64,000 nt of DNA from Lachnospiraceae bacterium C1.1 (lineage in GTDB: Bacteria > Bacillota > Clostridia > Lachnospirales > Lachnospiraceae), in assembly GCA_030434875.1 (NCBI GenBank), contig JAUISW010000001.1, positions 1,871,501 to 1,935,500 on the forward strand, read 5' to 3'. Position numbers and translations under genes: made by a program. Within the stretch, counting starts at the first letter, position 1. Each line of letters begins with the position of its first letter. The notes beneath the pieces were generated by a model. It was given only the letters and a program-made list of their open reading frames with translations. It was not told the DNA's origin and ran no database searches. Positions 1 through 64,000 of this stretch are shown one piece after another.

Positions 1-1016
1 CATTCAGGCTTTTCAAAGGACGGTCTCAATGCCGGATCTCCCTCTGATTTGTTTGCCTTTTCTCCCCACTCACTTCCATAGTAAACGCAGGGAACGCCAG
101 GCATTCCAAACATCAGCGTATAAATAAGCGGAAGGTGTTTTTCATTATTTAATATGCTCGCGATCCTTGTCACATCGTGATTGTCGACAAATGACAAAAG
201 ATGCTTTCCCTTGTAGAGTGTCCAGTTTTCCGGTCCAAACTGTCTCAAAAGAGAATGTACTATTTCAAACATGTTCATGGAATTAAAGCTGGAATGCAAT
301 CCTTTGTAACATTCGTAATTTGTTACAGAATGGCATGCTGAATCATTCATCCACTGATTGTAATCCCCATGAAGTGTTTCTCCGACCAGATAAAAGTCCT
401 CTTTCAATCCGGACGTAAATTCTCTCAAACGCCTTAAAAAATCCCTATCAAGACAGTATGCCACATCAAGTCTGAGCCCGTCAATATCAAATTCTTCAAC
501 CCATCCCTTTACAGCGTTGAAAATATGTTCTATAACTGCTTCATTTCTGAGATTTAATTTTACAAGGTCATAATTTCCTTCCCAGCCCTCATACCAGAAA
601 CCGTCGTTATAGTTTGAATTACCGTCAAAATTTATATGAAACCAGTCTTTATACTGAGAATCCCATTTCTTTTCTTGCACATCCTTAAATGCGAAAAAAC
701 CACGTCCTACATGATTAAAAACACCGTCGAGAACAACTTTTATGCCTTCTTTATGGAGATCATCACAGGCTTTCTTAAAATCATCATTTGTTCCAAGGCG
801 ACAGTCTATCTTTGTATAATCTCTTGTATTATATCCATGAGTATCTGACTCAAATACAGGAGAAAAATAAATAGCATTGCAGCCAAGCTTCTTTATATGA
901 CCGATCCAGTCAGACACCTTTGAAATCCTGTTTTTCTCTATTCCGTCATTTTCAAACGGAGCCCCGCAGAAACCCAAAGGATATATCTGATAAAACACAC
1001 TCTCATAAGCCCACAT
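1..1016 (-). CDS. alpha-amylase family glycosyl hydrolase (GH13), 3' end missing at window edge
   Basis: This is an intracellular-type alpha-glucan hydrolase or transglycosidase of family GH13. Translation from the ATG at 1016 gives 338 residues before the window edge. The (beta/alpha)8 barrel motifs appear in order: DGVFNH near residue 97, GLRLDVA with the nucleophile Asp184, VGETLHG with the acid/base Glu213, and FVDNHD with Asp281. There is no signal peptide; the N-terminus (MWAYESVFYQIYPLGF) leads straight into the barrel, as in cytoplasmic neopullulanase or maltodextrin-type enzymes. A GAGGAGG ribosome site lies just upstream. It is monocistronic as far as seen, with the clpB terminator behind its start. 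The exact substrate cannot be told without the C-terminus. Confidence 0.9.
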   Translation of the reverse strand, partial: MWAYESVFYQIYPLGFCGAPFENDGIEKNRISKVSDWIGHIKKLGCNAIYFSPVFESDTHGYNTRDYTKIDCRLGTNDDFKKACDDLHKEGIKVVLDGVFNHVGRGFFAFKDVQEKKWDSQYKDWFHINFDGNSNYNDGFWYEGWEGNYDLVKLNLRNEAVIEHIFNAVKGWVEEFDIDGLRLDVAYCLDRDFLRRLREFTSGLKEDFYLVGETLHGDYNQWMNDSACHSVTNYECYKGLHSSFNSMNMFEIVHSLLRQFGPENWTLYKGKHLLSFVDNHDVTRIASILNNEKHLPLIYTLMFGMPGVPCVYYGSEWGEKANKSEGDPALRPSFEKPE

Positions 1017-1144
1017 GATAAGACCTCCTCTAATATATAATCCTAACCTGTCTACTTATTTTATCATGAACGACAATAATCAAACTGTATAAAATTTAAT
1101 ACGGAAATATTCATGATGACAAAACATATCATTCTGTCTGCATA

Positions 1145-1182
1145 AAAATCACCAGCTCAAGTCAAAGCTTAAGCTGGTGATC
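1145..1182 (-). terminator. rho-independent terminator of clpB
   Basis: On the minus strand an inverted repeat with arms ATCACCAGCTTAAG and CTTGAGCTGGTGAT (one mismatch/wobble) is followed by TTTTTATG. It begins 8 bases after the clpB stop codon and ends the heat-shock transcript before the amylase gene. Confidence 0.85.
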
Positions 1183-1189
1183 ATTTTAA

Positions 1190-3772
1190 TTATTTAACAC
1201 GGGCGATAAGTCTGTCTCCGTCCATATCGATGAGGATCGTATCTCCCTCATCAGCATCCCCCTTCAATATGAGTTTGGCCGAAAGAGTTTCCACATTTTT
1301 CTGCATATATCGCTTGAGCGGACGGGCTCCGTATGAAGGATCATAGGCATTGTCTACCACGTATTTTCTCGCAGCATCCGTCATCTCAATTTTAAGTTCC
1401 TTATCCTCAATACGTTTGTTTGTATCTTCAAGGATCAGATCTATGATATGACTTATATTCTCTTCTGTAAGAGGCTTAAACATGATTATCTCATCAAGAC
1501 GGTTCAAAAACTCAGGTCTGAATGAAGCCTTGAGTTCTGCCTCCACTTCTTTCTCAGCCTCTTCAGAAATCTCACCTTTTTCATTGATTCCTTCGAGAAG
1601 TTCTGCTGATCCGATATTCGATGTCATAATGAGGATCGTATTCTTAAAATCTACAGTTCTTCCCTGTGAATCGGTTATACGTCCATCATCGAGAACCTGA
1701 AGCAATACGTTGAAAACATCGGGATGTGCCTTTTCGACCTCATCAAAAAGTACTACCGAATAAGGCTTTCTCCTGACAGCCTCCGTAAGCTGACCGCCTT
1801 CATCATATCCTACATATCCCGGAGGGGCTCCTATCAGTCTCGATACTGAATACTTCTCCATGTATTCGCTCATATCGATTCTGACCATATTGCCTTCATC
1901 ATCAAATAAGGCCTCTGCAAGAGCCTTTGCAAGTTCCGTCTTTCCGACACCGGTAGGTCCTAAGAAGATAAAGCTTCCTATAGGCTTTGACGGATCTTTT
2001 ATTCCTGCCTTTGCCCTGATTATGGCATCAGTCACGCGTCTCACAGCATCATCCTGGCCTATTACTCTCTTATGCAGAAGTTCATCGAGATGCAGGGTCT
2101 TGCTCTTTTCGCCCTCTGTAAGCTTGGCTACGGGAATTCCAGTCCATCTTGAAATAATGGAAGCAATTTCATCATCCGTCACTGCCTCATGAACCATTGA
2201 CAGATCCTTATGCTTCTCATTTGCCTCCTCTTCAGCAAGCTGATTTTTCAAAGCAGGAAGCTTACCGTATTGAAGCTCAGAAGCAACATTTAAGTCTCCG
2301 TTTCGCTTTGCGATCTCTATCTGATTGGTAACTTCTTCTATCTGTCCTCGTATTTCAGAAAGCTTTCCGACTGTGGCCTTTTCATTGTCCCACTGTGCCT
2401 TGGCTGCAGCAAATTTTTCCTTTTCTTCCGAAAGTTCTTTCTGGAGAGCCTCTAAACGTTCAAGGCTTCTCGTATCAGTTTCTTTCTTAAGAGCATTTTC
2501 CTCTATCTGCATCTGCATTATCCGACGGTTAAGCTCATCAAGCTCAGTCGGCATGGAATCCAGCTCAGTCTTTATTGAAGCGCAGGCTTCATCTATAAGG
2601 TCGATTGCCTTGTCCGGCAAAAATCTGTCAGAGATATATCTGTCAGAAAGGGTTGCCGCTGAAACCAGCGCAGAATCCGTTATCTTCACTCCGTGGAATA
2701 CTTCGTAACGTTCTTTTAAGCCTCTAAGGATTGAAATAGTATCTTCCACTGTCGGTTCATCCACCAAAACAGGCTGAAAACGTCTCTCAAGTGCAGGATC
2801 CTTTTCTATATATTTCCTATACTCATCCAAAGTAGTTGCGCCTATACAATGGAGCTCACCCCTTGCAAGCATGGGTTTCAGCATATTTCCGGCATCCATT
2901 GAGCCTTCGGTCTTGCCTGCTCCGACAATAGTATGAAGTTCATCGATGAAAAGAATTATCCTTCCCTCGGATTTTTTAACTTCTTCCAATACAGCCTTAA
3001 GTCTTTCTTCAAATTCTCCACGGTATTTTGCTCCGGCGACAAGCGCACCCATGTCCAGTGAGAATATTTCCTTATCCTTAAGTCCGTCAGGAACATCCTG
3101 TCTGACGATCCTCTGAGCCAGTCCTTCTACCGCTGCCGTTTTGCCGACACCGGGCTCTCCTATGAGTACGGGATTGTTCTTGGTCTTTCTCGAAAGTATC
3201 CTGATCACATTCCTTATCTCTTCGTCTCTTCCGATAACAGGGTCAAGCTTCTGCTCTCTCGCTCTCTCCACAAGGTTTGTTCCATATTTAGAAAGAGTAT
3301 CATAAGTAGCCTCCGGATTATCAGAGGTCACTCTCTGATTTCCCCTTATGGTAGCCAGAACCTCAAGGAAACGATTGAGCGTTATGCCAAAAGCATTGAA
3401 AATATCCTTAACTTCTTTATCCGGTCTTTTAAGCATTGAAAGAAGCAGATGCTCGACAGAAACATATTCATCTCCCATTGCCTTAGCTTCATCCTCAGCC
3501 GTTATAAGAACCTGGTTAACTTCTCTGTCAAGGTGTATGTTTCCGCCCTGAACCTTTATGCATTTCCTTAAGCCCTCTTCAACTCTTGCCTTGAAAGCAT
3601 TTATATCTGCTCCCATCTTTTCTATAAGCTTTGCAATAAGAGAATTATCTATTGTAATAAGTGAATATAGTAAATGTACCTCCTTGATCTCCTGGTTACC
3701 ATATTCCATGGCGATCTTTTCACATCCATTTACCGCAGCTATCGAATTTTGTGTAAACTTCGTAATATCCAT
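1190..3772 (-). CDS. clpB: ATP-dependent disaggregase ClpB
   Basis: Hexameric Hsp100 chaperone that rescues aggregated proteins together with DnaK. The 860 residues match the usual ClpB length. In order there are an N-terminal Clp-N double repeat (about 1-145), AAA-1 with Walker A GEPGVGKT near residue 205, a long coiled-coil middle domain (about 400-530) that separates ClpB from ClpC, and AAA-2 with Walker A GPTGVGKT near 605. There is no ClpP-binding tripeptide loop that I recognise. The start ATG at 3772 has AGAGGTG upstream. Expression is probably heat-induced through HrcA, because a CIRCE operator overlaps the promoter (3845-3887). Confidence 0.97.
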
Positions 3773-3844
3773 AAAGCTTCACCTCTTTTCAAATTCAGAA
3801 AGAAATTCAGACAACTGAACCCCTTTTTTTCTCCATCTGTGGAA

Positions 3845-3873
3845 ATTATACTTCCTATTGTTAGCACTGTCAA
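3845..3873 (-). promoter_or_regulatory. sigma-A promoter of clpB
   Basis: On the minus strand a perfect -35 TTGACA (3868-3873) and a perfect -10 TATAAT (3845-3850) are separated by 17 bases. The -35 box lies inside the CIRCE operator, so a bound repressor would block polymerase directly. Confidence 0.9.
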
Positions 3874-3887
3874 GTGGTGAGTGCTAA
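3861..3887 (-). promoter_or_regulatory. CIRCE operator (HrcA binding site) upstream of clpB
   Basis: A 27-base inverted repeat with 9-base arms and a 9-base spacer. On the minus strand the first arm is the consensus TTAGCACTC, and the second is CAGTGCTAA, one base off GAGTGCTAA. It lies about 90 bases upstream of the clpB start codon. CIRCE is the known HrcA operator of groESL and hrcA-grpE-dnaK operons, so clpB is inferred to be in the HrcA regulon here. Confidence 0.93.
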
Positions 3888-3894
3888 TTTATTT

Positions 3895-4527
3895 TTATCT
3901 TCCTCCATTCATATACATCAATGCATTTATAAGAGCCGCTGCAAGATTACTTCCACCTTTCCGACCCCGATTTACTATATATGAAATATCTGTTTCAATT
4001 ATGAGTTCTTTTGATTCTACTACATTTACAAATCCAACAGGAACTCCTATGACCAGTGCGGGGCTGTAGCCTTTATCCATCTGCTCTCTTAATTCTATCA
4101 GTGCCGTTGGAGCATTTCCTACGGCAAAAATCACAGGTCTGTCAATTCTGCAGGCTTTTCTTATGCTCAGACTGGCTCTGGTAACCCCCTGTCTCTTTGC
4201 TTCTTCCGCTATATCTTTATCCGCCATAAAGCATACGGCATCCATTCCGAGCCTTTTAAGAGCTGCTTTATTTATTCCTGAAAGTGCCATATTGGTATCC
4301 GTTACTATCATGGCATTCTGTTCTATAAGCTCTGCAAATTTTTTTACCGGATCTTTTGAAAAAACAAGGCTCTCGGCATAATCAAAATCAGCCGTGGTAT
4401 GTATAGCCCTTTTTATTACCGGTGCGTATTCTTCTTTTAAAACTATATTTCTTTCTTTCAATTCCTCTTCAATTATTTTAAAACTTGCTGCTTCTATGTC
4501 AGAAGGCTCGATATGTAAAAAATTCAT
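3895..4527 (-). CDS. cbiC: cobalt-precorrin-8 methylmutase (CbiC)
   Basis: It moves the C-11 methyl group to C-12 in cobalt-precorrin-8 to give cobyrinate, a step of anaerobic cobalamin synthesis. The 210 residues are the normal family length. The family signature is seen in HTTADFDYAE near residue 50, where the His is the catalytic proton donor. VTDTNMALSGI and the Gly-rich segment around VIGVPVGFVNVVESKE are also typical. The start ATG at 4527 has GGGAG upstream. It stands alone about 49 kb from the rest of the cbi genes (53382-64000), directly behind the terminator of the secreted-protein gene. No clear promoter of its own was found, so it may depend on readthrough. No terminator separates it from the clpB promoter. 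Confidence 0.95.
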   Translation of the reverse strand: MNFLHIEPSDIEAASFKIIEEELKERNIVLKEEYAPVIKRAIHTTADFDYAESLVFSKDPVKKFAELIEQNAMIVTDTNMALSGINKAALKRLGMDAVCFMADKDIAEEAKRQGVTRASLSIRKACRIDRPVIFAVGNAPTALIELREQMDKGYSPALVIGVPVGFVNVVESKELIIETDISYIVNRGRKGGSNLAAALINALMYMNGGR

Positions 4528-4554
4528 TTTCTCTTTTATCTCCCGTTTTATAAA

Positions 4555-4593
4555 GAAAACAACAAAACCTCCGGTGATGATACCGAAGGTTTT
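4555..4593 (-). terminator. rho-independent terminator of the secreted-protein gene
   Basis: The hairpin arms AAAACCTTCGGT and ACCGGAGGTTTT (minus strand) enclose an ATCATC loop and are followed by the T-rich TTTTGTTGTTTTC. It lies between the secreted-protein gene and cbiC. Confidence 0.85.
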
Positions 4594-4630
4594 GAAAAGC
4601 TTATCATTTTAATATTCAGTTTTCTCTTAA

Positions 4631-5320
4631 TTAGTTCCAGCCGTCTGTGCCGTGACCTTCGTAGTGGTTACGTGCAGCTGCCTTTGTGCTCTCATCAAGA
4701 GTAGCCCATTTGCCGCTGATGTTTGAGATTGCTGAAGCATCCCATGCTGCTGCGATAGCTGCATCTGCGCTGTCTACAGTAGTAGTTGTAGATAATACAG
4801 GCTGAATTGTTGCTGTCTGCTCTGTTGTTGTCTGTGTTGCTGCCTGAGCTGCTGCCTGTGCTGCTGCCTGCTGGTTGAGAGCTGCCTGCTGGATTGCTGC
4901 CTGCTGCTGTGCTGCAAGAGCTGCAAGAGCTGCTGCCTGTGCATCTGAAGTTGCTGTAGCTGCTGTTGCTGTTCCGTTTACGCTTGTTGCTGAAACTGCG
5001 GGAGCTGCAATTGTCTTCTTGTAGTTCTCGATATATTCTGTACCAAGGCTGTCAGGAAGATATACTGCAATATACTGTGTATTTACCTGAACGTTCTTTA
5101 ATGACTTATCGTAGCCTACAAATGTATAACCTGCAATAGGATTTGCGTCCGGAGCATTTGTTACATCAGAACCCTTTGTGATGTAGAAGCCCTGGTTTCC
5201 ACCATTTACAAGGAAGCTTACGTAAACCTGAGCCTCTTCAGCCATTGCAGGTACTGAAAGTCCCATTACCATAGCCATGCTGAGCACAGCAACTACGAGT
5301 TTCTTCAATGAATTTTTCAT
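4631..5320 (-). CDS. secreted Ala/Gln-rich protein with one InlB B-repeat-like module
   Basis: A 229-residue exported protein of unknown role. The start is the ATG at 5320, preceded by GGAGAG; in-frame codons further upstream lie in the leader. Residues 1-27 form a Sec signal peptide (basic n-region, hydrophobic core, VPAMA cleavage site). Residues about 28-90 (NGGNQGFYITKG, then GYTFVGYDKSL and YIAVYLP) resemble a single InlB B-repeat / Listeria-Bacteroides (Flg_new) module. Residues about 120-180 are an Ala/Gln/Thr low-complexity tract coded by near-repeated GCN and CAG codons. The C-terminus (WDASAISNISGKWATLDESTKAAARNHY) is soluble. There is no sortase motif or membrane anchor. It is probably a small surface or secreted protein. 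Confidence 0.8.
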   Translation of the reverse strand: MKNSLKKLVVAVLSMAMVMGLSVPAMAEEAQVYVSFLVNGGNQGFYITKGSDVTNAPDANPIAGYTFVGYDKSLKNVQVNTQYIAVYLPDSLGTEYIENYKKTIAAPAVSATSVNGTATAATATSDAQAAALAALAAQQQAAIQQAALNQQAAAQAAAQAATQTTTEQTATIQPVLSTTTTVDSADAAIAAAWDASAISNISGKWATLDESTKAAARNHYEGHGTDGWN

Positions 5321-5344
5321 GATAATCTCTCCATTCTGATTATT

Positions 5345-5374
5345 TTGCAGTTTTGTTTTCTGCAAGAAACAAAA
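5345..5374 (-). promoter_or_regulatory. overlapping alternative hairpins in the 5' leader of the secreted-protein gene
   Basis: Two mutually exclusive stems can form: TTTTGTTT (5367-5374) with AAACAAAA (5351-5358), or TTGCAG (5360-5365) with CTGCAA (5345-5350), both on the minus strand. They sit between the -10 box and the ribosome site. A regulatory role is only a possibility. Confidence 0.35.
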
Positions 5375-5377
5375 GCC

Positions 5378-5406
5378 ATTATAATTCAGAATAATATAAA
5401 ATACAA
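5378..5406 (-). promoter_or_regulatory. sigma-A promoter of the secreted-protein gene
   Basis: On the minus strand -35 TTGTAT (5401-5406) and -10 TATAAT (5378-5383) are separated by 17 bases, about 58 bases upstream of the chosen ATG. This supports the downstream start. Confidence 0.75.
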
Positions 5407-5455
5407 GCAAGTTAACAGATAATTCAAATTTTAGTAACAAAATGTTCGTCAAATT

Positions 5456-7504
5456 TCACAAAACAATCAGGCCTTTTTTGCTGGTAACTTCGGTAAAAGC
5501 GTTAAGTCTTTCAAGACTGTCAGAATCTATAGTTTTAGCATATTCAGAAGCATATTTAAGCATATCAGCGTCCTCATAAATATCAGCAACTCTGAAATCC
5601 ATTTCTCCGGACTGCCTGATTCCAAAAAAGTCTCCCGGGCCGCGAAGCTTGAGATCTTCCGAAGCAATCTTAAAGCCATCATTCGAATCATTCAAAATAC
5701 TAAGGCGCTTATTATCTTCCGCTTTCTTTGAGGCATTCACAAATATGCAATAGCCCTGTGCCGAACCTCTTCCTACTCTTCCCCTTATCTGATGGAGCTG
5801 GGCAAGTCCAAACTTCTCGGCATTCTCGATCATCATGACCGTCGAATTCGGAACATCAACACCTACTTCAATTACGGTAGTAGACACAAGCAGATCGATC
5901 TCATGTGCTGCAAAGCGCTCCATTATCTCATTCTTCTTCTTCGGAGGCATTTTGCCATGAAGCATCTCAACCCTTACCCTGCTTCCGTATATATTTTTAA
6001 GCATCTCCGTATAGTCCGTAACATTCTCAGACTCTGTAACTTCAGAGGCCTCTACCTGCGGACAGATAATATAAGCCTGATGACCCGCTGCAACTTCTTT
6101 TTCTATAAATTCATAGGCTTTCTTTCTGTAATTTATTCCGACAACACAGTTTTTTATCGGTTTTCTCGCCTGTGGTAATTCATCCATTATTGATATGTCC
6201 AGATCACCATAAAGTATAATGGCAAGTGTTCTCGGAATCGGAGTTGCCGACATTACAAGGACATGAGGTGTAAGTTTGTCCTTTTCCTCTCCTGCCTTGT
6301 CAGATAAGGTCTGTCTCTGGCGGACACCGAAACGGTGCTGTTCGTCGGTTACCACGAGAGCAAGATTCTTAAATTCCACATCTTCCTGTATCAAAGCCTG
6401 TGTTCCTACAACTATTTTAACTTCCCCGGACGCAATCTTCTCCTTTGCCTCTCTTTTCTGTTTCGCGGTAAGGGAACCTGTAAGCAGGATCACCGGTGCA
6501 TTTATTCCATATTCTTCCAGCATTTTCCTTATCTTGGATTCATGCTGTGCCGCAAGGACTTCTGTCGGCGCCATCATTGCAGACTGATATCCATTTGAAG
6601 CCACCGTGACCATGGCGAGGAGCGCCACTATTGTCTTTCCTGAGCCAACATCTCCCTGTACAAGCCTGTTCATTGGTCTGTCAGACTGCATATCAGACAG
6701 TATTTCCTTAAAAGTCCTCTCCTGGGCACCTGTAAGCTTATACGGAAGATTATTGATGATCGTTGCCGCATCTTCCGATTCTTTCATCCTGAAATCATTT
6801 TTCAGATTAGTCTTTTCTTCCTTAAGAGCATTTATTGAAATTGAAAAATTAAGAAATTCATCAAAAGCAAGCCTTTTCATCGCTTTCTTCATCAATGTCT
6901 TTTCTGCCGGAGAATGAAGCGTCTTAAAGGCCTCATATAATTTCATGAGCCCGTATTTTTCCCTAATCTCATCCGGAAGATAATCCTCTATTTCTCCAAT
7001 TTCATCAAATGCCTTTTCTACGGTTTTCCTTATCCTGTCGCTGCTCAGTCCGAATATCGCAGGATAAACAGGTTCTAAGACCGATATTTTTTTCTGATAT
7101 TCTTCTTTTTTATAAATTTTAGGATGCTCTATAGACAAGGCATTCTTAAAGACTCCGGCTTTTCCATAAAATACCCTGGTCATTCCCGGTTTTATCATCT
7201 TTTTAAGATAAGGTGAATTAAACCAGCTGAGCCGGATCTTTCCCTGATCGTCTGCTGCCGCGCAGGATAATACCGATATCCTCGACAGATGGATAAGGCT
7301 GCATTCCGTCTGTATAGTGAGTGCGGCTGCAACTGTTTCCCCCTGTCTTATATCATTTGTTTTAGAAAGCTCCGGATAGCTTAAGAAATCCCTTGGAAGA
7401 TAATTTAAGAGATCCCATAAAGAAAAGACCCCGACTTTATTAAATAAAGCCGTAGTCTTTTCTCCGATACCTTTTAATTTTTTTATATTATCGCTAAGTT
7501 TCAT
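5456..7504 (-). CDS. recG: ATP-dependent DNA helicase RecG
   Basis: Branch-migrating helicase that remodels stalled replication forks and Holliday junctions. From the ATG at 7504 it has 682 residues, the normal size. An N-terminal wedge/OB domain (about 1-230) contains the LKGIGEKTTALFNKVGVFSLWDLL segment. The helicase domain carries Walker A GDVGSGKT, the DEQH box (VVTDEQHRFG) and motif VI (QIRGRVGRG). The longer reading frame from 7564 overlaps fakA and is not favoured. It starts 4 bases after the fakA stop, so it is co-transcribed with asp23-fakA. Confidence 0.97.
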   Translation of the reverse strand: MKLSDNIKKLKGIGEKTTALFNKVGVFSLWDLLNYLPRDFLSYPELSKTNDIRQGETVAAALTIQTECSLIHLSRISVLSCAAADDQGKIRLSWFNSPYLKKMIKPGMTRVFYGKAGVFKNALSIEHPKIYKKEEYQKKISVLEPVYPAIFGLSSDRIRKTVEKAFDEIGEIEDYLPDEIREKYGLMKLYEAFKTLHSPAEKTLMKKAMKRLAFDEFLNFSISINALKEEKTNLKNDFRMKESEDAATIINNLPYKLTGAQERTFKEILSDMQSDRPMNRLVQGDVGSGKTIVALLAMVTVASNGYQSAMMAPTEVLAAQHESKIRKMLEEYGINAPVILLTGSLTAKQKREAKEKIASGEVKIVVGTQALIQEDVEFKNLALVVTDEQHRFGVRQRQTLSDKAGEEKDKLTPHVLVMSATPIPRTLAIILYGDLDISIMDELPQARKPIKNCVVGINYRKKAYEFIEKEVAAGHQAYIICPQVEASEVTESENVTDYTEMLKNIYGSRVRVEMLHGKMPPKKKNEIMERFAAHEIDLLVSTTVIEVGVDVPNSTVMMIENAEKFGLAQLHQIRGRVGRGSAQGYCIFVNASKKAEDNKRLSILNDSNDGFKIASEDLKLRGPGDFFGIRQSGEMDFRVADIYEDADMLKYASEYAKTIDSDSLERLNAFTEVTSKKGLIVL

Positions 7505-7508
7505 AATC

Positions 7509-9197
7509 TTATTCAACCGAAACAATGTAATAATACACGTTCTGTCCGCCGGCACTGACCTCAACTTCTATATCAGGATACTTATCTGCCACTTTTTTCG
7601 AAAGTCTTTCAGCCTGCTCAGCATCCATATCTGCACCGTAATAAATCGTGATCACCGATGACTCATCATCTGTCAGATTATCAATAAGCTCCATTGTAGT
7701 AGTGTCGATTGCCTTACCTACAGCGCTTATTGTGCTGTCATCAATGGCTATGATGTCGCCCTCTGAAATCTTTTTGCCATCTATCTCTGTATCACGGACC
7801 GCATATGTGATCTCTCCCGTCTTTACAGTAGAAAGGAGATCTGTCATTGTCTTCTCATTTTCTTCAGCTGTATACTCTTCAACAAATCCTATCATTGCAG
7901 TGATTCCCTGAGGGATAGTTTTTGAAGGTATAACTATTATCTTTTTGTCCTCCGAAAAAGATGCCGCCTGCTGTGAAGCCAGCAGAATATTTTTATTATT
8001 TGGGAATAAAAATATCGTTTCAGCATTTATTCCCTCGCACGCCTTGAGAATATCATCAGTTGATGGATTCATAGTCTGTCCGCCGCTTATTACAGCATCA
8101 GCTCCAAGACTTATAAATATATCCTTAAGTCCGTCACCGGATGCCACGGCAGCAAAGCCGTATTTCTTCATCTCTGCTGCTTCAGCCGGCTTTTCTTCCA
8201 ATTGCTCATCAGAAGCTTCTTCACTATGGTTCTTAAAAAGTCTTTCATTATGCTCCTTACGCATATTGTCTACTTTAAGAGATGTAAGTTCTCCAAGCTT
8301 CAGTGCTTCCTCAAATACAGTTCCCGGATGATTTGTATGCACATGGACTTTAACTATCTTATCCATTGCCACACAGACTATCGAATCACCTATTGAATTT
8401 AAGAAATTCTTCAGATCTGCCTCTTCCTTCTCACTGATGCTCTCCTTTGTTTCAAGTATGAATTCCGTACAATAGGCAAATTTTATATCTGCCTTTTCCA
8501 ATACCTCTCTGTCAGGCTCTGACGACAAATTTCTTTTCGTCTCCAGAACTTTAACTTCGCTTCTTTCGCCTTTTCTCTTATTTACAAAATCAGCAACTCC
8601 ACGTATAAATTCCACAAGGCCCTGTCCGCCGCTGTCCACAACCCCGGCTTCTTTAAGTACCGGCAGAAGATCCGGTGTCTTCGAAAGGACATACTCTGCA
8701 TGATGAAGAACCTCATCTGCAAAATCTCCTGCTTTAAGAGAATTATCCATGGCAAGCTCCGATGTCTTTTCGGCAACGCCCCTTGCAACGGTGAGTATTG
8801 TTCCTTCCTTTGGCTTCATTACGGCCTTATATGCTGTTTCTGCTGCCCTATTGAAGGCAGCAGAAATAAGCTTTGCATCAAGCTCCTCATTTTCCTCGGC
8901 TAATTTAGAAAAGCCTCTTAAAAACTGCGAAAGTATTACGCCTGAGTTTCCTCTTGCCCCTCTGAGTGATCCCATGGATATGGCACGGCTCAGCTCTGAC
9001 ATACTGCAACTGTCGCTCAGCGATGCTACTTCTTTCGCAGCTGCCTCTATGGTCATTGACATATTTGTTCCCGTATCACCATCCGGTACGGGGAAAACAT
9101 TCAATTCATTAATATAGTCCGCTTTCGCAGTCAGCGATTCAGCTCCTGCAAGAAAGCATTTTTTCACCATAGCTGCATTGATCTTACTTCTTGACAA
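7509..9197 (-). CDS. fakA: DAK2/DegV-type fatty acid kinase catalytic subunit FakA (YloV)
   Basis: It phosphorylates fatty acids held by a DegV-type FakB partner, giving acyl-phosphate for phospholipid synthesis. The N-terminal DhaL domain has the nucleotide/metal motif NVFPVPDGDTGTNM near residues 30-45 and RGARGNSGVILSQ. The middle and C-terminal domains (about 200-562) are the FakA-specific FakB-interacting part, ending near the NVYYYIVSVE terminus. A GTG at 9221 has no ribosome site. The TTG at 9197 has GGAGG nine bases before it and is preferred, giving 562 residues. It lies between asp23 and recG in a conserved Firmicute order. Confidence 0.93.
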   Translation of the reverse strand: MSRSKINAAMVKKCFLAGAESLTAKADYINELNVFPVPDGDTGTNMSMTIEAAAKEVASLSDSCSMSELSRAISMGSLRGARGNSGVILSQFLRGFSKLAEENEELDAKLISAAFNRAAETAYKAVMKPKEGTILTVARGVAEKTSELAMDNSLKAGDFADEVLHHAEYVLSKTPDLLPVLKEAGVVDSGGQGLVEFIRGVADFVNKRKGERSEVKVLETKRNLSSEPDREVLEKADIKFAYCTEFILETKESISEKEEADLKNFLNSIGDSIVCVAMDKIVKVHVHTNHPGTVFEEALKLGELTSLKVDNMRKEHNERLFKNHSEEASDEQLEEKPAEAAEMKKYGFAAVASGDGLKDIFISLGADAVISGGQTMNPSTDDILKACEGINAETIFLFPNNKNILLASQQAASFSEDKKIIVIPSKTIPQGITAMIGFVEEYTAEENEKTMTDLLSTVKTGEITYAVRDTEIDGKKISEGDIIAIDDSTISAVGKAIDTTTMELIDNLTDDESSVITIYYGADMDAEQAERLSKKVADKYPDIEVEVSAGGQNVYYYIVSVE

Positions 9198-9235
9198 TTT
9201 ATTGTTCCTCCAACCTGTCACTGATCAACTTAATT

Positions 9236-9592
9236 TCAGTCGATCACTCTTACATCTTCGACATAAATATTGATCTTGTCTACTTTGAAACCGGTATATC
9301 TTTCCAGTTTATACTGCACGGAATCTATAAGGTTTCTTGCAACCGTCTGTATGCTGACTCCATATGCAACAATTACATGAAAATCTATTATCAAAGCGTT
9401 TCCATTCATTTTGACATTTATTCCACGGCTCAGGTTATCCTGCATTAAAAGACTTACAAAGCCGTCTTTAACCGAAAAGGCCGCCATACCTACTATTCCA
9501 AAGCATTCCATAGCCTCAGATCCTGCATACTGTGCTATTGCTTCAGTATCTATAACTATGCTTCCGAGCTCAGTACTCATTTTGCCTTTCAT
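9236..9592 (-). CDS. Asp23/Gls24 family envelope stress protein (YloU-like)
   Basis: A 118-residue Asp23 family protein; members lie at the membrane or in the cytoplasm and are linked to envelope and alkaline stress. The family pattern is visible in LGSIVIDTEAIAQYAGSEA, GRG-like RGINVKMNGNALIIDFHVIVAYG and VDKINIYVEDVRV. The start ATG at 9592 follows AGGAGGAAGAGCCC. It is the first gene of asp23-fakA-recG, the same order as yloU-yloV in Bacillus. Confidence 0.92.
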   Translation of the reverse strand: MKGKMSTELGSIVIDTEAIAQYAGSEAMECFGIVGMAAFSVKDGFVSLLMQDNLSRGINVKMNGNALIIDFHVIVAYGVSIQTVARNLIDSVQYKLERYTGFKVDKINIYVEDVRVID

Positions 9593-9627
9593 GGGCTCTT
9601 CCTCCTAATCCATAAATATCGATAGTT

Positions 9628-9656
9628 ATAATATCATGACTCCCTAATGTTTACAA
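9628..9656 (-). promoter_or_regulatory. sigma-A promoter of asp23-fakA-recG
   Basis: On the minus strand -35 TTGTAA (9651-9656) and -10 TATTAT (9628-9633) are separated by 17 bases, about 36 bases upstream of the asp23 ATG. The rest of the 314-base gap to the divergent gene at 9907 holds the opposite promoter and nothing else I recognise. Confidence 0.7.
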
Positions 9657-9795
9657 TCAGGAACTCACAGTTACTGCGGATTCCCACTATAAAGCCGGTT
9701 GATCATTTTCTTAATTATATCTAAGAAGACATTTCTCTGCAAGTTTGCATATATGCTTCGGCCTAGAATTGACGCACTATTAAAAGGCACTTAAT

Positions 9796-9824
9796 TTGAA
9801 ACACAAACATTTGAATGCTATACT
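9796..9824 (+). promoter_or_regulatory. sigma-A promoter of the PAS-GGDEF / hybrid kinase pair
   Basis: -35 TTGAAA (9796-9801) and -10 TATACT (9819-9824) are separated by 17 bases. They give a leader of about 75 bases before the ATG at 9907, which is preceded by GGGAGAAGG. Confidence 0.75.
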
Positions 9825-9906
9825 TTATTGGAGTAGGACTTATTTGATATAATGCCATAATTGCAAATACAATTTCAGACATTATCTATACCCGGGAGAA
9901 GGCTGT

Positions 9907-11463
9907 ATGCAATTAAATATAAATTTAAATCTTTATCTTATAGGATGCCCAAAAGAAATTCTTAGATTAATAAAAAAAGCGTCTGATTCTGCGCTTTTGC
10001 AAGGTGAAAATTTTAATGTGAATATTACGGCTTCCAACAAACCTGATAAAGATATGAGGGGTTTTGCAATTATCCTTTATGGGGATAAATATGACAACTC
10101 GATCTCCGAATATATAGATGATGCAGAATTTCTCCTTTTAGATCATGACTATGATATCTCTCTTATTAAAGCAGGAGTTTCAGATATCATCTCCGACTGC
10201 AGCAATGTTGAAAGGCTCTACGGTGCAGTAATAAATCTTATCAGAAGAGCTTATCTTCGCAGACGTTTCGAGCTCCGTGATAATATGTTGAAAACATATT
10301 ATGATATGTCTGACAATATGCTCTGGACAAAAGATCTTAAAGATCTCCACATGGATATCAATCATTTTCTGATCGACCTTGTCGGCAAGCCTGTCGAAAA
10401 GATCGAAGGAAAACACGAAATAGAAATTTATAATCTTGATCCTAACGATCCGGGATGCGGTGAAAGCGATAATTATGTCCGAACGAACGGACTCAGCAGT
10501 TCTTTCTTTGAAACAATGCCTGACAAATCCGGAGCAAAACATCATTTTGCTGTTGTTAAATCCCCCTGGTTTGATAATCAGGGTCGGATCGTTGGAACAA
10601 TAGGAATCGGAAAAGATGTGACTGAGCTCATGAATCAACAGTCGCGTTTCAATACATTCATTAACTCACTTGATTATATCATAGTCATAACAGACTGCGA
10701 TAACAATATCATACAGGTGAATCGTGCTTTTGCTGATGTTACGGATGATGCAGCTGTAAGTGCAAAAAGCTTTAACAGCATATTAAATGAGTATTTCACC
10801 CCGGTACTTGGCGGAACTGATCGTGATTTTAGCCGTTATGACGAGGAGAAGCAATCTGAGCGTTACTGGCATCTGTCCACTTTTTCACTTCGTGATTTCT
10901 GGGATGAACACACCGGAAATATCTATATACTTGAAGATGTCACCACGCAAAAGGAACAGTCCAGGCAGCTCATGAAAATGATGCGGACTGATTCACTTAC
11001 AGGCACTAATAATAAGGCCGGAATGTATGACAATTTTAACCGTCTGGATAAAAACAGTAAATCCAGCTTTTTCCTTATAAGTCTGGATAATTTCAGGTAT
11101 ATAGGCAATTTCTACGGTCATGAGACCGCGGATAAGTTTCTTGTGGATATCGCGCATCTTATCGTTAATATCCTTCCAGAATGTGATGTTACACGTTACA
11201 GTGAAAATGAATTTTTTGTCCAGATTCCCGGAAACCTTTATGAAGGACAGGTGCGAAAACGTGCCCGTGATCTTGTCGAAAGGATCTCTGCCATCTCCGG
11301 TTATCCTGATGATATAATTCAGAAATGTCCTGTCTATATAGGTGTTCTCTATGATGCAGAACTCAGTGAATATATAGATACGATCATAAAAAAATGTGAA
11401 GTTGCTATGCTTCGTGCAAAGAAAAGCAACACTAACCGGTACTTTGTCTCTTACGGATCTTAA
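9907..11463 (+). CDS. PAS-containing protein with degenerate GGDEF domain
   Basis: A 518-residue cytoplasmic signalling protein with no membrane segment. Residues 1-115 look like a receiver-type fold without an obvious acidic pocket. Residues about 125-240 form a PAS domain ending in GRIVGTIGIGKDVTE, and about 248-350 form a second PAS (IIVITDCDNNIIQVNRAF). Residues about 360-515 are a GGDEF-type domain (TDSLTGTNNKAGMYDNF). The catalytic loop reads YSENEF (431-436) instead of GGDEF/GGEEF, so diguanylate cyclase activity is unlikely; it may bind nucleotide or a partner. It precedes a hybrid kinase by 30 bases and probably works with it. Confidence 0.85.
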   Translation: MQLNINLNLYLIGCPKEILRLIKKASDSALLQGENFNVNITASNKPDKDMRGFAIILYGDKYDNSISEYIDDAEFLLLDHDYDISLIKAGVSDIISDCSNVERLYGAVINLIRRAYLRRRFELRDNMLKTYYDMSDNMLWTKDLKDLHMDINHFLIDLVGKPVEKIEGKHEIEIYNLDPNDPGCGESDNYVRTNGLSSSFFETMPDKSGAKHHFAVVKSPWFDNQGRIVGTIGIGKDVTELMNQQSRFNTFINSLDYIIVITDCDNNIIQVNRAFADVTDDAAVSAKSFNSILNEYFTPVLGGTDRDFSRYDEEKQSERYWHLSTFSLRDFWDEHTGNIYILEDVTTQKEQSRQLMKMMRTDSLTGTNNKAGMYDNFNRLDKNSKSSFFLISLDNFRYIGNFYGHETADKFLVDIAHLIVNILPECDVTRYSENEFFVQIPGNLYEGQVRKRARDLVERISAISGYPDDIIQKCPVYIGVLYDAELSEYIDTIIKKCEVAMLRAKKSNTNRYFVSYGS

Positions 11464-11493
11464 TCCTGGCGAATATGCTATGGGGGTATTTTT

Positions 11494-14475
11494 ATGAATT
11501 TTGACAGATATGACGAAGGCATAAGAGAGCTTATCGGTAATATAAACAGAGGTCTTTCTGAAAAAGATGAACAGGTTGTAAAATCAGCAGAAAACCTTAT
11601 CGTAACAGCTTGTACAATGCACGATATGTCATTGGAAGGTTATGCCAGATACATGCTTGCCTTAAGCTTCTACCGCTTTGATTATCCGGAGGAAAAAATC
11701 AGAGAAGCACTCAACAAAGCGATAATTTTCCTTACACCGGCTGATGATCGTATCCTGATTGCATCTGCCTACAATATGCTGGGAATTTTAGAGTCAATAA
11801 ACAACCGTCAGAATCTCTCGATGGACTATTTTATAACCGCACTCAGCTATTGCGATGAAGACGATGAAGAATCTTTCCTTAAGAAATTTACTATTGAATC
11901 CAATATATCATATCTTTACTACTCTGCCGGTGAGGTGGATTATGCCATAGCGCTCGCTTCAGATACCATCAATGCCCTTGTTGAACTTGCATTTGTTGAT
12001 GAGCGTTTTCAGCTTCTTCTTTACAGGCTCTATTGTACAATAGGTGTATTCTACTGTGAAATCGAGGAGCCAAACCTGAACTCAGCAGAAAAGTATCTGA
12101 GCGACGCAGATAATTCCATCCATGGGTATCCTGATGATATTACGGCAGATAAAGATATAATTCACACAAATCTCCTTATAATGATCAATTTTTTTCGTCA
12201 GGACAAAAACTCCTATGATGAAAATATTTCCCGTCTTCTTGATCAGATTGGAAATATCATAAATTTCACTGATTCCTATAGTGATGTTTTTATGGTGATA
12301 GAATTTCTTATCGATCATGAAGAATATTTTTCTGCCGGTAAAATTATCCAGGCCATATCAGGTCAGGTTAAATCCTGCAATTTCCTTGGAATACATGCAA
12401 ATTTCGATGAATTGATGATCAATTATCTGGAAGGTTCCGGCATGGAACAGTCTGCTAATGAGGCATCGCATCGCTATTATAAAAGGATCCGTGAAAAGAA
12501 ACCCGGCGATGTCGGGGCAATGCTCTATTCTCTCAATTTAAGGCGGGATATGCAGCACATGCAGATAGAAGGAGAACGTCTTAAATATGCAGCGATCCGT
12601 GAAAAAGCTGCCAATGAAGCAAAAACAGCTTTTCTTTCCAATATGTCCCATGAACTGAGGACACCTATAAATGCGATCCTCGGAATGGATGAAATGATCA
12701 TTCGTGAATCCAATGAAAAAACCATACTTGAATATGCCGAAAACATACAGTCGGCAGGAAATTCCCTGCTCTCTATCATCAACGATATACTTGATTTTTC
12801 AAAAATTGAAGCCGGAAAGCTTGATATCATTCCGGATGATTACCATTTCTCGGTATTGCTCAACACTCTCCTTATGATGTTACGTTCAAAAGCCAGGGAT
12901 AAAAATCTGACCCTTGACTTTGAAATTGATGAAAGTATCCCGGACAAACTTTACGGTGATGAAATGAGAATACGACAGGTTCTCCTGAACCTTCTTAATA
13001 ATGCCGTAAAATACACAGAAAAAGGTGGTGTAGTCTTCAGGGTAAGCTACGAAAAAGCCGGAGAAGAGCAAGCTCTTATAACCTTCCATGTTATAGACAC
13101 CGGAATAGGTATTAAAAGCGAAGATTTTGAACGACTCTTCTCCCCCTTCGAACGAATTGATGTCAAGAAAAATAAAACCATTGAAGGTACCGGTCTTGGC
13201 ATATCTATCACTACAAAGCTTCTGAAACTAATGAATTCAGAACTTGAAGTTGACAGTGAATATGCAAAAGGTTCAGACTTCCACTTTACTCTTAGTCAGA
13301 AAGTAACTGACTGGGAGCCAATGGGCGATTTTATCCAGAAAGTAAAGACTCTCGAACCGGATATCAAGAAAAACAATCAGAGTTTCTCTGCACCAAATGC
13401 AAGGGTTCTCGTTGTTGATGACACAGAGATGAATCTTATGGTTATCCAAAATCTTCTCAAACGCACCAGAATGAAGGTAGATACTGCCTTAAGCGGAATG
13501 CAGGCATTGGAAATGATCGAAAAAGCGGACTACGACATAATATTTATGGATCATCGTATGCCCATAATGGATGGTATTGAAACTTTCAACAATATAAAAT
13601 CCAGGCCAAAGAATTCAAGAAACTATAATACACCGGAAGTAATGCTGACAGCAGATGCTATAGTGGGTATGGAGGAAAAGTTTATTTCCTGTGGTTTTGA
13701 CCTCTATCTGGCAAAGCCCGTTGACTCTGCAGCATTAGAAAGCGCAATTCTGAAACTGCTTCCTGAAGAACTTATTTCAGATCCTATAGAGGATGATAAT
13801 ATATGTCATATTTCTACTGACCATAACAGCGAAGAATCAGTCATTATGAATGGCTTAAAAGATCTAGCCATAATGGATACTGAATCTGCAGTCAGCGCCT
13901 GCGGAGATATTTCTACCTTTATTCGTGTAGCTAAAAGCTTCTTTGAAAGTGCTCCCTCAAAAATAATGGAGATAACTGAAGCTATTGAAAATGATGATAT
14001 CAGCCTTTATACCACCAAAGTTCATGCTCTGAAAAGCAGTGCAAGACTATGCGGTCTTCATGATCTTTCAGAAGCAGCAAAGGCACTTGAAGAATTTGGT
14101 AATAAACAGCGCGATAAGGGTCTTACAATCTCCGAGGAGATAATTTCAAACTCGCAAAAACTCCTCAAGGATTTTGAAAATATATCCCAGAAAATAGCTA
14201 AAGCCTATCCCTGCAGTTCAGTTTCAGAAGAAGCCAAACCTGAAATCGAACTTGATGAATTATATGATGCTTATCGCATTATTTATGAATATAATGAATC
14301 ATTTGATATCGGAAGTATCGACGAACTCATGAAAAAACTGAGCGAATACAAAATTCCATCAGAGGAAAAGAATAGATTCGAACAGCTTAAGCTCTATGTA
14401 AATGAAGTGAATAACGATGAAATTTCAAATCTTTTAGAGCCCATCGTTCCCATTGGTGGGATTGAAGAGGGCTGA
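11494..14475 (+). CDS. TPR-type hybrid sensor histidine kinase with receiver and Hpt domains
   Basis: A 993-residue cytoplasmic hybrid kinase, apparently a complete phosphorelay in one chain. Residues about 1-340 are alpha-helical repeats of tetratricopeptide type. A short linker leads to HisKA with the phosphorylated His386 (NMSHELRTPINAIL). HATPase_c follows with the N box NLLNNAVKYTEKGG, the G1 box DTGIGIK and the G2 box GTGLGIS. The receiver domain starts at VLVVDD, with the acceptor Asp686 (IIFMDHRMP). An Hpt domain has His844 (VHALKSSARLCGL), followed by about 110 extra helical residues. There are no transmembrane segments. It follows the PAS-GGDEF gene and has a GGGGG ribosome site. 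Confidence 0.92.
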   Translation: MNFDRYDEGIRELIGNINRGLSEKDEQVVKSAENLIVTACTMHDMSLEGYARYMLALSFYRFDYPEEKIREALNKAIIFLTPADDRILIASAYNMLGILESINNRQNLSMDYFITALSYCDEDDEESFLKKFTIESNISYLYYSAGEVDYAIALASDTINALVELAFVDERFQLLLYRLYCTIGVFYCEIEEPNLNSAEKYLSDADNSIHGYPDDITADKDIIHTNLLIMINFFRQDKNSYDENISRLLDQIGNIINFTDSYSDVFMVIEFLIDHEEYFSAGKIIQAISGQVKSCNFLGIHANFDELMINYLEGSGMEQSANEASHRYYKRIREKKPGDVGAMLYSLNLRRDMQHMQIEGERLKYAAIREKAANEAKTAFLSNMSHELRTPINAILGMDEMIIRESNEKTILEYAENIQSAGNSLLSIINDILDFSKIEAGKLDIIPDDYHFSVLLNTLLMMLRSKARDKNLTLDFEIDESIPDKLYGDEMRIRQVLLNLLNNAVKYTEKGGVVFRVSYEKAGEEQALITFHVIDTGIGIKSEDFERLFSPFERIDVKKNKTIEGTGLGISITTKLLKLMNSELEVDSEYAKGSDFHFTLSQKVTDWEPMGDFIQKVKTLEPDIKKNNQSFSAPNARVLVVDDTEMNLMVIQNLLKRTRMKVDTALSGMQALEMIEKADYDIIFMDHRMPIMDGIETFNNIKSRPKNSRNYNTPEVMLTADAIVGMEEKFISCGFDLYLAKPVDSAALESAILKLLPEELISDPIEDDNICHISTDHNSEESVIMNGLKDLAIMDTESAVSACGDISTFIRVAKSFFESAPSKIMEITEAIENDDISLYTTKVHALKSSARLCGLHDLSEAAKALEEFGNKQRDKGLTISEEIISNSQKLLKDFENISQKIAKAYPCSSVSEEAKPEIELDELYDAYRIIYEYNESFDIGSIDELMKKLSEYKIPSEEKNRFEQLKLYVNEVNNDEISNLLEPIVPIGGIEEG

Positions 14476-14512
14476 CATATTATTTCTGATCAAATATTGA
14501 ACTATAGCAAAA

Positions 14513-14540
14513 ACCGGAATGTCATATGACATTCCGATTT
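14513..14540. terminator. bidirectional terminator between the hybrid kinase gene and rpmB
   Basis: A perfect palindrome with 11-base arms (CGGAATGTCAT / ATGACATTCCG) lies between convergent genes. On the minus strand it runs into GTTTTTGC, serving rpmB; on the plus strand it is followed by ATTTATT, a weaker tract. Confidence 0.85.
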
Positions 14541-14571
14541 ATTAAATCACATTTTAAATTCAAGCGATTAA

Positions 14572-14757
14572 TTATGCACGCTCAACAGCTCCTGAACGCA
14601 GGCAGCGGCTGCAAACATAAAGCCTCTTAGAAGCTCCGTTTACCTTACATTTTACATGTCTGATATTAGACTTAAAAATGCGATTTGACCTTCTATGAGA
14701 ATGGCTGACGTTGTTACCAAAGTGAACGTCCTTACCACAAACTGCACATTTTGCCAT
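14572..14757 (-). CDS. rpmB: 50S ribosomal protein L28
   Basis: A 61-residue L28 of the large ribosomal subunit. It is the zinc-binding (C+) type, with CAVCGK at the N-terminus and CSRCLR at the C-terminus making a four-Cys site. The middle (SHSHRRSNRIFKSNIRHVKC) is typical. The ATG at 14757 gives the canonical MAKCAVCG start. An upstream in-frame ATG at 14766 is too close to the AGGAGG site. It has its own promoter and terminator. Confidence 0.97.
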   Translation of the reverse strand: MAKCAVCGKDVHFGNNVSHSHRRSNRIFKSNIRHVKCKVNGASKRLYVCSRCLRSGAVERA

Positions 14758-14815
14758 GAAAAACACCTCCTTGCAAACCGTACTGGGTCCTGCAATTCAG
14801 ACCCGCAACATTAGC

Positions 14816-14844
14816 ATTTTAACAGAAAAAAGCATATAATGCAA
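14816..14844 (-). promoter_or_regulatory. sigma-A promoter of rpmB
   Basis: On the minus strand -35 TTGCAT (14839-14844) and -10 TAAAAT (14816-14821) are separated by 17 bases. The leader can form a GGGTC/GACCC hairpin before the ribosome site. Confidence 0.7.
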
Positions 14845-14853
14845 GCTTTTTTA

Positions 14854-15249
14854 TCAATTGTTTTCTGTTTTATCAAAAGCGATATCTATTGCCTCTGCAT
14901 TAGACAGATCTTCACGCTCAGCACTCTTGTCTTCCGTGAACTTGCCTATCATTTCCGGAACCATATCCAGTATCTTGGTAACTGCATCCTGATTCTTGAT
15001 ATTTACGAGTCTTGCATTACCATTCTTTATGACGAGAACAGCAGATGGTGTCATTCTTCCGCCTATTCCACCACCGGTCTTTCCCTTTTTATCGTCTTCC
15101 CCGGTTCCCGCTGCAAGTCCGAAAGAAACCTCTACAAGCGGAAGGATCAGTGTATCTCCTAAATTTATGGGCTCTCCTACAACCGTCTTTGTCGAAAGAA
15201 AGCTTCCCATACCCTTGACCATCTTATCAATTATTTCATCGTTCTTCAT
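14854..15249 (-). CDS. gerW: GerW/YtfJ family protein
   Basis: A 131-residue member of the YtfJ/GerW family, a spore-associated protein needed for normal germination in Bacillus but also present in Clostridia with uncertain sporulation. Family features are the VGEPINLGDTLILPLVEVSFGLAAG core, the Gly-rich GGGIGGRMTPSAVLVI segment and the acidic tail. The start ATG at 15249 follows AAGGAG. It lies next to a DUF2953 gene, the same pairing as ytfJ-ytfI in Bacillus, which supports both calls. Confidence 0.9.
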   Translation of the reverse strand: MKNDEIIDKMVKGMGSFLSTKTVVGEPINLGDTLILPLVEVSFGLAAGTGEDDKKGKTGGGIGGRMTPSAVLVIKNGNARLVNIKNQDAVTKILDMVPEMIGKFTEDKSAEREDLSNAEAIDIAFDKTENN

Positions 15250-15299
15250 AAATCTCCACTCTCCTTAAAATATTCGAATCCTGAACCAATGTCTCTGCT

Positions 15300-16295
15300 T
15301 TACCTTCTGAATTTCTTTACAACCCTCATAAACCGCTTATCAAAATACAGTCTGCAAGCTATAAGGATCAATACATAAATCTGAAGGCCACCCTTCATAA
15401 AGATATCTGCCTTTATAACTTTTCTTTCAAAATCAGGGTTCAAAACTACGTTTTTTCCAATGACCGGAGCCAGTGCGGCATATCTTCCGTAAAATATACC
15501 TGTTTCAGATGGGTCTGATGCTCCGTAGACCAGATTGATCTTAAGTTTTGAAGGCTTTATCTTACGCGCGAAATATTTAATCTCAGACCAGGCTTTCTTT
15601 ATTGCCCTTATGGTCTCCTCATCTTCGAGCAATTCCTTATAATGCCCGATTTTTCCCTTAATCTCCTTAATTTTATCACATAGCGACTCTATTTTGTAGT
15701 AGATATTTTGAAAGCTTCCCCTGACCTTGGCTAGAATATTTCCTGTCTTTTCAGATATCTTTTTAAATATCGATTTCTTTTCATTCTCCATATAAGAATC
15801 TGCTTCTTCTTTATCCGAAAGCCTGCCTGTATCCTCTTCTGCAGCAGATTCTTCAATATGCTGAGTCCCGTTTTCTTCATCAGGGCTTATGATTTCTTCT
15901 GTTTTTATCTCCTCTTTATTCCGATCATCCTCAGATAATTCTTCGTTTTTTTCCTCAATTATTTCCGGCTCTTTCTGATACTCTCCCATCTGATCGTCCA
16001 TTATATCGTCATCATCGGAGCCATTATCATCTTCCTTCGGAAATATCTTTCTTCCAAACAGTTTTGCCCAGTATTCAAGACCATTCTCCGCATTATATTC
16101 AGCATATACTTTTAAAAGGCCAAAAAGCCATCTTATATCTGCATTAACCCTATAGTCCTTAATATCTGAATCATAATCTCCTGCTATTTTATATCGAAAT
16201 GGCAGAAATAAGACGGTCAGTATTATCAACAAAGCCAACGCCAGAATGCAGAGAATCACTATTCCGATAATTTTAAGAACAGTTAAAATTATCAT
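15300..16295 (-). CDS. DUF2953 domain-containing membrane protein (YtfI-like)
   Basis: A 331-residue protein of unknown function. One strong N-terminal membrane helix (residues about 8-32) is followed by the DUF2953 start RYKIAGDYDSDIKDYRVNAD. A long Glu/Asp-rich insert spans about 90-170, then a helical stretch, and the conserved C-terminal part (LKINLVYGASDPSETGIFYGRYAALAP) typical of DUF2953. The family is linked to sporulation through its pairing with gerW. Its start overlaps the end of the upstream small gene by 23 bases, and GGGGAAAG precedes the ATG. Confidence 0.85.
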   Translation of the reverse strand: MIILTVLKIIGIVILCILALALLIILTVLFLPFRYKIAGDYDSDIKDYRVNADIRWLFGLLKVYAEYNAENGLEYWAKLFGRKIFPKEDDNGSDDDDIMDDQMGEYQKEPEIIEEKNEELSEDDRNKEEIKTEEIISPDEENGTQHIEESAAEEDTGRLSDKEEADSYMENEKKSIFKKISEKTGNILAKVRGSFQNIYYKIESLCDKIKEIKGKIGHYKELLEDEETIRAIKKAWSEIKYFARKIKPSKLKINLVYGASDPSETGIFYGRYAALAPVIGKNVVLNPDFERKVIKADIFMKGGLQIYVLILIACRLYFDKRFMRVVKKFRR

Positions 16296-16617
16296 TATAT
16301 CTTTCCCCTTTCATCCCGAAATATCTCCATAAATCATACTCTCCGGTTGCAGATTTTGCATCTGACATTATTTCCCATGTAAGATATGCCGCTTCTTCAA
16401 AGCTGCCGGCAATTCCAACCACATAGGGAGGATGTTTCCTGTAATATTTCTGTTTAACAACAGTATTGTGATAAATTTCCAAAGGATCTTTTCCCTCCCT
16501 TGGAAGAACTATCAGATAGACAGAAAAGACACTCAAGCCATGAGCGATCTTCCAGGTCAGAAGTTTTTTCCCTCTGCCTAAACTTTCCCCATAATAAAGA
16601 TTTTTTGCAAATCTCAT
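16273..16617 (-). CDS. conserved hypothetical protein, 114 aa
   Basis: I do not recognise this protein. It is 114 residues, basic, with no signal peptide or membrane helix. Visible patches are VFSVYLIVLPREGKDPLEIYHN and PPYVVGIAGSFEEAAYLTWEIM, which look like an alpha/beta fold. It lies 17 bases behind the PBP gene and overlaps the DUF2953 gene start by 23 bases, so it is translated as part of this operon. Coding is supported by the spacing and by the overlap pattern. Confidence 0.7.
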   Translation of the reverse strand: MRFAKNLYYGESLGRGKKLLTWKIAHGLSVFSVYLIVLPREGKDPLEIYHNTVVKQKYYRKHPPYVVGIAGSFEEAAYLTWEIMSDAKSATGEYDLWRYFGMKGERYNDNFNCS

Positions 16618-16634
16618 ATTTTCACCCTTTGAAC

Positions 16635-18113
16635 TTATCCGCCATAATATGCGTCAAAAATCCTCTTAGCCATAGGTACTGCATAATCGCTTCCGCTTCC
16701 TGCTCCTTCTACGATCACCGTAACAACTATATCAGGATCCTCCGGATTTGAATAACCGGTAAACCAGGCGTGGCTATTTCCCTTTACAGTACCAAATTCT
16801 GCGGATCCGGTCTTTCCGGCAACAGCATAACTCAAGCCGTTAAGCTTTCGACCTGTTCCGGTCTTCACGACCTCTTTCATAAATTTCTGAACGATTTCCG
16901 CTTCCTCTTCTGTCATTATACGCTTATATTCCTCAGGTTCATAGCTTTTAATTAAATCCCCGAGATAATTTGTCTGCTTTGTTATTACATAGGAACGCAT
17001 CATCATTCCATCATTTGCTACCGCTTCCGTTAAAAGAGCCATATGCATAGGTGTCATCAACGTTTTTCCCTGCCCTATGGCAGACTGCATTATCTCTTCT
17101 GTGTCCGATGAGCTGCTAAGTGAAAATGAGCTTTTCGAATAAGAATAATCCACCGGAAGCTCCTGATTAAATAAAAGTTTCTTACAGGTAGCTGCATATT
17201 TTTTCAAGTTAAGATTTAAGCCTATATTCGCAAACGAACAGTTACAGGATTTTGCAAATGATCCAAGCAGATCCTCTGATCCATGTACTGAGCCATGATA
17301 ACATGAGATCGTTACATCATCATAGGTTATGCTTCCGCTGCAGTTATAGGAATAATCCTCATAGCTGTCCGAATGTTCTTTAAGGTATTCCAATAATGTC
17401 ACTGTCTTAAATGCAGAGCCCGGAGGATAAAGTCCCTGAACAGTTCTGTTGATCAAGGGAGAATTATCTGTATCCGAAGCTACCTGTGCCCAGTTTTCCG
17501 AAACTGTATTTGGGTCATAGTCCGGTTTTGAAACCATCGCCATTATTGCACCTGTTTTGGCATCCAGCACCACTATCGCGCCCTTATAAACACCAAGGGC
17601 TTCTACCGCGGTTTTCTGCAGATTTACATCAAAAGTCGTATAAATATCATCGCCGTAATTTCTTACTCCGGCCATTTCTTTCTGAAGACGCTCATCGATC
17701 GGTGAATCCGAAGTAAGCAGCGCTATATTTGCAATCGATTCTACTCCTGAAGCACCATGCGTCGAATAGCCCACCGCCTGTGCAAAAATCTCCTTATAAG
17801 GATAATAGCGAACCTCTGCTCCCTCTGAATTAATAGCCTGTTCAGCAAGTATATCTCCATTTGCGGCAAATATTTTTCCTCTTATGACCTTTTTAGCCAG
17901 ATTAGTCTGTCTCATATTGTAAGAACTGTTTATTGTATCCGGTGCCTTTATCTGCACATAATATGCAAAATATGCCGTCATTATAAGAAAAAGTCCTACA
18001 AAGAAATACATTATAACGTTAAGTTCATTAAAACGTCTTCCGGGCTTTTTCTGTTTTGGACTTTTCTTTATTTCATTTGAGTCTTCTGTTATTTCACTGT
18101 CAAAATAATCCAT
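16635..18113 (-). CDS. class B penicillin-binding protein (transpeptidase)
   Basis: Peptidoglycan D,D-transpeptidase anchored by one N-terminal helix (residues about 32-53) after a basic cytoplasmic tail. The 492 residues carry a short dimerisation-like region and a transpeptidase domain. The three active-site motifs are SAFK (Ser233), SCN (289-291) and KTG (434-436). It overlaps the stop codon of the SEDS gene by one base (TAATG), so the two are coupled and probably form a SEDS-bPBP synthase pair. The domain resembles PbpA/FtsI-type enzymes; whether it serves division, elongation or sporulation cannot be told. Confidence 0.93.
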   Translation of the reverse strand: MDYFDSEITEDSNEIKKSPKQKKPGRRFNELNVIMYFFVGLFLIMTAYFAYYVQIKAPDTINSSYNMRQTNLAKKVIRGKIFAANGDILAEQAINSEGAEVRYYPYKEIFAQAVGYSTHGASGVESIANIALLTSDSPIDERLQKEMAGVRNYGDDIYTTFDVNLQKTAVEALGVYKGAIVVLDAKTGAIMAMVSKPDYDPNTVSENWAQVASDTDNSPLINRTVQGLYPPGSAFKTVTLLEYLKEHSDSYEDYSYNCSGSITYDDVTISCYHGSVHGSEDLLGSFAKSCNCSFANIGLNLNLKKYAATCKKLLFNQELPVDYSYSKSSFSLSSSSDTEEIMQSAIGQGKTLMTPMHMALLTEAVANDGMMMRSYVITKQTNYLGDLIKSYEPEEYKRIMTEEEAEIVQKFMKEVVKTGTGRKLNGLSYAVAGKTGSAEFGTVKGNSHAWFTGYSNPEDPDIVVTVIVEGAGSGSDYAVPMAKRIFDAYYGG

Positions 18114-19450
18114 TAAATTCTTTCGGCTCCATCTATGATATAGATTCCCTGTATGATCGCAAACATGATCAGGGTTGCCAGAAGTGATGATCCTCCATAG
18201 CTTACCAGAGGAAGTGTCACGCCTGTAAGCGGTATAAACTTCACCGCTCCTCCGATCGTTAAAAATACCTGGAAAATATAAACTACTCCAAGTCCTGCCG
18301 CCATCAGTTTATAATATGCATTTCCAACAGTCATCGCAATATTTATCATCATCAGGAAATTGCTTATACATACAAGTATCAGACATACACTGAATATGCA
18401 TCCCATTTCCTCAGAAATTGCAGAAAATATAAAATCCTGCTCTACAACAGGTATCTTATCCGGGCTTCCCATGGTAAGTCCCATTCCAAACCATCCTCCG
18501 GTTCCTATTGCAAAAAGCGACTGTGTTATCTGATATCCCTGTCCGTCTATTTCGCTGAAAGGATTTCTCCATGCCCTGAATCTGACCCTTACATGAGAGA
18601 ACAGCTTATATCCTATGACAGTTCCGATCGCTCCGGCTCCAAGACCGCCTGCCAGTACCAGCGGTGCCTTCAGTGCTATATAAAGCATAAAAACATATGC
18701 GACAAAGAAAATAACCGCTCCGCCAAGATCCCTTGATATAACAAGTATGACACAATACAAAAAAGCTGCTGCTGCTGAAATTACTATTTTATTACGCCCC
18801 GGATTTATCGTGATCCTGTCTGTATATTCACTCTTTTCCGTAAGCATCCCTGCTTCAAATATAACAAAAAGTATCTTTACAAATTCCGAAGGCTGAAAAA
18901 GTATTCCTGCAATTTTTACCGAAAGCCTCGATCCGTTTGTGATAGAACCGAATATAAAAACCGCTGCAAGTGACAGAAATCCAATAATTCCAAATACTAT
19001 ACTATAATCCCTTAACTTTTCGAATCTTTTAAGGCAATACGGGATTGCAAAGGTCACCAGAAGAGAAACCACAGCTATAAAGAACTGTTTCAGAGCTTTT
19101 TCCGGTGAAAGCCTTGTTATCATTACAAATCCCACAGCCAGCAAGAGACAGGTATTATTAAGAAAAAATCCCGAGCTGTCCGGATAAATTATCCTGTACA
19201 TTACTATTGCGACTATAAATAGTAATTCCTGTAAAATACATATTATCCAGAGATAATTTTCTCCTGTCTGGATCACTATATCTACAAACCCTGTTATATG
19301 TATGAGTGACATAAGGATTATCTGCGTTACGTAAAACCATTTCCGTACATCACTGTTTTTTAATGAAAATGCCGCAAAGCAATGCAGCGAATAAAATGCT
19401 GCAAAGATTGCGAGCATGTATCGCGAAAGTGCGATAAATACAGTATTCAT
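18113..19450 (-). CDS. FtsW/RodA/SpoVE family (SEDS) peptidoglycan glycosyltransferase
   Basis: A polytopic membrane protein of 445 residues with about ten membrane helices, belonging to the SEDS family that polymerises lipid II. Typical motifs are ILFQPSEFVKILFVIFEAG, RDLGGAVIFFVAYVFMLYIA, the external loop RFRAWRNPFSEIDGQGYQITQSLFAIGTGGWFGMGL and the C-terminal PLTGVTLPLVSYGGSSLLATL. The downstream transpeptidase begins inside its stop codon, as in known rodA-pbpA type pairs. Confidence 0.93.
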   Translation of the reverse strand: MNTVFIALSRYMLAIFAAFYSLHCFAAFSLKNSDVRKWFYVTQIILMSLIHITGFVDIVIQTGENYLWIICILQELLFIVAIVMYRIIYPDSSGFFLNNTCLLLAVGFVMITRLSPEKALKQFFIAVVSLLVTFAIPYCLKRFEKLRDYSIVFGIIGFLSLAAVFIFGSITNGSRLSVKIAGILFQPSEFVKILFVIFEAGMLTEKSEYTDRITINPGRNKIVISAAAAFLYCVILVISRDLGGAVIFFVAYVFMLYIALKAPLVLAGGLGAGAIGTVIGYKLFSHVRVRFRAWRNPFSEIDGQGYQITQSLFAIGTGGWFGMGLTMGSPDKIPVVEQDFIFSAISEEMGCIFSVCLILVCISNFLMMINIAMTVGNAYYKLMAAGLGVVYIFQVFLTIGGAVKFIPLTGVTLPLVSYGGSSLLATLIMFAIIQGIYIIDGAERI

Positions 19451-19460
19451 GAATTAAATG

Positions 19461-20216
19461 TCATTCGACACCCTTTCTGAAATGTCCCCTTGTATAAGCT
19501 CCTTCAAAGGCAGAAGCTTCCCTGCCGTTAAGCAGATCAATAAAATAATCTGTTGTCTTCCTTACTTCTTCAGGCTCTTCAGTAGTAAAATTAAGCCTTA
19601 CCGAAGACAGATCAAGCGAGTTTATCTTATCAATATCTTTGTGAAGTGAGAGAGGCACTGAATTATAAACGATATTATAACAATATCTGCAATCTGCAAA
19701 TACCGGAAAATCCGCCTTTTTCCTGTCCGTCAACTCCATAAGATGCCCTTTTTTGATATCCTTGCCGCATTTTCTATTACTTGTAAGATAAAGACAATTA
19801 GCAGAGATCATCATTGGAACCCTTCCATAAACTATAAGTTCTGAGTCCTCTGCTCCTCGCTCCTTTATTTCATGAAAATTAAGTTCCAGCGGTACGGTAT
19901 CTTTATCAACTCCATCATCTGCAAGTCTCTTTCTTGCATAAGAGTTAAAGCTGTAAAGACCTGCATCTGCAATTATTTTTCCATTGAATCCGGATTGTTT
20001 AACAAATTCCAGTTCTTCATAATTTCTGATGAGAACACCATATGCCTCCATATCGATCCTTAAATTGCTATCATCTCTCAAAATATACGGCATAAGCTGT
20101 ATCCATCGGCTTTTATCCACCTTTGGGCATTCATAGCTTATTATCTTCCCGACAGCTTCATTTAAAGCTATCGCCTCCGCCTGAGAGGATTTTTCACATA
20201 ACACGTTTATATCCAC
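19461..20216 (-). CDS. C-terminal partner of U32 family peptidase/hydroxylase
   Basis: A 251-residue protein that looks like the second half of a long U32-family protein. Segments such as IRNYEELEFVKQSGFNGKIIADAGLYSFNSYA, YGRVPMMISANCLY and the Cys motif in FADCRYCYNIVYNSVPLSL match the U32 C-terminal region. The start is a GTG at 20216 with GAGGAG seven bases upstream and an in-frame TAA directly before it, so it is a separate cistron. It overlaps the U32 gene by 23 bases in another frame. U32 proteins TrhP and RlhA hydroxylate tRNA or 23S rRNA; a similar RNA-modification role is inferred. Confidence 0.75.
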   Translation of the reverse strand: MDINVLCEKSSQAEAIALNEAVGKIISYECPKVDKSRWIQLMPYILRDDSNLRIDMEAYGVLIRNYEELEFVKQSGFNGKIIADAGLYSFNSYARKRLADDGVDKDTVPLELNFHEIKERGAEDSELIVYGRVPMMISANCLYLTSNRKCGKDIKKGHLMELTDRKKADFPVFADCRYCYNIVYNSVPLSLHKDIDKINSLDLSSVRLNFTTEEPEEVRKTTDYFIDLLNGREASAFEGAYTRGHFRKGVE

Positions 20217-21462
20217 TTAAAATCTCCTCTCTAAGCTTCTTTAATCCTTCACGTCTGATCTCATTTATGCTTTTCAAAGGAATAAAAATGTCATCATCTA
20301 TATCATATACGATATTATCAAAATAAAAATCGCTGTCACCGGTCTTTTCAAGCTGCTTCCTCATATCCTCCTGTCCCACAGGTCTTTTTGAGGCTGTCTG
20401 AACCTCAACTCCAAGGCTCTCAACAGATTTTACTCCATCTGTTATTTCCAGCCTCATGTTTTCACCCTTATGAGCATGTATTACAGCTTTTACAGGAAGC
20501 CTCAGTTTTTCCGACTTAAACTTAAGCTCATCAGAACTCTCGTAACTTCCGCGCCTCATAGTGATCATCTCATAACCATTATGTTTTGTGAAGTATCCGG
20601 TGTTTTTTCCGCTTCTGGAGTATAATTTTAACAAGGTCTCCAGATCTTTTTTATCTGCCCTGTAATTATCTTTACCATTCTTTTCAAGCATATCAAGATG
20701 CTTTCTGTAAATCGATGTTACCCCTGCAACATAATCTACAGATTTCATTCTTCCCTCGATCTTTAACGAAACTGCTCCTGCATCCACTATTTTATCAAGG
20801 AGCTCAATGGAACATAGATCCTTCATTGAAAGAATATAATCTTCGTTTTCACCATAGGGCTGTCTGCAGGGACCAGCACATCTTCCACGATTTCCGCTTC
20901 TTCCACCCAAAAATGAAGACATAAGACACATTCCGGAATATGAATAGCACATAGCACCATGTATAAAGACTTCTATCTCTATATCCACCTTATCATGTAT
21001 CTTCTTTATCTCATCAAGTGAAAGCTCTCTTGCCGGTACTATTCTCTCTGCTCCGAGACTTTTAAGATACTCTGCACCATAAGCACCCGTGATCGCCATC
21101 TGGGTACTTGCATGCACCGGAAGCAATGGGAAATGTTCTCTTATATAGCTTATAAGACCTATATCCTGAACTATGACACCATCAAGTCCTGCCTTATAAT
21201 ATGGCTCTAAATATTCAGGCAGAGCCTCCATTTCCTTTTCCTTCATCAAAGTATTGAGGGTCATATAAAGCTTTCTTCCAAAAAGATGGGCATAGCCTAT
21301 TGCCTCTATAAACTCTTCCTCTGTAAAATTGCCGGCATATGCACGTGCACCAAAGCGGCTTCCTCCGGCATATACAGCATCGGCTCCCGCAGCTATCGCT
21401 CCGTAAAAGCATTCCATATTTCCCGCCGGACTCAACAATTCAACTTTTTTTATTTCTGACAT
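20194..21462 (-). CDS. U32 family peptidase-like protein (TrhP/RlhA type)
   Basis: A 422-residue U32 family protein. The N-terminus (VELLSPAGNMECFYGAIAAGADAVYAGG) is the family hallmark, followed by HASTQMAITGAYGAEYLKSLGAERIVPARELS. The Cys cluster region reads SYSGMCLMSSFLGGRSGNRGRCAGPCRQPY. Although named peptidases, characterised members act in prephenate-dependent hydroxylation of tRNA U34 or 23S rRNA C2501; that role is inferred here. The start ATG at 21462 lies after the zapA terminator. It ends inside the beginning of its partner gene (19461-20216). Confidence 0.9.
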   Translation of the reverse strand: MSEIKKVELLSPAGNMECFYGAIAAGADAVYAGGSRFGARAYAGNFTEEEFIEAIGYAHLFGRKLYMTLNTLMKEKEMEALPEYLEPYYKAGLDGVIVQDIGLISYIREHFPLLPVHASTQMAITGAYGAEYLKSLGAERIVPARELSLDEIKKIHDKVDIEIEVFIHGAMCYSYSGMCLMSSFLGGRSGNRGRCAGPCRQPYGENEDYILSMKDLCSIELLDKIVDAGAVSLKIEGRMKSVDYVAGVTSIYRKHLDMLEKNGKDNYRADKKDLETLLKLYSRSGKNTGYFTKHNGYEMITMRRGSYESSDELKFKSEKLRLPVKAVIHAHKGENMRLEITDGVKSVESLGVEVQTASKRPVGQEDMRKQLEKTGDSDFYFDNIVYDIDDDIFIPLKSINEIRREGLKKLREEILSGYKRVM

Positions 21463-21481
21463 TCTTAAAAATTCCTAATTC

Positions 21482-21509
21482 ATAAAAGAAGCCTGTCTAA
21501 GACAGGCTT
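21482..21509 (-). terminator. terminator of zapA
   Basis: The minus-strand hairpin AAGCCTGTCT / AGACAGGCTT is followed by CTTTTATG. It lies 28 bases after the zapA stop and directly before the U32 gene. Confidence 0.75.
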
Positions 21510-21536
21510 ACAGTTTTCTTTATCATTACAACAATT

Positions 21537-22469
21537 TTATCTTCTTTTTCCGTAATGCTTTTTAGGTGGGTTTTTAGGCTTTTCATTTTTTATAACCTCT
21601 GCCGTTCCATCTATTGTCTGGACAAATTTTTCATCATCCTCGTGATTATTAAACTTTTCTTCAAAGTCTTCATCACCTATGACTTCAGCATCCTCTACTC
21701 TTTCGTAAAGCGGTTCTTTTTCCTCATCATCCTCATCATCTAAATAATCATCTTCGTGCGTACTCTCATAAGGATGAAATTCCGGAATATCATCTATCAC
21801 ATCCGTGATCTCTCCCTCCGGATCGATCTTTTCTTCCACTGAAGGTTCTATATTCTCGTCAGTTTTTATGCTTTCCTCTTCAGCTTTAACACTTTCCACT
21901 CTTGTATCAGCATTATTAACTTCTGAGGATGACTCTTCCTTCTCAATTTCTGCAGCTGGCTCTTCTGTAACGTTTTCGATGGTCTTCTCTTCAACATTTT
22001 CCTTAACTGCTTCTTTTATGGTTTCTTTTCTTTTATTCTCTGAAGCAGCTGCTTCTGCATTAATCTTTCTGCTTGCCTTTAATTCGGTTTCAAGCTGAAC
22101 GATCTTCTTCTGAAGCTCTGTATTTTCATCCTGAAGATCTGACAGATTTTCCTCAAGCCCCTTCACCTTCATCTGTGCAGTTATCAGATCATGTTTTACA
22201 TCGTAGAGATCTCTCTCCTTATCCTCAGCCTCAGCCTTAAATTCTTCAAGTTCTTTTCTTGCCTTGAAGTAGTCATCGGCTATATTAAGCTCAAGAAGTA
22301 CATTCTGCGTATCCACAGACTGTCTCTTAAAGCCATCTATCTTGCTGAACTCAGATATTTTACTATTTATGTATGATGCAACTCTCTGCATGTACTCTTC
22401 GCTATCATTGCCAGAAAGAGTATATACCTTGCCTCCAATTATAACCTCGGTATCCGTTTTATTAGCCAT
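21537..22469 (-). CDS. zapA: cell division protein ZapA with long acidic C-terminal extension
   Basis: Residues 1-95 are a ZapA domain (TEVIIGGKVYTLSGNDSEEYMQRVASYINSKI), which binds FtsZ and bundles its filaments at the Z-ring. Ordinary ZapA is about 85-110 residues, while this protein has 310. A coiled coil (about 75-145) is followed by a Glu/Asp-rich, probably disordered region (about 150-285) and a basic tail (PKNPPKKHYGKRR). The ATG at 22469 has GGAGGCGG upstream and is preferred over 22493. It has its own terminator. Confidence 0.88.
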   Translation of the reverse strand: MANKTDTEVIIGGKVYTLSGNDSEEYMQRVASYINSKISEFSKIDGFKRQSVDTQNVLLELNIADDYFKARKELEEFKAEAEDKERDLYDVKHDLITAQMKVKGLEENLSDLQDENTELQKKIVQLETELKASRKINAEAAASENKRKETIKEAVKENVEEKTIENVTEEPAAEIEKEESSSEVNNADTRVESVKAEEESIKTDENIEPSVEEKIDPEGEITDVIDDIPEFHPYESTHEDDYLDDEDDEEKEPLYERVEDAEVIGDEDFEEKFNNHEDDEKFVQTIDGTAEVIKNEKPKNPPKKHYGKRR

Positions 22470-22563
22470 TTTGGTACCGCCTCCCCACTGCATTTTATTA
22501 AAGAATTATATCAAAAAAGCTCTGTCACGTCAAAATATGTATCTATAAATAAACGCTTTTATG

Positions 22564-22726
22564 ATAATATTGTTACTGTTCACAAGCAAACTGCGCACTC
22601 CGCTGCGCAGTTATGCCACAATAACTTTGACTGAACACTGGGTTTTGCCCATTGCCGTAGGCAATTTTAAATGGCAAAACCCGTTACTGGAGCACGCTGA
22701 AAGCGTGTGAACAGTAACATAATATT
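22564..22726. mobile_element. 147-bp MITE-like element with 12-bp terminal inverted repeats and 8-bp target duplication
   Basis: The element at 22572-22718 begins GTTACTGTTCAC and ends GTGAACAGTAAC, a perfect 12-base inverted repeat. It is flanked on both sides by the direct repeat ATAATATT (22564-22571 and 22719-22726), as expected for a target-site duplication. Inside are strong hairpins: ACTGCGCA/TGCGCAGT (22590-22611), GTTAT/ATAAC (22610-22625), a nested stem GGGTTTTGCC/GGCAAAACCC around ATTGCC/GGCAAT (22640-22682), and CACGCT/AGCGTG (22693-22707). There is no open reading frame. It lies between the ruvB stop and zapA. Read as a non-autonomous transposon; the parent transposase is not in the window. 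Confidence 0.8.
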
Positions 22727-22728
22727 TT

Positions 22729-23721
22729 TTAGCTTCTGAGTGCCATATGGCTCATACCGAGTTCTGTAACAACACGACCGCGTGGTGTCCTGTTTATCAG
22801 TCCATTCTTTATAAGATATGGCTCGTATACATCTTCTATTGTACCGGAATCTTCTCCTACTGCTGCTGCAAGTGTTTCAAGGCCGACAGGTCCGCCGCCG
22901 AACTTATCGATCATGGTATTTAAGATATTCCTGTCAAGCTCATCCAGACCGAATTTATCTACCTTCAACAGGTCAAGCGCAAGGTTTGCAACTTCTTCCG
23001 TAATATCCCCTTCAAATTTGATCTCTGCAAAATCTCTGACCCTTTTAAGCAGCCTGTTAGCAATTCTCGGTGTTCCTCTTGACCGTCTGCCCATTTCTAT
23101 GGCAGCTTTCCATTCTATATCTATATTAAGCAGTTTTGCCGAATGACTTATTATCGTAGCAAGCTCTTCTACCGAGTAAAATTCCAGATGGTTGATTATA
23201 CCGAATCTGTCACGGAGCGGAGCCGAAAGAAGTCCTGCCCTTGTCGTCGCACCAACAAGTGTGAATCTGGGAAGCGGCAGCCTTAATGACTTTGCACTCG
23301 GCCCCTTACCGATCATTATATCTATGGCAAAGTCTTCCATTGCCGGATAAAGAACTTCTTCAACCTGCCTGTTCAGACGATGGATCTCATCTAAAAACAA
23401 TACATCTCCATCCTCAAGACTATTGAGGATCGCAGCTATGTCTCCCGGACGTTCTATTGCAGGTCCGCTTGTGATCTTAAGCTTTGCTCCCATCTCCTCT
23501 GCGATTATCCCGGCAAGTGTTGTTTTGCCAAGTCCCGGAGGGCCGTAAAAAAGCACATGATCAAGGGCTTCTTTTCTTTTTTTGGCCGCATCTATATATA
23601 TTTTAAGGGTTTCCTTTATCTTTGCCTGACCAATATAGCCTTCCAGATTTTTAGGACGGAGAGATCCCTCAATCTTAACATCATCCTCCGTAACCCTGGT
23701 CTCAATGACACGTCTTTCCAT
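22729..23721 (-). CDS. ruvB: Holliday junction branch migration helicase RuvB
   Basis: The AAA+ motor of the RuvAB branch-migration complex. The 330 residues are the normal length. Seen are [15 protein letters not shown], Walker [10 protein letters not shown] (about 61-69), Walker [10 protein letters not shown], sensor 1 (GATTRAG), the arginine-finger region (LRDRFG) and the winged-helix C-terminus ([10 protein letters not shown]). The start ATG at 23721 has GGAGAAAA upstream. It follows ruvA by 9 bases. Confidence 0.98.
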
Positions 23722-23730
23722 TTTTTCTCC

Positions 23731-24339
23731 TTAGATATATTTAAGCGAAGCCTTAAGCAGAGCGCCGGAATCCATCCCACTTCCGTCATCGGCAGCCCTT
23801 ACAGCCTTATAAGCATCAGTTGCCGAATATCCCAGAGCAACAAGAGCCTCAACCGTCTCATCTCTTGCAATACTGTCAGATTCTCCAGCCGCTTTTTTAC
23901 CTTCGCTTTCATTAAACGCCTTCTCGAAACTTTCTTCAAACGAAAGCTTATCCTTCAGATCTATGATCACTCTTTGCGCTGTTTTAGCACCAACTCCCGG
24001 TGCTTTGGCGATTGCCTTTGAATCTCCGGAAAGGATTGCAAATCTCAAGTCATCAGCCGACAGCGTCGAGAGTATCGACTGACCGGCTTTAGGTCCTATG
24101 CCGCTTACAGCTATTAACATTTTGAACATTTCGAGATCATCGCGTTTTAAGAAACCAAAGAGACTGAAACCGTCATCTTTGACAGAAAGATATGTATATA
24201 CTTTTATTTCTTCTCCTATAGGCGGAAGCTCTGATGCCATTCCAAGCGGAATGTTAACCTCATAGCCCACTCCTCCTACATCCATCAGAAGTAGTTTTTC
24301 ATCGCATCCGGCGACTGTTCCCCTTAAAAATCCTATCAT
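23731..24339 (-). CDS. ruvA: Holliday junction binding protein RuvA
   Basis: A 202-residue protein that forms the tetramer holding Holliday junctions for RuvB. It has the N-terminal OB fold (MIGFLRGTV), two helix-hairpin-helix motifs (ISGIGPKAGQSILS and APGVGAKTAQRVIIDLKDK) and the C-terminal RuvB-binding domain (VEALVALGYSATDAYKAV). Its start overlaps the end of the Gx transporter gene by four bases (ATGA). Confidence 0.97.
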   Translation of the reverse strand: MIGFLRGTVAGCDEKLLLMDVGGVGYEVNIPLGMASELPPIGEEIKVYTYLSVKDDGFSLFGFLKRDDLEMFKMLIAVSGIGPKAGQSILSTLSADDLRFAILSGDSKAIAKAPGVGAKTAQRVIIDLKDKLSFEESFEKAFNESEGKKAAGESDSIARDETVEALVALGYSATDAYKAVRAADDGSGMDSGALLKASLKYI

Positions 24340-24848
24340 TTTTTCTCCCTGAACAATTTTACAGTTCTCTTCATAGTCTCATTGGAAATTATACCTATCA
24401 GAAATCCCGTTATCAATCCGCTTATCATTAAAGGCGGAAGATACCAGCTTATAGAAAAGCTTTTCAAAACCAGCGCAGCAACCAGGATCTGTCCCACATT
24501 ATGGAATACTCCTCCCGCCATGCTGACTCCCATTACTGAAAATCCATTCGTTTTTTTTAGGAAATACATTACTACGAAGCTAAGAATCCCGCCTGCCATA
24601 CTGTATACTATGCTGAAAGCATGTCCAAACATAAAACCTACAAGTATGATCCTGACTATATTTATTATAAACGCTTCTTTATTTCCAAAAAGATATAGCG
24701 CATAGACAACTACAAGATTTGTAAGTCCCAGCTTCATGCCCGGAACGGCAAAAAAATACGGCACGAGGCTTTCCACATAGGAAAGGATCATTGCCAGTGC
24801 TACGAATACTGCGCAGGCAGCAAGCTTTTCAGTTCGTGACCGAATCAT
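24336..24848 (-). CDS. Gx transporter family / heptaprenyl diphosphate synthase component I-like membrane protein
   Basis: A 170-residue integral membrane protein with about five helices. The LAMILSYVESLVPYFFAVPGMKLGLTNLVVVYAL segment is the family signature. Members are annotated as Gx transporters (ECF S-component-like) or, historically, heptaprenyl diphosphate synthase subunit I; the substrate is unknown. They regularly sit beside a NusG-II domain gene, as here. The ATG at 24848 has GGGGG nine bases upstream and is chosen over 24857, where the ribosome site would touch the codon. Confidence 0.85.
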   Translation of the reverse strand: MIRSRTEKLAACAVFVALAMILSYVESLVPYFFAVPGMKLGLTNLVVVYALYLFGNKEAFIINIVRIILVGFMFGHAFSIVYSMAGGILSFVVMYFLKKTNGFSVMGVSMAGGVFHNVGQILVAALVLKSFSISWYLPPLMISGLITGFLIGIISNETMKRTVKLFREKK

Positions 24849-25197
24849 AGCCATCATCCCCCTTGTCTATGATCTCTACTACAATTCTAGCCGGAAGACA
24901 GACCACGATTTCTCCCTCTTTACTGATTTTACCCATTTTAATGCACAGTTTATCGGGACAATCTGCCTCCAGCATATATGCTTTACCATCTTTTATCCTT
25001 AATGTATCAGTCAGTCCGCCATATCCATCTATTTGATAATCTGCGTCCTTCGACAGCTGATAAATCCCATACTCTTTTCCGTCAACTGTGACTTTTACCT
25101 TTGCCCCGCCATTTCCCGTCATAATCCTCATTATTATAAAAATTACGGCTGCGATCAATAATATAGCAGCCGGAATTATTGCATCCTTTTTATTCAC
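24829..25197 (-). CDS. NusG domain II-containing membrane-anchored protein
   Basis: A 122-residue protein with an N-terminal membrane helix (residues about 7-27) and an extracytoplasmic NusG_II beta domain (about 33-115). The domain includes EADCPDKLCIKMGKISKEGEIVVCLPARIVVEI, with the two Cys typical of this family. It starts at a GTG (25197) with AAAGG upstream and overlaps the Gx gene by about 20 bases. The pair is common in Clostridia and is linked to redox or FMN-related systems by context; the actual function is unknown. Confidence 0.85.
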   Translation of the reverse strand: MNKKDAIIPAAILLIAAVIFIIMRIMTGNGGAKVKVTVDGKEYGIYQLSKDADYQIDGYGGLTDTLRIKDGKAYMLEADCPDKLCIKMGKISKEGEIVVCLPARIVVEIIDKGDDGYDSVTN

Positions 25198-25218
25198 ACA
25201 TATTACCTTTCAGGAAAA

Positions 25219-25250
25219 TGAAAATAGCCCTGACGAAAAACGTCAGGGCT
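25219..25250 (-). terminator. rho-independent terminator of rpsU
   Basis: A minus-strand hairpin AGCCCTGACG / CGTCAGGGCT with a TTTTT loop is followed by ATTTTCATTTTC, seven bases after the rpsU stop. Confidence 0.85.
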
Positions 25251-25257
25251 TAAGTTT

Positions 25258-25434
25258 TTAGTTGTATTTACGTTTACGAGCAGCCTCAGACTTCTTCTTA
25301 CGTCTTACGCTTGGCTTCTCATAATGCTCTCTCTTACGAATTTCCTGCTGAATACCAGCCTTTGCACAGTTACGCTTGAATCTGCGTAATGCGCTGTCAA
25401 GAGATTCATTTTCTTTTACAATAACATTTGACAT
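25258..25434 (-). CDS. rpsU: 30S ribosomal protein S21
   Basis: A 58-residue S21, a small basic protein of the 30S subunit. The translation starts [21 protein letters not shown], contains [20 protein letters not shown] and ends in the Arg/Lys-rich [17 protein letters not shown], all typical of the family. It has its own promoter and terminator and is divergent from tRNA-Trp. GGGAGG lies upstream of the ATG at a rather long spacing of about 12 bases. Confidence 0.97.
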
Positions 25435-25515
25435 AGTCTCGCACCTAACCTCCCTTCAGACCAACAGAATAAGACTGAATGGGTATTTGCATGCCCTCAA
25501 TTTGCATGCACAATT

Positions 25516-25543
25516 ATTATAACATGATTTTACTCTAAGTCAA
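25516..25543 (-). promoter_or_regulatory. sigma-A promoter of rpsU
   Basis: On the minus strand -35 TTGACT (25538-25543) and -10 TATAAT (25516-25521) are separated by 16 bases. It lies back to back with the tRNA-Trp promoter. Confidence 0.8.
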
Positions 25544-25567
25544 GCATTTTTTTATTTTAATTTTTCC

Positions 25568-25596
25568 TTGACAAGATTTTCTGTATGTGGTATAAA
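25568..25596 (+). promoter_or_regulatory. sigma-A promoter of tRNA-Trp
   Basis: -35 TTGACA (25568-25573) and -10 TATAAA (25591-25596) are separated by 17 bases, ending 34 bases before the tRNA 5' end. Confidence 0.85.
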
Positions 25597-25630
25597 TATT
25601 AAGTCGCACGAAAAAGCGTACAATCCTTAA

Positions 25631-25701
25631 AGGGGAATCATACAGTGGCAGTATCACGGTCTCCAAAACCGTTCACGGGAGTTCGAATCTCTCTTCCCCT
25701 G
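25631..25701 (+). tRNA. tRNA-Trp (CCA anticodon)
   Basis: The 71-base cloverleaf has acceptor AGGGGAA/TTCCCCT with discriminator G, D stem ATAC/GTAT, anticodon stem ACGGT/ACCGT with loop CTCCAAA (anticodon CCA), and T stem GGGAG/CTCTC with loop TTCGAAT. The variable loop is four bases. The 3' CCA is not encoded (the DNA reads CTA after the discriminator). It stands alone, with its own promoter and terminator. Confidence 0.95.
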
Positions 25702-25710
25702 CTAATCAAG

Positions 25711-25734
25711 CTCCGTTTGAATACGGAGTTTTTT
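25711..25734 (+). terminator. terminator of tRNA-Trp
   Basis: CTCCGT / ACGGAG hairpin with a TTGAAT loop, followed by TTTTTT. Confidence 0.85.
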
Positions 25735-25754
25735 AATTTTAAAATTAAAGTTAG

Positions 25755-25801
25755 AAAAAAATCAATCACCATAACTCGAATAAAGTCCGGTGATTGATTT
25801 T
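25755..25801 (-). terminator. terminator of radA
   Basis: AAAATCAATCACC / GGTGATTGATTTT arms enclose a loop of about 20 bases; on the minus strand it continues TTTTTTTC. It lies between the convergent radA and tRNA-Trp genes. Confidence 0.8.
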
Positions 25802-25806
25802 ATTTT

Positions 25807-27168
25807 TTAAAATACTTCCAGAACGTCGGCTACAGATTTTACTCCGATGATCTTCATATCTCCAAAATCTTTAACCGAATCTACAGAGAGTGCAGGCATG
25901 ACTACAGTCTTGAAGCCAAGCCTTCTGGCTTCACTTACTCGCTGTACTGCCTGGCTTACGGCCCTGACCTCTCCCGAAAGACCAACTTCTCCAAAGCATA
26001 TGAGCTTGCTGTCTATGGGTCTGTTTCTGAACGAAGAGGCTATCGCCATAACTATGCCAAGATCCAGTGCAGGCTCATTCACCTTGATACCTCCCGCTAT
26101 ATTCACATAGGCATCAGAATTTGCAAGCCTCATTCCAGCTCTTTTTTCAAGAACTGCCATAAGCAGATTTACTCTATTATAATCTGTTCCATTTGCCTGT
26201 CTCCTCGGAAAACCAAAGCTCGTATCACAGACAAGTGACTGTATTTCTATAAGTAAAGGTCTTGTTCCCTCTATACAGCATGTAACCACGCTTCCCGAAG
26301 CATCCTCCGGTCTTCCTGAGAGCATAAATTCCGATGGATTTTTGACTTCCTTTAATCCACCTTCGTCCATCTCAAACACACCTATCTCATCCGTGGAGCC
26401 AAACCTGTTCTTAACACCTCTTAAAACCCTATAGCTTCCCTTGGCATCACCCTCAAAATAGAGAACTGTATCCACCATATGTTCAAGGACTCTTGGGCCG
26501 GCAACAGCGCCTTCTTTAGTCACATGACCGATTATAAAAATGCTGATACCCATTGTCTTGGCTATCCTCATCAGAACTCCTGTCGTTTCTCTTACCTGTG
26601 AAACCGATCCGGGTGCTGCCTGTACATTTTCATTAAACATGGTCTGAATTGAATCTATTACGACCATTTCAGGCTTGCTGTCCATGATAATGTCTGAGAC
26701 CGTATCAAGATTTGTCTCTGAAAGAAGTTTTAATGAGTCACTGAACTCACCGAGACGTACGGCTCTCATCTTTATCTGTTTTAGGGATTCCTCTCCGGAA
26801 ACATAAAGTATTTCATGCCCTGAGTTGCTGACATTTCTGCACACCTGCAAAAGCAGCGTTGATTTACCTATTCCCGGATCTCCGCCCACTAAGAGCATAG
26901 ATCCCTTTACTATTCCACCCCCAAGTACTCTGTCGAGTTCCGTTATACCGCTGGAGATCTTATCCTCGGATATCATCTCTATTTCAGATATTGCCCTTGG
27001 GCGAACAGTGCCGCGGCTAATTGCCGCGGCACTGCGTTTGTCAGTTCCTTTTGCCTGTATGGTCTCTTCCACCATACAGTTCCATTCATGACAGACCGGA
27101 CACTGTCCCATCCATTTAGGTGATTCATAGCCACAGTTCTGACAAAAAAATGCTGTTTTTTTCTTCAT
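25807..27168 (-). CDS. radA: DNA repair protein RadA
   Basis: RecA-like helicase that processes recombination intermediates. The 453 residues contain an N-terminal zinc finger (CQNCGYESPKWMGQCPVC), a RecA-type core with Walker A GDPGIGKST, the RadA-specific KNRFG motif and a C-terminal Lon protease-like domain (about 300-453). The ATG at 27168 overlaps the end of the upstream 137-aa gene by four bases. clpC then radA resembles the Bacillus ctsR-mcsA-mcsB-clpC-radA order, but with ctsR and mcsAB missing. Confidence 0.97.
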   Translation of the reverse strand: MKKKTAFFCQNCGYESPKWMGQCPVCHEWNCMVEETIQAKGTDKRSAAAISRGTVRPRAISEIEMISEDKISSGITELDRVLGGGIVKGSMLLVGGDPGIGKSTLLLQVCRNVSNSGHEILYVSGEESLKQIKMRAVRLGEFSDSLKLLSETNLDTVSDIIMDSKPEMVVIDSIQTMFNENVQAAPGSVSQVRETTGVLMRIAKTMGISIFIIGHVTKEGAVAGPRVLEHMVDTVLYFEGDAKGSYRVLRGVKNRFGSTDEIGVFEMDEGGLKEVKNPSEFMLSGRPEDASGSVVTCCIEGTRPLLIEIQSLVCDTSFGFPRRQANGTDYNRVNLLMAVLEKRAGMRLANSDAYVNIAGGIKVNEPALDLGIVMAIASSFRNRPIDSKLICFGEVGLSGEVRAVSQAVQRVSEARRLGFKTVVMPALSVDSVKDFGDMKIIGVKSVADVLEVF

Positions 27169-27578
27169 GCTTTTCTGACTTCTACTTTTACCTGTCCTGC
27201 TCCTGCGAGTTCTACGCTAACAGAAAGCTTTCCACCAAGATTTGTCTTCATCTTGCCTGCGGTCTCTCCGCCGACAAATACTTCATACTCTGTTTCATCA
27301 GCAAGACCGATAGTGATCTGAGCATCCTCATCACCCTCTACTTCAAATGAAACACCGTTTTCTGTCTCCTCGAAATTGTTTACGCTGGTTCCCGGAACCG
27401 ATTCATAGACAAACATTCCGTTTTTTTCAAGCTTTGTCATTTCCTTAAATGTCTTTACTTTGTAAAGATCACCGGAATGCTCAAAGTCCTCTTTCTTAGC
27501 CTTTTTGTCAAGGCTGTGATCACCAAAGCTGATAAAACCATTTGCCTCACTGCGTAGCAATTCCTTTACTGCTGACAT
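27165..27578 (-). CDS. conserved hypothetical protein between clpC and radA
   Basis: I do not recognise a characterised family. The 137-residue protein has no signal peptide or membrane helix. The N-terminal part (VKELLRSEANGFISFGDHSLDKKAKKEDFEH) is helical. The rest alternates short charged strands (FEVEGDEDAQITIGLADETEYEVFVGGETAGKM, then VSVELAGAGQVKVEVRKA), suggesting a beta-sandwich. It is translationally coupled to radA (ATGA overlap) and follows clpC by about 40 bases, so it is co-expressed with protein and DNA quality-control genes. Confidence 0.75.
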   Translation of the reverse strand: MSAVKELLRSEANGFISFGDHSLDKKAKKEDFEHSGDLYKVKTFKEMTKLEKNGMFVYESVPGTSVNNFEETENGVSFEVEGDEDAQITIGLADETEYEVFVGGETAGKMKTNLGGKLSVSVELAGAGQVKVEVRKA

Positions 27579-27620
27579 TTTGTTTCCTCCTGTTTACTGC
27601 ATAAAATGACTTTATATTGC

Positions 27621-30068
27621 TTACTGCTCCGTTTTGAAGATTATTTTTTCATCCTTCAGGGATAGTTTAACCTTATCCCCCGCCTTACAGCGTCCGGAAA
27701 GAAGCTCCTCTGCAAGCGGATCCTCTATCATATTCTGTATTGCACGTCTTAAAGGTCTTGCTCCATATTTTGAGTCCGAACCTTTATCTATGATATGTTC
27801 CTTAACTTTTGCAGATATTTTTAATTCTATACCCATCTGGTCTTTTGCTCTGTCTATAAGTTCCTTCGATAACAATGTGACTATATCTTTCATGTCATCT
27901 TTATTAAGCTGACGGAATACTATAATGTCATCAATTCGGTTAATGAATTCAGGTTTAAATATACGCTTGACCTCATTCATGACATTATTCTTCATGTCTT
28001 TATATTCATTTTCCTTGCTGTATTCCGTACCAAATCCCAGATGTTTAGGCTCAACTATTGCCTGTGCTCCGGCATTACTTGTCATTATAATGATCGAATT
28101 CTTAAAGCTTACCTTCCTGCCCTTTGAATCCGTAATATGTCCATCATCAAGAACCTGAAGAAGAACATTGAAAACGTCCGGATGAGCCTTTTCAATCTCA
28201 TCAAAGAGAACAACCGAATAAGGATTACGCCTGATCTTCTCAGCAAGCTGTCCGCCTTCATCATGACCTACATATCCCGGCGGTGAACCTATCATTTTGG
28301 CAACTGAGTGAGATTCCATAAATTCGGACATATCAACCCTTATCAGGGAATTTTCTGATCCGAACATGGCCTCAGCAAGTGTCTTTGAAAGTTCTGTCTT
28401 TCCTACACCTGTCGGTCCTAAGAAAAGGAATGATCCTACAGGTCTCTTGGGGTCTTTAAGTCCTACCCTTCCTCGTCTGATAGCCTTGGCAACTGCTGTT
28501 ACTGCTTCATCCTGAGCTATGACTCTCTTATGAAGGATCTTCTCAAGCTTCATAAGCCTGTCATTTTCCTTCTCGGTAAGTTTTCCTATAGGAATCTTTG
28601 TCCATGTAGAAACAACATCCGCTATCGAATCTGCACCAAGTATCAGTGACTTATTATCTCTCTTTTTCTTATATCTCTTCTCAAGACTCTCACTCTTTGA
28701 TCTGAGCTTTTCCTGTTCAAGCCTGATCTCACGGGCTGTTACAAAGTCTCCGTCCTTTATGGCTCTTTCCTTGGAAAGCTCCATCTCTTCTATCTGCCTA
28801 CGAAGTTCTGCAGCTGCCGGAGGAACACTGAGATTCTCTATCCTTAAGCGGCTTGCCGCCTCATCCATTACATCAATAGCCTTGTCCGGCAGAAAACGCT
28901 CATTTATGTATCTTGAGGAAAGTCTTACAGATGCTTCAACCGCTTCAGCTGAAATAGTTATGCCATGGTGCTCCTCATAGCGGTCCTTAATTCCCATAAG
29001 AATGCTGATGGCCTCTTCTTCAGAAGGCTCCTCCACTGTTACCTTCTGAAAACGTCTCTCAAGCGCCGCATCTTTTTCTATATATTTCCTATACTCTTCA
29101 TGAGTTGTTGCCCCGATCAGCTGCAGCTCACCTCTCGCCAGAGAGGGCTTGAGGATATTGGAGGCATCGATAGCGCCTTCCGCTCCTCCTGCGCCTATAA
29201 GAGTATGTATCTCGTCCATAAAGAGAAGGATATTGCCATCACTGATAACCTCATTAATGGTCTTTTTTATTCTTTCTTCGAATTCGCCTCTGTACTTACT
29301 TCCGGCTACCATGCCCGACATATCAAGAGAAACCACCCTTTTGTTCTCTATTGTCTTCGGAACATTTCCCTCTACAATACGTACAGCGAGTCCTTCTGCT
29401 ATTGCTGTTTTACCTACACCGGGTTCCCCGACGAGACACGGATTGTTCTTAGTTCTTCTGGAAAGTATCTGAACTACCCTCATTATCTCATCGTTTCTGC
29501 CTATGACCGGATCAAGTCGTCCTTCTCTTGCAAGTTCAGTCAGGTCGCGACTGTATTTATCCAGCATTGGCGTAGAGCTGCCTCCGTTAGAACGTGACTG
29601 TCTGGTTGTTTTTAAATCTTCCCTTGCAATATTCGGGTTTTCTCCCATTGCCTGGAGTGTATCGGAATATAACTTCATAATATTTATATTCAGAGTATTC
29701 AGAAGTCTGACTCCTACACTGTCTCCCTCACGAATAAGGGCAAGCAGTATATGCTCTGTTCCGATCTTGTCACTTTCAAATCTTTTTGCAGTTTCCTCCG
29801 AGAGTTCCAGAATCTTCTCTGCTCTCGGAGTCAGTCCGTCATGTTCTTTCAGAACGACATCGGTACCCGGGGCTATAAGCTGTTCTATCAGCTCCAGGAT
29901 CTGTTTTTCATGAACATTGTTTTCCTCAAGAACAACTGCCGCAACTCCCGAGCCCTCACGGATCAATCCAATGAGAATATGCTCGGTTCCAACGTAATTC
30001 TGATTCATCTCACGTGCACTTCTCTTTGCGAGATCAAGCACACGCAATGCCTTTTCAGTGTAGTCCAT
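27621..30068 (-). CDS. clpC: Clp protease ATPase subunit ClpC
   Basis: Hsp100 unfoldase that feeds substrates to ClpP, usually with an adaptor such as MecA; a MecA-like protein is encoded at 52215-53030. The 815 residues have two Clp-N repeats (1-145), AAA-1 (Walker A GEPGVGKT), a short middle region with a UVR-like segment (about 410-460) and AAA-2 (Walker A GPTGVGKT). The short middle region separates it from ClpB. AAGGAG precedes the ATG. It lies in a long same-strand run from purE to radA; no CtsR box was seen nearby. Confidence 0.96.
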   Translation of the reverse strand: MDYTEKALRVLDLAKRSAREMNQNYVGTEHILIGLIREGSGVAAVVLEENNVHEKQILELIEQLIAPGTDVVLKEHDGLTPRAEKILELSEETAKRFESDKIGTEHILLALIREGDSVGVRLLNTLNINIMKLYSDTLQAMGENPNIAREDLKTTRQSRSNGGSSTPMLDKYSRDLTELAREGRLDPVIGRNDEIMRVVQILSRRTKNNPCLVGEPGVGKTAIAEGLAVRIVEGNVPKTIENKRVVSLDMSGMVAGSKYRGEFEERIKKTINEVISDGNILLFMDEIHTLIGAGGAEGAIDASNILKPSLARGELQLIGATTHEEYRKYIEKDAALERRFQKVTVEEPSEEEAISILMGIKDRYEEHHGITISAEAVEASVRLSSRYINERFLPDKAIDVMDEAASRLRIENLSVPPAAAELRRQIEEMELSKERAIKDGDFVTAREIRLEQEKLRSKSESLEKRYKKKRDNKSLILGADSIADVVSTWTKIPIGKLTEKENDRLMKLEKILHKRVIAQDEAVTAVAKAIRRGRVGLKDPKRPVGSFLFLGPTGVGKTELSKTLAEAMFGSENSLIRVDMSEFMESHSVAKMIGSPPGYVGHDEGGQLAEKIRRNPYSVVLFDEIEKAHPDVFNVLLQVLDDGHITDSKGRKVSFKNSIIIMTSNAGAQAIVEPKHLGFGTEYSKENEYKDMKNNVMNEVKRIFKPEFINRIDDIIVFRQLNKDDMKDIVTLLSKELIDRAKDQMGIELKISAKVKEHIIDKGSDSKYGARPLRRAIQNMIEDPLAEELLSGRCKAGDKVKLSLKDEKIIFKTEQ

Positions 30069-30092
30069 GCATCTCCTTTTTTCAGCTGCCTT

Positions 30093-31733
30093 TTATTTTT
30101 TTATATCAAGGAACTCAAAATCGAAATCTTCATCAAAGTCATAGTCCTTCTTCTTTGTCTGTGGCTTTCTCGGTCTAGGCTCATAATCATCATCGAAATC
30201 ATCATCCACTACTCTTTCTAAATGTCTGCTCTTTGATGATGCTTTTTTGTTGATCTCTTTTGAAGGTAAGCCTGCTGTTATTTCCATGTTTTCCCAGTCA
30301 ACATCTTCAGCAGCCCTGTTCCTCTCTATCGGCATTCCATCATCGTTATCCTCATCATCGTCATTATCCGGATAACGATTATCCTCATAGTCACGTGCTC
30401 TCTCTCTTTCACTCAGATAACCTACTCCATTACCTCTGAGCCTTGCCTTTTCCTTCTTTACAACACGCTCTCTGATAGCACGCATATCATCGTCGTCTTC
30501 GTCATCTTCAGATTTCCTGCGCTTCTTTTTCTTTGCAGGTCTGACAGTTTCAGGGCTTCTTTCTGCTCCTCTTCCGCCAAGTATAAAGTTAATAAGCACA
30601 AAAGCAAGTATAACTATTATAACAACAAGAATAATTATTATAAAGAGTCTCGTTCTTGAAAGAGAACGATATTTTTTTGTAGTATCTGTTTCCCCATGCG
30701 GAACATCTACATATCTCTGATATGTCTGATACTCAATATCATAAAGGAAAAATCCAAGATTTCCCATATCATCAACTGCATAGAGAAGGCAAAATTCATC
30801 AGTTGTCGGTGCTATAAGACCTGATGCATTTGTATGATTCAGCTCTTCAAGTGCAAGCATAGCAGCTTCCTGCTCTTCACTTGAAAGTGTATTCCCGGCT
30901 GCTTCAGCGTCCTCTCCTGCTGTTTCATCTGATGTTTCTTCTGCATCCGCATCTCCGCCGGCACTTTCTTCGTCCGCTGCAGCTCCTGCACTCAGAATGT
31001 CATCTGCTGCATAAACTGTCTGAAGGTTGAAAAGTGAAGCCTCTTCATCCGATTTTTCTTCATCCTTTGAATCCTCTTTATCTTTATCCTCAGAGTCTTC
31101 TGAATCCTCAGATTCTTCTTCAGTTGAGACTTCATCCGGTAAAGACCATGCTGTTGCAGCCTTAGAACCCCATTTTAAGTCTTTTTTCTTAAAACCGTCA
31201 GGACCTACAACATTATCGCCCGGATCAAGAACAATTATATAATGACCATTCATGCCGTCAATTTTGATCATATCCGACATCGTGGCATTATTTGTTGTAT
31301 CACATAAATAAAATTCTCCGTTAGATCCGTCTGCGTCAGTAAGATACGCAAGAGTTACCGTAAGTCCCTCTGCACCTAGAGTTGCACTTTTAGTCACCCT
31401 CTGTGCCAGTTCTACAGTTTCACCCGAGTAATCAACCGTGAAAGTACTGAATCCCGTGGGAACTTCACTGTCCGGAAATGTAAGCGCAAGAAATTTTCCG
31501 TCGATATTCGTTGCTATGGAACTTGGCGTAACACCATCAGATGTTGTTTCGCCTTCGCTTCCCTCTGCCGACTCCTCGCCTTCTGTTTCACCTTCTGCTG
31601 CCGTTTCTTCTGCAGCTGCCGCATCCTCTGCAGCCTCTTCTGCATATACAGCCGTTCCAAACGCAGAATTCATAATGAAGACTGCCGTCAAAAACGACAA
31701 CGCTGCCTTCTTAAGAGCTGATGTTTTCTTCAT
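30093..31733 (-). CDS. exported single-pass membrane protein with long charged cytoplasmic tail
   Basis: A 546-residue protein I do not recognise. Residues 1-31 are a Sec signal peptide (ending FGTAVYAEE). A very acidic low-complexity stretch follows, then a probable folded external region with GKFLALTFPDSEVPTGFSTFTVDYSG and NGHYIIVLDPGD. A second acidic spacer lies around 205-290. A strong membrane helix (RLFIIIILVVIIVILAFVLI) lies near residue 365, then KKKKRRK as stop-transfer signal, and a cytoplasmic tail of about 165 residues with alternating Asp-rich and Lys/Arg patches. It is upstream of clpC by 24 bases. An envelope sensor or scaffold is possible, but unproven. Confidence 0.75.
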   Translation of the reverse strand: MKKTSALKKAALSFLTAVFIMNSAFGTAVYAEEAAEDAAAAEETAAEGETEGEESAEGSEGETTSDGVTPSSIATNIDGKFLALTFPDSEVPTGFSTFTVDYSGETVELAQRVTKSATLGAEGLTVTLAYLTDADGSNGEFYLCDTTNNATMSDMIKIDGMNGHYIIVLDPGDNVVGPDGFKKKDLKWGSKAATAWSLPDEVSTEEESEDSEDSEDKDKEDSKDEEKSDEEASLFNLQTVYAADDILSAGAAADEESAGGDADAEETSDETAGEDAEAAGNTLSSEEQEAAMLALEELNHTNASGLIAPTTDEFCLLYAVDDMGNLGFFLYDIEYQTYQRYVDVPHGETDTTKKYRSLSRTRLFIIIILVVIIVILAFVLINFILGGRGAERSPETVRPAKKKKRRKSEDDEDDDDMRAIRERVVKKEKARLRGNGVGYLSERERARDYEDNRYPDNDDDEDNDDGMPIERNRAAEDVDWENMEITAGLPSKEINKKASSKSRHLERVVDDDFDDDYEPRPRKPQTKKKDYDFDEDFDFEFLDIKK

Positions 31734-31816
31734 GATATCCTCTCACTTAATTAAATATTTTTACTTAAGAACCAAATACTGCCTCCAGACATATGTATCC
31801 GGTCCCGGTAAAACTA

Positions 31817-32278
31817 CTATCTATTAAATCTTCTTTTACCATCATCCTCTGACATTGCTTTGCCAAGACCATGGATAAGTTCTTTCCTGTCAAGGAAATC
31901 TCTTTCCTTCTTTTTCTTTTCCTTGGCTGCCTTAGCTATCTTAGCACACTCAGGACAATATCTGCCGCTTCTTATCGGTTTTCCGCAAGCCTCACAGTTT
32001 AAGAATGATTTCGAGTCACTTGACACTTCGAGTCTTTCTTCCCGAAGCATCCTAGTAACCTCATTTTCTTTTACACCGGTATCAATCGATATCTGTGTTA
32101 CCGTGGCCTGCCTGTGCTGGTCGAGGTAATTTCTGACGATTCCATAATCATCATAATACTTTTTTCCGCATTTGGGACATGTATATTCCCCTAATCCGGA
32201 AAAATTCAGCATCACTTCACAATCATCACACTTTTCAGGTTTGTGGTAATAATCATTAAAGAGATCGTCAGCATTCAT
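31817..32278 (-). CDS. zinc-ribbon HTH protein, flagellar-region (YvyF-like) type
   Basis: A 153-residue cytoplasmic protein. An N-terminal CxxC pair (CDDCEVMLNF) and CPKCGKKYY form a zinc ribbon. A helix-turn-helix-like segment (RQATVTQISIDTGVKENEVTRMLREERLEV) follows, then a second zinc ribbon (CEACGKPIRSGRYCPECA) and a Lys-rich helix. The layout is like the YvyF/TIGR03826 flagellar-operon proteins, although no flagellar gene is present here. The start ATG at 32278 follows GAGGAGGGG. It lies 28 bases after purD. Confidence 0.75.
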   Translation of the reverse strand: MNADDLFNDYYHKPEKCDDCEVMLNFSGLGEYTCPKCGKKYYDDYGIVRNYLDQHRQATVTQISIDTGVKENEVTRMLREERLEVSSDSKSFLNCEACGKPIRSGRYCPECAKIAKAAKEKKKKERDFLDRKELIHGLGKAMSEDDGKRRFNR

Positions 32279-32306
32279 ATCTACCCCTCCTCGCACAATA
32301 TGTCAA

Positions 32307-33578
32307 TCAAGCTTCATCAATAGCCTTACCAATATCTTTGCGGAAGTACTTATTTTCAAAGTTAACCCAGTTAACTGCCTCGTATGCATTTGCTCTTGCC
32401 TGTCTTAAATTCGGTCCCTTTGCTGTAACGCCAAGTACTCTGCCTCCGTTTGTAACAATTCCCTTTGAACTCTTTCTGGTACCTGCATGGAAACAGTAAT
32501 AGCCTTCTTCTGCCTTAAACTTATCAAGTCCTTCTATAACATGACCCTTGGTATATGAAACAGGGTATCCTTCAGAGGCTAATACTACACAAACAGCTGC
32601 ATTGTCTTCAAACTCAAGTTTGATTTTTCCAAGCTTGCCGTCTATACATGCTTCCATCACTTCTATAATATCATTTTTCATCCTAGGAAGCACTACCTGA
32701 GCTTCAGGATCTCCAAAACGTGCATTATATTCAAGAACCTTAGGTCCGTCCTCAGTCAGCATAAGTCCAAAGAAAATTACACCTTTGAATTCTCTGCCTT
32801 CTGCTCTCATTGCATCTACTGTAGGCTGGAAAATATTCTTCTTGCAGAAATCAGCAACTTTCTTCGTATAAAAAGGTGAAGGTGAAAAAGTTCCCATTCC
32901 GCCGGTATTGAGACCTGTATCTCCGTCTCCTGCCCTCTTATGATCCTGGGCACTGGACATTACCTTAACAGTCTTTCCATCGCAATATGTAAGAACCGAA
33001 ACTTCACGTCCGGTCATGAACTCTTCGATAACAACTTTATTTCCTGCTGTTCCGAATTTTTTATCCAGCATGATCTCCTTGATACCATTTCTGGCTTCAT
33101 CAAGTGTATTGCATATAAGAACACCTTTTCCCAGCGCAAGTCCGTCTGCCTTAAGTACTATCGGAAGTTTCGCACTGTTAAGATACTCCAGTGCGGAAGC
33201 AGCATCTGTGAATACTTCATAGGCAGCTGTAGGAATATTATATTTTTTCATGAGGTCTTTTGAGAAAGCCTTAGAGCCCTCAAGAATTGCAGCATTTTTT
33301 CTCGGACCAAAAGCACGGAGTCCCTCAGCTTCAAGTTCATCTACAAGACCGCCAACAAGAGGATCATCCGGTCCGACTATTGTAAGATCAATATCGTGAT
33401 TTTTTGCAAATTTTACGATGCGGTCAAACTCCATCACTTTTATATCGACACATTCTGCAATTTCTGCAATACCTGCGTTACCCGGAATGCAATAAATTTT
33501 TTCTGCCTTTTCACTTTTAGCAACAGCAGCGGCTATAGCATGTTCTCTTCCGCCGCTTCCGACTATAAGTACATTCAT
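32307..33578 (-). CDS. purD: phosphoribosylamine-glycine ligase (GARS)
   Basis: Second step of de novo purine synthesis, joining glycine to phosphoribosylamine. The 423 residues are the normal monofunctional length. N-terminal [15 protein letters not shown], the ATP-grasp segment (VLKADGLALGKGVLIC), the GGMGTFSPSPFY loop and LEYNARFGDPEAQVVLPRM are diagnostic. The ATG at 33578 with AAAGGTGG upstream is used; extension to 33656 would run into purN. It overlaps the purN stop by four bases. Confidence 0.97.
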   Translation of the reverse strand: MNVLIVGSGGREHAIAAAVAKSEKAEKIYCIPGNAGIAEIAECVDIKVMEFDRIVKFAKNHDIDLTIVGPDDPLVGGLVDELEAEGLRAFGPRKNAAILEGSKAFSKDLMKKYNIPTAAYEVFTDAASALEYLNSAKLPIVLKADGLALGKGVLICNTLDEARNGIKEIMLDKKFGTAGNKVVIEEFMTGREVSVLTYCDGKTVKVMSSAQDHKRAGDGDTGLNTGGMGTFSPSPFYTKKVADFCKKNIFQPTVDAMRAEGREFKGVIFFGLMLTEDGPKVLEYNARFGDPEAQVVLPRMKNDIIEVMEACIDGKLGKIKLEFEDNAAVCVVLASEGYPVSYTKGHVIEGLDKFKAEEGYYCFHAGTRKSSKGIVTNGGRVLGVTAKGPNLRQARANAYEAVNWVNFENKYFRKDIGKAIDEA

Positions 33579-34198
33579 TTTATTTCCACCTTTCTGTCCA
33601 CAACTGAAACTCTTCCATTTGCTATCAGGTCGATCGCGTGAGGCAGAATTTTCCACTCTGCCTCCTCCATAACACGTCTCTGTAAAACCTCCGGAGTATC
33701 ATTATCCTGTATTTCAACAGCCTTCTGAACTATGATGGGGCCACTGTCGCATCCCTCATCTACAAAATGAACTGTAGCTCCCGTAACTTTAACTCCGCGT
33801 TTAAGTGCCTCCTCATGAACCTTGAGTCCATAGCAGCCCTTACCGCAGAATGAAGGGATAAGCGAAGGATGTATATTTATAATTTTATTTTTATATTTAT
33901 TTACGAGCTCCGGCGGAAGCACCACAAGAAAACCTGCCAGAACTACAAGATCAGGGGCTGCCTCATCAAGCGCTGCAAGAAGCTTATGATTAAAATCGTC
34001 GGTATCAACACAATCCTTTTTAACAACACTCACTGCCTCTATACCAGCCTCACGCGCTCTTGTGAGAGCATAAGCATCTGCCTTATTGCTTATAACACGA
34101 ACGATCTCTGTATTAGTGATCGTACCGTCTGCTACAGCATCAATTATGGCCTGAAGGTTCGTTCCTCCACCTGACACCATAACTGCTATTCTCAGCAT
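33575..34198 (-). CDS. purN: phosphoribosylglycinamide formyltransferase (GART)
   Basis: Transfers a formyl group from 10-formyl-THF to GAR. The 207 residues show the N-terminal [16 protein letters not shown], the catalytic [17 protein letters not shown] (Asn, His) and the [18 protein letters not shown] loop with the catalytic Asp. It is coupled to purM (7-base overlap) and purD (4-base overlap). Confidence 0.97.
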
Positions 34199-35220
34199 AA
34201 AACTACTCCCTTCTTGTCTGCAGAAGCAGTCTCACCGATTATGAACGCCTTTTCACCGGCTTTTTCTATAGCAGCAACTGTCTTGTCAGCATCTTCAGCT
34301 GCAACGGCAAGAAGCATTCCTATTCCCATATTGTAGGTATTATACATCATATGCTCTTCGATTCCACCATCATGTGCAAGCAGCTTAAAAATAGGCGGGA
34401 TGTCATAAGAGCCCTTCTTTACCCTTGCTTCGATTCCTTCAGGAAGCATTCTCGGAATATTCTCATAGAAACCACCACCTGTGATATGGCTGCAGCCCTT
34501 GATATTTATGCCTGCATTCTTAACCTCACGAAGGGCACGTACATAAATTTTTGTAGGTCTTAAAAGCGCATCTCCAAGAGTTGTTCCAAGAGAATCAATA
34601 TGTCTTGAAAGATTTGCCTCTGTCATCTCAAAGACCTTACGTACAAGTGAAAATCCGTTTGAATGTACACCTGAGGAAGCGATACCTACGAGTGTATCAC
34701 CTGCCTTTATAGCACTTCCGTCAATGAGATTTTCCTCATCAACGATACCTACTGCAAAGCCGGCAAGATCATATTCGTCTACAGGATAAAAACCGGGCAT
34801 TTCAGCTGTCTCTCCACCGATAAGTGAAGCATTGCTCTGTTTGCATCCCTCAGCAACACCCTTTACGATAGTTGCGATCTTCTCCGGTACATTTTTGCCG
34901 CATGCGATATAATCAAGGAAGAAAAGAGGTTCTCCGCCTGCGCATGCAATATCATTAACGCACATTGCAACGCAGTCAATACCTACTGTATCATGTTTAT
35001 CCATTATAAATGCAAGCTTAAGCTTGGTTCCAACGCCGTCTGTACCTGATACAAGCGTAGGCTTTTTCATTGTCATAAAATTTTTAAGTGAAAAAGCACC
35101 TGAGAATCCTCCCAGTCCACCAAGTACTTCAGGACGGGTCGTTTCCCCAACGTATTTTTTCATAAGCTCTACAGCCTTGTATCCAGCCTCGACATCAACT
35201 CCAGCACTCTTGTAATCCAT
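34192..35220 (-). CDS. purM: phosphoribosylformylglycinamidine cyclo-ligase (AIRS)
   Basis: Closes the imidazole ring of aminoimidazole ribotide. The 342 residues have the usual start ([20 protein letters not shown]), [53 protein letters not shown] and [16 protein letters not shown]. It follows purE by 11 bases. Confidence 0.97.
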
Positions 35221-35231
35221 TTCTTTCCTCC

Positions 35232-35738
35232 TTAACCTAAGTACGCCTTGTAACCAATTTCTTTAAGCTTTTCATCTTTTTTCTGAACTTCGTCTTTTAA
35301 GTTCTCTGTATATGCTTTAAGCTTAGCTAGTAATTCATCATCAGAAACAGCCAGTATTTTAGCTGCAAGCAGAGCTGCATTCTTAGCTCCGTCTATCGCA
35401 ACTGTAGCGACAGGAATTCCCGAAGGCATCTGCAATATAGAATAAAGCGCATCATTTCCCCCGAGTGACTTTGAATACATCGGGATTCCGATAACCGGAA
35501 GCGGAAAAATCGCCGCACACATTCCCGGAAGATGAGCTGCCATACCTGCACCGGCAATAATAACCTTTATGCCCTTTCCCTCAGCTTCGGATGCCCATTT
35601 GAAAAATATATCCGGTTCTCTGTGAGCCGAAATAATATTCATCTCATAGTCAATTCCCAGTTCTTCCAGTACACCCGCTGCCTTTGACATAACCGCAAGG
35701 TCTGAATCAGAGCCCATTACAATTCCTACTTTTGCCAT
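35232..35738 (-). CDS. purE: N5-carboxyaminoimidazole ribonucleotide mutase
   Basis: Converts N5-CAIR to CAIR in purine synthesis. The 168 residues contain [12 protein letters not shown], the catalytic ISAHREPD segment, [16 protein letters not shown] and [32 protein letters not shown]. It is the first gene of purEMND. The 163 bases upstream contain an inverted repeat (35764-35790) but no clear purine riboswitch. Confidence 0.97.
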
Positions 35739-35763
35739 TTTTTCTCTCCTGTCTATTAAGTCT

Positions 35764-35790
35764 GTATTTTTGAAACAATTCCAAAAATAC
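35764..35790 (-). promoter_or_regulatory. inverted repeat in the purE leader
   Basis: Nine-base arms GTATTTTTG and CAAAAATAC with a 9-base spacer lie 26 bases upstream of the purE ATG. It could be an operator or an mRNA hairpin near the ribosome site. No T-tract follows, so it is not a plain terminator. Confidence 0.4.
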
Positions 35791-35854
35791 CGTAAACAAG
35801 CCTCTACTATATGACTTTGTCATAAGCCTGTTTCCCGCATGATCTATATTTCCG

Positions 35855-35879
35855 AATAAAACCTGCAATGGTGCAGATT
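35855..35879 (-). terminator. probable terminator of the M29 aminopeptidase gene
   Basis: Minus-strand AATCTGCA / TGCAGGTT (one G-T pair) with a CCAT loop, followed by TTATTC, about 25 bases past the stop codon. Confidence 0.6.
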
Positions 35880-35901
35880 TCTGATAGAAAACTACTATAA
35901 T

Positions 35902-37920
35902 TTATAAGCTTAATTTATCCAGGGGTTCATTAAGTTCTTCCGTCCCCTCCACAACAAATCTTCCGTCTTTTATGATCGGATATCTGTTGCCTTCCTCATC
36001 AACAGCTGTAATTGTTCCCAACTCCTCATAAGGTATGGTCACATCTGTATGGCATTCAAAATATCTGAAATCGCTATCCGTCTTCCTTTTAAGAGTAGAT
36101 TCATTATCTTTGGAGATAATCTCTCTTCCGTCGGGGTTAAAGACTTTTATATCCTCAGCCCTGCTGTAGCAGGTATCTCCCAACGCAAAGTGCGGTCCGG
36201 TTTTTTCCGCTATAAGGATCTCAAGTTTAGAAAAAATATTATATCTTCTTGCCATTGCGTATGCTGTGGTATTTGTTCCCACAGCAAATTCTCCCAATGG
36301 AAGACTGTCATAATGGTGCAGTATATTATCTTTGATATACTTCTTATTTTTATCTTCACTGTCAAAATTTGTACAGTTATAGTCTTTTACAAATCCATTT
36401 TCAAACTTAAATTCAAGATTTTCATATCTTAAGCCGTTAAGATAAACCTCTGATACGAAAAGAGTACCATTTGTTCCGTTGAGCTTTGGTGATGTAAATA
36501 CTTCACCGACAGGAATATTTACATCTGCAACACAGTTTTCAAAAACTGTCTGTTTTTTCCTGTCCTCAAGTTTATGAAGCGCAACTGTAATGTCCGTCTT
36601 ATTATTGCCTCTTCCCTTTACTTCTACCTTGCTGCCATTTTCAAGAACGTCTATTATCCTCTGCTGCATCAGCTTGTATTTTTCATAATCAAGCGTATTC
36701 AACTTAACGGTTTCATCAAAGATTGCCTTAAAATCTTTACCGATAGACGGAACAGGATATGAAATGATAGTAAAGCTTCTTTCATCACCTCTGATATATT
36801 CGTTTACAAGGCTTCCGGTCTTAGCCATCAAATTTATACTGAGCTTCTGCTGCTCTTCACTCAGCTCATAAGCCTCGGGATGACTTTCAGGAAGAAACGG
36901 CTCCTCACCATAAATATCCATTACGGCCGGACCTGCAAAAACAGCAGCCTTGTCCTTTAATTCCTCATAGCTTGTCCTCATGACTTCGAGTTTTCTCGTT
37001 ATATATGCCTTATCAAGAAAGAGCGCATTGTCTTCCCTATGATCAAATTCCATCTGCTTATTGATGCGTCCGCCATAGAAACCTACAAGCGACATGCCGC
37101 TTCTGCTTCCTGCATTCAAGGCACGCCTGTATATCGTGGTTTTAAGACCCATCGCTTCAAAATTCTCTACAGCAGCTCTAACTATTCTCTCAAATCCCAG
37201 CTTATATCTGATAGATACAGTCTTTTTCTTTGAAAGATCCTTACCCGTATTTATAAAGCCTATTCTGAATCCTTCTGTAAATGTATCAGCCATTGCCTTT
37301 ATCTCAGCATCAGTGAAAGTCAGTAAATGCCTTGCAACGCCCTTAACATCTTCATCTATATATTCTCCAAATCGATCAAGATATGAAAGATCAGTAAGAT
37401 CCGACTCCATAATAATATCTCTTGCAAAGCTTCTATCAGGATCAAGCTGCTCAACTATACGTTCACGAACTGTATGATCCGAATAATCACTTATAAACGA
37501 ATACAAAGCACTATGAACTGATCCGTCCTCCGGAAGACCATTTTCTTCTTCCTTTGCAGACGTAAACAGATTATATACTTCTATGAACAGTTCCTTTAAT
37601 ATAAGTTCATCGTATATCTTGCCCTCTGCCTTATATGCCATCAAAGAAAAAAGTTCATACGCCAGGAAAGAAAGCATACGACCCTTTTCCCTGCCCATTT
37701 CATTTACTGCATATACAGGATTAAGCCAGCTCTTTTCATATTTATCAACGGCACCGTAATCATAAGCAGGATTATTTATAAATTCCGCCTCATCCCTGAA
37801 ATAACGTCCGAAAGGTTCCTGCAAAATATTTTCTGCAGATATCTCTTTTATTCTTCCGTTACTGAGTTCAAGGCGTTCCATATAAAAGCTTTTTTCATCA
37901 TCCGAATATAAAGCCTGCAT
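35902..37920 (-). CDS. M29-type (thermophilic) aminopeptidase with large N-terminal extension
   Basis: A 672-residue protein whose C-terminal 400 residues match M29 metalloaminopeptidases. Metal-ligand motifs are in order: VGEVFTSP (Glu473), GEFAVGTNTTAYAMAR (Glu544), HFALGDTCYSRAED (His and Tyr) and ECHTDVTI (His, Asp). VKGRGNNKTDITVAL and VYLNGLRYENLEF are also family-like. Ordinary M29 enzymes have about 370-415 residues, so roughly 270 helical residues are extra at the N-terminus; I do not recognise that part. It overlaps the upstream small membrane protein gene by 23 bases. It is probably a cytoplasmic peptidase. Confidence 0.82.
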   Translation of the reverse strand: MQALYSDDEKSFYMERLELSNGRIKEISAENILQEPFGRYFRDEAEFINNPAYDYGAVDKYEKSWLNPVYAVNEMGREKGRMLSFLAYELFSLMAYKAEGKIYDELILKELFIEVYNLFTSAKEEENGLPEDGSVHSALYSFISDYSDHTVRERIVEQLDPDRSFARDIIMESDLTDLSYLDRFGEYIDEDVKGVARHLLTFTDAEIKAMADTFTEGFRIGFINTGKDLSKKKTVSIRYKLGFERIVRAAVENFEAMGLKTTIYRRALNAGSRSGMSLVGFYGGRINKQMEFDHREDNALFLDKAYITRKLEVMRTSYEELKDKAAVFAGPAVMDIYGEEPFLPESHPEAYELSEEQQKLSINLMAKTGSLVNEYIRGDERSFTIISYPVPSIGKDFKAIFDETVKLNTLDYEKYKLMQQRIIDVLENGSKVEVKGRGNNKTDITVALHKLEDRKKQTVFENCVADVNIPVGEVFTSPKLNGTNGTLFVSEVYLNGLRYENLEFKFENGFVKDYNCTNFDSEDKNKKYIKDNILHHYDSLPLGEFAVGTNTTAYAMARRYNIFSKLEILIAEKTGPHFALGDTCYSRAEDIKVFNPDGREIISKDNESTLKRKTDSDFRYFECHTDVTIPYEELGTITAVDEEGNRYPIIKDGRFVVEGTEELNEPLDKLSL

Positions 37921-38227
37921 ATAATATGCCTCCCCAAATAATAAACATCAGCAGCGAAACTATAAAACCAAGCCTTGGAAAAAATCTATAGGTATCTTTC
38001 TCCATAAGGCTTATTACGCCAACTGCAATTCCTGCCACGCTAAAAAGGCAGGACACAAAACCAATGGCACCCATTCGACTGCCTGTGATTCCCCCTGCCT
38101 TCAATACTGATTGTATAACCGGAACGAACATCAAAAGCGAGAGTCCTCCGAGGATCGAAGAAAGTATCCCCTTCTCGGAAGGCTTGCTCGATGTAAATAA
38201 ATAGCGTCTCTTTCCAAATCTGAACAC
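37898..38227 (-). CDS. small membrane protein, three to four helices
   Basis: A 109-residue hydrophobic protein of unknown function. After a basic N-terminus (MFRFGKRRYLF) there are helices around 22-45, 52-72 and 85-107. It resembles small Lachnospiraceae DUF6142-type membrane proteins (tentative). It lies 12 bases after a 53-residue membrane peptide gene and overlaps the M29 gene start by 23 bases. Confidence 0.7.
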   Translation of the reverse strand: MFRFGKRRYLFTSSKPSEKGILSSILGGLSLLMFVPVIQSVLKAGGITGSRMGAIGFVSCLFSVAGIAVGVISLMEKDTYRFFPRLGFIVSLLMFIIWGGILYAGFIFG

Positions 38228-38239
38228 TGAAAGTTTCTC

Positions 38240-38401
38240 CTAAAAAAGAATCTTTGACTTATTGCTGAAAAGCCGTCCTCCGCTTATCAACAAAAGAATT
38301 CCACCTGTAATTCCGGCAACTATCATAATAATACCAAGCGTAATATTCACAGCTGCGGAAAACTTCATAGAACTATAGATTTTTTCATTATCATTATTCA
38401 T
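38240..38401 (-). CDS. 53-residue single-pass membrane peptide
   Basis: A short gene that fits the operon. ATG at 38401 with AAGGGGAA upstream gives MNNDNEKIYSSMKFSAAVNI, then one long hydrophobic helix (about 15-40, ending GGILLLISGG) and a basic tail (RLFSNKSKILF). It ends 12 bases before the next membrane protein gene. The function is unknown. Confidence 0.65.
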   Translation of the reverse strand: MNNDNEKIYSSMKFSAAVNITLGIIMIVAGITGGILLLISGGRLFSNKSKILF

Positions 38402-38431
38402 GGTATTTTCCCCTTTTATCGGATCAAATCC

Positions 38432-39106
38432 TTATTTTACTCCATACTGCTCATAATAAGCATCAATGGCTGCCTTAAGTTTATCATCTATAACTTTTTT
38501 ACCATTGACTTCATTATTCATTAAATATTCTATCACATCAGACATCTTTACGATAGAGGTCGTTTTAAGAGAATATTTTTCTTCTATCTCAGCAAGTGCA
38601 GATTTTTCTCCGCTTCCTCTCTCTTCTCTGTCTACCGAAACACAAAGTCCCAAAACATCAACATTTCCCTGTGCCCTGATTATCGGAAGGGTTTCTGCTA
38701 TAGAGGTTCCTGCTGTAGTAACATCTTCAATGATAACCAGCCTGTCACCATCTGAAATAGGGCTGCCAAGAAGGATTCCCGTATCTCCGTGATCTTTAAC
38801 TTCCTTACGGTTAGAGCAATAACGTATATCTGCTCCGTACTCTGTCATCATAGCCATTGATGCTGCAACACTAAGCGGAATACCCTTATATGCAGGTCCG
38901 AAAAGTATATCAAAATCCTTTCCGAATTTGCTCTCAATTGCTTTTGCATAATACTGTCCAAGCTTGATAAGCTGGCTGCCGCTTCTGTAAAAACCTGTAT
39001 TGATAAAGAAAGGTGTTTTTCTTCCGCTCTTTGTTGTAAAATCTCCAAACTTAAGAACGTTGCACTCCAGCATAAATTCAATAAACTCTTCTTTATATCT
39101 TTCCAT
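38432..39106 (-). CDS. pyrE: orotate phosphoribosyltransferase
   Basis: Makes orotidine 5'-monophosphate from orotate and PRPP. The 224 residues include FGDFTTKSGRKTPFFINTGFY and the PRPP-binding loop RLVIIEDVTTAGTSI. It follows pyrF by 16 bases, so the two last steps of UMP synthesis are co-expressed. Confidence 0.96.
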   Translation of the reverse strand: MERYKEEFIEFMLECNVLKFGDFTTKSGRKTPFFINTGFYRSGSQLIKLGQYYAKAIESKFGKDFDILFGPAYKGIPLSVAASMAMMTEYGADIRYCSNRKEVKDHGDTGILLGSPISDGDRLVIIEDVTTAGTSIAETLPIIRAQGNVDVLGLCVSVDREERGSGEKSALAEIEEKYSLKTTSIVKMSDVIEYLMNNEVNGKKVIDDKLKAAIDAYYEQYGVK

Positions 39107-39122
39107 TTTTCCACGCCTTTCC

Positions 39123-40040
39123 TTATAATGCCTTATTAATATCAGCTATCATGTCCTTAACTGCTTCTCTCGAAGCATCAGCATAATTTTCTGCTCCGAA
39201 CTTAGCATACTCCTCTTTTTTCCAGGCTGCAATAATTCCTCTTGAAGAATTTACTATTGCTCCAAGTCCGTCTGAATTGAAAAATCCTTTAAGATCCTCA
39301 GCCTTACCGCCCTGTGCTCCATAACCTGGTACAAGTATATACGCCTTTGGCATAAGTTTTCTCAACTCCGCGCCCATTTCAGGATAAGTAGCTCCTACCA
39401 CACAGCCTACATTACTGTAATCTCCATCCATTGAAAGAGCTCCCCACTCATTAACTTTATCTGCTACATGTTCGTAGAGTGGTCTGCCATCTATAAGTCT
39501 GTCCTGAAACTCTCCGCTTGATGGATTAGAAGTCTTTACAAGTACAAATATTCCTCTGTCAGCTGCCTCACATTCATCAACAAAAGGCTTGATGCCATCT
39601 GAGCCAAGATAAGGATTAACTGTGCAGAAGTCCTCGCCAAACGGATCAAGTTCTTTTGATCCTACAGCTATTTTACCGATATGAGCCTTTGCATAAGAAA
39701 GTGATGTGGAACCGATATCTCCTCTTTTTACGTCTCCTATGACCAGAAGCCCCTTTTCATGACAGTAATCAACTGTCTTCTTAAATGCTGAAAGACCAGG
39801 GATTCCAAACTGTTCATACATTGCTATCTGAGGTTTGACCGCAGGGATAAGATCATAAGTTGCATCAACTATACCCTTATTAAACTCCCATATTGCATCA
39901 GCTGCGCCTTCCAGACTTTCACCATATTTATCAAATGATTTTTTAACTATGAAATCCGGAATAAAACTAAGGTTAGGATCAAGTCCTACTACTACAGGTG
40001 CATTCAGAGCAACTATCTTTTTAACAAGTCTGCTTATCAT
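39123..40040 (-). CDS. pyrF: orotidine 5'-phosphate decarboxylase (long, group 2 type)
   Basis: Decarboxylates OMP to UMP. The 305 residues are the longer PyrF type 2 (about 270-310 residues). It has APVVVGLDPNLSFIPDF, the catalytic LLVIGDVKRGDIGSTSLSYA (Asp-Lys-Asp pattern) and YILVPGYGAQGGKAEDL. It precedes pyrE. The 94 bases upstream contain no promoter I can defend. Confidence 0.96.
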   Translation of the reverse strand: MISRLVKKIVALNAPVVVGLDPNLSFIPDFIVKKSFDKYGESLEGAADAIWEFNKGIVDATYDLIPAVKPQIAMYEQFGIPGLSAFKKTVDYCHEKGLLVIGDVKRGDIGSTSLSYAKAHIGKIAVGSKELDPFGEDFCTVNPYLGSDGIKPFVDECEAADRGIFVLVKTSNPSSGEFQDRLIDGRPLYEHVADKVNEWGALSMDGDYSNVGCVVGATYPEMGAELRKLMPKAYILVPGYGAQGGKAEDLKGFFNSDGLGAIVNSSRGIIAAWKKEEYAKFGAENYADASREAVKDMIADINKAL

Positions 40041-40134
40041 TTTCGAATCTCCATTCTTCAGTTTAAGTTTTTGACATGTTTATTTTAACTCAGATATTTC
40101 AAAAATCTATCCGGGGAACTTTATTACTAATACC

Positions 40135-41184
40135 CTATCTTGTGGACAGGAATGCGTTTTCTCTTTTTGCATTATCATCATCCGGATATGTCTTCAGATA
40201 TGTTTCCATCAAAACGGCTGCTTTTTTGAAATTTGAAAGATATTCATGGGCAACGATTTCGTTATATTTAAGGGACTGCATTGTCTCATTGTCATTAGCA
40301 GCTATACCCTGTTCGAATGCCTCTAATGCCTCTTCATAATTGCCGTTTGTCATCTCACAGATTCCGAGCTGATTACATATGCCTGCATCACCCGGATTTT
40401 CTTTTATATAATTTCTGTAAAGCTGTGCTGCATATGAAGTATCTCCAAGAGCCTCATATGTTCTTCCGAGATAAAGGATAACTTCATTCTGTCCGCCCTC
40501 TTTCTGAGCGGTTTCAAGGCAGTCACGGGCACTGTCATATTCTCCGCGCCAGAAATAAAGTCTGCCCTTCTGATAATTGTTCAGAGTTGTGAGTTCCATT
40601 GCAGATTTCAGGTAAGAATTTCCTTCTTCCTCAAATCCCATGCTTCTAAGCGCTTCGTAGATATTTATATAAAGATCCGGATTTTTAGAATCTGCCTTCA
40701 CTGCAGCATTAAAATCCGTTATTGCATCTTCTTTATTTCCAAGGCCAAGCTCGGCCTTCCCCCTAAGATAATAAACATCAGATTTTTTATCATCCAGGTT
40801 AAGAATTGCATTACATGTGTCAACAGCACCTTCTTTATCACCATTTCTGTACTGTGCCACTGCAAGATATTCCGAAATATCATACTCAAGATCTGTAATC
40901 CTTCCGTCTGACTCCGAAAGAGCATCCTCCAGATATTTTACAGCAGCTTCATAATCCGAAAGACCCATGCTGGCAATACCCTTGCCTCTGAGAACCAATT
41001 CGGCATCCTCGCCATTCTTCTCAGCAGTCTCAAGCTTTGCCATAGCCTTCTCATAATCTCCCGTCTTTATGAGCTGAAAGGCTTCCTTTACACCATTATC
41101 AGCGCTTTTGAAGCTGCATCCTCCAAGCATCAAAGCTCCTGCTGCAATTGATAAAAGCAGCGACAAGATCAGGACTTTTTTCAT
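40135..41184 (-). CDS. tetratricopeptide-repeat lipoprotein
   Basis: A 349-residue lipoprotein. The signal peptide ends in the lipobox LGGC, with Cys23 as the lipidated residue. The rest is a row of tetratricopeptide repeats, for example FQLIKTGDYEKAMAKLETAEK, GLSDYEAAVKYLEDAL, YRNGDKEGAVDTCNAIL and YEALGDTSYAAQLYRNYIKENP. It is probably a protein-interaction scaffold on the outer face of the membrane. It follows prfA by 34 bases. Confidence 0.88.
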   Translation of the reverse strand: MKKVLILSLLLSIAAGALMLGGCSFKSADNGVKEAFQLIKTGDYEKAMAKLETAEKNGEDAELVLRGKGIASMGLSDYEAAVKYLEDALSESDGRITDLEYDISEYLAVAQYRNGDKEGAVDTCNAILNLDDKKSDVYYLRGKAELGLGNKEDAITDFNAAVKADSKNPDLYINIYEALRSMGFEEEGNSYLKSAMELTTLNNYQKGRLYFWRGEYDSARDCLETAQKEGGQNEVILYLGRTYEALGDTSYAAQLYRNYIKENPGDAGICNQLGICEMTNGNYEEALEAFEQGIAANDNETMQSLKYNEIVAHEYLSNFKKAAVLMETYLKTYPDDDNAKRENAFLSTR

Positions 41185-41218
41185 TACATGCTCCTATTTA
41201 TATAATCTTTTAAGATTT

Positions 41219-42292
41219 TCACTCTTCATCCAGCTCAGCAAGCTTCTCAGCCTGCTCTGCCGCTGTCAGGGCTTCTACAACTTCATCTATATCCCCCTCC
41301 ATAAATTTATCAAGGGAATATATCGTCATATTTATACGATGATCCGTAAGTCTTGACTGAGGAAAGTTATAGGTTCTAATCTTTTCAGAACGGTCTCCTG
41401 TACCTACCTGACTTTTTCTAAGAGATGCCTCTTCTTCATGAAGCCGCATTTTTTCCAAAAAGTAGAGCTTGGCACGAAGAACCTCAAATGCCTTTGCCTT
41501 ATTCTGAAGCTGTGATTTTTCATCCTGACAGGAAATAACTATTCCTGTAGGAATATGTGTAAGTCTTATGGCTGAATCAGTTGTATTAACGCACTGGCCA
41601 CCATTTCCAGATGCTCTGAAAATATCTATCCGGCAATCCTTAGGATCAATATTCACTTCCACTTCACTTGCTTCCGGCATTATCGCAACCGTTACGGTTG
41701 ATGTATGTATTCGTCCACCGGATTCCGTTGCCGGAACCCTTTGCACTCTGTGAACGCCGCTTTCATACTTCAAATGTGCGTATGCGCCGGCACCCTTGAC
41801 CATAAAGCTCACATATTTCATTCCGCCAATTCCAATGGAATCAACATCTGTTGTTTCAACTTTATAACCATTTTTCTCAGAATATCTGACATACATTCTG
41901 TAAAGCTCAGCCGCAAAGAGAGCCGCCTCGTCACCGCCGGCGCCTGCACGGATCTCAACGATAACGCTTCTGTCATCATCCGCATCTTTAGGGATCAATA
42001 AAAGCCTGATCTCATGTGTAAGCTCTTCCCTGCGTTTCTTTGCCTCGTTCAGTTCGTCTTTTGCCAACGCTCTCAGTTCGCTGTCCGACTCATTTTCAAG
42101 GATCTCGTCAGCATCACTGATAGCTTCTTCGTTCTTTTTATATTCTGTATATGCTTCAACTATAGGCGTGAGAGCACTTCTTTCTTTCATGAGCTCCATA
42201 AAGCGCCTTGTGTCTTCGGCAACATGCGGATCGATTAGAAGACGGTCGATCTCCTCATATTTCATCAAGGTGTCTTCCAGTTTTTCGAACAT
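41219..42292 (-). CDS. prfA: peptide chain release factor 1
   Basis: Reads UAA and UAG stop codons. The 357 residues are standard. The anticodon-like region and the GGQ loop ([26 protein letters not shown]) are seen. The GGQ glutamine is the expected target of PrmC, encoded directly upstream with a 28-base overlap. Confidence 0.97.
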
Positions 42293-43107
42293 TTAACGAC
42301 CCTTTCATTTCCTGCAAAATCTCTGACCACATCAACATTGATATAGCCTTCATCTTCAAATATCTTCTTTACTTCTTCGCCCTGATCATATCCTATTTCA
42401 ACGAATACCTTACCTTCTCTTGTAAGGTATTTCTTGCCTTCTGCGGCAATGATCCTGTAAAAATCAAGTCCGTCTTCTCCACCGTCTAAAGCGTTGTGCG
42501 GCTCATAAAGCCTGACTTCATCCATAAGACCATCAATCACATTCTTTTTGATATATGGCGGGTTAGAAAGGATATAATCAAACTCACCGCTAACATTCTC
42601 AAAGAGGTCGCTTTTTATAAATTCAGCTCCGATTCCAAGCTTCCAGGCATTCCTACCGGCAAGTTCAAGGGCTTTTTCCGATATATCTGTACCTATTCCC
42701 TTTATATTGTTTTTATATTTCATAAGCGACAAAAGCACACAGCCGGATCCTGTACAAAGATCAAGCACTGATGCTCCGTCCTCTACCTCTGCCATTGCCT
42801 CTTCCACAAGGAATTCCGTATCTATTCTCGGAATAAGTACGTCTTCGCTGACCTCAAATTCCAGACCCATAAAGTCTGTTTTTCCCGTTATCAGCTGCAG
42901 CGGATATCTTCCTGCTCTTTTTTCAATAACTTCCCTGAATCTTTCCTCTTCCTGCTCAGGCATTTCCTCTTCACCATGTGCAAGTATAAAGGTAAGCGTA
43001 CGTCCGGTCGCATAATCAAGCAGAAGTCTGCAATCCGCATCAATATCAGTAATACCGGCCTCTTCTAATTTATTTTTTCCATACAAATACGCTTCCGTAT
43101 AATTCAT
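42265..43107 (-). CDS. prmC: release factor glutamine methyltransferase PrmC (HemK)
   Basis: Methylates the GGQ glutamine of RF1 and RF2. The 280 residues have the N-terminal helical domain, the SAM-binding [15 protein letters not shown] and the catalytic NPPY in [12 protein letters not shown]. It overlaps prfA by 28 bases and yqhQ by 4 bases. Confidence 0.97.
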
Positions 43108-44093
43108 GACTCTGCTCTCAAACCCTCTGACAAATTTTCTTCTCTCTTCTCTGATCCTTCATCTAATTCAAGATTAAAATTTTCGTTCAAATATTTTTTC
43201 CAGTCAAAAATTGCCTCAACTGAAGCTATTCCAACCTTTATCATTTCATCATCCGGCTCTGATGTAGTAAGTTTCTGCATCATAAGTCCGGGTACAGAAA
43301 GTGCTCTCACAAATGGATTATTGCTCTTACCTGCAAGACGGATAAATTCAAATGAAACTCCCGCAATGACCGGTATAAGGACAATTCTCATGACAACCTT
43401 CATGATCCTGCTGTCTGTCTGTATCAATGCAAAGAATATTATTGAAATAAACATTACATAAAGCAAAAAGCTTGTACCGCATCTTCTGTGTTCCCTTGAT
43501 GCAGCCCTGACATTTTCAACTGTCAGAGGATTTCCTGTTTCAAGGCAGTTAATGCACTTATGCTCTGCTCCATGATACATAAATACTCTCTTAATATCTT
43601 CCATAAGGGATATCCCAAGAATATACAAAACAAAGATCGCCATTCTTATAAGTCCTTCTACAAGGGCAAGAATATGCGCATTTTCAATATATTTCTTAAA
43701 GAAAAGCGATGCAAAATACGGGAGTACCATGAACATTCCTATCGCAAAGATCATGGAAACAACCATTATTATTCCGCTTATTGCAGAATCTGCAGCCGTC
43801 TTTTCCTCTTTTTTTCCTTCCTCATCTTCCATATAGAAATCCGAAGAAATATTAAGTGTCTTCATACCAAGTACAAGTGAATCCAGAAAACTGAAAACAC
43901 CACGTACAAAAGGTATCTTATAGACCGCCTTCGGACCGATTCCTTTATATTCATCTGACACTACAGCCAGTTCCTTATTCGGCTTTCTGACAGCAACGGC
44001 ATATTTATCACCGTTTCTCATCATAACGCCTTCCATAACAGCCTGTCCGCCTATTCCTGAATATTTAGCCGAACATGAATTATTTTTACTCAT
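43104..44093 (-). CDS. yqhQ: DUF1385 family membrane protein YqhQ
   Basis: A 329-residue integral membrane protein of unknown biochemistry. The family signature is at the N-terminus (YSGIGGQAVMEGVMMRNGDKYAVAVRKP) and in MYHGAEHKCINCLE and RRCGTSFLLYVM. There are about five membrane helices. The ATG at 44093 with AAGGGAA upstream is used. In many Clostridia it sits between rpmE and prmC, as here. Confidence 0.9.
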   Translation of the reverse strand: MSKNNSCSAKYSGIGGQAVMEGVMMRNGDKYAVAVRKPNKELAVVSDEYKGIGPKAVYKIPFVRGVFSFLDSLVLGMKTLNISSDFYMEDEEGKKEEKTAADSAISGIIMVVSMIFAIGMFMVLPYFASLFFKKYIENAHILALVEGLIRMAIFVLYILGISLMEDIKRVFMYHGAEHKCINCLETGNPLTVENVRAASREHRRCGTSFLLYVMFISIIFFALIQTDSRIMKVVMRIVLIPVIAGVSFEFIRLAGKSNNPFVRALSVPGLMMQKLTTSEPDDEMIKVGIASVEAIFDWKKYLNENFNLELDEGSEKREENLSEGLRAES

Positions 44094-44118
44094 TAATTTT
44101 CCCTTCTGTTTAAAACAT

Positions 44119-44152
44119 ATAAACGCCGCTGGAGATGGTCTCCAAGCGGCGT
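44119..44152 (-). terminator. hairpin between rpmE and yqhQ
   Basis: A strong GC-rich stem ACGCCGCT-GGAGA / TCTCC-AGCGGCGT (one bulge) lies about 70 bases after the rpmE stop. It is followed by TTATATGTTTT, a weak T-tract, so it may terminate or attenuate transcription into yqhQ. Confidence 0.6.
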
Positions 44153-44222
44153 CTTTGTGCATGGGATACACAGTCGTCTGATCTTCGGCACTGCACGCCG
44201 CGCATCCATAACAGAAATCGGA

Positions 44223-44426
44223 TTAGTTATTCATACCATACTTTCTGTTGAACTTATCGATACGTCCGTCAGCACGTGTTGCCTTCTGCTGTCCTGTATA
44301 GAACGGATGGCATTTTGAGCAAATTTCAACACGGATTTCCGGCTTGGTTGAACCTGTTATAAATGTGTTGCCACAGTTGCATGTAACCTTTGCTTCATAA
44401 TACTTAGGCTGGATTTCTTCTCTCAT
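44223..44426 (-). CDS. rpmE: 50S ribosomal protein L31
   Basis: A 67-residue L31 of the zinc-binding (C+) type with CNCG and [10 protein letters not shown], giving three clear Cys ligands plus a possible fourth. The end [14 protein letters not shown] is typical. It has its own promoter (44533-44561). Confidence 0.97.
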
Positions 44427-44532
44427 TTTGTTTTTCCTTTCTCCCGTAGATTTCTAACCCGCGGTTCTATCTTTTTTTAATAAACTTGATCGATTCTGTC
44501 TGTATGCATAAACTGCCACAAACAGCTTCATT

Positions 44533-44561
44533 ATTTTATCATGTAATTCATTATATGGCAA
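44533..44561 (-). promoter_or_regulatory. sigma-A promoter of rpmE
   Basis: On the minus strand -35 TTGCCA (44556-44561) and -10 TAAAAT (44533-44538) are separated by 17 bases. The -35 box lies inside an inverted repeat at 44551-44580. Confidence 0.7.
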
Positions 44562-44580
44562 GTGATATTTTGCCATATAA
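44551..44580. promoter_or_regulatory. perfect 11-bp inverted repeat over the rpmE -35 box
   Basis: TTATATGGCAA and TTGCCATATAA are separated by eight bases. The repeat covers the -35 box, so it looks like a repressor operator. It could also be a hairpin ending the upstream operon, but no T-tract follows. Confidence 0.5.
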
Positions 44581-44638
44581 ATCCTACCCCAGGGCAGAGG
44601 CAGATACGTATTTAACAATAAATCACTCTGGCTTATTA

Positions 44639-45778
44639 TCAGAAATTAATAAGATATGAGGATTTTTTCTCTCTTAGCAGTTTTTCTTCGCCCTTAGATT
44701 CTATATAAATTTCCGGCATATCCCTTGATAAAAAGAGTGCCGGTGCTTCAGTTACCGAATAAGCCCCGCTTCTTTCAAACCTCAGCACATCTCCGACTGA
44801 AAGTTCCTTAAGCTCAACCTCTCTGACAAGGACATCCGCAGTAGTACAAAGACTTCCGCAAAGGCAATATGTCTTTTTCTCTGAATCGGGCCGATCAGGA
44901 GTCTGCAATATGACAGGTATCTTCATCGCCATGTTCTGCCCGTAATAATTAAGCTGATGAATACCGCCATCCAACATGGCATAATTCACACCCTCAGTAG
45001 TTTTAATATCCGCCACTGTAGTCTCGTAAAAACCACTGACAGCAGCCATAAATCTTCCCATCTCTATACTGAGCGGGTATTTCGCGGCAAATTCCATAAG
45101 ATAGGGAGCTGCCTCCTCAAGAGTTGATCTTTCGGTAGTTTCAGATTTCTCAGCTGTTTCCTCAAAATAATCAACGCCAAGCCCGGGACCATATTCTACT
45201 ATCTCAGCTCTGAAATTAAAGCGGTTCCCGGCTTCTGTCAAAATCTCTTCCAACAGATTAAGATCCTTTTCAACCGCCTTTACCCTTCTCTTGGATGTTC
45301 CTGAAAAAAGATGGATACCCACTATATTCAGCAATGGATTATCCTTTTCCCTCTCTATCAAAGAGAAGAGATCTTCTTTGCACATGCCGAACTGATTTCC
45401 GGATGATATTCTCAAAAGAACCTTTGCGGATATTCCTGTATCCTTTGCTGCCTTATTTACAATATCAAACTGACCTATGCTTTCCGCTGTAAGATAACGT
45501 GCGCCTTCTTTTAAGGCTCTCACACTGTCTTCATATCCTTTAACTACTCCGGAATAAAGTATATTCCTGCCCGGAACCGATAATTCTTCACATATCGAAA
45601 GTTCACCCGGAGAGCATACTTCCACCATTTCAATTTTATCAGGAAGGCAGTGCAGCAAAAAAGGATTAGCCTTCATTGAATATACAAGCTGTATTCCCGG
45701 AAGCATTTCTGCAATATAATTTACCCTTTCCGCAAATCTTTCCGCACTGAATACATATCTCGGAGTCAATTTATTCAT
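44639..45778 (-). CDS. fold-III PLP-dependent decarboxylase (LysA/ornithine decarboxylase type)
   Basis: A 379-residue PLP enzyme of the alanine racemase-fold decarboxylase family. The PLP lysine is in YSMKANPF (near residue 36), followed by GIHLFSGT, the Gly-rich phosphate loop EYGPGLGVDYF, EMGRFMAA and the catalytic CGSLCTTADVL. Members decarboxylate diaminopimelate, lysine or ornithine, or amino acids tethered to a carrier protein; in butirosin synthesis BtrK acts on glutamyl-ACP. Its position directly after an ACP gene and an amino-acid ligase favours a carrier-bound substrate (inference). The ATG at 45778 overlaps the ACP stop; a TTG at 45769 with GGGAG nine bases upstream is an equally good start. 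Confidence 0.85.
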   Translation of the reverse strand: MNKLTPRYVFSAERFAERVNYIAEMLPGIQLVYSMKANPFLLHCLPDKIEMVEVCSPGELSICEELSVPGRNILYSGVVKGYEDSVRALKEGARYLTAESIGQFDIVNKAAKDTGISAKVLLRISSGNQFGMCKEDLFSLIEREKDNPLLNIVGIHLFSGTSKRRVKAVEKDLNLLEEILTEAGNRFNFRAEIVEYGPGLGVDYFEETAEKSETTERSTLEEAAPYLMEFAAKYPLSIEMGRFMAAVSGFYETTVADIKTTEGVNYAMLDGGIHQLNYYGQNMAMKIPVILQTPDRPDSEKKTYCLCGSLCTTADVLVREVELKELSVGDVLRFERSGAYSVTEAPALFLSRDMPEIYIESKGEEKLLREKKSSYLINF

Positions 45779-46004
45779 CTCCCATAAGACGCTCTACAAG
45801 AGCCTGTATGGCATCTACAGAATCAAAGTTTTCTGCCTTGAGTTCCTTAGGACCGATCTCAATATCAAATTCATCATCAAGCTCTGATACAATATCAACA
45901 ATATCGAAAGATTCGAGAATATTTCCGCTTACGAGTTCTGTCTCCTTCTCAAAATCAACATCAGCTCTTACATTGCTTAAGATTTCAATAATTCTTTCTT
46001 TCAT
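45771..46004 (-). CDS. acyl/aminoacyl carrier protein (DltC-like)
   Basis: A 77-residue acidic carrier protein. The phosphopantetheine serine lies in NILESFDIVDIV (Ser32), where ESF replaces the usual DSL. The four-helix pattern is normal for ACP/DltC. GGAGG precedes the ATG, and it overlaps the adenylating enzyme gene by four bases. It is inferred to carry the activated amino acid between the ligase, the PLP enzyme and the MBOAT. Confidence 0.88.
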   Translation of the reverse strand: MKERIIEILSNVRADVDFEKETELVSGNILESFDIVDIVSELDDEFDIEIGPKELKAENFDSVDAIQALVERLMGDE

Positions 46005-47515
46005 TTTCTGATTCCTCCAAATGTTTCCTTTTCCAAAGTTTTTATATCTGTTTTTCCGTTAGGAAGTTTTGCCAGCGATTCTAATTGCTTTATTTTTCTT
46101 GGTACCATAAACAAGGGAAGCATTCCTTTAAGCTGTACCGCTATCTCACGACTTGCGGTCTCCCCTGTATATAGGAGCCAGAGATTCTCCTTTTTACTGT
46201 CATAGAGAGCTGCACATTCTGAAACACCTTTTATCTCCATTGCTGCCGCTTCTATTTCATCAAGCTCGACACGGTGTCCCATATGCTTAATCTGCCTGTC
46301 GGAACGTCCATGGAATTCAAGTTCTCCATCCTCCCTGAACCTTCCTATATCTCCGGTCTTATAAATTATCTCTCTATATGCACTGTTCAGCGGATTCTGC
46401 ACAAAAGCAGCTGCCGTTCTTTCTGCATCATTATAGTAGCCAAGAGTCACACATGGACCCGATACACATATTTCTCCATATTCGCCCTGAGGGACAGCCT
46501 TGCCATTCTCTGAAAGAAGAAATACCCTGTAATCATCATAAGCCTTTCCTATGGGAAGAACCTCATCCTCAGAAACCTTATGATCGACGACATAGTAAGT
46601 GCATGAAGCCGTTGCTTCTGTCGGTCCGTACTGGTTTACAAATCTGCATTCCGGAAGGTTTTCCTGCCAGAGAGCAAGCACCTTTCCCGGCATTACAGAG
46701 CCCGAAAAGCAAAGTTTCTTAAATCCCTTGAGCTCGCAATCCTTAAACGCACCAAGCTTTGTGATCACAGTGACGGCAGAGCTGCTCCAGCCGGCCGCCG
46801 TTACTCCATGCCTGTTCATACTGTCAAAAAGCACATCAGGCTGCATGAAATACTCCTTAGGCAGGAGAAATGTCCTCGCCCCTGTAAGAAGCGGAAGATA
46901 TATATCTCTTATTGCTGCAATATAATCAAGCTGTGACTGGGATGCCAGCACATCAGTCTCGTCGATTCCCATAACATCTCTGTAAGAGTTGATATAACAG
47001 ATAAGAGACCTGTGTGAGGTTATTACTCCCTTGGGATTTCCACTGGATCCCGATGTAAATATTATATATAAAGGATCATTTTCTGTCAGCCTGTCTTTAA
47101 CATTTTTAATAGCATTTTCATCAATTTCATTTTTAATAAGTACTGATGAATTTAAGGTTCTGCAGTTTTCAATCAGAAGATCCCTGTCATCGGTTATTAA
47201 CGCAGGGTTTCCAAGCGTTGACAGTATGCGTTCACGTCTGCTCAATGGATCCTTTGCCTCTATGGGAGCATATGCCCTTCCGGCATAAACCACTCCAAGA
47301 AATACCGCTATTGTATGAACGGATCTTTCCATCATGACCGCAACAGGACCTTCCGGCAGGTTTTCTCTTATTATTCCTGATCCTACACGTTTTGCTTCAT
47401 TTCTCAGCTCTGCAAAAGTAATTTTTTCATTTTCATCTTCATATACAACTCTGTCCGGATAAGCTTCAGCAGCTTCCTCAAGCCATTCCAGGACATTTTT
47501 ATTAAAATTGCGCAT
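46001..47515 (-). CDS. amino-acid adenylating enzyme (DltA-like, NRPS A-domain family)
   Basis: A 504-residue stand-alone adenylation domain. Core motifs are seen: A3 FTSGSSGNPKGV, A5 NQYGPTEAT, A7/A8 YKTGDIGRFREDGELEFHGRSDRQIK and A10 PNGKTD with the catalytic Lys. This fits activation of an amino acid as its AMP ester and transfer to the adjacent carrier protein. Length matches DltA (about 505). The amino acid cannot be read with certainty; it need not be D-alanine. Confidence 0.88.
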   Translation of the reverse strand: MRNFNKNVLEWLEEAAEAYPDRVVYEDENEKITFAELRNEAKRVGSGIIRENLPEGPVAVMMERSVHTIAVFLGVVYAGRAYAPIEAKDPLSRRERILSTLGNPALITDDRDLLIENCRTLNSSVLIKNEIDENAIKNVKDRLTENDPLYIIFTSGSSGNPKGVITSHRSLICYINSYRDVMGIDETDVLASQSQLDYIAAIRDIYLPLLTGARTFLLPKEYFMQPDVLFDSMNRHGVTAAGWSSSAVTVITKLGAFKDCELKGFKKLCFSGSVMPGKVLALWQENLPECRFVNQYGPTEATASCTYYVVDHKVSEDEVLPIGKAYDDYRVFLLSENGKAVPQGEYGEICVSGPCVTLGYYNDAERTAAAFVQNPLNSAYREIIYKTGDIGRFREDGELEFHGRSDRQIKHMGHRVELDEIEAAAMEIKGVSECAALYDSKKENLWLLYTGETASREIAVQLKGMLPLFMVPRKIKQLESLAKLPNGKTDIKTLEKETFGGIRK

Positions 47516-49097
47516 ATATCAGATCCTCCGAAGAATATCCGGTTCCATAGGCACCAAATATTATGATCACAAAAATGCATATATACCAGAATGCAAATCT
47601 TACCGGTATAGGCAGACTCTCAAGCTTCTTTCTGATAGGAAAATGCATTTCTTTCATTACACTTACTGCAATAACGACCAGTAATCCGCCATATACAGAA
47701 ACATAAGCATAGAAATCCATATTCAGATTTCCGAGATTTGCTATCAGCATATCAAATCTGAGATTCGTAAATATACTCTTAAACATATCTATTCCGACCT
47801 CCAGAGTCTGTGCCCTGAAGAACATCTCTCCTATTATGATTATGAAAAAGAGTTTTATAAATCTGAATATCCTTACCGGGGCAGATTCTTCCTTAAGCTT
47901 GAGTTTTGCAAGCAAGGCAAGGAATGGCTCCTCTAAAATATTCTCTATAAATATAAGCACAAAATAATACATTCCATAGAATATATAAGTCCATCTCGGT
48001 CCATGCCAGATACCGTTAGAAAGCCATACAAGGAAAAGCGCGATCGTCGGAGCCGTAAAGTGTGCCACTCCCTGACCGGCTACAACCTTGACCTTCTTGG
48101 TAAACTTCATTATCGGCTTTGCCAATGATACGGGATAAAAGATATAATCCCTGAAGAATGTACCAAGTGTAATGTGCCATCTGTGCCAGAAATCTGAAGC
48201 ATTCTTTGCGAAGAAAGGCTGGGTAAAATTCTCCGCCATTCTAACTCCAAAAAGTCTTGCACTTCCTATTACAATATCAATGGATCCCGAAAAATCCATA
48301 TATTCCTGAATAGTAAATGCGAAAGCTGCATATAGCGCAACTCCTCCGTCCGTATAAGTACCTTCGTAAAGTGCGCTTATAGATGGCGCAAGCTGATCGG
48401 CAATGACCAGTTTCTTAAAAAGTCCCCAGAGAATCCTCTGATAACCCTCCGCAAGGTCCTGGTATTTAATATCATTTCCTGCAAAAAGAGCCTTTGAATC
48501 CTCTCCATATCTGGTAATTGGTCCCTCAACTATCTTCGGGAAAAATGAAAGATAAAGTGCAATATTAAAGAGACTTTCATCTGCCTTTATATCTTCTCTC
48601 GAAATATCAGTCAGATAAGATATCGCCATGAGTGTATAGTAGGATATTCCAAGCGGTGCAGCAAGATTAAGCATTTTCCAATTGACGGGATGTCTGACAA
48701 GCTCTGAAACCCTTACTATATTAAGACCTATAAAATCAAGATACTTAAATCCTACGAGCACCAGCAGCAATAAAACAATTCCGGTCACAAGCGTCTTCAT
48801 CCGCTTTTTTGCCCGCTCTTTTCTCTTAATGGTCTTATCCTTATTTATTTTTTCAATAAGAAGTCCCATCTTCCAGGTAAAAACAGATTCCGCGATATTT
48901 ATGAGCAGGAGCCATTTACTGAGTGATGCAAAAAATATCCAACTGGCTCCCAATAATACAAACTTCCTTTTCTGCTGCGGCACCAGCTGATAAATAAGAA
49001 CCGTAAGCGGAAGAAAAAGTGCAAAATACATCCATACTGAATATGACAGATCTCCCCACCAACGGCTCAAATCATTCATAATTTCAGCATCAAACAT
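47502..49097 (-). CDS. MBOAT family O-acyltransferase (DltB-like)
   Basis: A 531-residue polytopic membrane protein. It carries the MBOAT region (FFRDYIFYPV, HRWHITLGTF) and the active-site His in WLSNGIWHGPRWTYIFYG. Such proteins pass acyl or aminoacyl groups across the membrane, as DltB does for D-alanine and AlgI for acetyl. The ATG at 49097 shares one base with the upstream stop (TGATG). It is placed between the SGNH gene and the ligase gene, the same neighbourhood as in dlt operons. Confidence 0.92.
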   Translation of the reverse strand: MFDAEIMNDLSRWWGDLSYSVWMYFALFLPLTVLIYQLVPQQKRKFVLLGASWIFFASLSKWLLLINIAESVFTWKMGLLIEKINKDKTIKRKERAKKRMKTLVTGIVLLLLVLVGFKYLDFIGLNIVRVSELVRHPVNWKMLNLAAPLGISYYTLMAISYLTDISREDIKADESLFNIALYLSFFPKIVEGPITRYGEDSKALFAGNDIKYQDLAEGYQRILWGLFKKLVIADQLAPSISALYEGTYTDGGVALYAAFAFTIQEYMDFSGSIDIVIGSARLFGVRMAENFTQPFFAKNASDFWHRWHITLGTFFRDYIFYPVSLAKPIMKFTKKVKVVAGQGVAHFTAPTIALFLVWLSNGIWHGPRWTYIFYGMYYFVLIFIENILEEPFLALLAKLKLKEESAPVRIFRFIKLFFIIIIGEMFFRAQTLEVGIDMFKSIFTNLRFDMLIANLGNLNMDFYAYVSVYGGLLVVIAVSVMKEMHFPIRKKLESLPIPVRFAFWYICIFVIIIFGAYGTGYSSEDLIYAQF

Positions 49098-50068
49098 CAA
49101 TAAATCCCTGCCTCTCTATAACTGTTATTCCAATCTTCATACTTTGAGTCTCCCCTGTGATCATCCATGGAATAGTTTTCCATGATATATTTTCCAAGAT
49201 AATTGCTGACCTTCTTCGAACCCTCGAAACTCATATGATCTCCCCCATCCATGGTGTCGAGATTCCAGTCAAATCCAATATCTTCTTTATTCAGATCAAT
49301 ATACGGAACTGAATTTTCACGAGCCCATTCAGCAACTGCATCATGTCTTGCATTATTCCAGCCAACGGGCCTCGGTACACTTATTAATAGAAAATCCGTA
49401 TTGTTTTCTTTTGTAAAAGCATAGAGTTCATTCAAATACTTCAGTGACTCTCTGCTCATATTTTCCTTTGAAGGACCCCTGTCCATATAATCCGGATCAT
49501 TATCATAGGGAATTACAGAATCTGAGTATTCAAATCCCTTTAATCTCTTATGTTCATCGGCCGTTGGCTTTTCCGGAGAAAAATCAGGAAGCCAGGTTTT
49601 ATAAAAGACATGATAATGTAATATCGGAAACAGATTTTCAATAAAATTCGTAGGAATTGCATACTTGTCTTTGTGCGGTACAGAGTCAGTAAAGAGCGAG
49701 TTTGTCTCAAGCACTACAAGGCGCGGCGCATGATCATCGAAACTTGTCTCTACCATCGAAACGGCATCGCAAAGTCTGAGCGCACTGTCGCTCAGATCAT
49801 ATGATGTAAATCCATAGTCCGTAAATATCTGCAAAGGAGATATTGATCTGTATACAACGCTGTCTCCCGAAAAAACAACATCAATATCCGTTTTTTCATC
49901 CTTAAGGTCAATATGCTTTCTGTTTGTCTTTGATATATCATAAACTTCGCCGTACCTAGGCTTTACAGCCAAAGATGCGGCGATCATCAAAACAGCCAGT
50001 ATTGTAAAAAACGCTGTTGCTTTTATTAAATTTATATTCAGCTTATTTTTCAAATCACCCATAGTCAT
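49097..50068 (-). CDS. membrane-anchored SGNH-type protein (DltD/AlgJ-like)
   Basis: A 323-residue protein with one N-terminal membrane helix (about 14-34) and an external domain. The GDS motif has Ser70 in VVFSGDSVVYRS. A C-terminal catalytic-type Asp-His occurs in MDGGDHMSFEG (near 276-277). This fits the SGNH fold of DltD, AlgJ and AlgX partners that finish O-acylation outside the cell. An alternative start at 50062 (M3) is possible. It overlaps the ASKHA gene by four bases. Confidence 0.78.
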   Translation of the reverse strand: MTMGDLKNKLNINLIKATAFFTILAVLMIAASLAVKPRYGEVYDISKTNRKHIDLKDEKTDIDVVFSGDSVVYRSISPLQIFTDYGFTSYDLSDSALRLCDAVSMVETSFDDHAPRLVVLETNSLFTDSVPHKDKYAIPTNFIENLFPILHYHVFYKTWLPDFSPEKPTADEHKRLKGFEYSDSVIPYDNDPDYMDRGPSKENMSRESLKYLNELYAFTKENNTDFLLISVPRPVGWNNARHDAVAEWARENSVPYIDLNKEDIGFDWNLDTMDGGDHMSFEGSKKVSNYLGKYIMENYSMDDHRGDSKYEDWNNSYREAGIY

Positions 50069-51576
50069 TCATTATAGCTAAAAAAACACATGTTGTCTAT
50101 AAAACTCTTTTCAAATCTCTCAATCTCTGAAAGCTCTGCAACTACACATATAGAAAGGATTTTTTTAATATCCTCATCTGCCTTTCCGGGATTTCTGATA
50201 TATCTTAAAGCGCCCTTAAGCGAGCTGTTTCCGACAGTCAGGGTCTTTGCCCTAAGCTCACGGGGAATAAGTGAAATTTCTGCCGCATCTTCAATTTTTA
50301 AATATTCTGCAAAACTGCCGGCCATATATAAAGAAGATATCTCATCGAAAGAGCTCCCCGCCTCAGAGATTATAGTCTCAAATCCTGCTGCAGCTGCAGC
50401 CTTTGCCAGCATCAGATTGTGAATATCCTCCTGGCTTATCTTTATGCGTCTTAAATCGGTTTCTGCCAGGGTAAATCCGCCTTTAATATACTCATCTTTA
50501 AGACTCCCGTTTTCTAAGATAATGCCGGTTTTGAACATTTCCGCTATTGCCGATATGATACCTGTTCCGCATATTCCCCTAGGAAGAGAATCAGCAATGG
50601 TTTTTATTCTGACCCTGCCGCTTTTTTTATCAATCCTGACATCTGATATGGCTCCTTCAACCCCGGCCATTCCCATTGATATATTACCGCCTTCAAACGC
50701 AGGTCCTGCCGCCGCACTTGCCAGATATATCCTCTTCCTGTTTCCTACAGCCATCTCAGCATTTGTTCCAAGATCTATAAATCCGATCTTTTCGTCTTTT
50801 TCATGAATTTTAAGAGCATATATTCCGGATATGATATCGCCGCCTATAAATGCCGATAATCCCGGAATTATGATAACTTTGGCATCAAAAGATCCTACCC
50901 TGCCAAATACCTCAGCAAATTTAAGGGGTGCGAATTCAAGCCTTTCAGGTTTAAAAGGTGATGATGCCATTCCCGAAAGATCAAGTCCCATAAGGAGATG
51001 GATCATAGTTGTATTAGCAGATATCACAATTTCTTTAAGAGCTCCTTCTTTTACTGAAAGATTAAAGAGCATCTTCCTTAAAAGGTCAATAATATCCTTC
51101 TGTACAGCTGCCCGAAGACTTGCCGCCCTTCCTCCGACAGCAGCATCGATCCTCGAGATCACATCCCCGCCAAAAGCTTTCTGATGATTCATACAGGATT
51201 CTCTTGCAACAGAATGCATATTTCGTAAACATAGAAGCTCTGCCGATATGGTGGTTGTTCCTATATCAATCGCAGCCGCAAAAATATCCCCTTCTCTTAT
51301 ATCACTGTCAGAAACCGCTGACATATCGTGCTCATTAGTATATTTTTCCTCTCCGCCAATGAGCTCTACCTCTGCATCCCCTTCAACAAAAGTCCTGCAG
51401 GCCAGACTTTCTTTTCCATTAAACTTAAGCCTACATTTTCCGCACCTTCCGTTTCCTCCGCAGGGAGAATCTATTTCCAGCTGATTATCTCTTAAAATTT
51501 CAAGAAGATTATCCCCTTTTTCGGCGTCTATCATCTTAACTCCGGATTTTCGGATTATCTTAAGCTTAAACGGCAT
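50065..51576 (-). CDS. corrinoid activation protein: 2Fe-2S ferredoxin plus ASKHA ATPase (RamA-like, DUF4445)
   Basis: A 503-residue protein. Residues about 1-80 are a plant-type [2Fe-2S] ferredoxin (CGGNGRCGKC and a later Cys in LACRTF). The rest is the ASKHA ATPase domain seen in RACE/RamA proteins (IDIGTTTISAELLCL, NHQKAFGGDVISRIDAA, FIDLGTNAEMAVG). Such proteins reduce the inactive Co(II) corrinoid of methyltransferases using ATP. The next gene upstream is an activation-domain protein, so the pair probably keeps a corrinoid enzyme active (inference). It links this operon with the cobalamin cluster next door. Confidence 0.9.
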   Translation of the reverse strand: MPFKLKIIRKSGVKMIDAEKGDNLLEILRDNQLEIDSPCGGNGRCGKCRLKFNGKESLACRTFVEGDAEVELIGGEEKYTNEHDMSAVSDSDIREGDIFAAAIDIGTTTISAELLCLRNMHSVARESCMNHQKAFGGDVISRIDAAVGGRAASLRAAVQKDIIDLLRKMLFNLSVKEGALKEIVISANTTMIHLLMGLDLSGMASSPFKPERLEFAPLKFAEVFGRVGSFDAKVIIIPGLSAFIGGDIISGIYALKIHEKDEKIGFIDLGTNAEMAVGNRKRIYLASAAAGPAFEGGNISMGMAGVEGAISDVRIDKKSGRVRIKTIADSLPRGICGTGIISAIAEMFKTGIILENGSLKDEYIKGGFTLAETDLRRIKISQEDIHNLMLAKAAAAAGFETIISEAGSSFDEISSLYMAGSFAEYLKIEDAAEISLIPRELRAKTLTVGNSSLKGALRYIRNPGKADEDIKKILSICVVAELSEIERFEKSFIDNMCFFSYNE

Positions 51577-51579
51577 TCC

Positions 51580-52218
51580 TTAATCTCCTCCCGATGATCT
51601 GTAACTGCAATCTTTTTTATCACATTCGGCACAATTATGATATATTTTCATAACAGACGGATCCTTTACCGTCGGCATAACCGCAGCATATGTCTTAACA
51701 GGTGACATCATATAACTTTCCGTTACCCTGACTCCCAGATTTTTCTCTGCCTTTAGTACAGATGCAATGACCTTCTGCATTTTTCCTTCTATCATATCAG
51801 GAGCATCATAAAGACCTTCTATTCCGAAATCATTGTCTCTTGCATACTTTTCAATTTCATGCAAGACAATTTTTTCGCAAGAAAAAAGGCAGTTGTCGGC
51901 AATACCATCGACAATCATGCCCTTAACAAATTCACCCCTTGACATATATTTGTCTGAAAGTTCTGTTACAGCCCCTCCGACTGTAATACAAAAAAAGAAA
52001 AGATCTCTTCCGTAAAAACGCATCGATTTAGGAAAATCCTCCGGAATCCTGCCAAAACTCACCGCCGCTGCCGGATCAAGCCTTTCAAAAGTTTCCCCTT
52101 TCACTTCCCTGAATGCATTTTCAAACTCCTTATATGAGGGATCTGATTTCTGACACCCGATTGAGCGGAGAATTATCTCTTCTCCGCTCACCACCGGTTT
52201 CATATGAAAAATTTTCAT
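51580..52218 (-). CDS. vitamin B12-dependent methionine synthase activation-domain-like protein
   Basis: A 212-residue cytoplasmic protein similar to the stand-alone MetH reactivation domain. Typical parts are FFFCITVGGAVTELSDKYMSRGEFVKGMIVDGIADNCLFS and a C-terminal Cys-rich end (HNCAECDKKDCSYR) found in RACE-linked forms. In Clostridia that have a MetH lacking its own activation domain, such proteins take over that job. It starts within the mecA stop (4-base overlap). No metH is present in the window. Confidence 0.85.
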   Translation of the reverse strand: MKIFHMKPVVSGEEIILRSIGCQKSDPSYKEFENAFREVKGETFERLDPAAAVSFGRIPEDFPKSMRFYGRDLFFFCITVGGAVTELSDKYMSRGEFVKGMIVDGIADNCLFSCEKIVLHEIEKYARDNDFGIEGLYDAPDMIEGKMQKVIASVLKAEKNLGVRVTESYMMSPVKTYAAVMPTVKDPSVMKIYHNCAECDKKDCSYRSSGGD

Positions 52219-53030
52219 AATTCTCTTAAAACTTCCACTGCATTATTTTCAATCAATACTTCACTGTTTTCAACAAGATACTGCTTAGCAGCTGCCTTAA
52301 GCGTTACAACATCTCCAAAATCATAAGCGAGTGTTCTGATTCCTTCATAAATCCTGTCCGGCATTACATCATGCTGGATCATAAGATAGAAAGCCTCATC
52401 CTCACTGAACTTATAAAGTGTACTGTTGATCCTGCTTACAGAAGAACAGTTCTTTGCATATATCCTGCCTTCTTCGAGTTTCTCAAATCGTACAACGAAG
52501 GATTTCTTCATTGCTGCTTTGAGTTCTGCAATAATACTCTGATTCTGCTCCTGGGCATCAAGTTCTGCCCTAAGCTGTCTTATCTCACTCAATGCTTCCG
52601 TCGAGCCTTCTCCGCCATTTTTAAGCTGCTCTTCCATCATATCAAGTAATTCTCGCTTCATAGCCAAAGGAAGCTCGGGCATACTGTCCTTCTGCGCTTT
52701 GACCTCCTCAGCAATCCTGTTTTTCAGAGACCGTGCCTTTTCAGGATCTCCTCCTGTTACGTGTTCAAGCGCTTCCTCAAGATTTGCCTCATGAAAAACT
52801 ATCGATATGCTCCTGTCTTCAAGTACACTGATCTGCGCTGAAGCCATATGGATTCCATTTCCATGTTCTATTCCAAGCTTAAGCGCTGCCCTATCCATGA
52901 GCTGGCGAAAAAATCTTTTTGTCTCGTCAGTCTTTGCCATAATATCATCAAGATTAAGACCGTTGTCAAAAAGCTCCTGCTCGCTCATGACGCACCTGAT
53001 ATCCGTATCACTCAGTCTGGTAAATTTCAT
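52215..53030 (-). CDS. mecA: MecA-family adaptor protein for ClpC
   Basis: A 271-residue protein. The N-terminus (MKFTRLSDTDIRCVMSEQELFDNGLNLDDIM, then TKRFFRQLMDRAALKLGI) matches the substrate-binding half of MecA. A charged linker with a coiled coil (about 105-170) follows, and a C-terminal MecA domain (KKSFVVRFEKLEEGRIYAKNC, YKFSEDEAFYLMIQHD). MecA delivers substrates to ClpC, which is encoded at 27621-30068. It is first in an operon with corrinoid-activation and Dlt-like genes; the functional link is unclear. AAGGG precedes the ATG at 53030. Confidence 0.85.
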   Translation of the reverse strand: MKFTRLSDTDIRCVMSEQELFDNGLNLDDIMAKTDETKRFFRQLMDRAALKLGIEHGNGIHMASAQISVLEDRSISIVFHEANLEEALEHVTGGDPEKARSLKNRIAEEVKAQKDSMPELPLAMKRELLDMMEEQLKNGGEGSTEALSEIRQLRAELDAQEQNQSIIAELKAAMKKSFVVRFEKLEEGRIYAKNCSSVSRINSTLYKFSEDEAFYLMIQHDVMPDRIYEGIRTLAYDFGDVVTLKAAAKQYLVENSEVLIENNAVEVLREL

Positions 53031-53119
53031 ATAGAATCCCTTCTACAAGCTGTCATATTCATGAGCTGATTTAAACTATTAAACAGTAACCAACAAAGCT
53101 GCCATCCAACCGATACAGA

Positions 53120-53212
53120 CATTGTGATAAGATATTCATCCCTGATTCGAATCACAGTGTTCGCCGCATACCAAATTATTTCCTCTCTAAAATCCAATAC
53201 ATTTTTGCGGCG
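53120..53212 (-). promoter_or_regulatory. structured 5' leader of the mecA operon
   Basis: The long leader (about 255 bases) can form several stems on the minus strand: CGCCGCA/TGCGGCG (53162-53168 with 53206-53212), CACTGTGAT/ATCACAATG (one mismatch), and the palindrome TGATTCGAATCA around 53144-53155. The stems partly exclude each other. No known riboswitch family was recognised. Confidence 0.4.
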
Positions 53213-53293
53213 ATCAATTAACTGAATGCGGTCAAATCAACCATCTAATAAATCGCACAAAATCAATACTTATGAGCTTTTTTTACTGATTTC

Positions 53294-53323
53294 AGTATAA
53301 CATAGAGCATTGAAATAAAACAA
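53294..53323 (-). promoter_or_regulatory. promoter of the mecA operon
   Basis: On the minus strand -35 TTGTTT (53318-53323) and -10 TATACT (53294-53299) are separated by 18 bases. It lies inside an inverted repeat (53299-53343). Confidence 0.6.
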
Positions 53324-53343
53324 CTTATACAATGTTCTATGTT
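53299..53343. promoter_or_regulatory. 14-bp inverted repeat (operator-like) over the mecA promoter
   Basis: Arms AACATAGAGCATTG (53299-53312) and CAATGTTCTATGTT (53330-53343) match at 13 of 14 positions with a 17-base spacer. They flank and overlap the -35 box, as expected for a dimeric repressor site. The remaining part of the 53031-53381 gap shows no gene. Confidence 0.55.
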
Positions 53344-53381
53344 CAGTTCATTAGCCGTTTTCGGGACATTTTTTATAACTT

Positions 53382-53633
53382 TTAATTTTTAATACATGCT
53401 TTTTTTAGAATCTTCATGATTATGTCGTAATTTTCCGGTCTGTGTGGAAAATCACATTCTATACAATTCTTAATCCTTCCATTTTCTTTTTCGATAAAAT
53501 TGTGATTTCCCGGACAGTTGTCCAAAAAATACAACGGGCAATAACAGAAGAGACAGTTAAAATCCCCCTCAAGTTTGTGACAGGGAAAATACTCACATTC
53601 CCTGTTCTCAAAGAACCTGCTGCCGTTCTGCAA
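53382..53633 (-). CDS. cysteine-rich small domain protein of the cobalamin cluster
   Basis: An 83-residue protein of the 'Cysteine-rich small domain' family (PF04071). It shows the family pattern SRFFENRECEYFPCHK, FNCLFCYCPLYF, CPGNH and IKNCIECDFPHRPENY, with eight Cys that could bind metal. The preferred start is the TTG at 53633, with GGGAGGAGG seven bases upstream, overlapping the cbiA end by 26 bases; an ATG at 53654 is the alternative. The family occurs in or fused to cobalamin genes; its function is unknown. Confidence 0.82.
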   Translation of the reverse strand: MQNGSRFFENRECEYFPCHKLEGDFNCLFCYCPLYFLDNCPGNHNFIEKENGRIKNCIECDFPHRPENYDIIMKILKKACIKN

Positions 53634-55005
53634 ACTGTCCTCCTCCCGCTGCATGCCTCTTGCACTTGCGGATAAAATTAGCTGCATAGGTTGCACATGA
53701 TGAGTAATAAAGGTGCGGCCATCCCCACCAGTTATTGTCACCAACAAATATGCAGTCCCACGTCTTTCCTCTTATCGGCTTATAGGCTATGCAGTCTTCA
53801 CCGTTTTCATTGCATGTATAATAATGAAATTCATGCCCTCTTATCGCTTTTCCATTTCCAAGAAAAGATGTGCTCTTCTCTGTAACACTCATATATCCGA
53901 AACGCACCAGCTTGCCGCTGTTATAAAACTTCGTATTGACAGCACCCACCATAGGATAGGCAATTCCATCCTGTGCCTCGATACTGGCTCCCAGATACAT
54001 GAAGCCGCCGCACTCTGCTATTGAAGGCATTCCTGAATTTACAGCTGCCAGGATCGACTGGCGCATGCTCACATTCTCACTGAGTTCTTTGGCATAAATC
54101 TCCGGATAGCCGCCATAAAGAAGTATTCCATGGACATCATCCGGCAGCTTCTCATCATGAATAGGCGAAAAAGGAACCAGATTCGCACCGAAATCCCTCA
54201 AAATATCGAGGTTATCCTCATAATAAAACCTGAATGCTTCATCAGATGCTATAGCAATATTTACCGGCGGTTCCTGACTTATCTGATGTCTTAACCTCTC
54301 CCATTCAACGTCGATCGCCATATCGGCAATTTCAAGAATCTTAGTGAAATCCACCGTCTGTCTGAATCTTGCAGCAGCAAGTTCAAGCGTTACATTAAGA
54401 TTATTAATTTCATCCGGCATTATCAGACCTAAATGTCTGGAATCAAACTTAAGGTCTTTATTGAAAGGAATATATCCTATTACAGGTATATTTAGTTCTC
54501 TTTCTATATGCTTTGAAACATGTTCGTAGCTTCCGATATTTATCCCGTTCAGGATGATCGCCGAAATAAGCCTGTCCCTGTCATAATCAAGGAAACCTCG
54601 TATCTGTGCTGTAAGAGACATTCCGCCCATGCCCTTTACATCACATACCATTATTATCGGACAATGAAGTGCCCTCGCAACATCATAGGCTGAAGCCTTT
54701 TCACTCGTTCCGCCTATGCCGTCATAAAGACCCATGGCTCCTTCAATAACTGAAATATCACTTTTGGACGCATTCTCCATAAAAAGCTTTCTGGTCTTCT
54801 TTACATCTGTAAAGAAAGTATCAAGATTTTTTGATGGAATACCTAAAACCCTTTTATGAAACATCGGATCTATATAATCCGGTCCGCATTTAAAAGATGA
54901 GATTCTCAGTTTTTCACGCAAAAGTGATTTGAGAACAAGACATGTGATCAATGTCTTTCCTGAGCCGCTCCTCGGTGCAGCAATCATAACTCTTGGAAAA
55001 TGCAT
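53608..55005 (-). CDS. cbiA: cobyrinic acid a,c-diamide synthase
   Basis: Uses ATP and glutamine to amidate the a and c carboxylates of cobyrinate. The 465 residues have the N-terminal P-loop domain (IAAPRSGSGKTLITC) and a C-terminal class I glutamine amidotransferase domain with the Cys nucleophile in SIAECGGFMYLG and the His in GHEFHYYTC. AAAGGGGG precedes the ATG at 55005. Confidence 0.96.
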   Translation of the reverse strand: MHFPRVMIAAPRSGSGKTLITCLVLKSLLREKLRISSFKCGPDYIDPMFHKRVLGIPSKNLDTFFTDVKKTRKLFMENASKSDISVIEGAMGLYDGIGGTSEKASAYDVARALHCPIIMVCDVKGMGGMSLTAQIRGFLDYDRDRLISAIILNGINIGSYEHVSKHIERELNIPVIGYIPFNKDLKFDSRHLGLIMPDEINNLNVTLELAAARFRQTVDFTKILEIADMAIDVEWERLRHQISQEPPVNIAIASDEAFRFYYEDNLDILRDFGANLVPFSPIHDEKLPDDVHGILLYGGYPEIYAKELSENVSMRQSILAAVNSGMPSIAECGGFMYLGASIEAQDGIAYPMVGAVNTKFYNSGKLVRFGYMSVTEKSTSFLGNGKAIRGHEFHYYTCNENGEDCIAYKPIRGKTWDCIFVGDNNWWGWPHLYYSSCATYAANFIRKCKRHAAGGGQFAERQQVL

Positions 55006-55027
55006 TTTTATCCCCCTTTATCAAATA

Positions 55028-57085
55028 TTATATTTTAAATGAAATTATATACACTGGATTTAGACTCTTTAAGATATGATGATCACCTGCTTTCACAGAA
55101 CGTGTCACCTGAATCATAGCCATATCCTCATCCTCATGAGGAAGAGCCTTCAGCGTGGCGTTAATTTCTCCTACTGTTTCAATCGTAACACAGTTTAGCA
55201 CGATTTGTATGTGTTTTTCTAAGTGCATTATGAATTTCAGTATCTTTCTTAAATTTCCGCCGCTTCCGCCTATAAAAACCGCATCCGGTGCTTCAAGTCC
55301 TTCAAGAACTTCCGGTGCTTCACCCTCGATCACCGAAACATTTGAAAGGTTTGCCTTTCTGATATTTTCATTAATGAGATCTATTGCGTCCGGATTTCTC
55401 TCTATTGCATAGACCTTTATATCCGGGCTCAAAAGCGCTGATTCTATCGTGACCGAACCTGTTCCGGCTCCGATATCCCATACCACAGCATCTGACTTAA
55501 GCTTCATCCTGCAGATTGACATGATACGGATCTCTTCCTTTGTCATGGGCACATCTCCCCTGACAAAAGCATCATCCTTAATACCCGGTGTCAGTCTCCT
55601 GCCTGCACAGGCTTTGTTTTCTATAAAGCAGCAGCATATGCCTTTTTCAGAGATTCCTCCGGCCTCCGATGCCTCAAAGCTTATGATCTTTTCAGTTTCG
55701 GAGCCCATATTGATACCCGCCGTGATCTTTGTGAAGATCAGCCCCGCATCAAGAAGCTCCTCAGCAATTGTCTTAAGCTCTGATGCATCGTTTAAGAGAA
55801 GAAAAACTTTTTTATGTTCTCTTACCGCTGCCGTAACATCTGCTTTTCTGCCATGAATGCTTAAAATATGAGCATCCTGCCAACTGATTCCACTCTTCGC
55901 CGAAAGAGCAGATATACTTGATATTCCGGGATAGATTTCAAATTCCATACCTCTTTTTTTGAGTTCTGCAGCTGTTTTCTCTGCTCCGCTGTAAAAACCG
56001 CTATCCCCCGAAAATACTACTGCTATTGTGGATCTGTATCCTTGAGCAGTTCTTTCTGATCTTGCATCATCCTCAATGATATCTGCAATTTTTAACGGAT
56101 CATATTCTGTATAAATCTTCCTGCCACTCCGTTCATTTCCAAATAAAATCGGATTTATGATCCTTGAAGAAGATGCAATGATCGTATCAGCTTCCTTTAA
56201 CAGTCTCTGCGTCTCTTCACTGATAAGATTTCTGCTGCCCATCCCTATTCCTGCAAGGACTATCCTTCGCTCGATCTTTTTTTCTTCTTTTTTTAATTCA
56301 TATTTATCTTTAAGGAAGTTAAAAATCTCATCTTCCGTCAGTGACCCCGCTTCATCAGGTCTCCTTATCACAAGAGATGTCATTCCGCATTCCCTTGCAG
56401 CCCCAATCTTTTCTTCAAAACCACCGGTTTTCCCACTGTCTTTTGTCACAAGTATCCTGCAGTTAAATTCTCTCATCAATGCCTTATTTAATTCTTTAGA
56501 AAAAACGCCCTGCATAGCCAGAATATGTGAATTTTCAATTCCGGATTCTTTTGCCTTTTTTATGGACTCTTCCGTAGGAATGACCCTTAAATATATTCTC
56601 TTCTTATCATCAATATTAGAAGTGAAAATATCCAGGGTTTTAGAACCTGTTGCAAGAAAGATATTTCCTTCAGTCTTTTTTAAGAAAGCTGCGCAGTCCT
56701 CAAAATTTTCAAAATACCTTATATCGTCATAACCCTTATCATCATCAGATTTTTCACGTCTGAGCCTTGAAATTTCTATACCGCATTCTTCGGCAGCCGC
56801 AGCTATATTTCTGCTCGCCTCCTCAGCAAAAGGATGTGTTCCGTCTATAATAAAATCAAATTTTCCTGACTTTATATATTCGCAGATCTCATCCTTATCC
56901 ATTCTGCCGCTTTTTATAAAAGGAAGTCGTCCCTCTGACCCGTCCCGCGATATTTTTTCCTTAAGAACTTCTGCTCCGGTATCAGTCGCAACAGAAACCG
57001 TAAGGTCTGCTCCTGCCTCACAAAGTCTCCTGACTAAATGATCTGCCTCCGAATTTCCGGAAAACATGAGTATTCTTTTCTTCAT
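55028..57085 (-). CDS. cbiJET: fusion of precorrin-6A reductase (CbiJ), precorrin-6Y C5-methyltransferase (CbiE) and C15-methyltransferase/decarboxylase (CbiT)
   Basis: A 685-residue protein combining three successive steps of corrin ring formation. Residues 1-265 are CbiJ/CobK (ILMFSGNSEADHLVRRL, FIIDGTHPFAEEASRNI, VTKDSGKTGGFEEKI). Residues 274-495 are CbiE, a SAM-dependent tetrapyrrole methylase (VLAGIGMGSRNLISEET, FSGDSGFYSGAE, IYPGISSISALSAKSGI). Residues 505-685 are CbiT with the Rossmann motif DIGAGTGSVTIE (537-548) and GVPMTKEEIR-like start. CbiE-CbiT fusions (CobL) are known; adding CbiJ in front is less usual. It overlaps cbiH by four bases. Confidence 0.94.
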   Translation of the reverse strand: MKKRILMFSGNSEADHLVRRLCEAGADLTVSVATDTGAEVLKEKISRDGSEGRLPFIKSGRMDKDEICEYIKSGKFDFIIDGTHPFAEEASRNIAAAAEECGIEISRLRREKSDDDKGYDDIRYFENFEDCAAFLKKTEGNIFLATGSKTLDIFTSNIDDKKRIYLRVIPTEESIKKAKESGIENSHILAMQGVFSKELNKALMREFNCRILVTKDSGKTGGFEEKIGAARECGMTSLVIRRPDEAGSLTEDEIFNFLKDKYELKKEEKKIERRIVLAGIGMGSRNLISEETQRLLKEADTIIASSSRIINPILFGNERSGRKIYTEYDPLKIADIIEDDARSERTAQGYRSTIAVVFSGDSGFYSGAEKTAAELKKRGMEFEIYPGISSISALSAKSGISWQDAHILSIHGRKADVTAAVREHKKVFLLLNDASELKTIAEELLDAGLIFTKITAGINMGSETEKIISFEASEAGGISEKGICCCFIENKACAGRRLTPGIKDDAFVRGDVPMTKEEIRIMSICRMKLKSDAVVWDIGAGTGSVTIESALLSPDIKVYAIERNPDAIDLINENIRKANLSNVSVIEGEAPEVLEGLEAPDAVFIGGSGGNLRKILKFIMHLEKHIQIVLNCVTIETVGEINATLKALPHEDEDMAMIQVTRSVKAGDHHILKSLNPVYIISFKI

Positions 57086-57819
57086 TTTTTCCTCTCATAG
57101 CCTCTCTTAGTCAGCATCACACCATTTTTCATAACCGTTTCGGAAGAGCCTATAAAAACCGTGGTAAACATAGTAACTGAAGCATCCCTAAGCTCTCCGA
57201 GTGTAAGGTATTCCTTCTTTTCCCCTTCTCTTCCGATATTTTCGACCCAGCCGCAGACCCTATCCTTTTCTATATATTCGAGAAGAATGTCACATGCCTT
57301 TTTTAAATGTTCAGGTCTTTTTCTGCTCATGGGATTATAAAGTACAATAGTAAAATCACCCTCTGCTGCAGCCCTAAGCCTTTTCTCGATTTTTTCAGCC
57401 GGAGTCAGGATATCACTTAATGAAACTACCGCAAAATCATTTGAAAGCGGTGCTCCGAGAACTGCCGCACCACTGATGGCTGCAGTAAGACCGGGACAGA
57501 CAATAAGCTCAGTATCCGGATATTCCTCTCCGATCTCATACATAAGCGAGGCCATCCCATAAACTCCTGCATCGCCGCTCGATATCATCGCCGTTTTCCT
57601 GCCAGTCTCAGCCTCTTCAAAGCAGAGCCGGCAACGCTCTATTTCAGAGCCCATCGGCGTTTCTATATATTTTTTATCCGGAAAATCCTTTTTTAAAAGT
57701 TTTGTATAAACAGGGTATCCCACTATAGTATCTGAAATATTCAGAGCATTCAGCGCCTCTCCCGTCATCAGGCTTTTTTTTCCGGGACCCGTTCCTATGA
57801 TAAAAATAGTTTTATTCAT
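57082..57819 (-). CDS. cbiH: cobalt-precorrin-3B C17-methyltransferase
   Basis: Contracts the ring and methylates C-17 of cobalt-precorrin-3. The 245 residues have IIGTGPGKKSLMTGEAL, ISSGDAGVYGMASLMYE, CPGLTAAISGAAVLGAPLSNDF and VLYNPMSRKRP, all typical of CbiH/CobJ. The ATG at 57819 shares one base with the cbiG stop (TAATG); the longer start at 57837 lacks a ribosome site. Confidence 0.96.
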   Translation of the reverse strand: MNKTIFIIGTGPGKKSLMTGEALNALNISDTIVGYPVYTKLLKKDFPDKKYIETPMGSEIERCRLCFEEAETGRKTAMISSGDAGVYGMASLMYEIGEEYPDTELIVCPGLTAAISGAAVLGAPLSNDFAVVSLSDILTPAEKIEKRLRAAAEGDFTIVLYNPMSRKRPEHLKKACDILLEYIEKDRVCGWVENIGREGEKKEYLTLGELRDASVTMFTTVFIGSSETVMKNGVMLTKRGYERKK

Positions 57820-58865
57820 TAAAAGAAAACACTCCATTTAGATATGGCAAATGCGACCGTAACACCATTCCATGCCTTCTTTTTGCATATGAGTGATGCA
57901 CCTTTTCCAGCTGCGGCCATACATGCTCTCTCGCATACATTATCAATTCCGACTGTTTTGGCAACAAATGCCGAAGCCGTAAAATTTCCTCTGAGTTTTT
58001 TTAAGACATCTGCAGAAAAAGACTGAAATGAATAATTTCTATCCCGCACAAATTCTCTTAAGCCCTTTTCGTTTGCCTTAAGATCTATGGTAGCAACTCC
58101 ATGTATTGCAGAAGAATCTATATTGAGCTCAGACAATGTCCTGTCAAAAAGCTCGGCAATTTCCTCCATGGGCTTGTCCTTCATGCAGCCTATTCCGGCA
58201 TAAACCACCCTCGGAACCAGCTTTAGGCTGTGTCCGGCTACAGGATTATCCCTGTATGGCGAAATTAAAATATCCGAATTGCCTTTTTTTATATTCTTTA
58301 CTTCTTTAGGGAGTTTTGATAAGAACTTTCCCCCCTCTATTCTGAAAGATATCTCATCTCCCCTGAGTATCTTTGCCGAGACCTTCTTTACGCCTTCCTT
58401 TGAAGAAATTGCCAGATTGTTTTTTCTCGCAAAAACATCTGCTGCAAAAAGTTCATTAAGATCCGTAGCCGTGGTAATTATTGTCTCGCCGCCAACTATT
58501 GAAGATATCTCTGCCGCCAGTTCGCTTCCTCCGCCATAATGTGCCGAAAGGATCGGTATCACATGTCTTCCCGCCTCATCCATGACGACTACCGGGATAT
58601 CTTTCATTTTATCCCTTACAGACGGCGCTATCGATCTCACAGCGATACCGCATGCTCCAATGAAAATCAATGCCGTACCGTTATTAAATCTTTCCGCTGC
58701 CCATTCCGTAAGTGGTTCTCTGACCAGTTTTACAGTTTCCGGAATTTCCCTTCCTTCCAGTCTGAATTTATAATAAACTTCGATCCCCTCCCCGAAAGAT
58801 TTCTTTATTCTTTCAGCAAGGATCAATCCCCGTTCCGTAAAGCATATGATGTCTGCTTTCATCAT
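57819..58865 (-). CDS. cbiG: cobalt-precorrin-5A hydrolase
   Basis: Opens the delta-lactone of cobalt-precorrin-5A and releases acetaldehyde, a step specific to the anaerobic route. The 348 residues show an N-terminal domain (IICFTERGLILAERI), IFIGACGIAVRSIAP, LSAHYGGGSELAAEIS and the C-terminal CbiG domain (VVYAGIGCMKDKPMEEI, FSADVLKKL). An ATGATG start with GGGG upstream overlaps cbiF. Confidence 0.95.
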   Translation of the reverse strand: MMKADIICFTERGLILAERIKKSFGEGIEVYYKFRLEGREIPETVKLVREPLTEWAAERFNNGTALIFIGACGIAVRSIAPSVRDKMKDIPVVVMDEAGRHVIPILSAHYGGGSELAAEISSIVGGETIITTATDLNELFAADVFARKNNLAISSKEGVKKVSAKILRGDEISFRIEGGKFLSKLPKEVKNIKKGNSDILISPYRDNPVAGHSLKLVPRVVYAGIGCMKDKPMEEIAELFDRTLSELNIDSSAIHGVATIDLKANEKGLREFVRDRNYSFQSFSADVLKKLRGNFTASAFVAKTVGIDNVCERACMAAAGKGASLICKKKAWNGVTVAFAISKWSVFF

Positions 58866-59632
58866 TTTTCCCCTGTATTGTTTTTTCTGAATCCCGTCTC
58901 AAATTCCGGATCATAAAGCTTTGAGCGGCTGTATTTTGCCCCTTTCACAGCATCGCCCACAAGTATGACAGCCATTCTTTCTGCCCCTATTTTCCTTGCT
59001 GCCTCTGCGATCGATCCTACATCACAGATTATCTTTCTTTCATCTTCCCAGCTTGCCTTATATACCACTGCAGCCGGAGTCGACGGATCATATCCTCCAT
59101 TTATAAGCCTTTCCGAAAGCTTATCAAGCATCGATGAAGAAAGATATATTGCCATAGATGCACGATGTGCTGCAAAGCTCTCTATCGATTCTCCCTCCGG
59201 TACCGGAGTTCTTCCTTCCATTCTTGTGATTATCAGGCTCTGGGATATATCCGGAAGTGTAAATTCCATATTCAAAGAAGCGGCTGCCCCAAAACAGGCG
59301 CTTACCCCCGGCACCGATTCATATTTTATCCCAAGCTTTTCGAGTTCATCCATCTGCTCTTTTACGGCACCGTAAATACTTGGTTCCCCTGTGTGTAGCC
59401 GGACTATATTCTTACCTTCTTTATCGGCTTTTTTCACTATTTCCATGACCTCTTCGAGGGTTAATCTCGAACTGTCATATATTTCAGCATTTTTTTTGGC
59501 GTATTTAGTCAGTATTTCAGGATTTACCAATGAACCTGCATATATGATCGTATCCGCTTCCTTTATTTTTTCAGCACCCCTTACCGTTATAAGGTCCACT
59601 GCTCCGGGTCCTGCCCCCACAAATGTAAGCAT
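58862..59632 (-). CDS. cbiF: cobalt-precorrin-4 C11-methyltransferase
   Basis: Methylates C-11 of cobalt-precorrin-4. The 256 residues contain FVGAGPGAVDLITVRGA, DTIIYAGSLVNPEIL, RLHTGEPSIYGAVKEQMD, VPGVSACFGAAA and ITRMEGRTPVP, typical of CbiF/CobM. It lies between cbiD and cbiG. Confidence 0.96.
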   Translation of the reverse strand: MLTFVGAGPGAVDLITVRGAEKIKEADTIIYAGSLVNPEILTKYAKKNAEIYDSSRLTLEEVMEIVKKADKEGKNIVRLHTGEPSIYGAVKEQMDELEKLGIKYESVPGVSACFGAAASLNMEFTLPDISQSLIITRMEGRTPVPEGESIESFAAHRASMAIYLSSSMLDKLSERLINGGYDPSTPAAVVYKASWEDERKIICDVGSIAEAARKIGAERMAVILVGDAVKGAKYSRSKLYDPEFETGFRKNNTGEK

Positions 59633-59648
59633 TTATCATTCCCTCTTC

Positions 59649-60767
59649 TTATTCATTTGTAAATTCCATGGATTTCTCGAGATATTCCTCTGCAGCACTG
59701 CTCTCTCCCAAAAGTCCGAAACTGTTGGAGTAGATCATTATTTCCGTTCTGATCCTGCCTCCCGAGCGCCTTTTAAGTGCATCCTCAGCTCTGAACATGA
59801 TGTCCTTCATTAGTTTATCCCTGTATCCATATTTTTCTATGATAGTCATGGCATCCTCGGTCGTTACTGATGACAGTATCTCCCTTGCCTCATCCGCACT
59901 CGCTCCTGATCTTAATGCCGCTGCAGAAAGGATCTCCATCCTGCAGTCAGCTTCTCTTGAGTGGGTGTTCATTATGCCCCCTGCCAGCTTTACAAGCTTT
60001 CCCAGGGCACCTATTATCAAAAATGTCTCAAAGCCGGCATCAACAGCCATATCAAGGCTGTCTCCGATGAAATTTGCGGTCTGTACGGCATCGTCAATAT
60101 TATAATTAAATTTTTCCCTAAGAAATGCCTTTCCATAATTTCCGGGAGTCATAACGGCTATCTTTCTGCCTTCGGCTTTTTTAACGGAGAGTTCCGTTCT
60201 TATCGTCTCTTTTATTGCCTCCAGACTCATAGGCTTTACTATCCCGCTGGTTCCAAGTATAGAAATGCCTCCTACTATTCCAAGCCTTGGATTAAAGGTC
60301 TTACGGGCAAGTTCTTCTCCGTCGGGTACCGATATCGTGACCTTGAATTTCCCTCTGAAATCAAACTCCTCAGCTATTTTCAGGACTTCCGTTTCTATCA
60401 TTTTTCTCGGAACCGAATTGATCGCAGCTTCACCGGGCGCACGGTCAAGACCCTTTTTAGTAACCCTTCCGACACCAATGCCTCCATCAATTTCTACCTC
60501 CGCCTTATCACTGTCCTCATTAATTATCTCTACAGTTGAAAAAATAAGGCTTCCGTTCGTAATATCCGGATCGTCTCCGCCATCCTTCCTTACAGCACAA
60601 GTTACAGAATTATCCTCTCTTTCTATTTCAAGGATGTCTGCCCTGTAATCAATTCCGGCTGGTGTCAATATCGTTATCTCTTCTTTTATTTTTCCGCTAA
60701 GCAGCATATAGGCTGCTGCAGCAGATGCCGCCGTTGCAGCACTTCCGGTCGTAAATCCGCTCCTCAT
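59649..60767 (-). CDS. cbiD: cobalt-precorrin-5B C1-methyltransferase
   Basis: Methylates C-1 in the anaerobic pathway. The 372 residues begin with the family hallmark RSGFTTGSAATAASAAAAYM and contain GGDDPDITNGSLIF, IGVGRVTKKGLDRAPGEAAINSVPR, GISILGTSGIVKPMS and THSREADCRMEIL. Its start overlaps the cobD stop by four bases. Confidence 0.96.
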   Translation of the reverse strand: MRSGFTTGSAATAASAAAAYMLLSGKIKEEITILTPAGIDYRADILEIEREDNSVTCAVRKDGGDDPDITNGSLIFSTVEIINEDSDKAEVEIDGGIGVGRVTKKGLDRAPGEAAINSVPRKMIETEVLKIAEEFDFRGKFKVTISVPDGEELARKTFNPRLGIVGGISILGTSGIVKPMSLEAIKETIRTELSVKKAEGRKIAVMTPGNYGKAFLREKFNYNIDDAVQTANFIGDSLDMAVDAGFETFLIIGALGKLVKLAGGIMNTHSREADCRMEILSAAALRSGASADEAREILSSVTTEDAMTIIEKYGYRDKLMKDIMFRAEDALKRRSGGRIRTEIMIYSNSFGLLGESSAAEEYLEKSMEFTNE

Positions 60768-61795
60768 CCTGTCTTCTTTCCGCTCATTATTTTAAGAAGC
60801 CTCAGATTATCTTCATGTTTTTTTACGGCGATCCTGTACCAGCTCTCATCAAGTCCCGGATAATCCTCACAGTTTCTGATAAGGATCTTATATCCAAGAA
60901 GTTTTCTGTCCAATCCCTTGTCGGCTCTGAACATTATAAAATCCGCCTCTGAATCTATTACATTGTAACCAATTTTTTTCAATTCATCAACGAACCAGAG
61001 TCGTTCCGATGAAATAAATTCGATCGTCTTTTTCAGATAATCGTCTGCCTCAAGTGCCGCCAGTCCTGCCTCCTGCGCAACCACTGATACATTCCATTCT
61101 CCAAGACAGAGTGAAACTTTATCTATTAGCGCCTTATCAGAAGATATCATATATCCAAGCCTCAGACCCGGTATGGCAAAGGTCTTTGTAAATGATCTTA
61201 CAAGCCAGAGATTTGGAAATTCTTCCGTCCTTCTTAAAAGGCTGTCTGTCCTGTTTTTTCCGGAAAGAGTCATAAAACATTCATCAAGGAGAATCTTGGT
61301 TCCGTTTTCTCCCGCCTTTTTTATTATCCTTTCCAGCAATTCAGGATCTATCATCTTTCCCGTAGGATTATTCGGATTCGCAAGTATAATAAAGTCAATG
61401 TCCCTATCCAGTTCTTCAAGGAAAGCCTCATCCAAACTAAAATCATTTTCAGCTGAAAGATAATATACCTTAAGAGCGGATCCTGCAGCCTTTACCGCCC
61501 TTCTGTATCCTGTAAACGAAGGTTCGGCAACTATTGTTTTTTCCGGTCTCAATGCCAGAAGCAGGGCATTAAAAAGTTCTGATGCCCCATTTCCAAATAT
61601 GATGCTCTCTTTACTGATATCAAGTTTTTCCGCAAGGGCAGTCCTTAACTCTCCACAATTTATATCCGGATAATTCTCTGCCCTTTCCATAGCATTTAAT
61701 GCAGCCGCCTTTACATTCTCGGCTATCCCAAAAGGATTTATATTTACCGAAAAATCAAGCTCCACATCATTTCTGTATATATCACCGCCATGCAT
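60764..61795 (-). CDS. cobD: threonine-phosphate decarboxylase, aminotransferase class I type
   Basis: Makes aminopropanol phosphate, the linker of the nucleotide loop. The 343 residues begin HGGDIYRNDVELDFSVNINPFG, typical of CobD/CobC rather than HisC. The PLP lysine is in RSFTKTFAIPGLRLGY, and ANPNNPTGKM is the aldolase/aminotransferase motif. It sits between cbiB, which uses its product, and cbiD. Confidence 0.93.
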   Translation of the reverse strand: MHGGDIYRNDVELDFSVNINPFGIAENVKAAALNAMERAENYPDINCGELRTALAEKLDISKESIIFGNGASELFNALLLALRPEKTIVAEPSFTGYRRAVKAAGSALKVYYLSAENDFSLDEAFLEELDRDIDFIILANPNNPTGKMIDPELLERIIKKAGENGTKILLDECFMTLSGKNRTDSLLRRTEEFPNLWLVRSFTKTFAIPGLRLGYMISSDKALIDKVSLCLGEWNVSVVAQEAGLAALEADDYLKKTIEFISSERLWFVDELKKIGYNVIDSEADFIMFRADKGLDRKLLGYKILIRNCEDYPGLDESWYRIAVKKHEDNLRLLKIMSGKKTG

Positions 61796-61801
61796 ATTTT
61801 T

Positions 61802-62785
61802 TCACCATAAATCTACTATAATATTTGATAAAAGCATCAGAAGAATGCATATAAAAAAACATAATATCGAAGCTGAATACATGAGTCTGTTGGTTCTCGA
61901 AATATCCTCTGCTTCTATTTTTCTTATATCATCACCGATAAAGGGTTTTTTATAAAGCTTTCCAAAATAATATGCGTCTCCTGCAAGCCTTATACCAAGT
62001 GCGCCGGCAACAGCAGCCTCTCCCTGCGCCGAATTCGGGCTCGCATGATTCAGCCTGTCCCTTTTCCAGATCTTATACGCCCTCGCTGCATCTGTTTCCT
62101 CATCGGCAAATCTGCTGACAACTATCAGTAATAAGGCTGTAATTCTCGATGGTATAAAATTCAAAAGATCATCTGCCTTAGCTGCAAACCTTCCGAAATA
62201 AATGTATCTGTCATTTTTATATCCGATCATAGAATCCATGGTATTTACGGATTTATAAAAAAATCCTCCCACAGGTCCTGCAATTGCGAGAAAGATCATT
62301 GGAGCGATTACCCCATCAGACGAGTTTTCAGCCACAGTTTCGACCGCAGCCTTAATTATCCCCTCTCTGTCAAGTCTTTCCGTATCCCTGCCAACTATCA
62401 TAGATACAGCTTTTCTTGCTGCCTCTGTATCATCATTATTAATTGCCTTTTCTACCTTGCTGCTTTCGCTCTTAAGGCTCTTCATCGCAAGGCATTGCCA
62501 GGTGAGAACTGCCTCAGCAAGCACTCCTGCTGACATTGTCATATGGTAAAAAAAGGCAGTAATAAGAAAACTTATCCCCGAACTTATAAAAACAACAAGA
62601 AAAAAAACTACCACTCCGCTTATGTATTCTTTTCTCTCCGATCTTTTCTTTGGATAAAGGATTTTTTCAAAAAAAGATATCATTCGTCCGATCAGAACTA
62701 TCGGATGAAACGGGTAATGAGGATCGCCCAGGATAAGATCAAGTATGAAGCCAAAAATAAAGGCTGTTAAATGCAGATATATCAT
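61802..62785 (-). CDS. cbiB: adenosylcobinamide-phosphate synthase, membrane protein
   Basis: Joins adenosylcobyric acid to aminopropanol (phosphate). The 327-residue membrane protein starts LHLTAFIFGFILDLILGDPHYPFHP and contains VSMIVGRDTERLD, TVAENSSDGVIAPMIFLAIAGP, KSVNTMDSMIGYKNDRY and AGALGIRLAGDAYYFG. The ATG at 62785 is used. It overlaps cobU by four bases. Confidence 0.96.
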   Translation of the reverse strand: MIYLHLTAFIFGFILDLILGDPHYPFHPIVLIGRMISFFEKILYPKKRSERKEYISGVVVFFLVVFISSGISFLITAFFYHMTMSAGVLAEAVLTWQCLAMKSLKSESSKVEKAINNDDTEAARKAVSMIVGRDTERLDREGIIKAAVETVAENSSDGVIAPMIFLAIAGPVGGFFYKSVNTMDSMIGYKNDRYIYFGRFAAKADDLLNFIPSRITALLLIVVSRFADEETDAARAYKIWKRDRLNHASPNSAQGEAAVAGALGIRLAGDAYYFGKLYKKPFIGDDIRKIEAEDISRTNRLMYSASILCFFICILLMLLSNIIVDLW

Positions 62786-63108
62786 TTTATCACCGTCGCA
62801 ATCCCGCAGTAGAGTCTGATAACCCTTTCTGATCCTGCCGCGATTTTTGTAAGGCATCTTCCAAGCCTTTCCCTGTATTCCCTTTCAAAGGCTTCCATTG
62901 GAACAATACCGCATCCGACCTCATCTGAAATGATCACCGCATCCGGATACTCTTTCATATATTTTTCGACCTCGTCCTCCGGCTTTTCTCCCTCTTTCAT
63001 CGTCCTTCTGAACCAGTCCTCAAAATCATCAAAAATCGTCCTGTCAGGAAAATTTGTCCTTACGTACTCAGTCTTTCCCTGACATACGCCACCTATAACC
63101 AAAATCAT
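62782..63108 (-). CDS. cobU: very short CobU-like adenosylcobinamide kinase / guanylyltransferase
   Basis: CobU normally phosphorylates adenosylcobinamide and attaches GMP. This copy has only 108 residues against about 180. The Walker A motif (LVIGGVCQGKTEYV) and the C-terminal part (VIISDEVGCGIVPMEAFEREYRERLGRCLTKIAAGSERVIRLYCGI) are present. The middle segment that holds the guanylylated His of CobU is absent. There is no frameshift sign and the gene overlaps its neighbours cleanly (cobS by 4 bases). It may keep only kinase activity, or need a partner. Confidence 0.85.
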   Translation of the reverse strand: MILVIGGVCQGKTEYVRTNFPDRTIFDDFEDWFRRTMKEGEKPEDEVEKYMKEYPDAVIISDEVGCGIVPMEAFEREYRERLGRCLTKIAAGSERVIRLYCGIATVIK

Positions 63109-63896
63109 ATTTTCATGATGCCTTTCGTAATTATAAGTCCTATAGCTGCTCCCCATGCAGTTGCAAGTTCTGAGCAGCTTGAAAACCAGCCGCAGGTATC
63201 ACCTGTGATCCCCCCGAACTCTTTGGCTGTCATTTTATAATAATAAATAAATAAGATTGCATTAAGAAAAAGTGCTGCAAAAGCCCCCAACGGATTTATA
63301 TGTATCATCGCAGTCTCGCAAAGAATAAATTCAACCGAAACTATTGCCTTTGTAACATTAAGAGCTGTATTATCCGCAAATTTAAAAAGAAGTCCGTCAT
63401 TTTTTGCACACTTAAAAAAGGCAACGCCCATTGCCGAGAGTACTCTGGAAAGAACGAAACCAAGCGCCAGAATTCCAATCTCTGTCCGGCTATTGTCCGC
63501 AATAATATATGCTGCAAGAAAAAGACATGCGTAGCTGATAAACTTTATGATTGCAAATGCTCCCGTATGCGGGTCTGCCATTATTTCCAGTTTTCTTTTT
63601 TTATCAAGATGTGATGAAAGTGCATCTGAACAGTCTATAAAACCATCCAGATGAATCCCTCCGCTTATTATTATAGGAATTATAAAAGCCACAAGTGCCT
63701 CAGCTGTATTCGGTATGATCTTTCCAAAATGTTCCGCCAGCATATGCCATGCATAGATCAGCGCCGCTATAGGTACGCCTACAAGTGGGAAAAAGGCGAT
63801 AGAATATTTCATATTTTCTGTATTCCATTCCGTTTTTGGCATAGGAATTCTCGAATACATCGCGAATGCGATAAAAATCGATCTGATGATTTTCAT
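63105..63896 (-). CDS. cobS: adenosylcobinamide-GDP ribazoletransferase (cobalamin synthase)
   Basis: Joins adenosylcobinamide-GDP and alpha-ribazole (phosphate). The 263-residue membrane protein has SIFIAFAMYSRIPMP, YSIAFFPLVGVPIAAL, IIISGGIHLDGFIDCSDAL, IMADPHTGAFAII and the C-terminal FGGITGDTCGWFSSCSELATAW. It overlaps cobU by four bases. Confidence 0.96.
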   Translation of the reverse strand: MKIIRSIFIAFAMYSRIPMPKTEWNTENMKYSIAFFPLVGVPIAALIYAWHMLAEHFGKIIPNTAEALVAFIIPIIISGGIHLDGFIDCSDALSSHLDKKRKLEIMADPHTGAFAIIKFISYACLFLAAYIIADNSRTEIGILALGFVLSRVLSAMGVAFFKCAKNDGLLFKFADNTALNVTKAIVSVEFILCETAMIHINPLGAFAALFLNAILFIYYYKMTAKEFGGITGDTCGWFSSCSELATAWGAAIGLIITKGIMKI

Positions 63897-63909
63897 TTTT
63901 ACTTTCCTG

Positions 63910-64000
63910 TTATTTTTTTTCGTATCTTTTATATTGCTCTATCTTTATATCCTTAAACTGCCGCTTATTCATGTAAACCGCAGCCGCGATATCTAAAAGT
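63910..64000 (-). CDS. cobT: nicotinate-nucleotide-dimethylbenzimidazole phosphoribosyltransferase, C-terminal end only
   Basis: The last 29 residues of a protein that enters from the right edge. LLDIAAAVYMNKRQFKDI resembles the C-terminus of CobT (PLLDxAxAVY followed by TF-like residues), and CobT is the expected neighbour of cobS. A full-length reading is not possible here. It ends 13 bases before the cobS ATG. Confidence 0.7.
   Translation of the reverse strand, partial: LLDIAAAVYMNKRQFKDIKIEQYKRYEKK

Follow-up and report, generated by a model that had tools for sequence, protein, structure and literature searches.

A Dlt-like gene cassette with an added PLP decarboxylase in a Lachnospiraceae genome: a candidate pathway for exporting a decarboxylated amino-acyl group

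Five overlapping genes of Lachnospiraceae bacterium C1.1, all on the (-) strand at 44639..50068 of the window (the whole 64,000-nucleotide stretch of DNA analysed here), form a cassette whose probable role is to produce a decarboxylated amino-acyl group and export it; to this scheme as a whole we assign a probability of about 0.58. The overlapping arrangement, described in an initial annotation, is confirmed by the gene calls (Table 1); the analysis itself establishes the genes and their families, a fold assignment, gene linkage, and conserved catalytic and pocket residues. The ligase would adenylate an acidic amino acid at its side-chain carboxyl (aspartate over glutamate, about 2:1 by our judgement) and load it onto the carrier; side-chain loading is proposed because the decarboxylase needs a free alpha-carboxyl on the carrier-bound amino acid, a point absent from the initial annotation. 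The PLP enzyme would strip that carboxyl on the carrier to give beta-alanyl-S-carrier (or 4-aminobutyryl-S-carrier), the MBOAT protein would carry the group through the membrane onto its own C-terminal tyrosine, and Ser70 of the SGNH protein would accept it and form an ester with an acceptor outside the cell, for which an anionic surface polymer is the most likely candidate. The interpretation given in the initial annotation is, as a whole, partly supported.

Table 1. Genes of the cassette, with positions in the window
Product	Position	Strand	Length
SGNH/GDSL protein, DltD/PatB place in scheme	49097..50068	(-)	323 aa
MBOAT O-acyltransferase	47502..49097	(-)	531 aa from ATG; 532 from TTG at 49100
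AMP-forming amino-acid ligase	46001..47515	(-)	504 aa
Acyl carrier protein	45771..46004	(-)	77 aa
Fold-III PLP decarboxylase	44639..45778	(-)	379 aa

Relation to the Dlt pathway and to MBOAT-SGNH pairs

The Dlt system puts D-alanine on Gram-positive cell walls, and the cassette has the same outline: a ligase loads a carrier, an MBOAT protein acts across the membrane, and an SGNH protein transfers. Judged by sequence, the MBOAT, SGNH, ligase and carrier proteins resemble DltB, DltD, DltA and DltC, respectively. The initial annotation had called these four the Dlt parts; the resemblance stands, but the DltA, DltB and DltC models score well under their cut-offs, and a canonical DltABCD was therefore rejected. 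The ligase is over the cut-off of TIGR01733 but reaches 278.7 bits against the 559.85 of the DltA model TIGR01734 and 286.8 against the 476 of NF003417; the carrier, whose expected phosphopantetheine site is Ser32 in L-E-S-F-D, scores 29.3 bits against a DltC cut-off of 68; and the MBOAT protein is over the cut-off for PF03062, with 142 bits against the 375 of TIGR04091. A search for a separate canonical dlt system, which had been suggested as a check, found no ligase over the curated DltA cut-off (TIGR01734) in this genome, and such a DltA is present in 1 of 60 family genomes.

Unlike the Dlt system, the cassette adds a PLP decarboxylase, and its MBOAT protein bears a candidate shuttle tyrosine of its own. 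In the excerpted text of PMC12148441, the motif F-x-Y-x-x-F at the MBOAT C-terminus supplies the tyrosine that carries the acyl group in PatA, whereas DltB, unlike PatA-like MBOAT proteins, hands the group to DltX. The window protein ends in ...DLIYAQF, its motif being L-I-Y-A-Q-F, and the first place of the motif is F, M, L or P in relatives; by analogy, Tyr529 (532-aa numbering) is the candidate acyl-shuttle residue, and both it and His366 are kept in 33 of 33 aligned rows. The features of an MBOAT-SGNH pair are thus all found here (MBOAT family, invariant histidine, C-terminal tyrosine, SGNH partner), as in PatA/PatB and other such pairs, although the donor is acetyl-CoA for PatA (PMC12148441, in the part consulted) and is expected to be the carrier protein in the cassette. 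A Dlt-like transfer by the MBOAT and SGNH proteins, as previously suggested, accordingly survives in part: the pair is recognisable, but its shuttle motif is PatA-like rather than DltB-like.

The SGNH fold was assigned from a structure model and a fold match. Profile searches with this protein gave no family match, no DltD structure was among the best 50 fold matches listed for the model, and comparison of the alignment profile with PDB sequences gave two matches only (E 0.59 and 0.83). The protein has a predicted N-terminal helix (3-34) together with Ser70 and His278, which occur in 23/25 and 25/25 rows of the alignment; cysteine replaces Ser70 in the SGNH proteins of two loci (L053 and L118).

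The PLP enzyme, its linkage and the ligase pocket

Both Orn/DAP/Arg decarboxylase domains of the PLP enzyme (PF02784 and PF00278) are over their Pfam cut-offs, and its best PDB match, at 103 bits, is BtrK of butirosin synthesis, which by its PDB name acts on glutamyl-BtrI and has the same C-T-x-x-D motif. In the window enzyme this motif is Cys311-Thr312-x-x-Asp315 and the expected PLP lysine is Lys36; these four residues are invariant across 19 aligned rows, and C-T-x-x-D is present in 56 of 56 relatives of the named collection. Weak PLP-profile matches (53-115 bits) were rejected as PLP genes, Pfam identifying four of them as transglutaminase/Ig-like proteins; they arose because the profile had included the proteins at L052, L053 and L055, which are fused to a transglutaminase-like part, and our counts were taken with a clean profile built without these fusions.

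Across 220 family genomes, every PLP gene found at E<=1e-90 (41/41) lies within 2.3 kb, on the same strand, of a close ligase; an MBOAT gene is near 33 of them, MBOAT and SGNH genes together are near 24, and MBOAT was not found near eight, one of which sits on a 3.3-kb contig. With BtrK nearest among solved structures, this linkage upholds the view that the extra PLP gene is part of the cassette. The 56 PLP loci of the named collection include a ligase in 53 and a carrier in 53, and at the three ligase-less loci the PLP gene is less than 2 kb from a contig end. Ruminococcus albus, a culturable species, is among the carriers of the cassette (loci L018, L019 and L021). The conserved unit is the ligase-carrier-decarboxylase trio, not all five genes. 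Homologous loci with the PLP gene unlinked to the other four had been named as evidence against the annotation, and in part they exist: with some loci cut by contig ends, 26/56 have no MBOAT and 32/56 no SGNH over threshold, so that the proposed five-gene unit holds for the trio and often fails for the MBOAT and SGNH genes.

The ligase pocket reads I-A-R-G-C-S-Q-A-S-K at positions 235, 236, 239, 278, 299, 301, 322, 330, 331 and 517 (PheA numbering, the columns being placed by core motifs in an alignment without PheA itself), plus Asp at 233. It differs at 9 of 10 positions from that of the canonical DltA of L081 (D-L-M-V-L-C-T-V-A-K). Asp235, the usual alpha-amino anchor of adenylation pockets (PMC2174460, in excerpt), is absent. 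Position 239 is Arg or Lys in 41/41 PLP-linked and 20/20 racemase-linked ligases and in 3/32 ligases with other codes. A basic residue there is neither exclusive to PLP-linked ligases nor universal among them: it is also found in 12 D233 ligases without a PLP gene, in seven racemase-less D-A-K-C ligases and in the genome's own second ligase, and in more distant PLP-linked ligases, from Sinorhizobium, Tritonibacter and Streptomyces plasmids, the position is taken by Ser, His or Tyr. Within the D233 class, 12 of 52 ligases lack a same-strand PLP gene within 5.5 kb, and a formyltransferase gene is present at 4 of 10 such loci scanned (L192 and L212 left out; one neighbouring protein tested at each of the ten); membership of this pocket class is therefore not enough to predict decarboxylation. 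Pocket residues track the ligase phylogeny (112 ligase rows minus one of less than 430 aa, plus two reference rows), so the pocket counts, which for the 56-locus collection leave out two truncated ligases among the 53, are not independent events.

Comparable systems and alternative readings

Stand-alone ligases and carriers working with a PLP decarboxylase are likewise known from AfcQ/AfcK/AfcP (AFC-BC11) and VinN/VinL/VinO (vicenistatin). As described in the excerpts consulted, AfcQ activates L-Asp, not beta-Ala, and loads AfcK, on which AfcP decarboxylates (PMC12186527), and the acid that VinN loads is 3-methylaspartate rather than its decarboxylated product, with VinO then decarboxylating on VinL (PMC11284099). 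On these accounts both trios produce a beta-amino acyl thioester from an aspartate-type acid, as proposed for the cassette, but feed lipopeptide or polyketide assembly, whereas the partners in the cassette are MBOAT and SGNH proteins. It is from such published relatives that we infer carrier-bound decarboxylation and the Tyr/Ser shuttle. AfcQ Arg311 (VinN Arg331) is proposed from a model and docking to bind the alpha-carboxylate (PMC12186527, in excerpt). At apparently the same place (330/331; AfcQ and VinN themselves were not aligned) the window ligase has Ala/Ser and no counterpart, while 3/4 ligases of L131-L133 have Arg; the window ligase would therefore have to use Arg239, a basic residue apparently placed elsewhere in AfcQ and VinN. 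In the exosortase A-associated trio (TIGR03098/TIGR03099) an AMP ligase adjoins a PLP decarboxylase, as on Sinorhizobium meliloti pSymB. The S. meliloti pair passes both models; the window proteins fall well short of both cut-offs (194.3/592.35 and 154.2/478.45), and membership of that family was rejected on this ground. Butirosin is an aminoglycoside, and its BtrJ is an ATP-grasp ligase, not an AMP-forming one.

Aspartate as the substrate and its activation through the side chain are what we infer only, and the pocket alone cannot tell Asp from Glu. A version of the favoured scheme, not exclusive of it, would have L-glutamate loaded through its gamma-carboxyl and 4-aminobutyryl (GABA) exported, and we consider it less likely. 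The glutamyl-BtrI specificity in the PDB name of BtrK favours it, but that match is of 103 bits only, AfcQ and VinN (as excerpted) take aspartate-type acids, and the one sibling racemase tested is nearer to aspartate/cysteate than to glutamate racemase models (TIGR00035, 207 bits, cut-off 93; CuyB, 208 bits, over cut-off; glutamate racemase TIGR00067, 35 bits, under its cut-off of 146.65). Of the earlier suggestion of carrier-bound decarboxylation leaving a GABA-like ester, the first half accords with the published trios, while the support for conversion of Asp to beta-alanine is no weaker than that for Glu to GABA. Free amino acids are the ordinary substrates of LysA-type enzymes, and a window ligase without Asp235 might be one for non-alpha amino acids; even so, we think it quite unlikely that the PLP enzyme decarboxylates free Asp or Glu and that the ligase then loads finished beta-alanine or GABA, as Arg/Lys239 suits a substrate still bearing a carboxylate, the closest solved relative, BtrK, uses a carrier-bound one, and the excerpts have AfcQ without beta-Ala activation and VinN refusing the decarboxylated acid. 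A racemase or epimerase role for the PLP enzyme, with a D-amino acid attached as in the classical Dlt pathway, is very unlikely: a weak Ala_racemase_N match (22.5 bits, under the cut-off of 24.1) and the racemase-like genes of sibling cassettes point that way, but both decarboxylase domains are over cut-off, the decarboxylase motif keeps its Cys311 without exception, and the sibling racemases belong to PF01177, a PLP-independent family. Scarcely any probability attaches to LysA itself, with lysine as its product, whether for cellular use or for loading. The enzyme does match TIGR01048, at 142.8 bits, but under the cut-off of 297.9; a likelier LysA elsewhere in the genome scores 279 bits (also under), and it has C-E-N-N-D, with Glu where the window enzyme has Thr. 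The LysA identity was rejected on these grounds.

The polymer is likewise only a proposed acceptor. It seems unlikely that the group goes to a sugar, a glycolipid or a small secreted molecule rather than to a wall or lipid-linked polymer. The three MBOAT-less trios examined sit among sugar genes (hexapeptide transferase, Antibiotic_NAT-type acyltransferase, DegT aminotransferase, UDP-GlcNAc 2-epimerase, NeuB or GtrII), and the trio may therefore have a role in N-acylating sugars; in the window, however, the MBOAT/SGNH pair is present and no recognised sugar gene directly adjoins the cassette, and PMC12148441 (in excerpt) describes such pairs as acyltransferases of envelope polymers.

A possible family of surface aminoacylation cassettes

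Sibling ligases with MBOAT/SGNH genes have an Asp/Glu racemase-like gene in place of the PLP gene. At one D-A-K-C locus (L121) a Na/Ca exchanger gene stands where three other such loci have the racemase, and none of the 112 family loci has a neighbour scoring above 80 bits with a GNAT profile made from L116/L117. We give even odds to the joint claim that envelope-aminoacylation cassettes form a family in Lachnospiraceae and their relatives, with a shared ligase/carrier/MBOAT/SGNH core and varied tailoring enzymes (carrier-bound decarboxylase, Asp/Glu racemase, formyltransferase, GNAT) and surface groups (beta-alanine or GABA, D-aspartate-like and N-formylated residues, not D-alanine), the window holding the decarboxylase member.

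The cassette is likely a variation on the D-alanine wall system in a relative of gut and rumen Lachnospiraceae. It would link the beta-amino-acid starter pathways of natural products with cell-envelope acylation, subjects left unjoined in the openly licensed PMC papers listed by the searches, none of which was, by title and abstract start, about the combination. If the family claim is true, D-alanylation would be one member among wider surface aminoacylation systems, a bacterial family with so few DltA genes over cut-off (1/60 genomes) would set its surface charge by other amino acids, and the ligase pocket together with the adjoining tailoring gene would allow the attached group to be predicted from sequence.

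A five-gene cassette and its conserved unit

The cassette is real, recurring and mechanistically coherent. As the initial annotation had described, it is a Dlt-like set with a PLP enzyme: all five open reading frames were confirmed in the window sequence, overlapping head to tail, and their families were matched. The MBOAT protein (PF03062; start-codon context suggests ATG 49097), the ligase (PF00501; TIGR01733 above cut-off), the acyl carrier protein and the fold-III PLP decarboxylase are assigned by family models, and the SGNH protein by fold (structure model and fold match). Downstream lie rpmE-like, DUF1385, prmC-like and prfA-like genes (DUF1385 by Pfam, the others named by eye).

A scan of named genome contigs yielded 56 PLP loci, mostly from Lachnospiraceae and Ruminococcus, with a ligase in 53, a carrier in 53, an MBOAT gene in 30 and all five families in 24. 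The order AMP-ACP-PLP-MBOAT-SGNH occurs in 17 loci, the window's SGNH-MBOAT-AMP-ACP-PLP in 4 and AMP-PLP-ACP-MBOAT-SGNH in 1, while two loci have PLP ahead of the ligase and a second MBOAT gene; gene order is thus variable. The family was also sampled evenly with 220 genomes of 90% completeness or more, among them the window's own. The PLP gene is present in 41 of these, and every one shares its strand with one of 112 close ligases no more than 2.3 kb away; the regions of all 112 were retrieved for neighbour counts. When same-strand genes up to 5.5 kb from the 41 PLP-linked ligases are counted, MBOAT and SGNH accompany 24, MBOAT alone 9 and neither 8 (one of these on a 3.3-kb contig). An order-level draw of 116 genomes gave five PLP genes (E<=1e-60), four beside a close ligase; no ligase at the fifth locus, L125, exceeds the threshold, but a less similar ligase (178 bits) lies at a distance of four genes. 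From these linkage counts and the MBOAT-less loci, ligase, carrier and PLP enzyme form the unit, to which the acyltransferase seems to be an exchangeable addition. Three trios without MBOAT lie in sugar clusters (L036, with Gfo/Idh/MocA, hexapeptide transferase, DegT and UDP-GlcNAc 2-epimerase; L059, with Antibiotic_NAT and NeuB; L034, with GtrII), where amino sugars may receive a beta-alanyl or GABA group.

Coordinates of the cassette, its surroundings and compared genes
Feature	Location	Remarks
Cassette	window 44639..50068 (-)	
RACo-like, B12-dependent methionine synthase activation-type and MecA genes	window 50065-53030	Upstream, by family models; second gene 25.1 bits (cut-off 25); RACo-like gene overlaps SGNH gene by 4 nt; order recurs in L009
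tRNA gene	window 25631-25701	Sole Rfam match in window above gathering scores
Second Dlt-like ligase, own genome (L002, L279)	C1:502856-504364	Carrier and 367-aa protein alongside; no MBOAT adjoining
Lone cassette-type carrier gene, own genome	L077:10473-10700 (C1:480472-480699)	About 4 kb from MBOAT/SGNH pair
In-frame extended PLP decarboxylases	L053:7953-11225; L055:7953-11297; L052:7896-11132	Long added part, apparently Ig-like/transglutaminase-resembling (profile cross-hits); ligase, carrier, MBOAT and SGNH genes adjoin in L053, L055; L052 contig ends inside ligase
Streptomyces plasmid PLP enzyme, holo-ACP synthase, AMP ligase, carrier	L132:8938-12883	Beside ectoine synthase and ectA
Racemase-like genes	L130:9283-9999; L118:7950-8663; L122:7520-8212	
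GNAT genes	L116:11277-12068; L117:9195-9989	
Beta_elim_lyase-family gene (presumably fold-I PLP)	L263:4755-5879	Directly upstream of D233 ligase without nearby fold-III PLP gene

Comparison with standard Dlt, LysA and exosortase systems

Models of the standard Dlt proteins fell short of their cut-offs on the window ligase (DltA: TIGR01734, 50%; NF003417, 60%), MBOAT (DltB: TIGR04091, 38%) and carrier (DltC: NF003464, 43%). The initial annotation had advised looking for a separate canonical dlt operon; none of the ligases of the window's genome passes the DltA cut-off, above which a match was found in 1 of 60 family genomes. The window pair also lies under both cut-offs of the exosortase A ligase and PLP models, which the S. 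meliloti pSymB pair, taken for comparison, passes.

The window PLP enzyme is under the LysA cut-off and reads C-T-T-A-D at a motif where the genome's likely LysA, a stronger match (279 bits, itself below the cut-off of 297.9), has C-E-N-N-D. Its best PDB match by sequence is BtrK (103 bits), followed by 6knh (97.5 bits; PDB title 'probable diaminopimelate decarboxylase'), which we take to be SbnH, and then by diaminopimelate decarboxylases. BtrK and 6knh have C-T-P-x-D, whereas 1tuf, the only diaminopimelate decarboxylase with alignment shown, has C-E-S-S-D. C-T-x-x-D is kept in 56/56 relatives. The three plasmid stretches compared, from Sinorhizobium, Streptomyces and Tritonibacter, each also encode a PLP enzyme with this motif, together with a ligase gene nearby.

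Proposed side-chain loading and decarboxylation on the carrier

With pocket positions read by alignment (column 235 cross-checked on a gramicidin synthase alignment), the window ligase has Ile at the place of the PheA-type Asp235, a residue that binds the substrate alpha-amino group (PMC2174460, in excerpt), and Arg at 239. Asp233 occurs in two ligase classes, type I (I-A-R; window, Ruminococcus) and type II (D-V-K). The 112 ligases comprise 52 with Asp233 (40 PLP-linked, 12 not), 28 with D-A-K-C (an Asp/Glu racemase-like gene near 20, PLP near 1 and neither near 7) and 32 with other codes, none of them with either gene; the racemase-like profile was built from three proteins, all PF01177 matches. 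Arg or Lys at 239 is found in 41/41 PLP-linked and 20/20 racemase-linked ligases, 12/12 D233 ligases without PLP, 7/7 D-A-K-C ligases with neither gene and 3/32 with other codes. In a ligase tree (quick method, midpoint root) the 52 D233 rows fall on one side of a branch (SH-aLRT 90), and the pocket counts therefore reflect few origins. The ligases of the three plasmid trios run against this pattern: their residue 239 is Ser, His or Tyr, and an Arg stands near 331.

Because a decarboxylase requires a free alpha-carboxylate, a carrier-bound substrate has to be attached by another carboxyl, which fits a basic pocket residue able to hold the alpha-carboxylate. ACV synthetase, which activates aminoadipate at its delta-carboxyl (PMC7147772, in excerpt), shows that side-chain activation is within the reach of adenylation domains. 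In the excerpted accounts, AfcQ activates L-Asp, not beta-Ala, and loads AfcK, on which AfcP decarboxylates the amino acid (PMC12186527); likewise, VinN puts 3-methylaspartate, not 3-aminoisobutyrate, on VinL, where VinO decarboxylates it (PMC11284099). We infer that the loaded substrate is probably aspartate or glutamate, held via its side chain. The initial annotation's main idea was right overall, and every enzyme step of the scheme has a published parallel; as product, beta-alanine is somewhat favoured over GABA, the example it had given. Among the papers listed in searches of openly licensed PMC literature, none was about the combination of these steps in envelope acylation.

Proposed transfer to the surface, and sibling cassettes

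The excerpted text of PMC12148441 describes PatA passing an acetyl group to the Tyr of its C-terminal motif, DltB, unlike PatA, passing D-Ala to DltX, and an SGNH partner completing the final transfer. The window MBOAT ends in ...DLIYAQF; since the Tyr of this ending and the catalytic His are conserved (33/33 aligned rows), it looks, by sequence, like a PatA-type MBOAT that would take its group from the carrier. Such a pairing would be unusual by that paper's account, in which other MBOAT/SGNH pathways are without a similar carrier. The genome's 12 MBOAT matches lie in 10 frames and so count as 10 genes. The genome also contains four sulfatase-family matches, three in proteins of 606-626 aa, which we take to be the size of lipoteichoic acid synthases, and one Glyphos_transf match, and a glycerol-phosphate polymer is therefore a possible acceptor.

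Sibling cassettes carry other tailoring genes. One racemase-like protein put to NCBIfam passes TIGR00035 and CuyB, and the racemase-bearing D-A-K-C cassettes suggest D-aspartate-type surface esters. A formyltransferase gene lies inside or adjoining the ligase-carrier-MBOAT cassette in four D233 loci without PLP (L232, L247, L249 and L246; 10 of 12 such loci scanned, one protein each), where the carrier-bound amino acid may be N-formylated. In two order-draw loci a GNAT gene separates the ligase (D-S-K-D) from the carrier, and MBOAT and SGNH genes come next; at the threshold used, GNAT neighbours number 0 among the 112 family ligase loci. The racemase, formyltransferase and GNAT siblings support the view that the ligase loads an acidic amino acid, and suggest that aminoacyl cassettes form a family whose tailoring enzymes are interchangeable.
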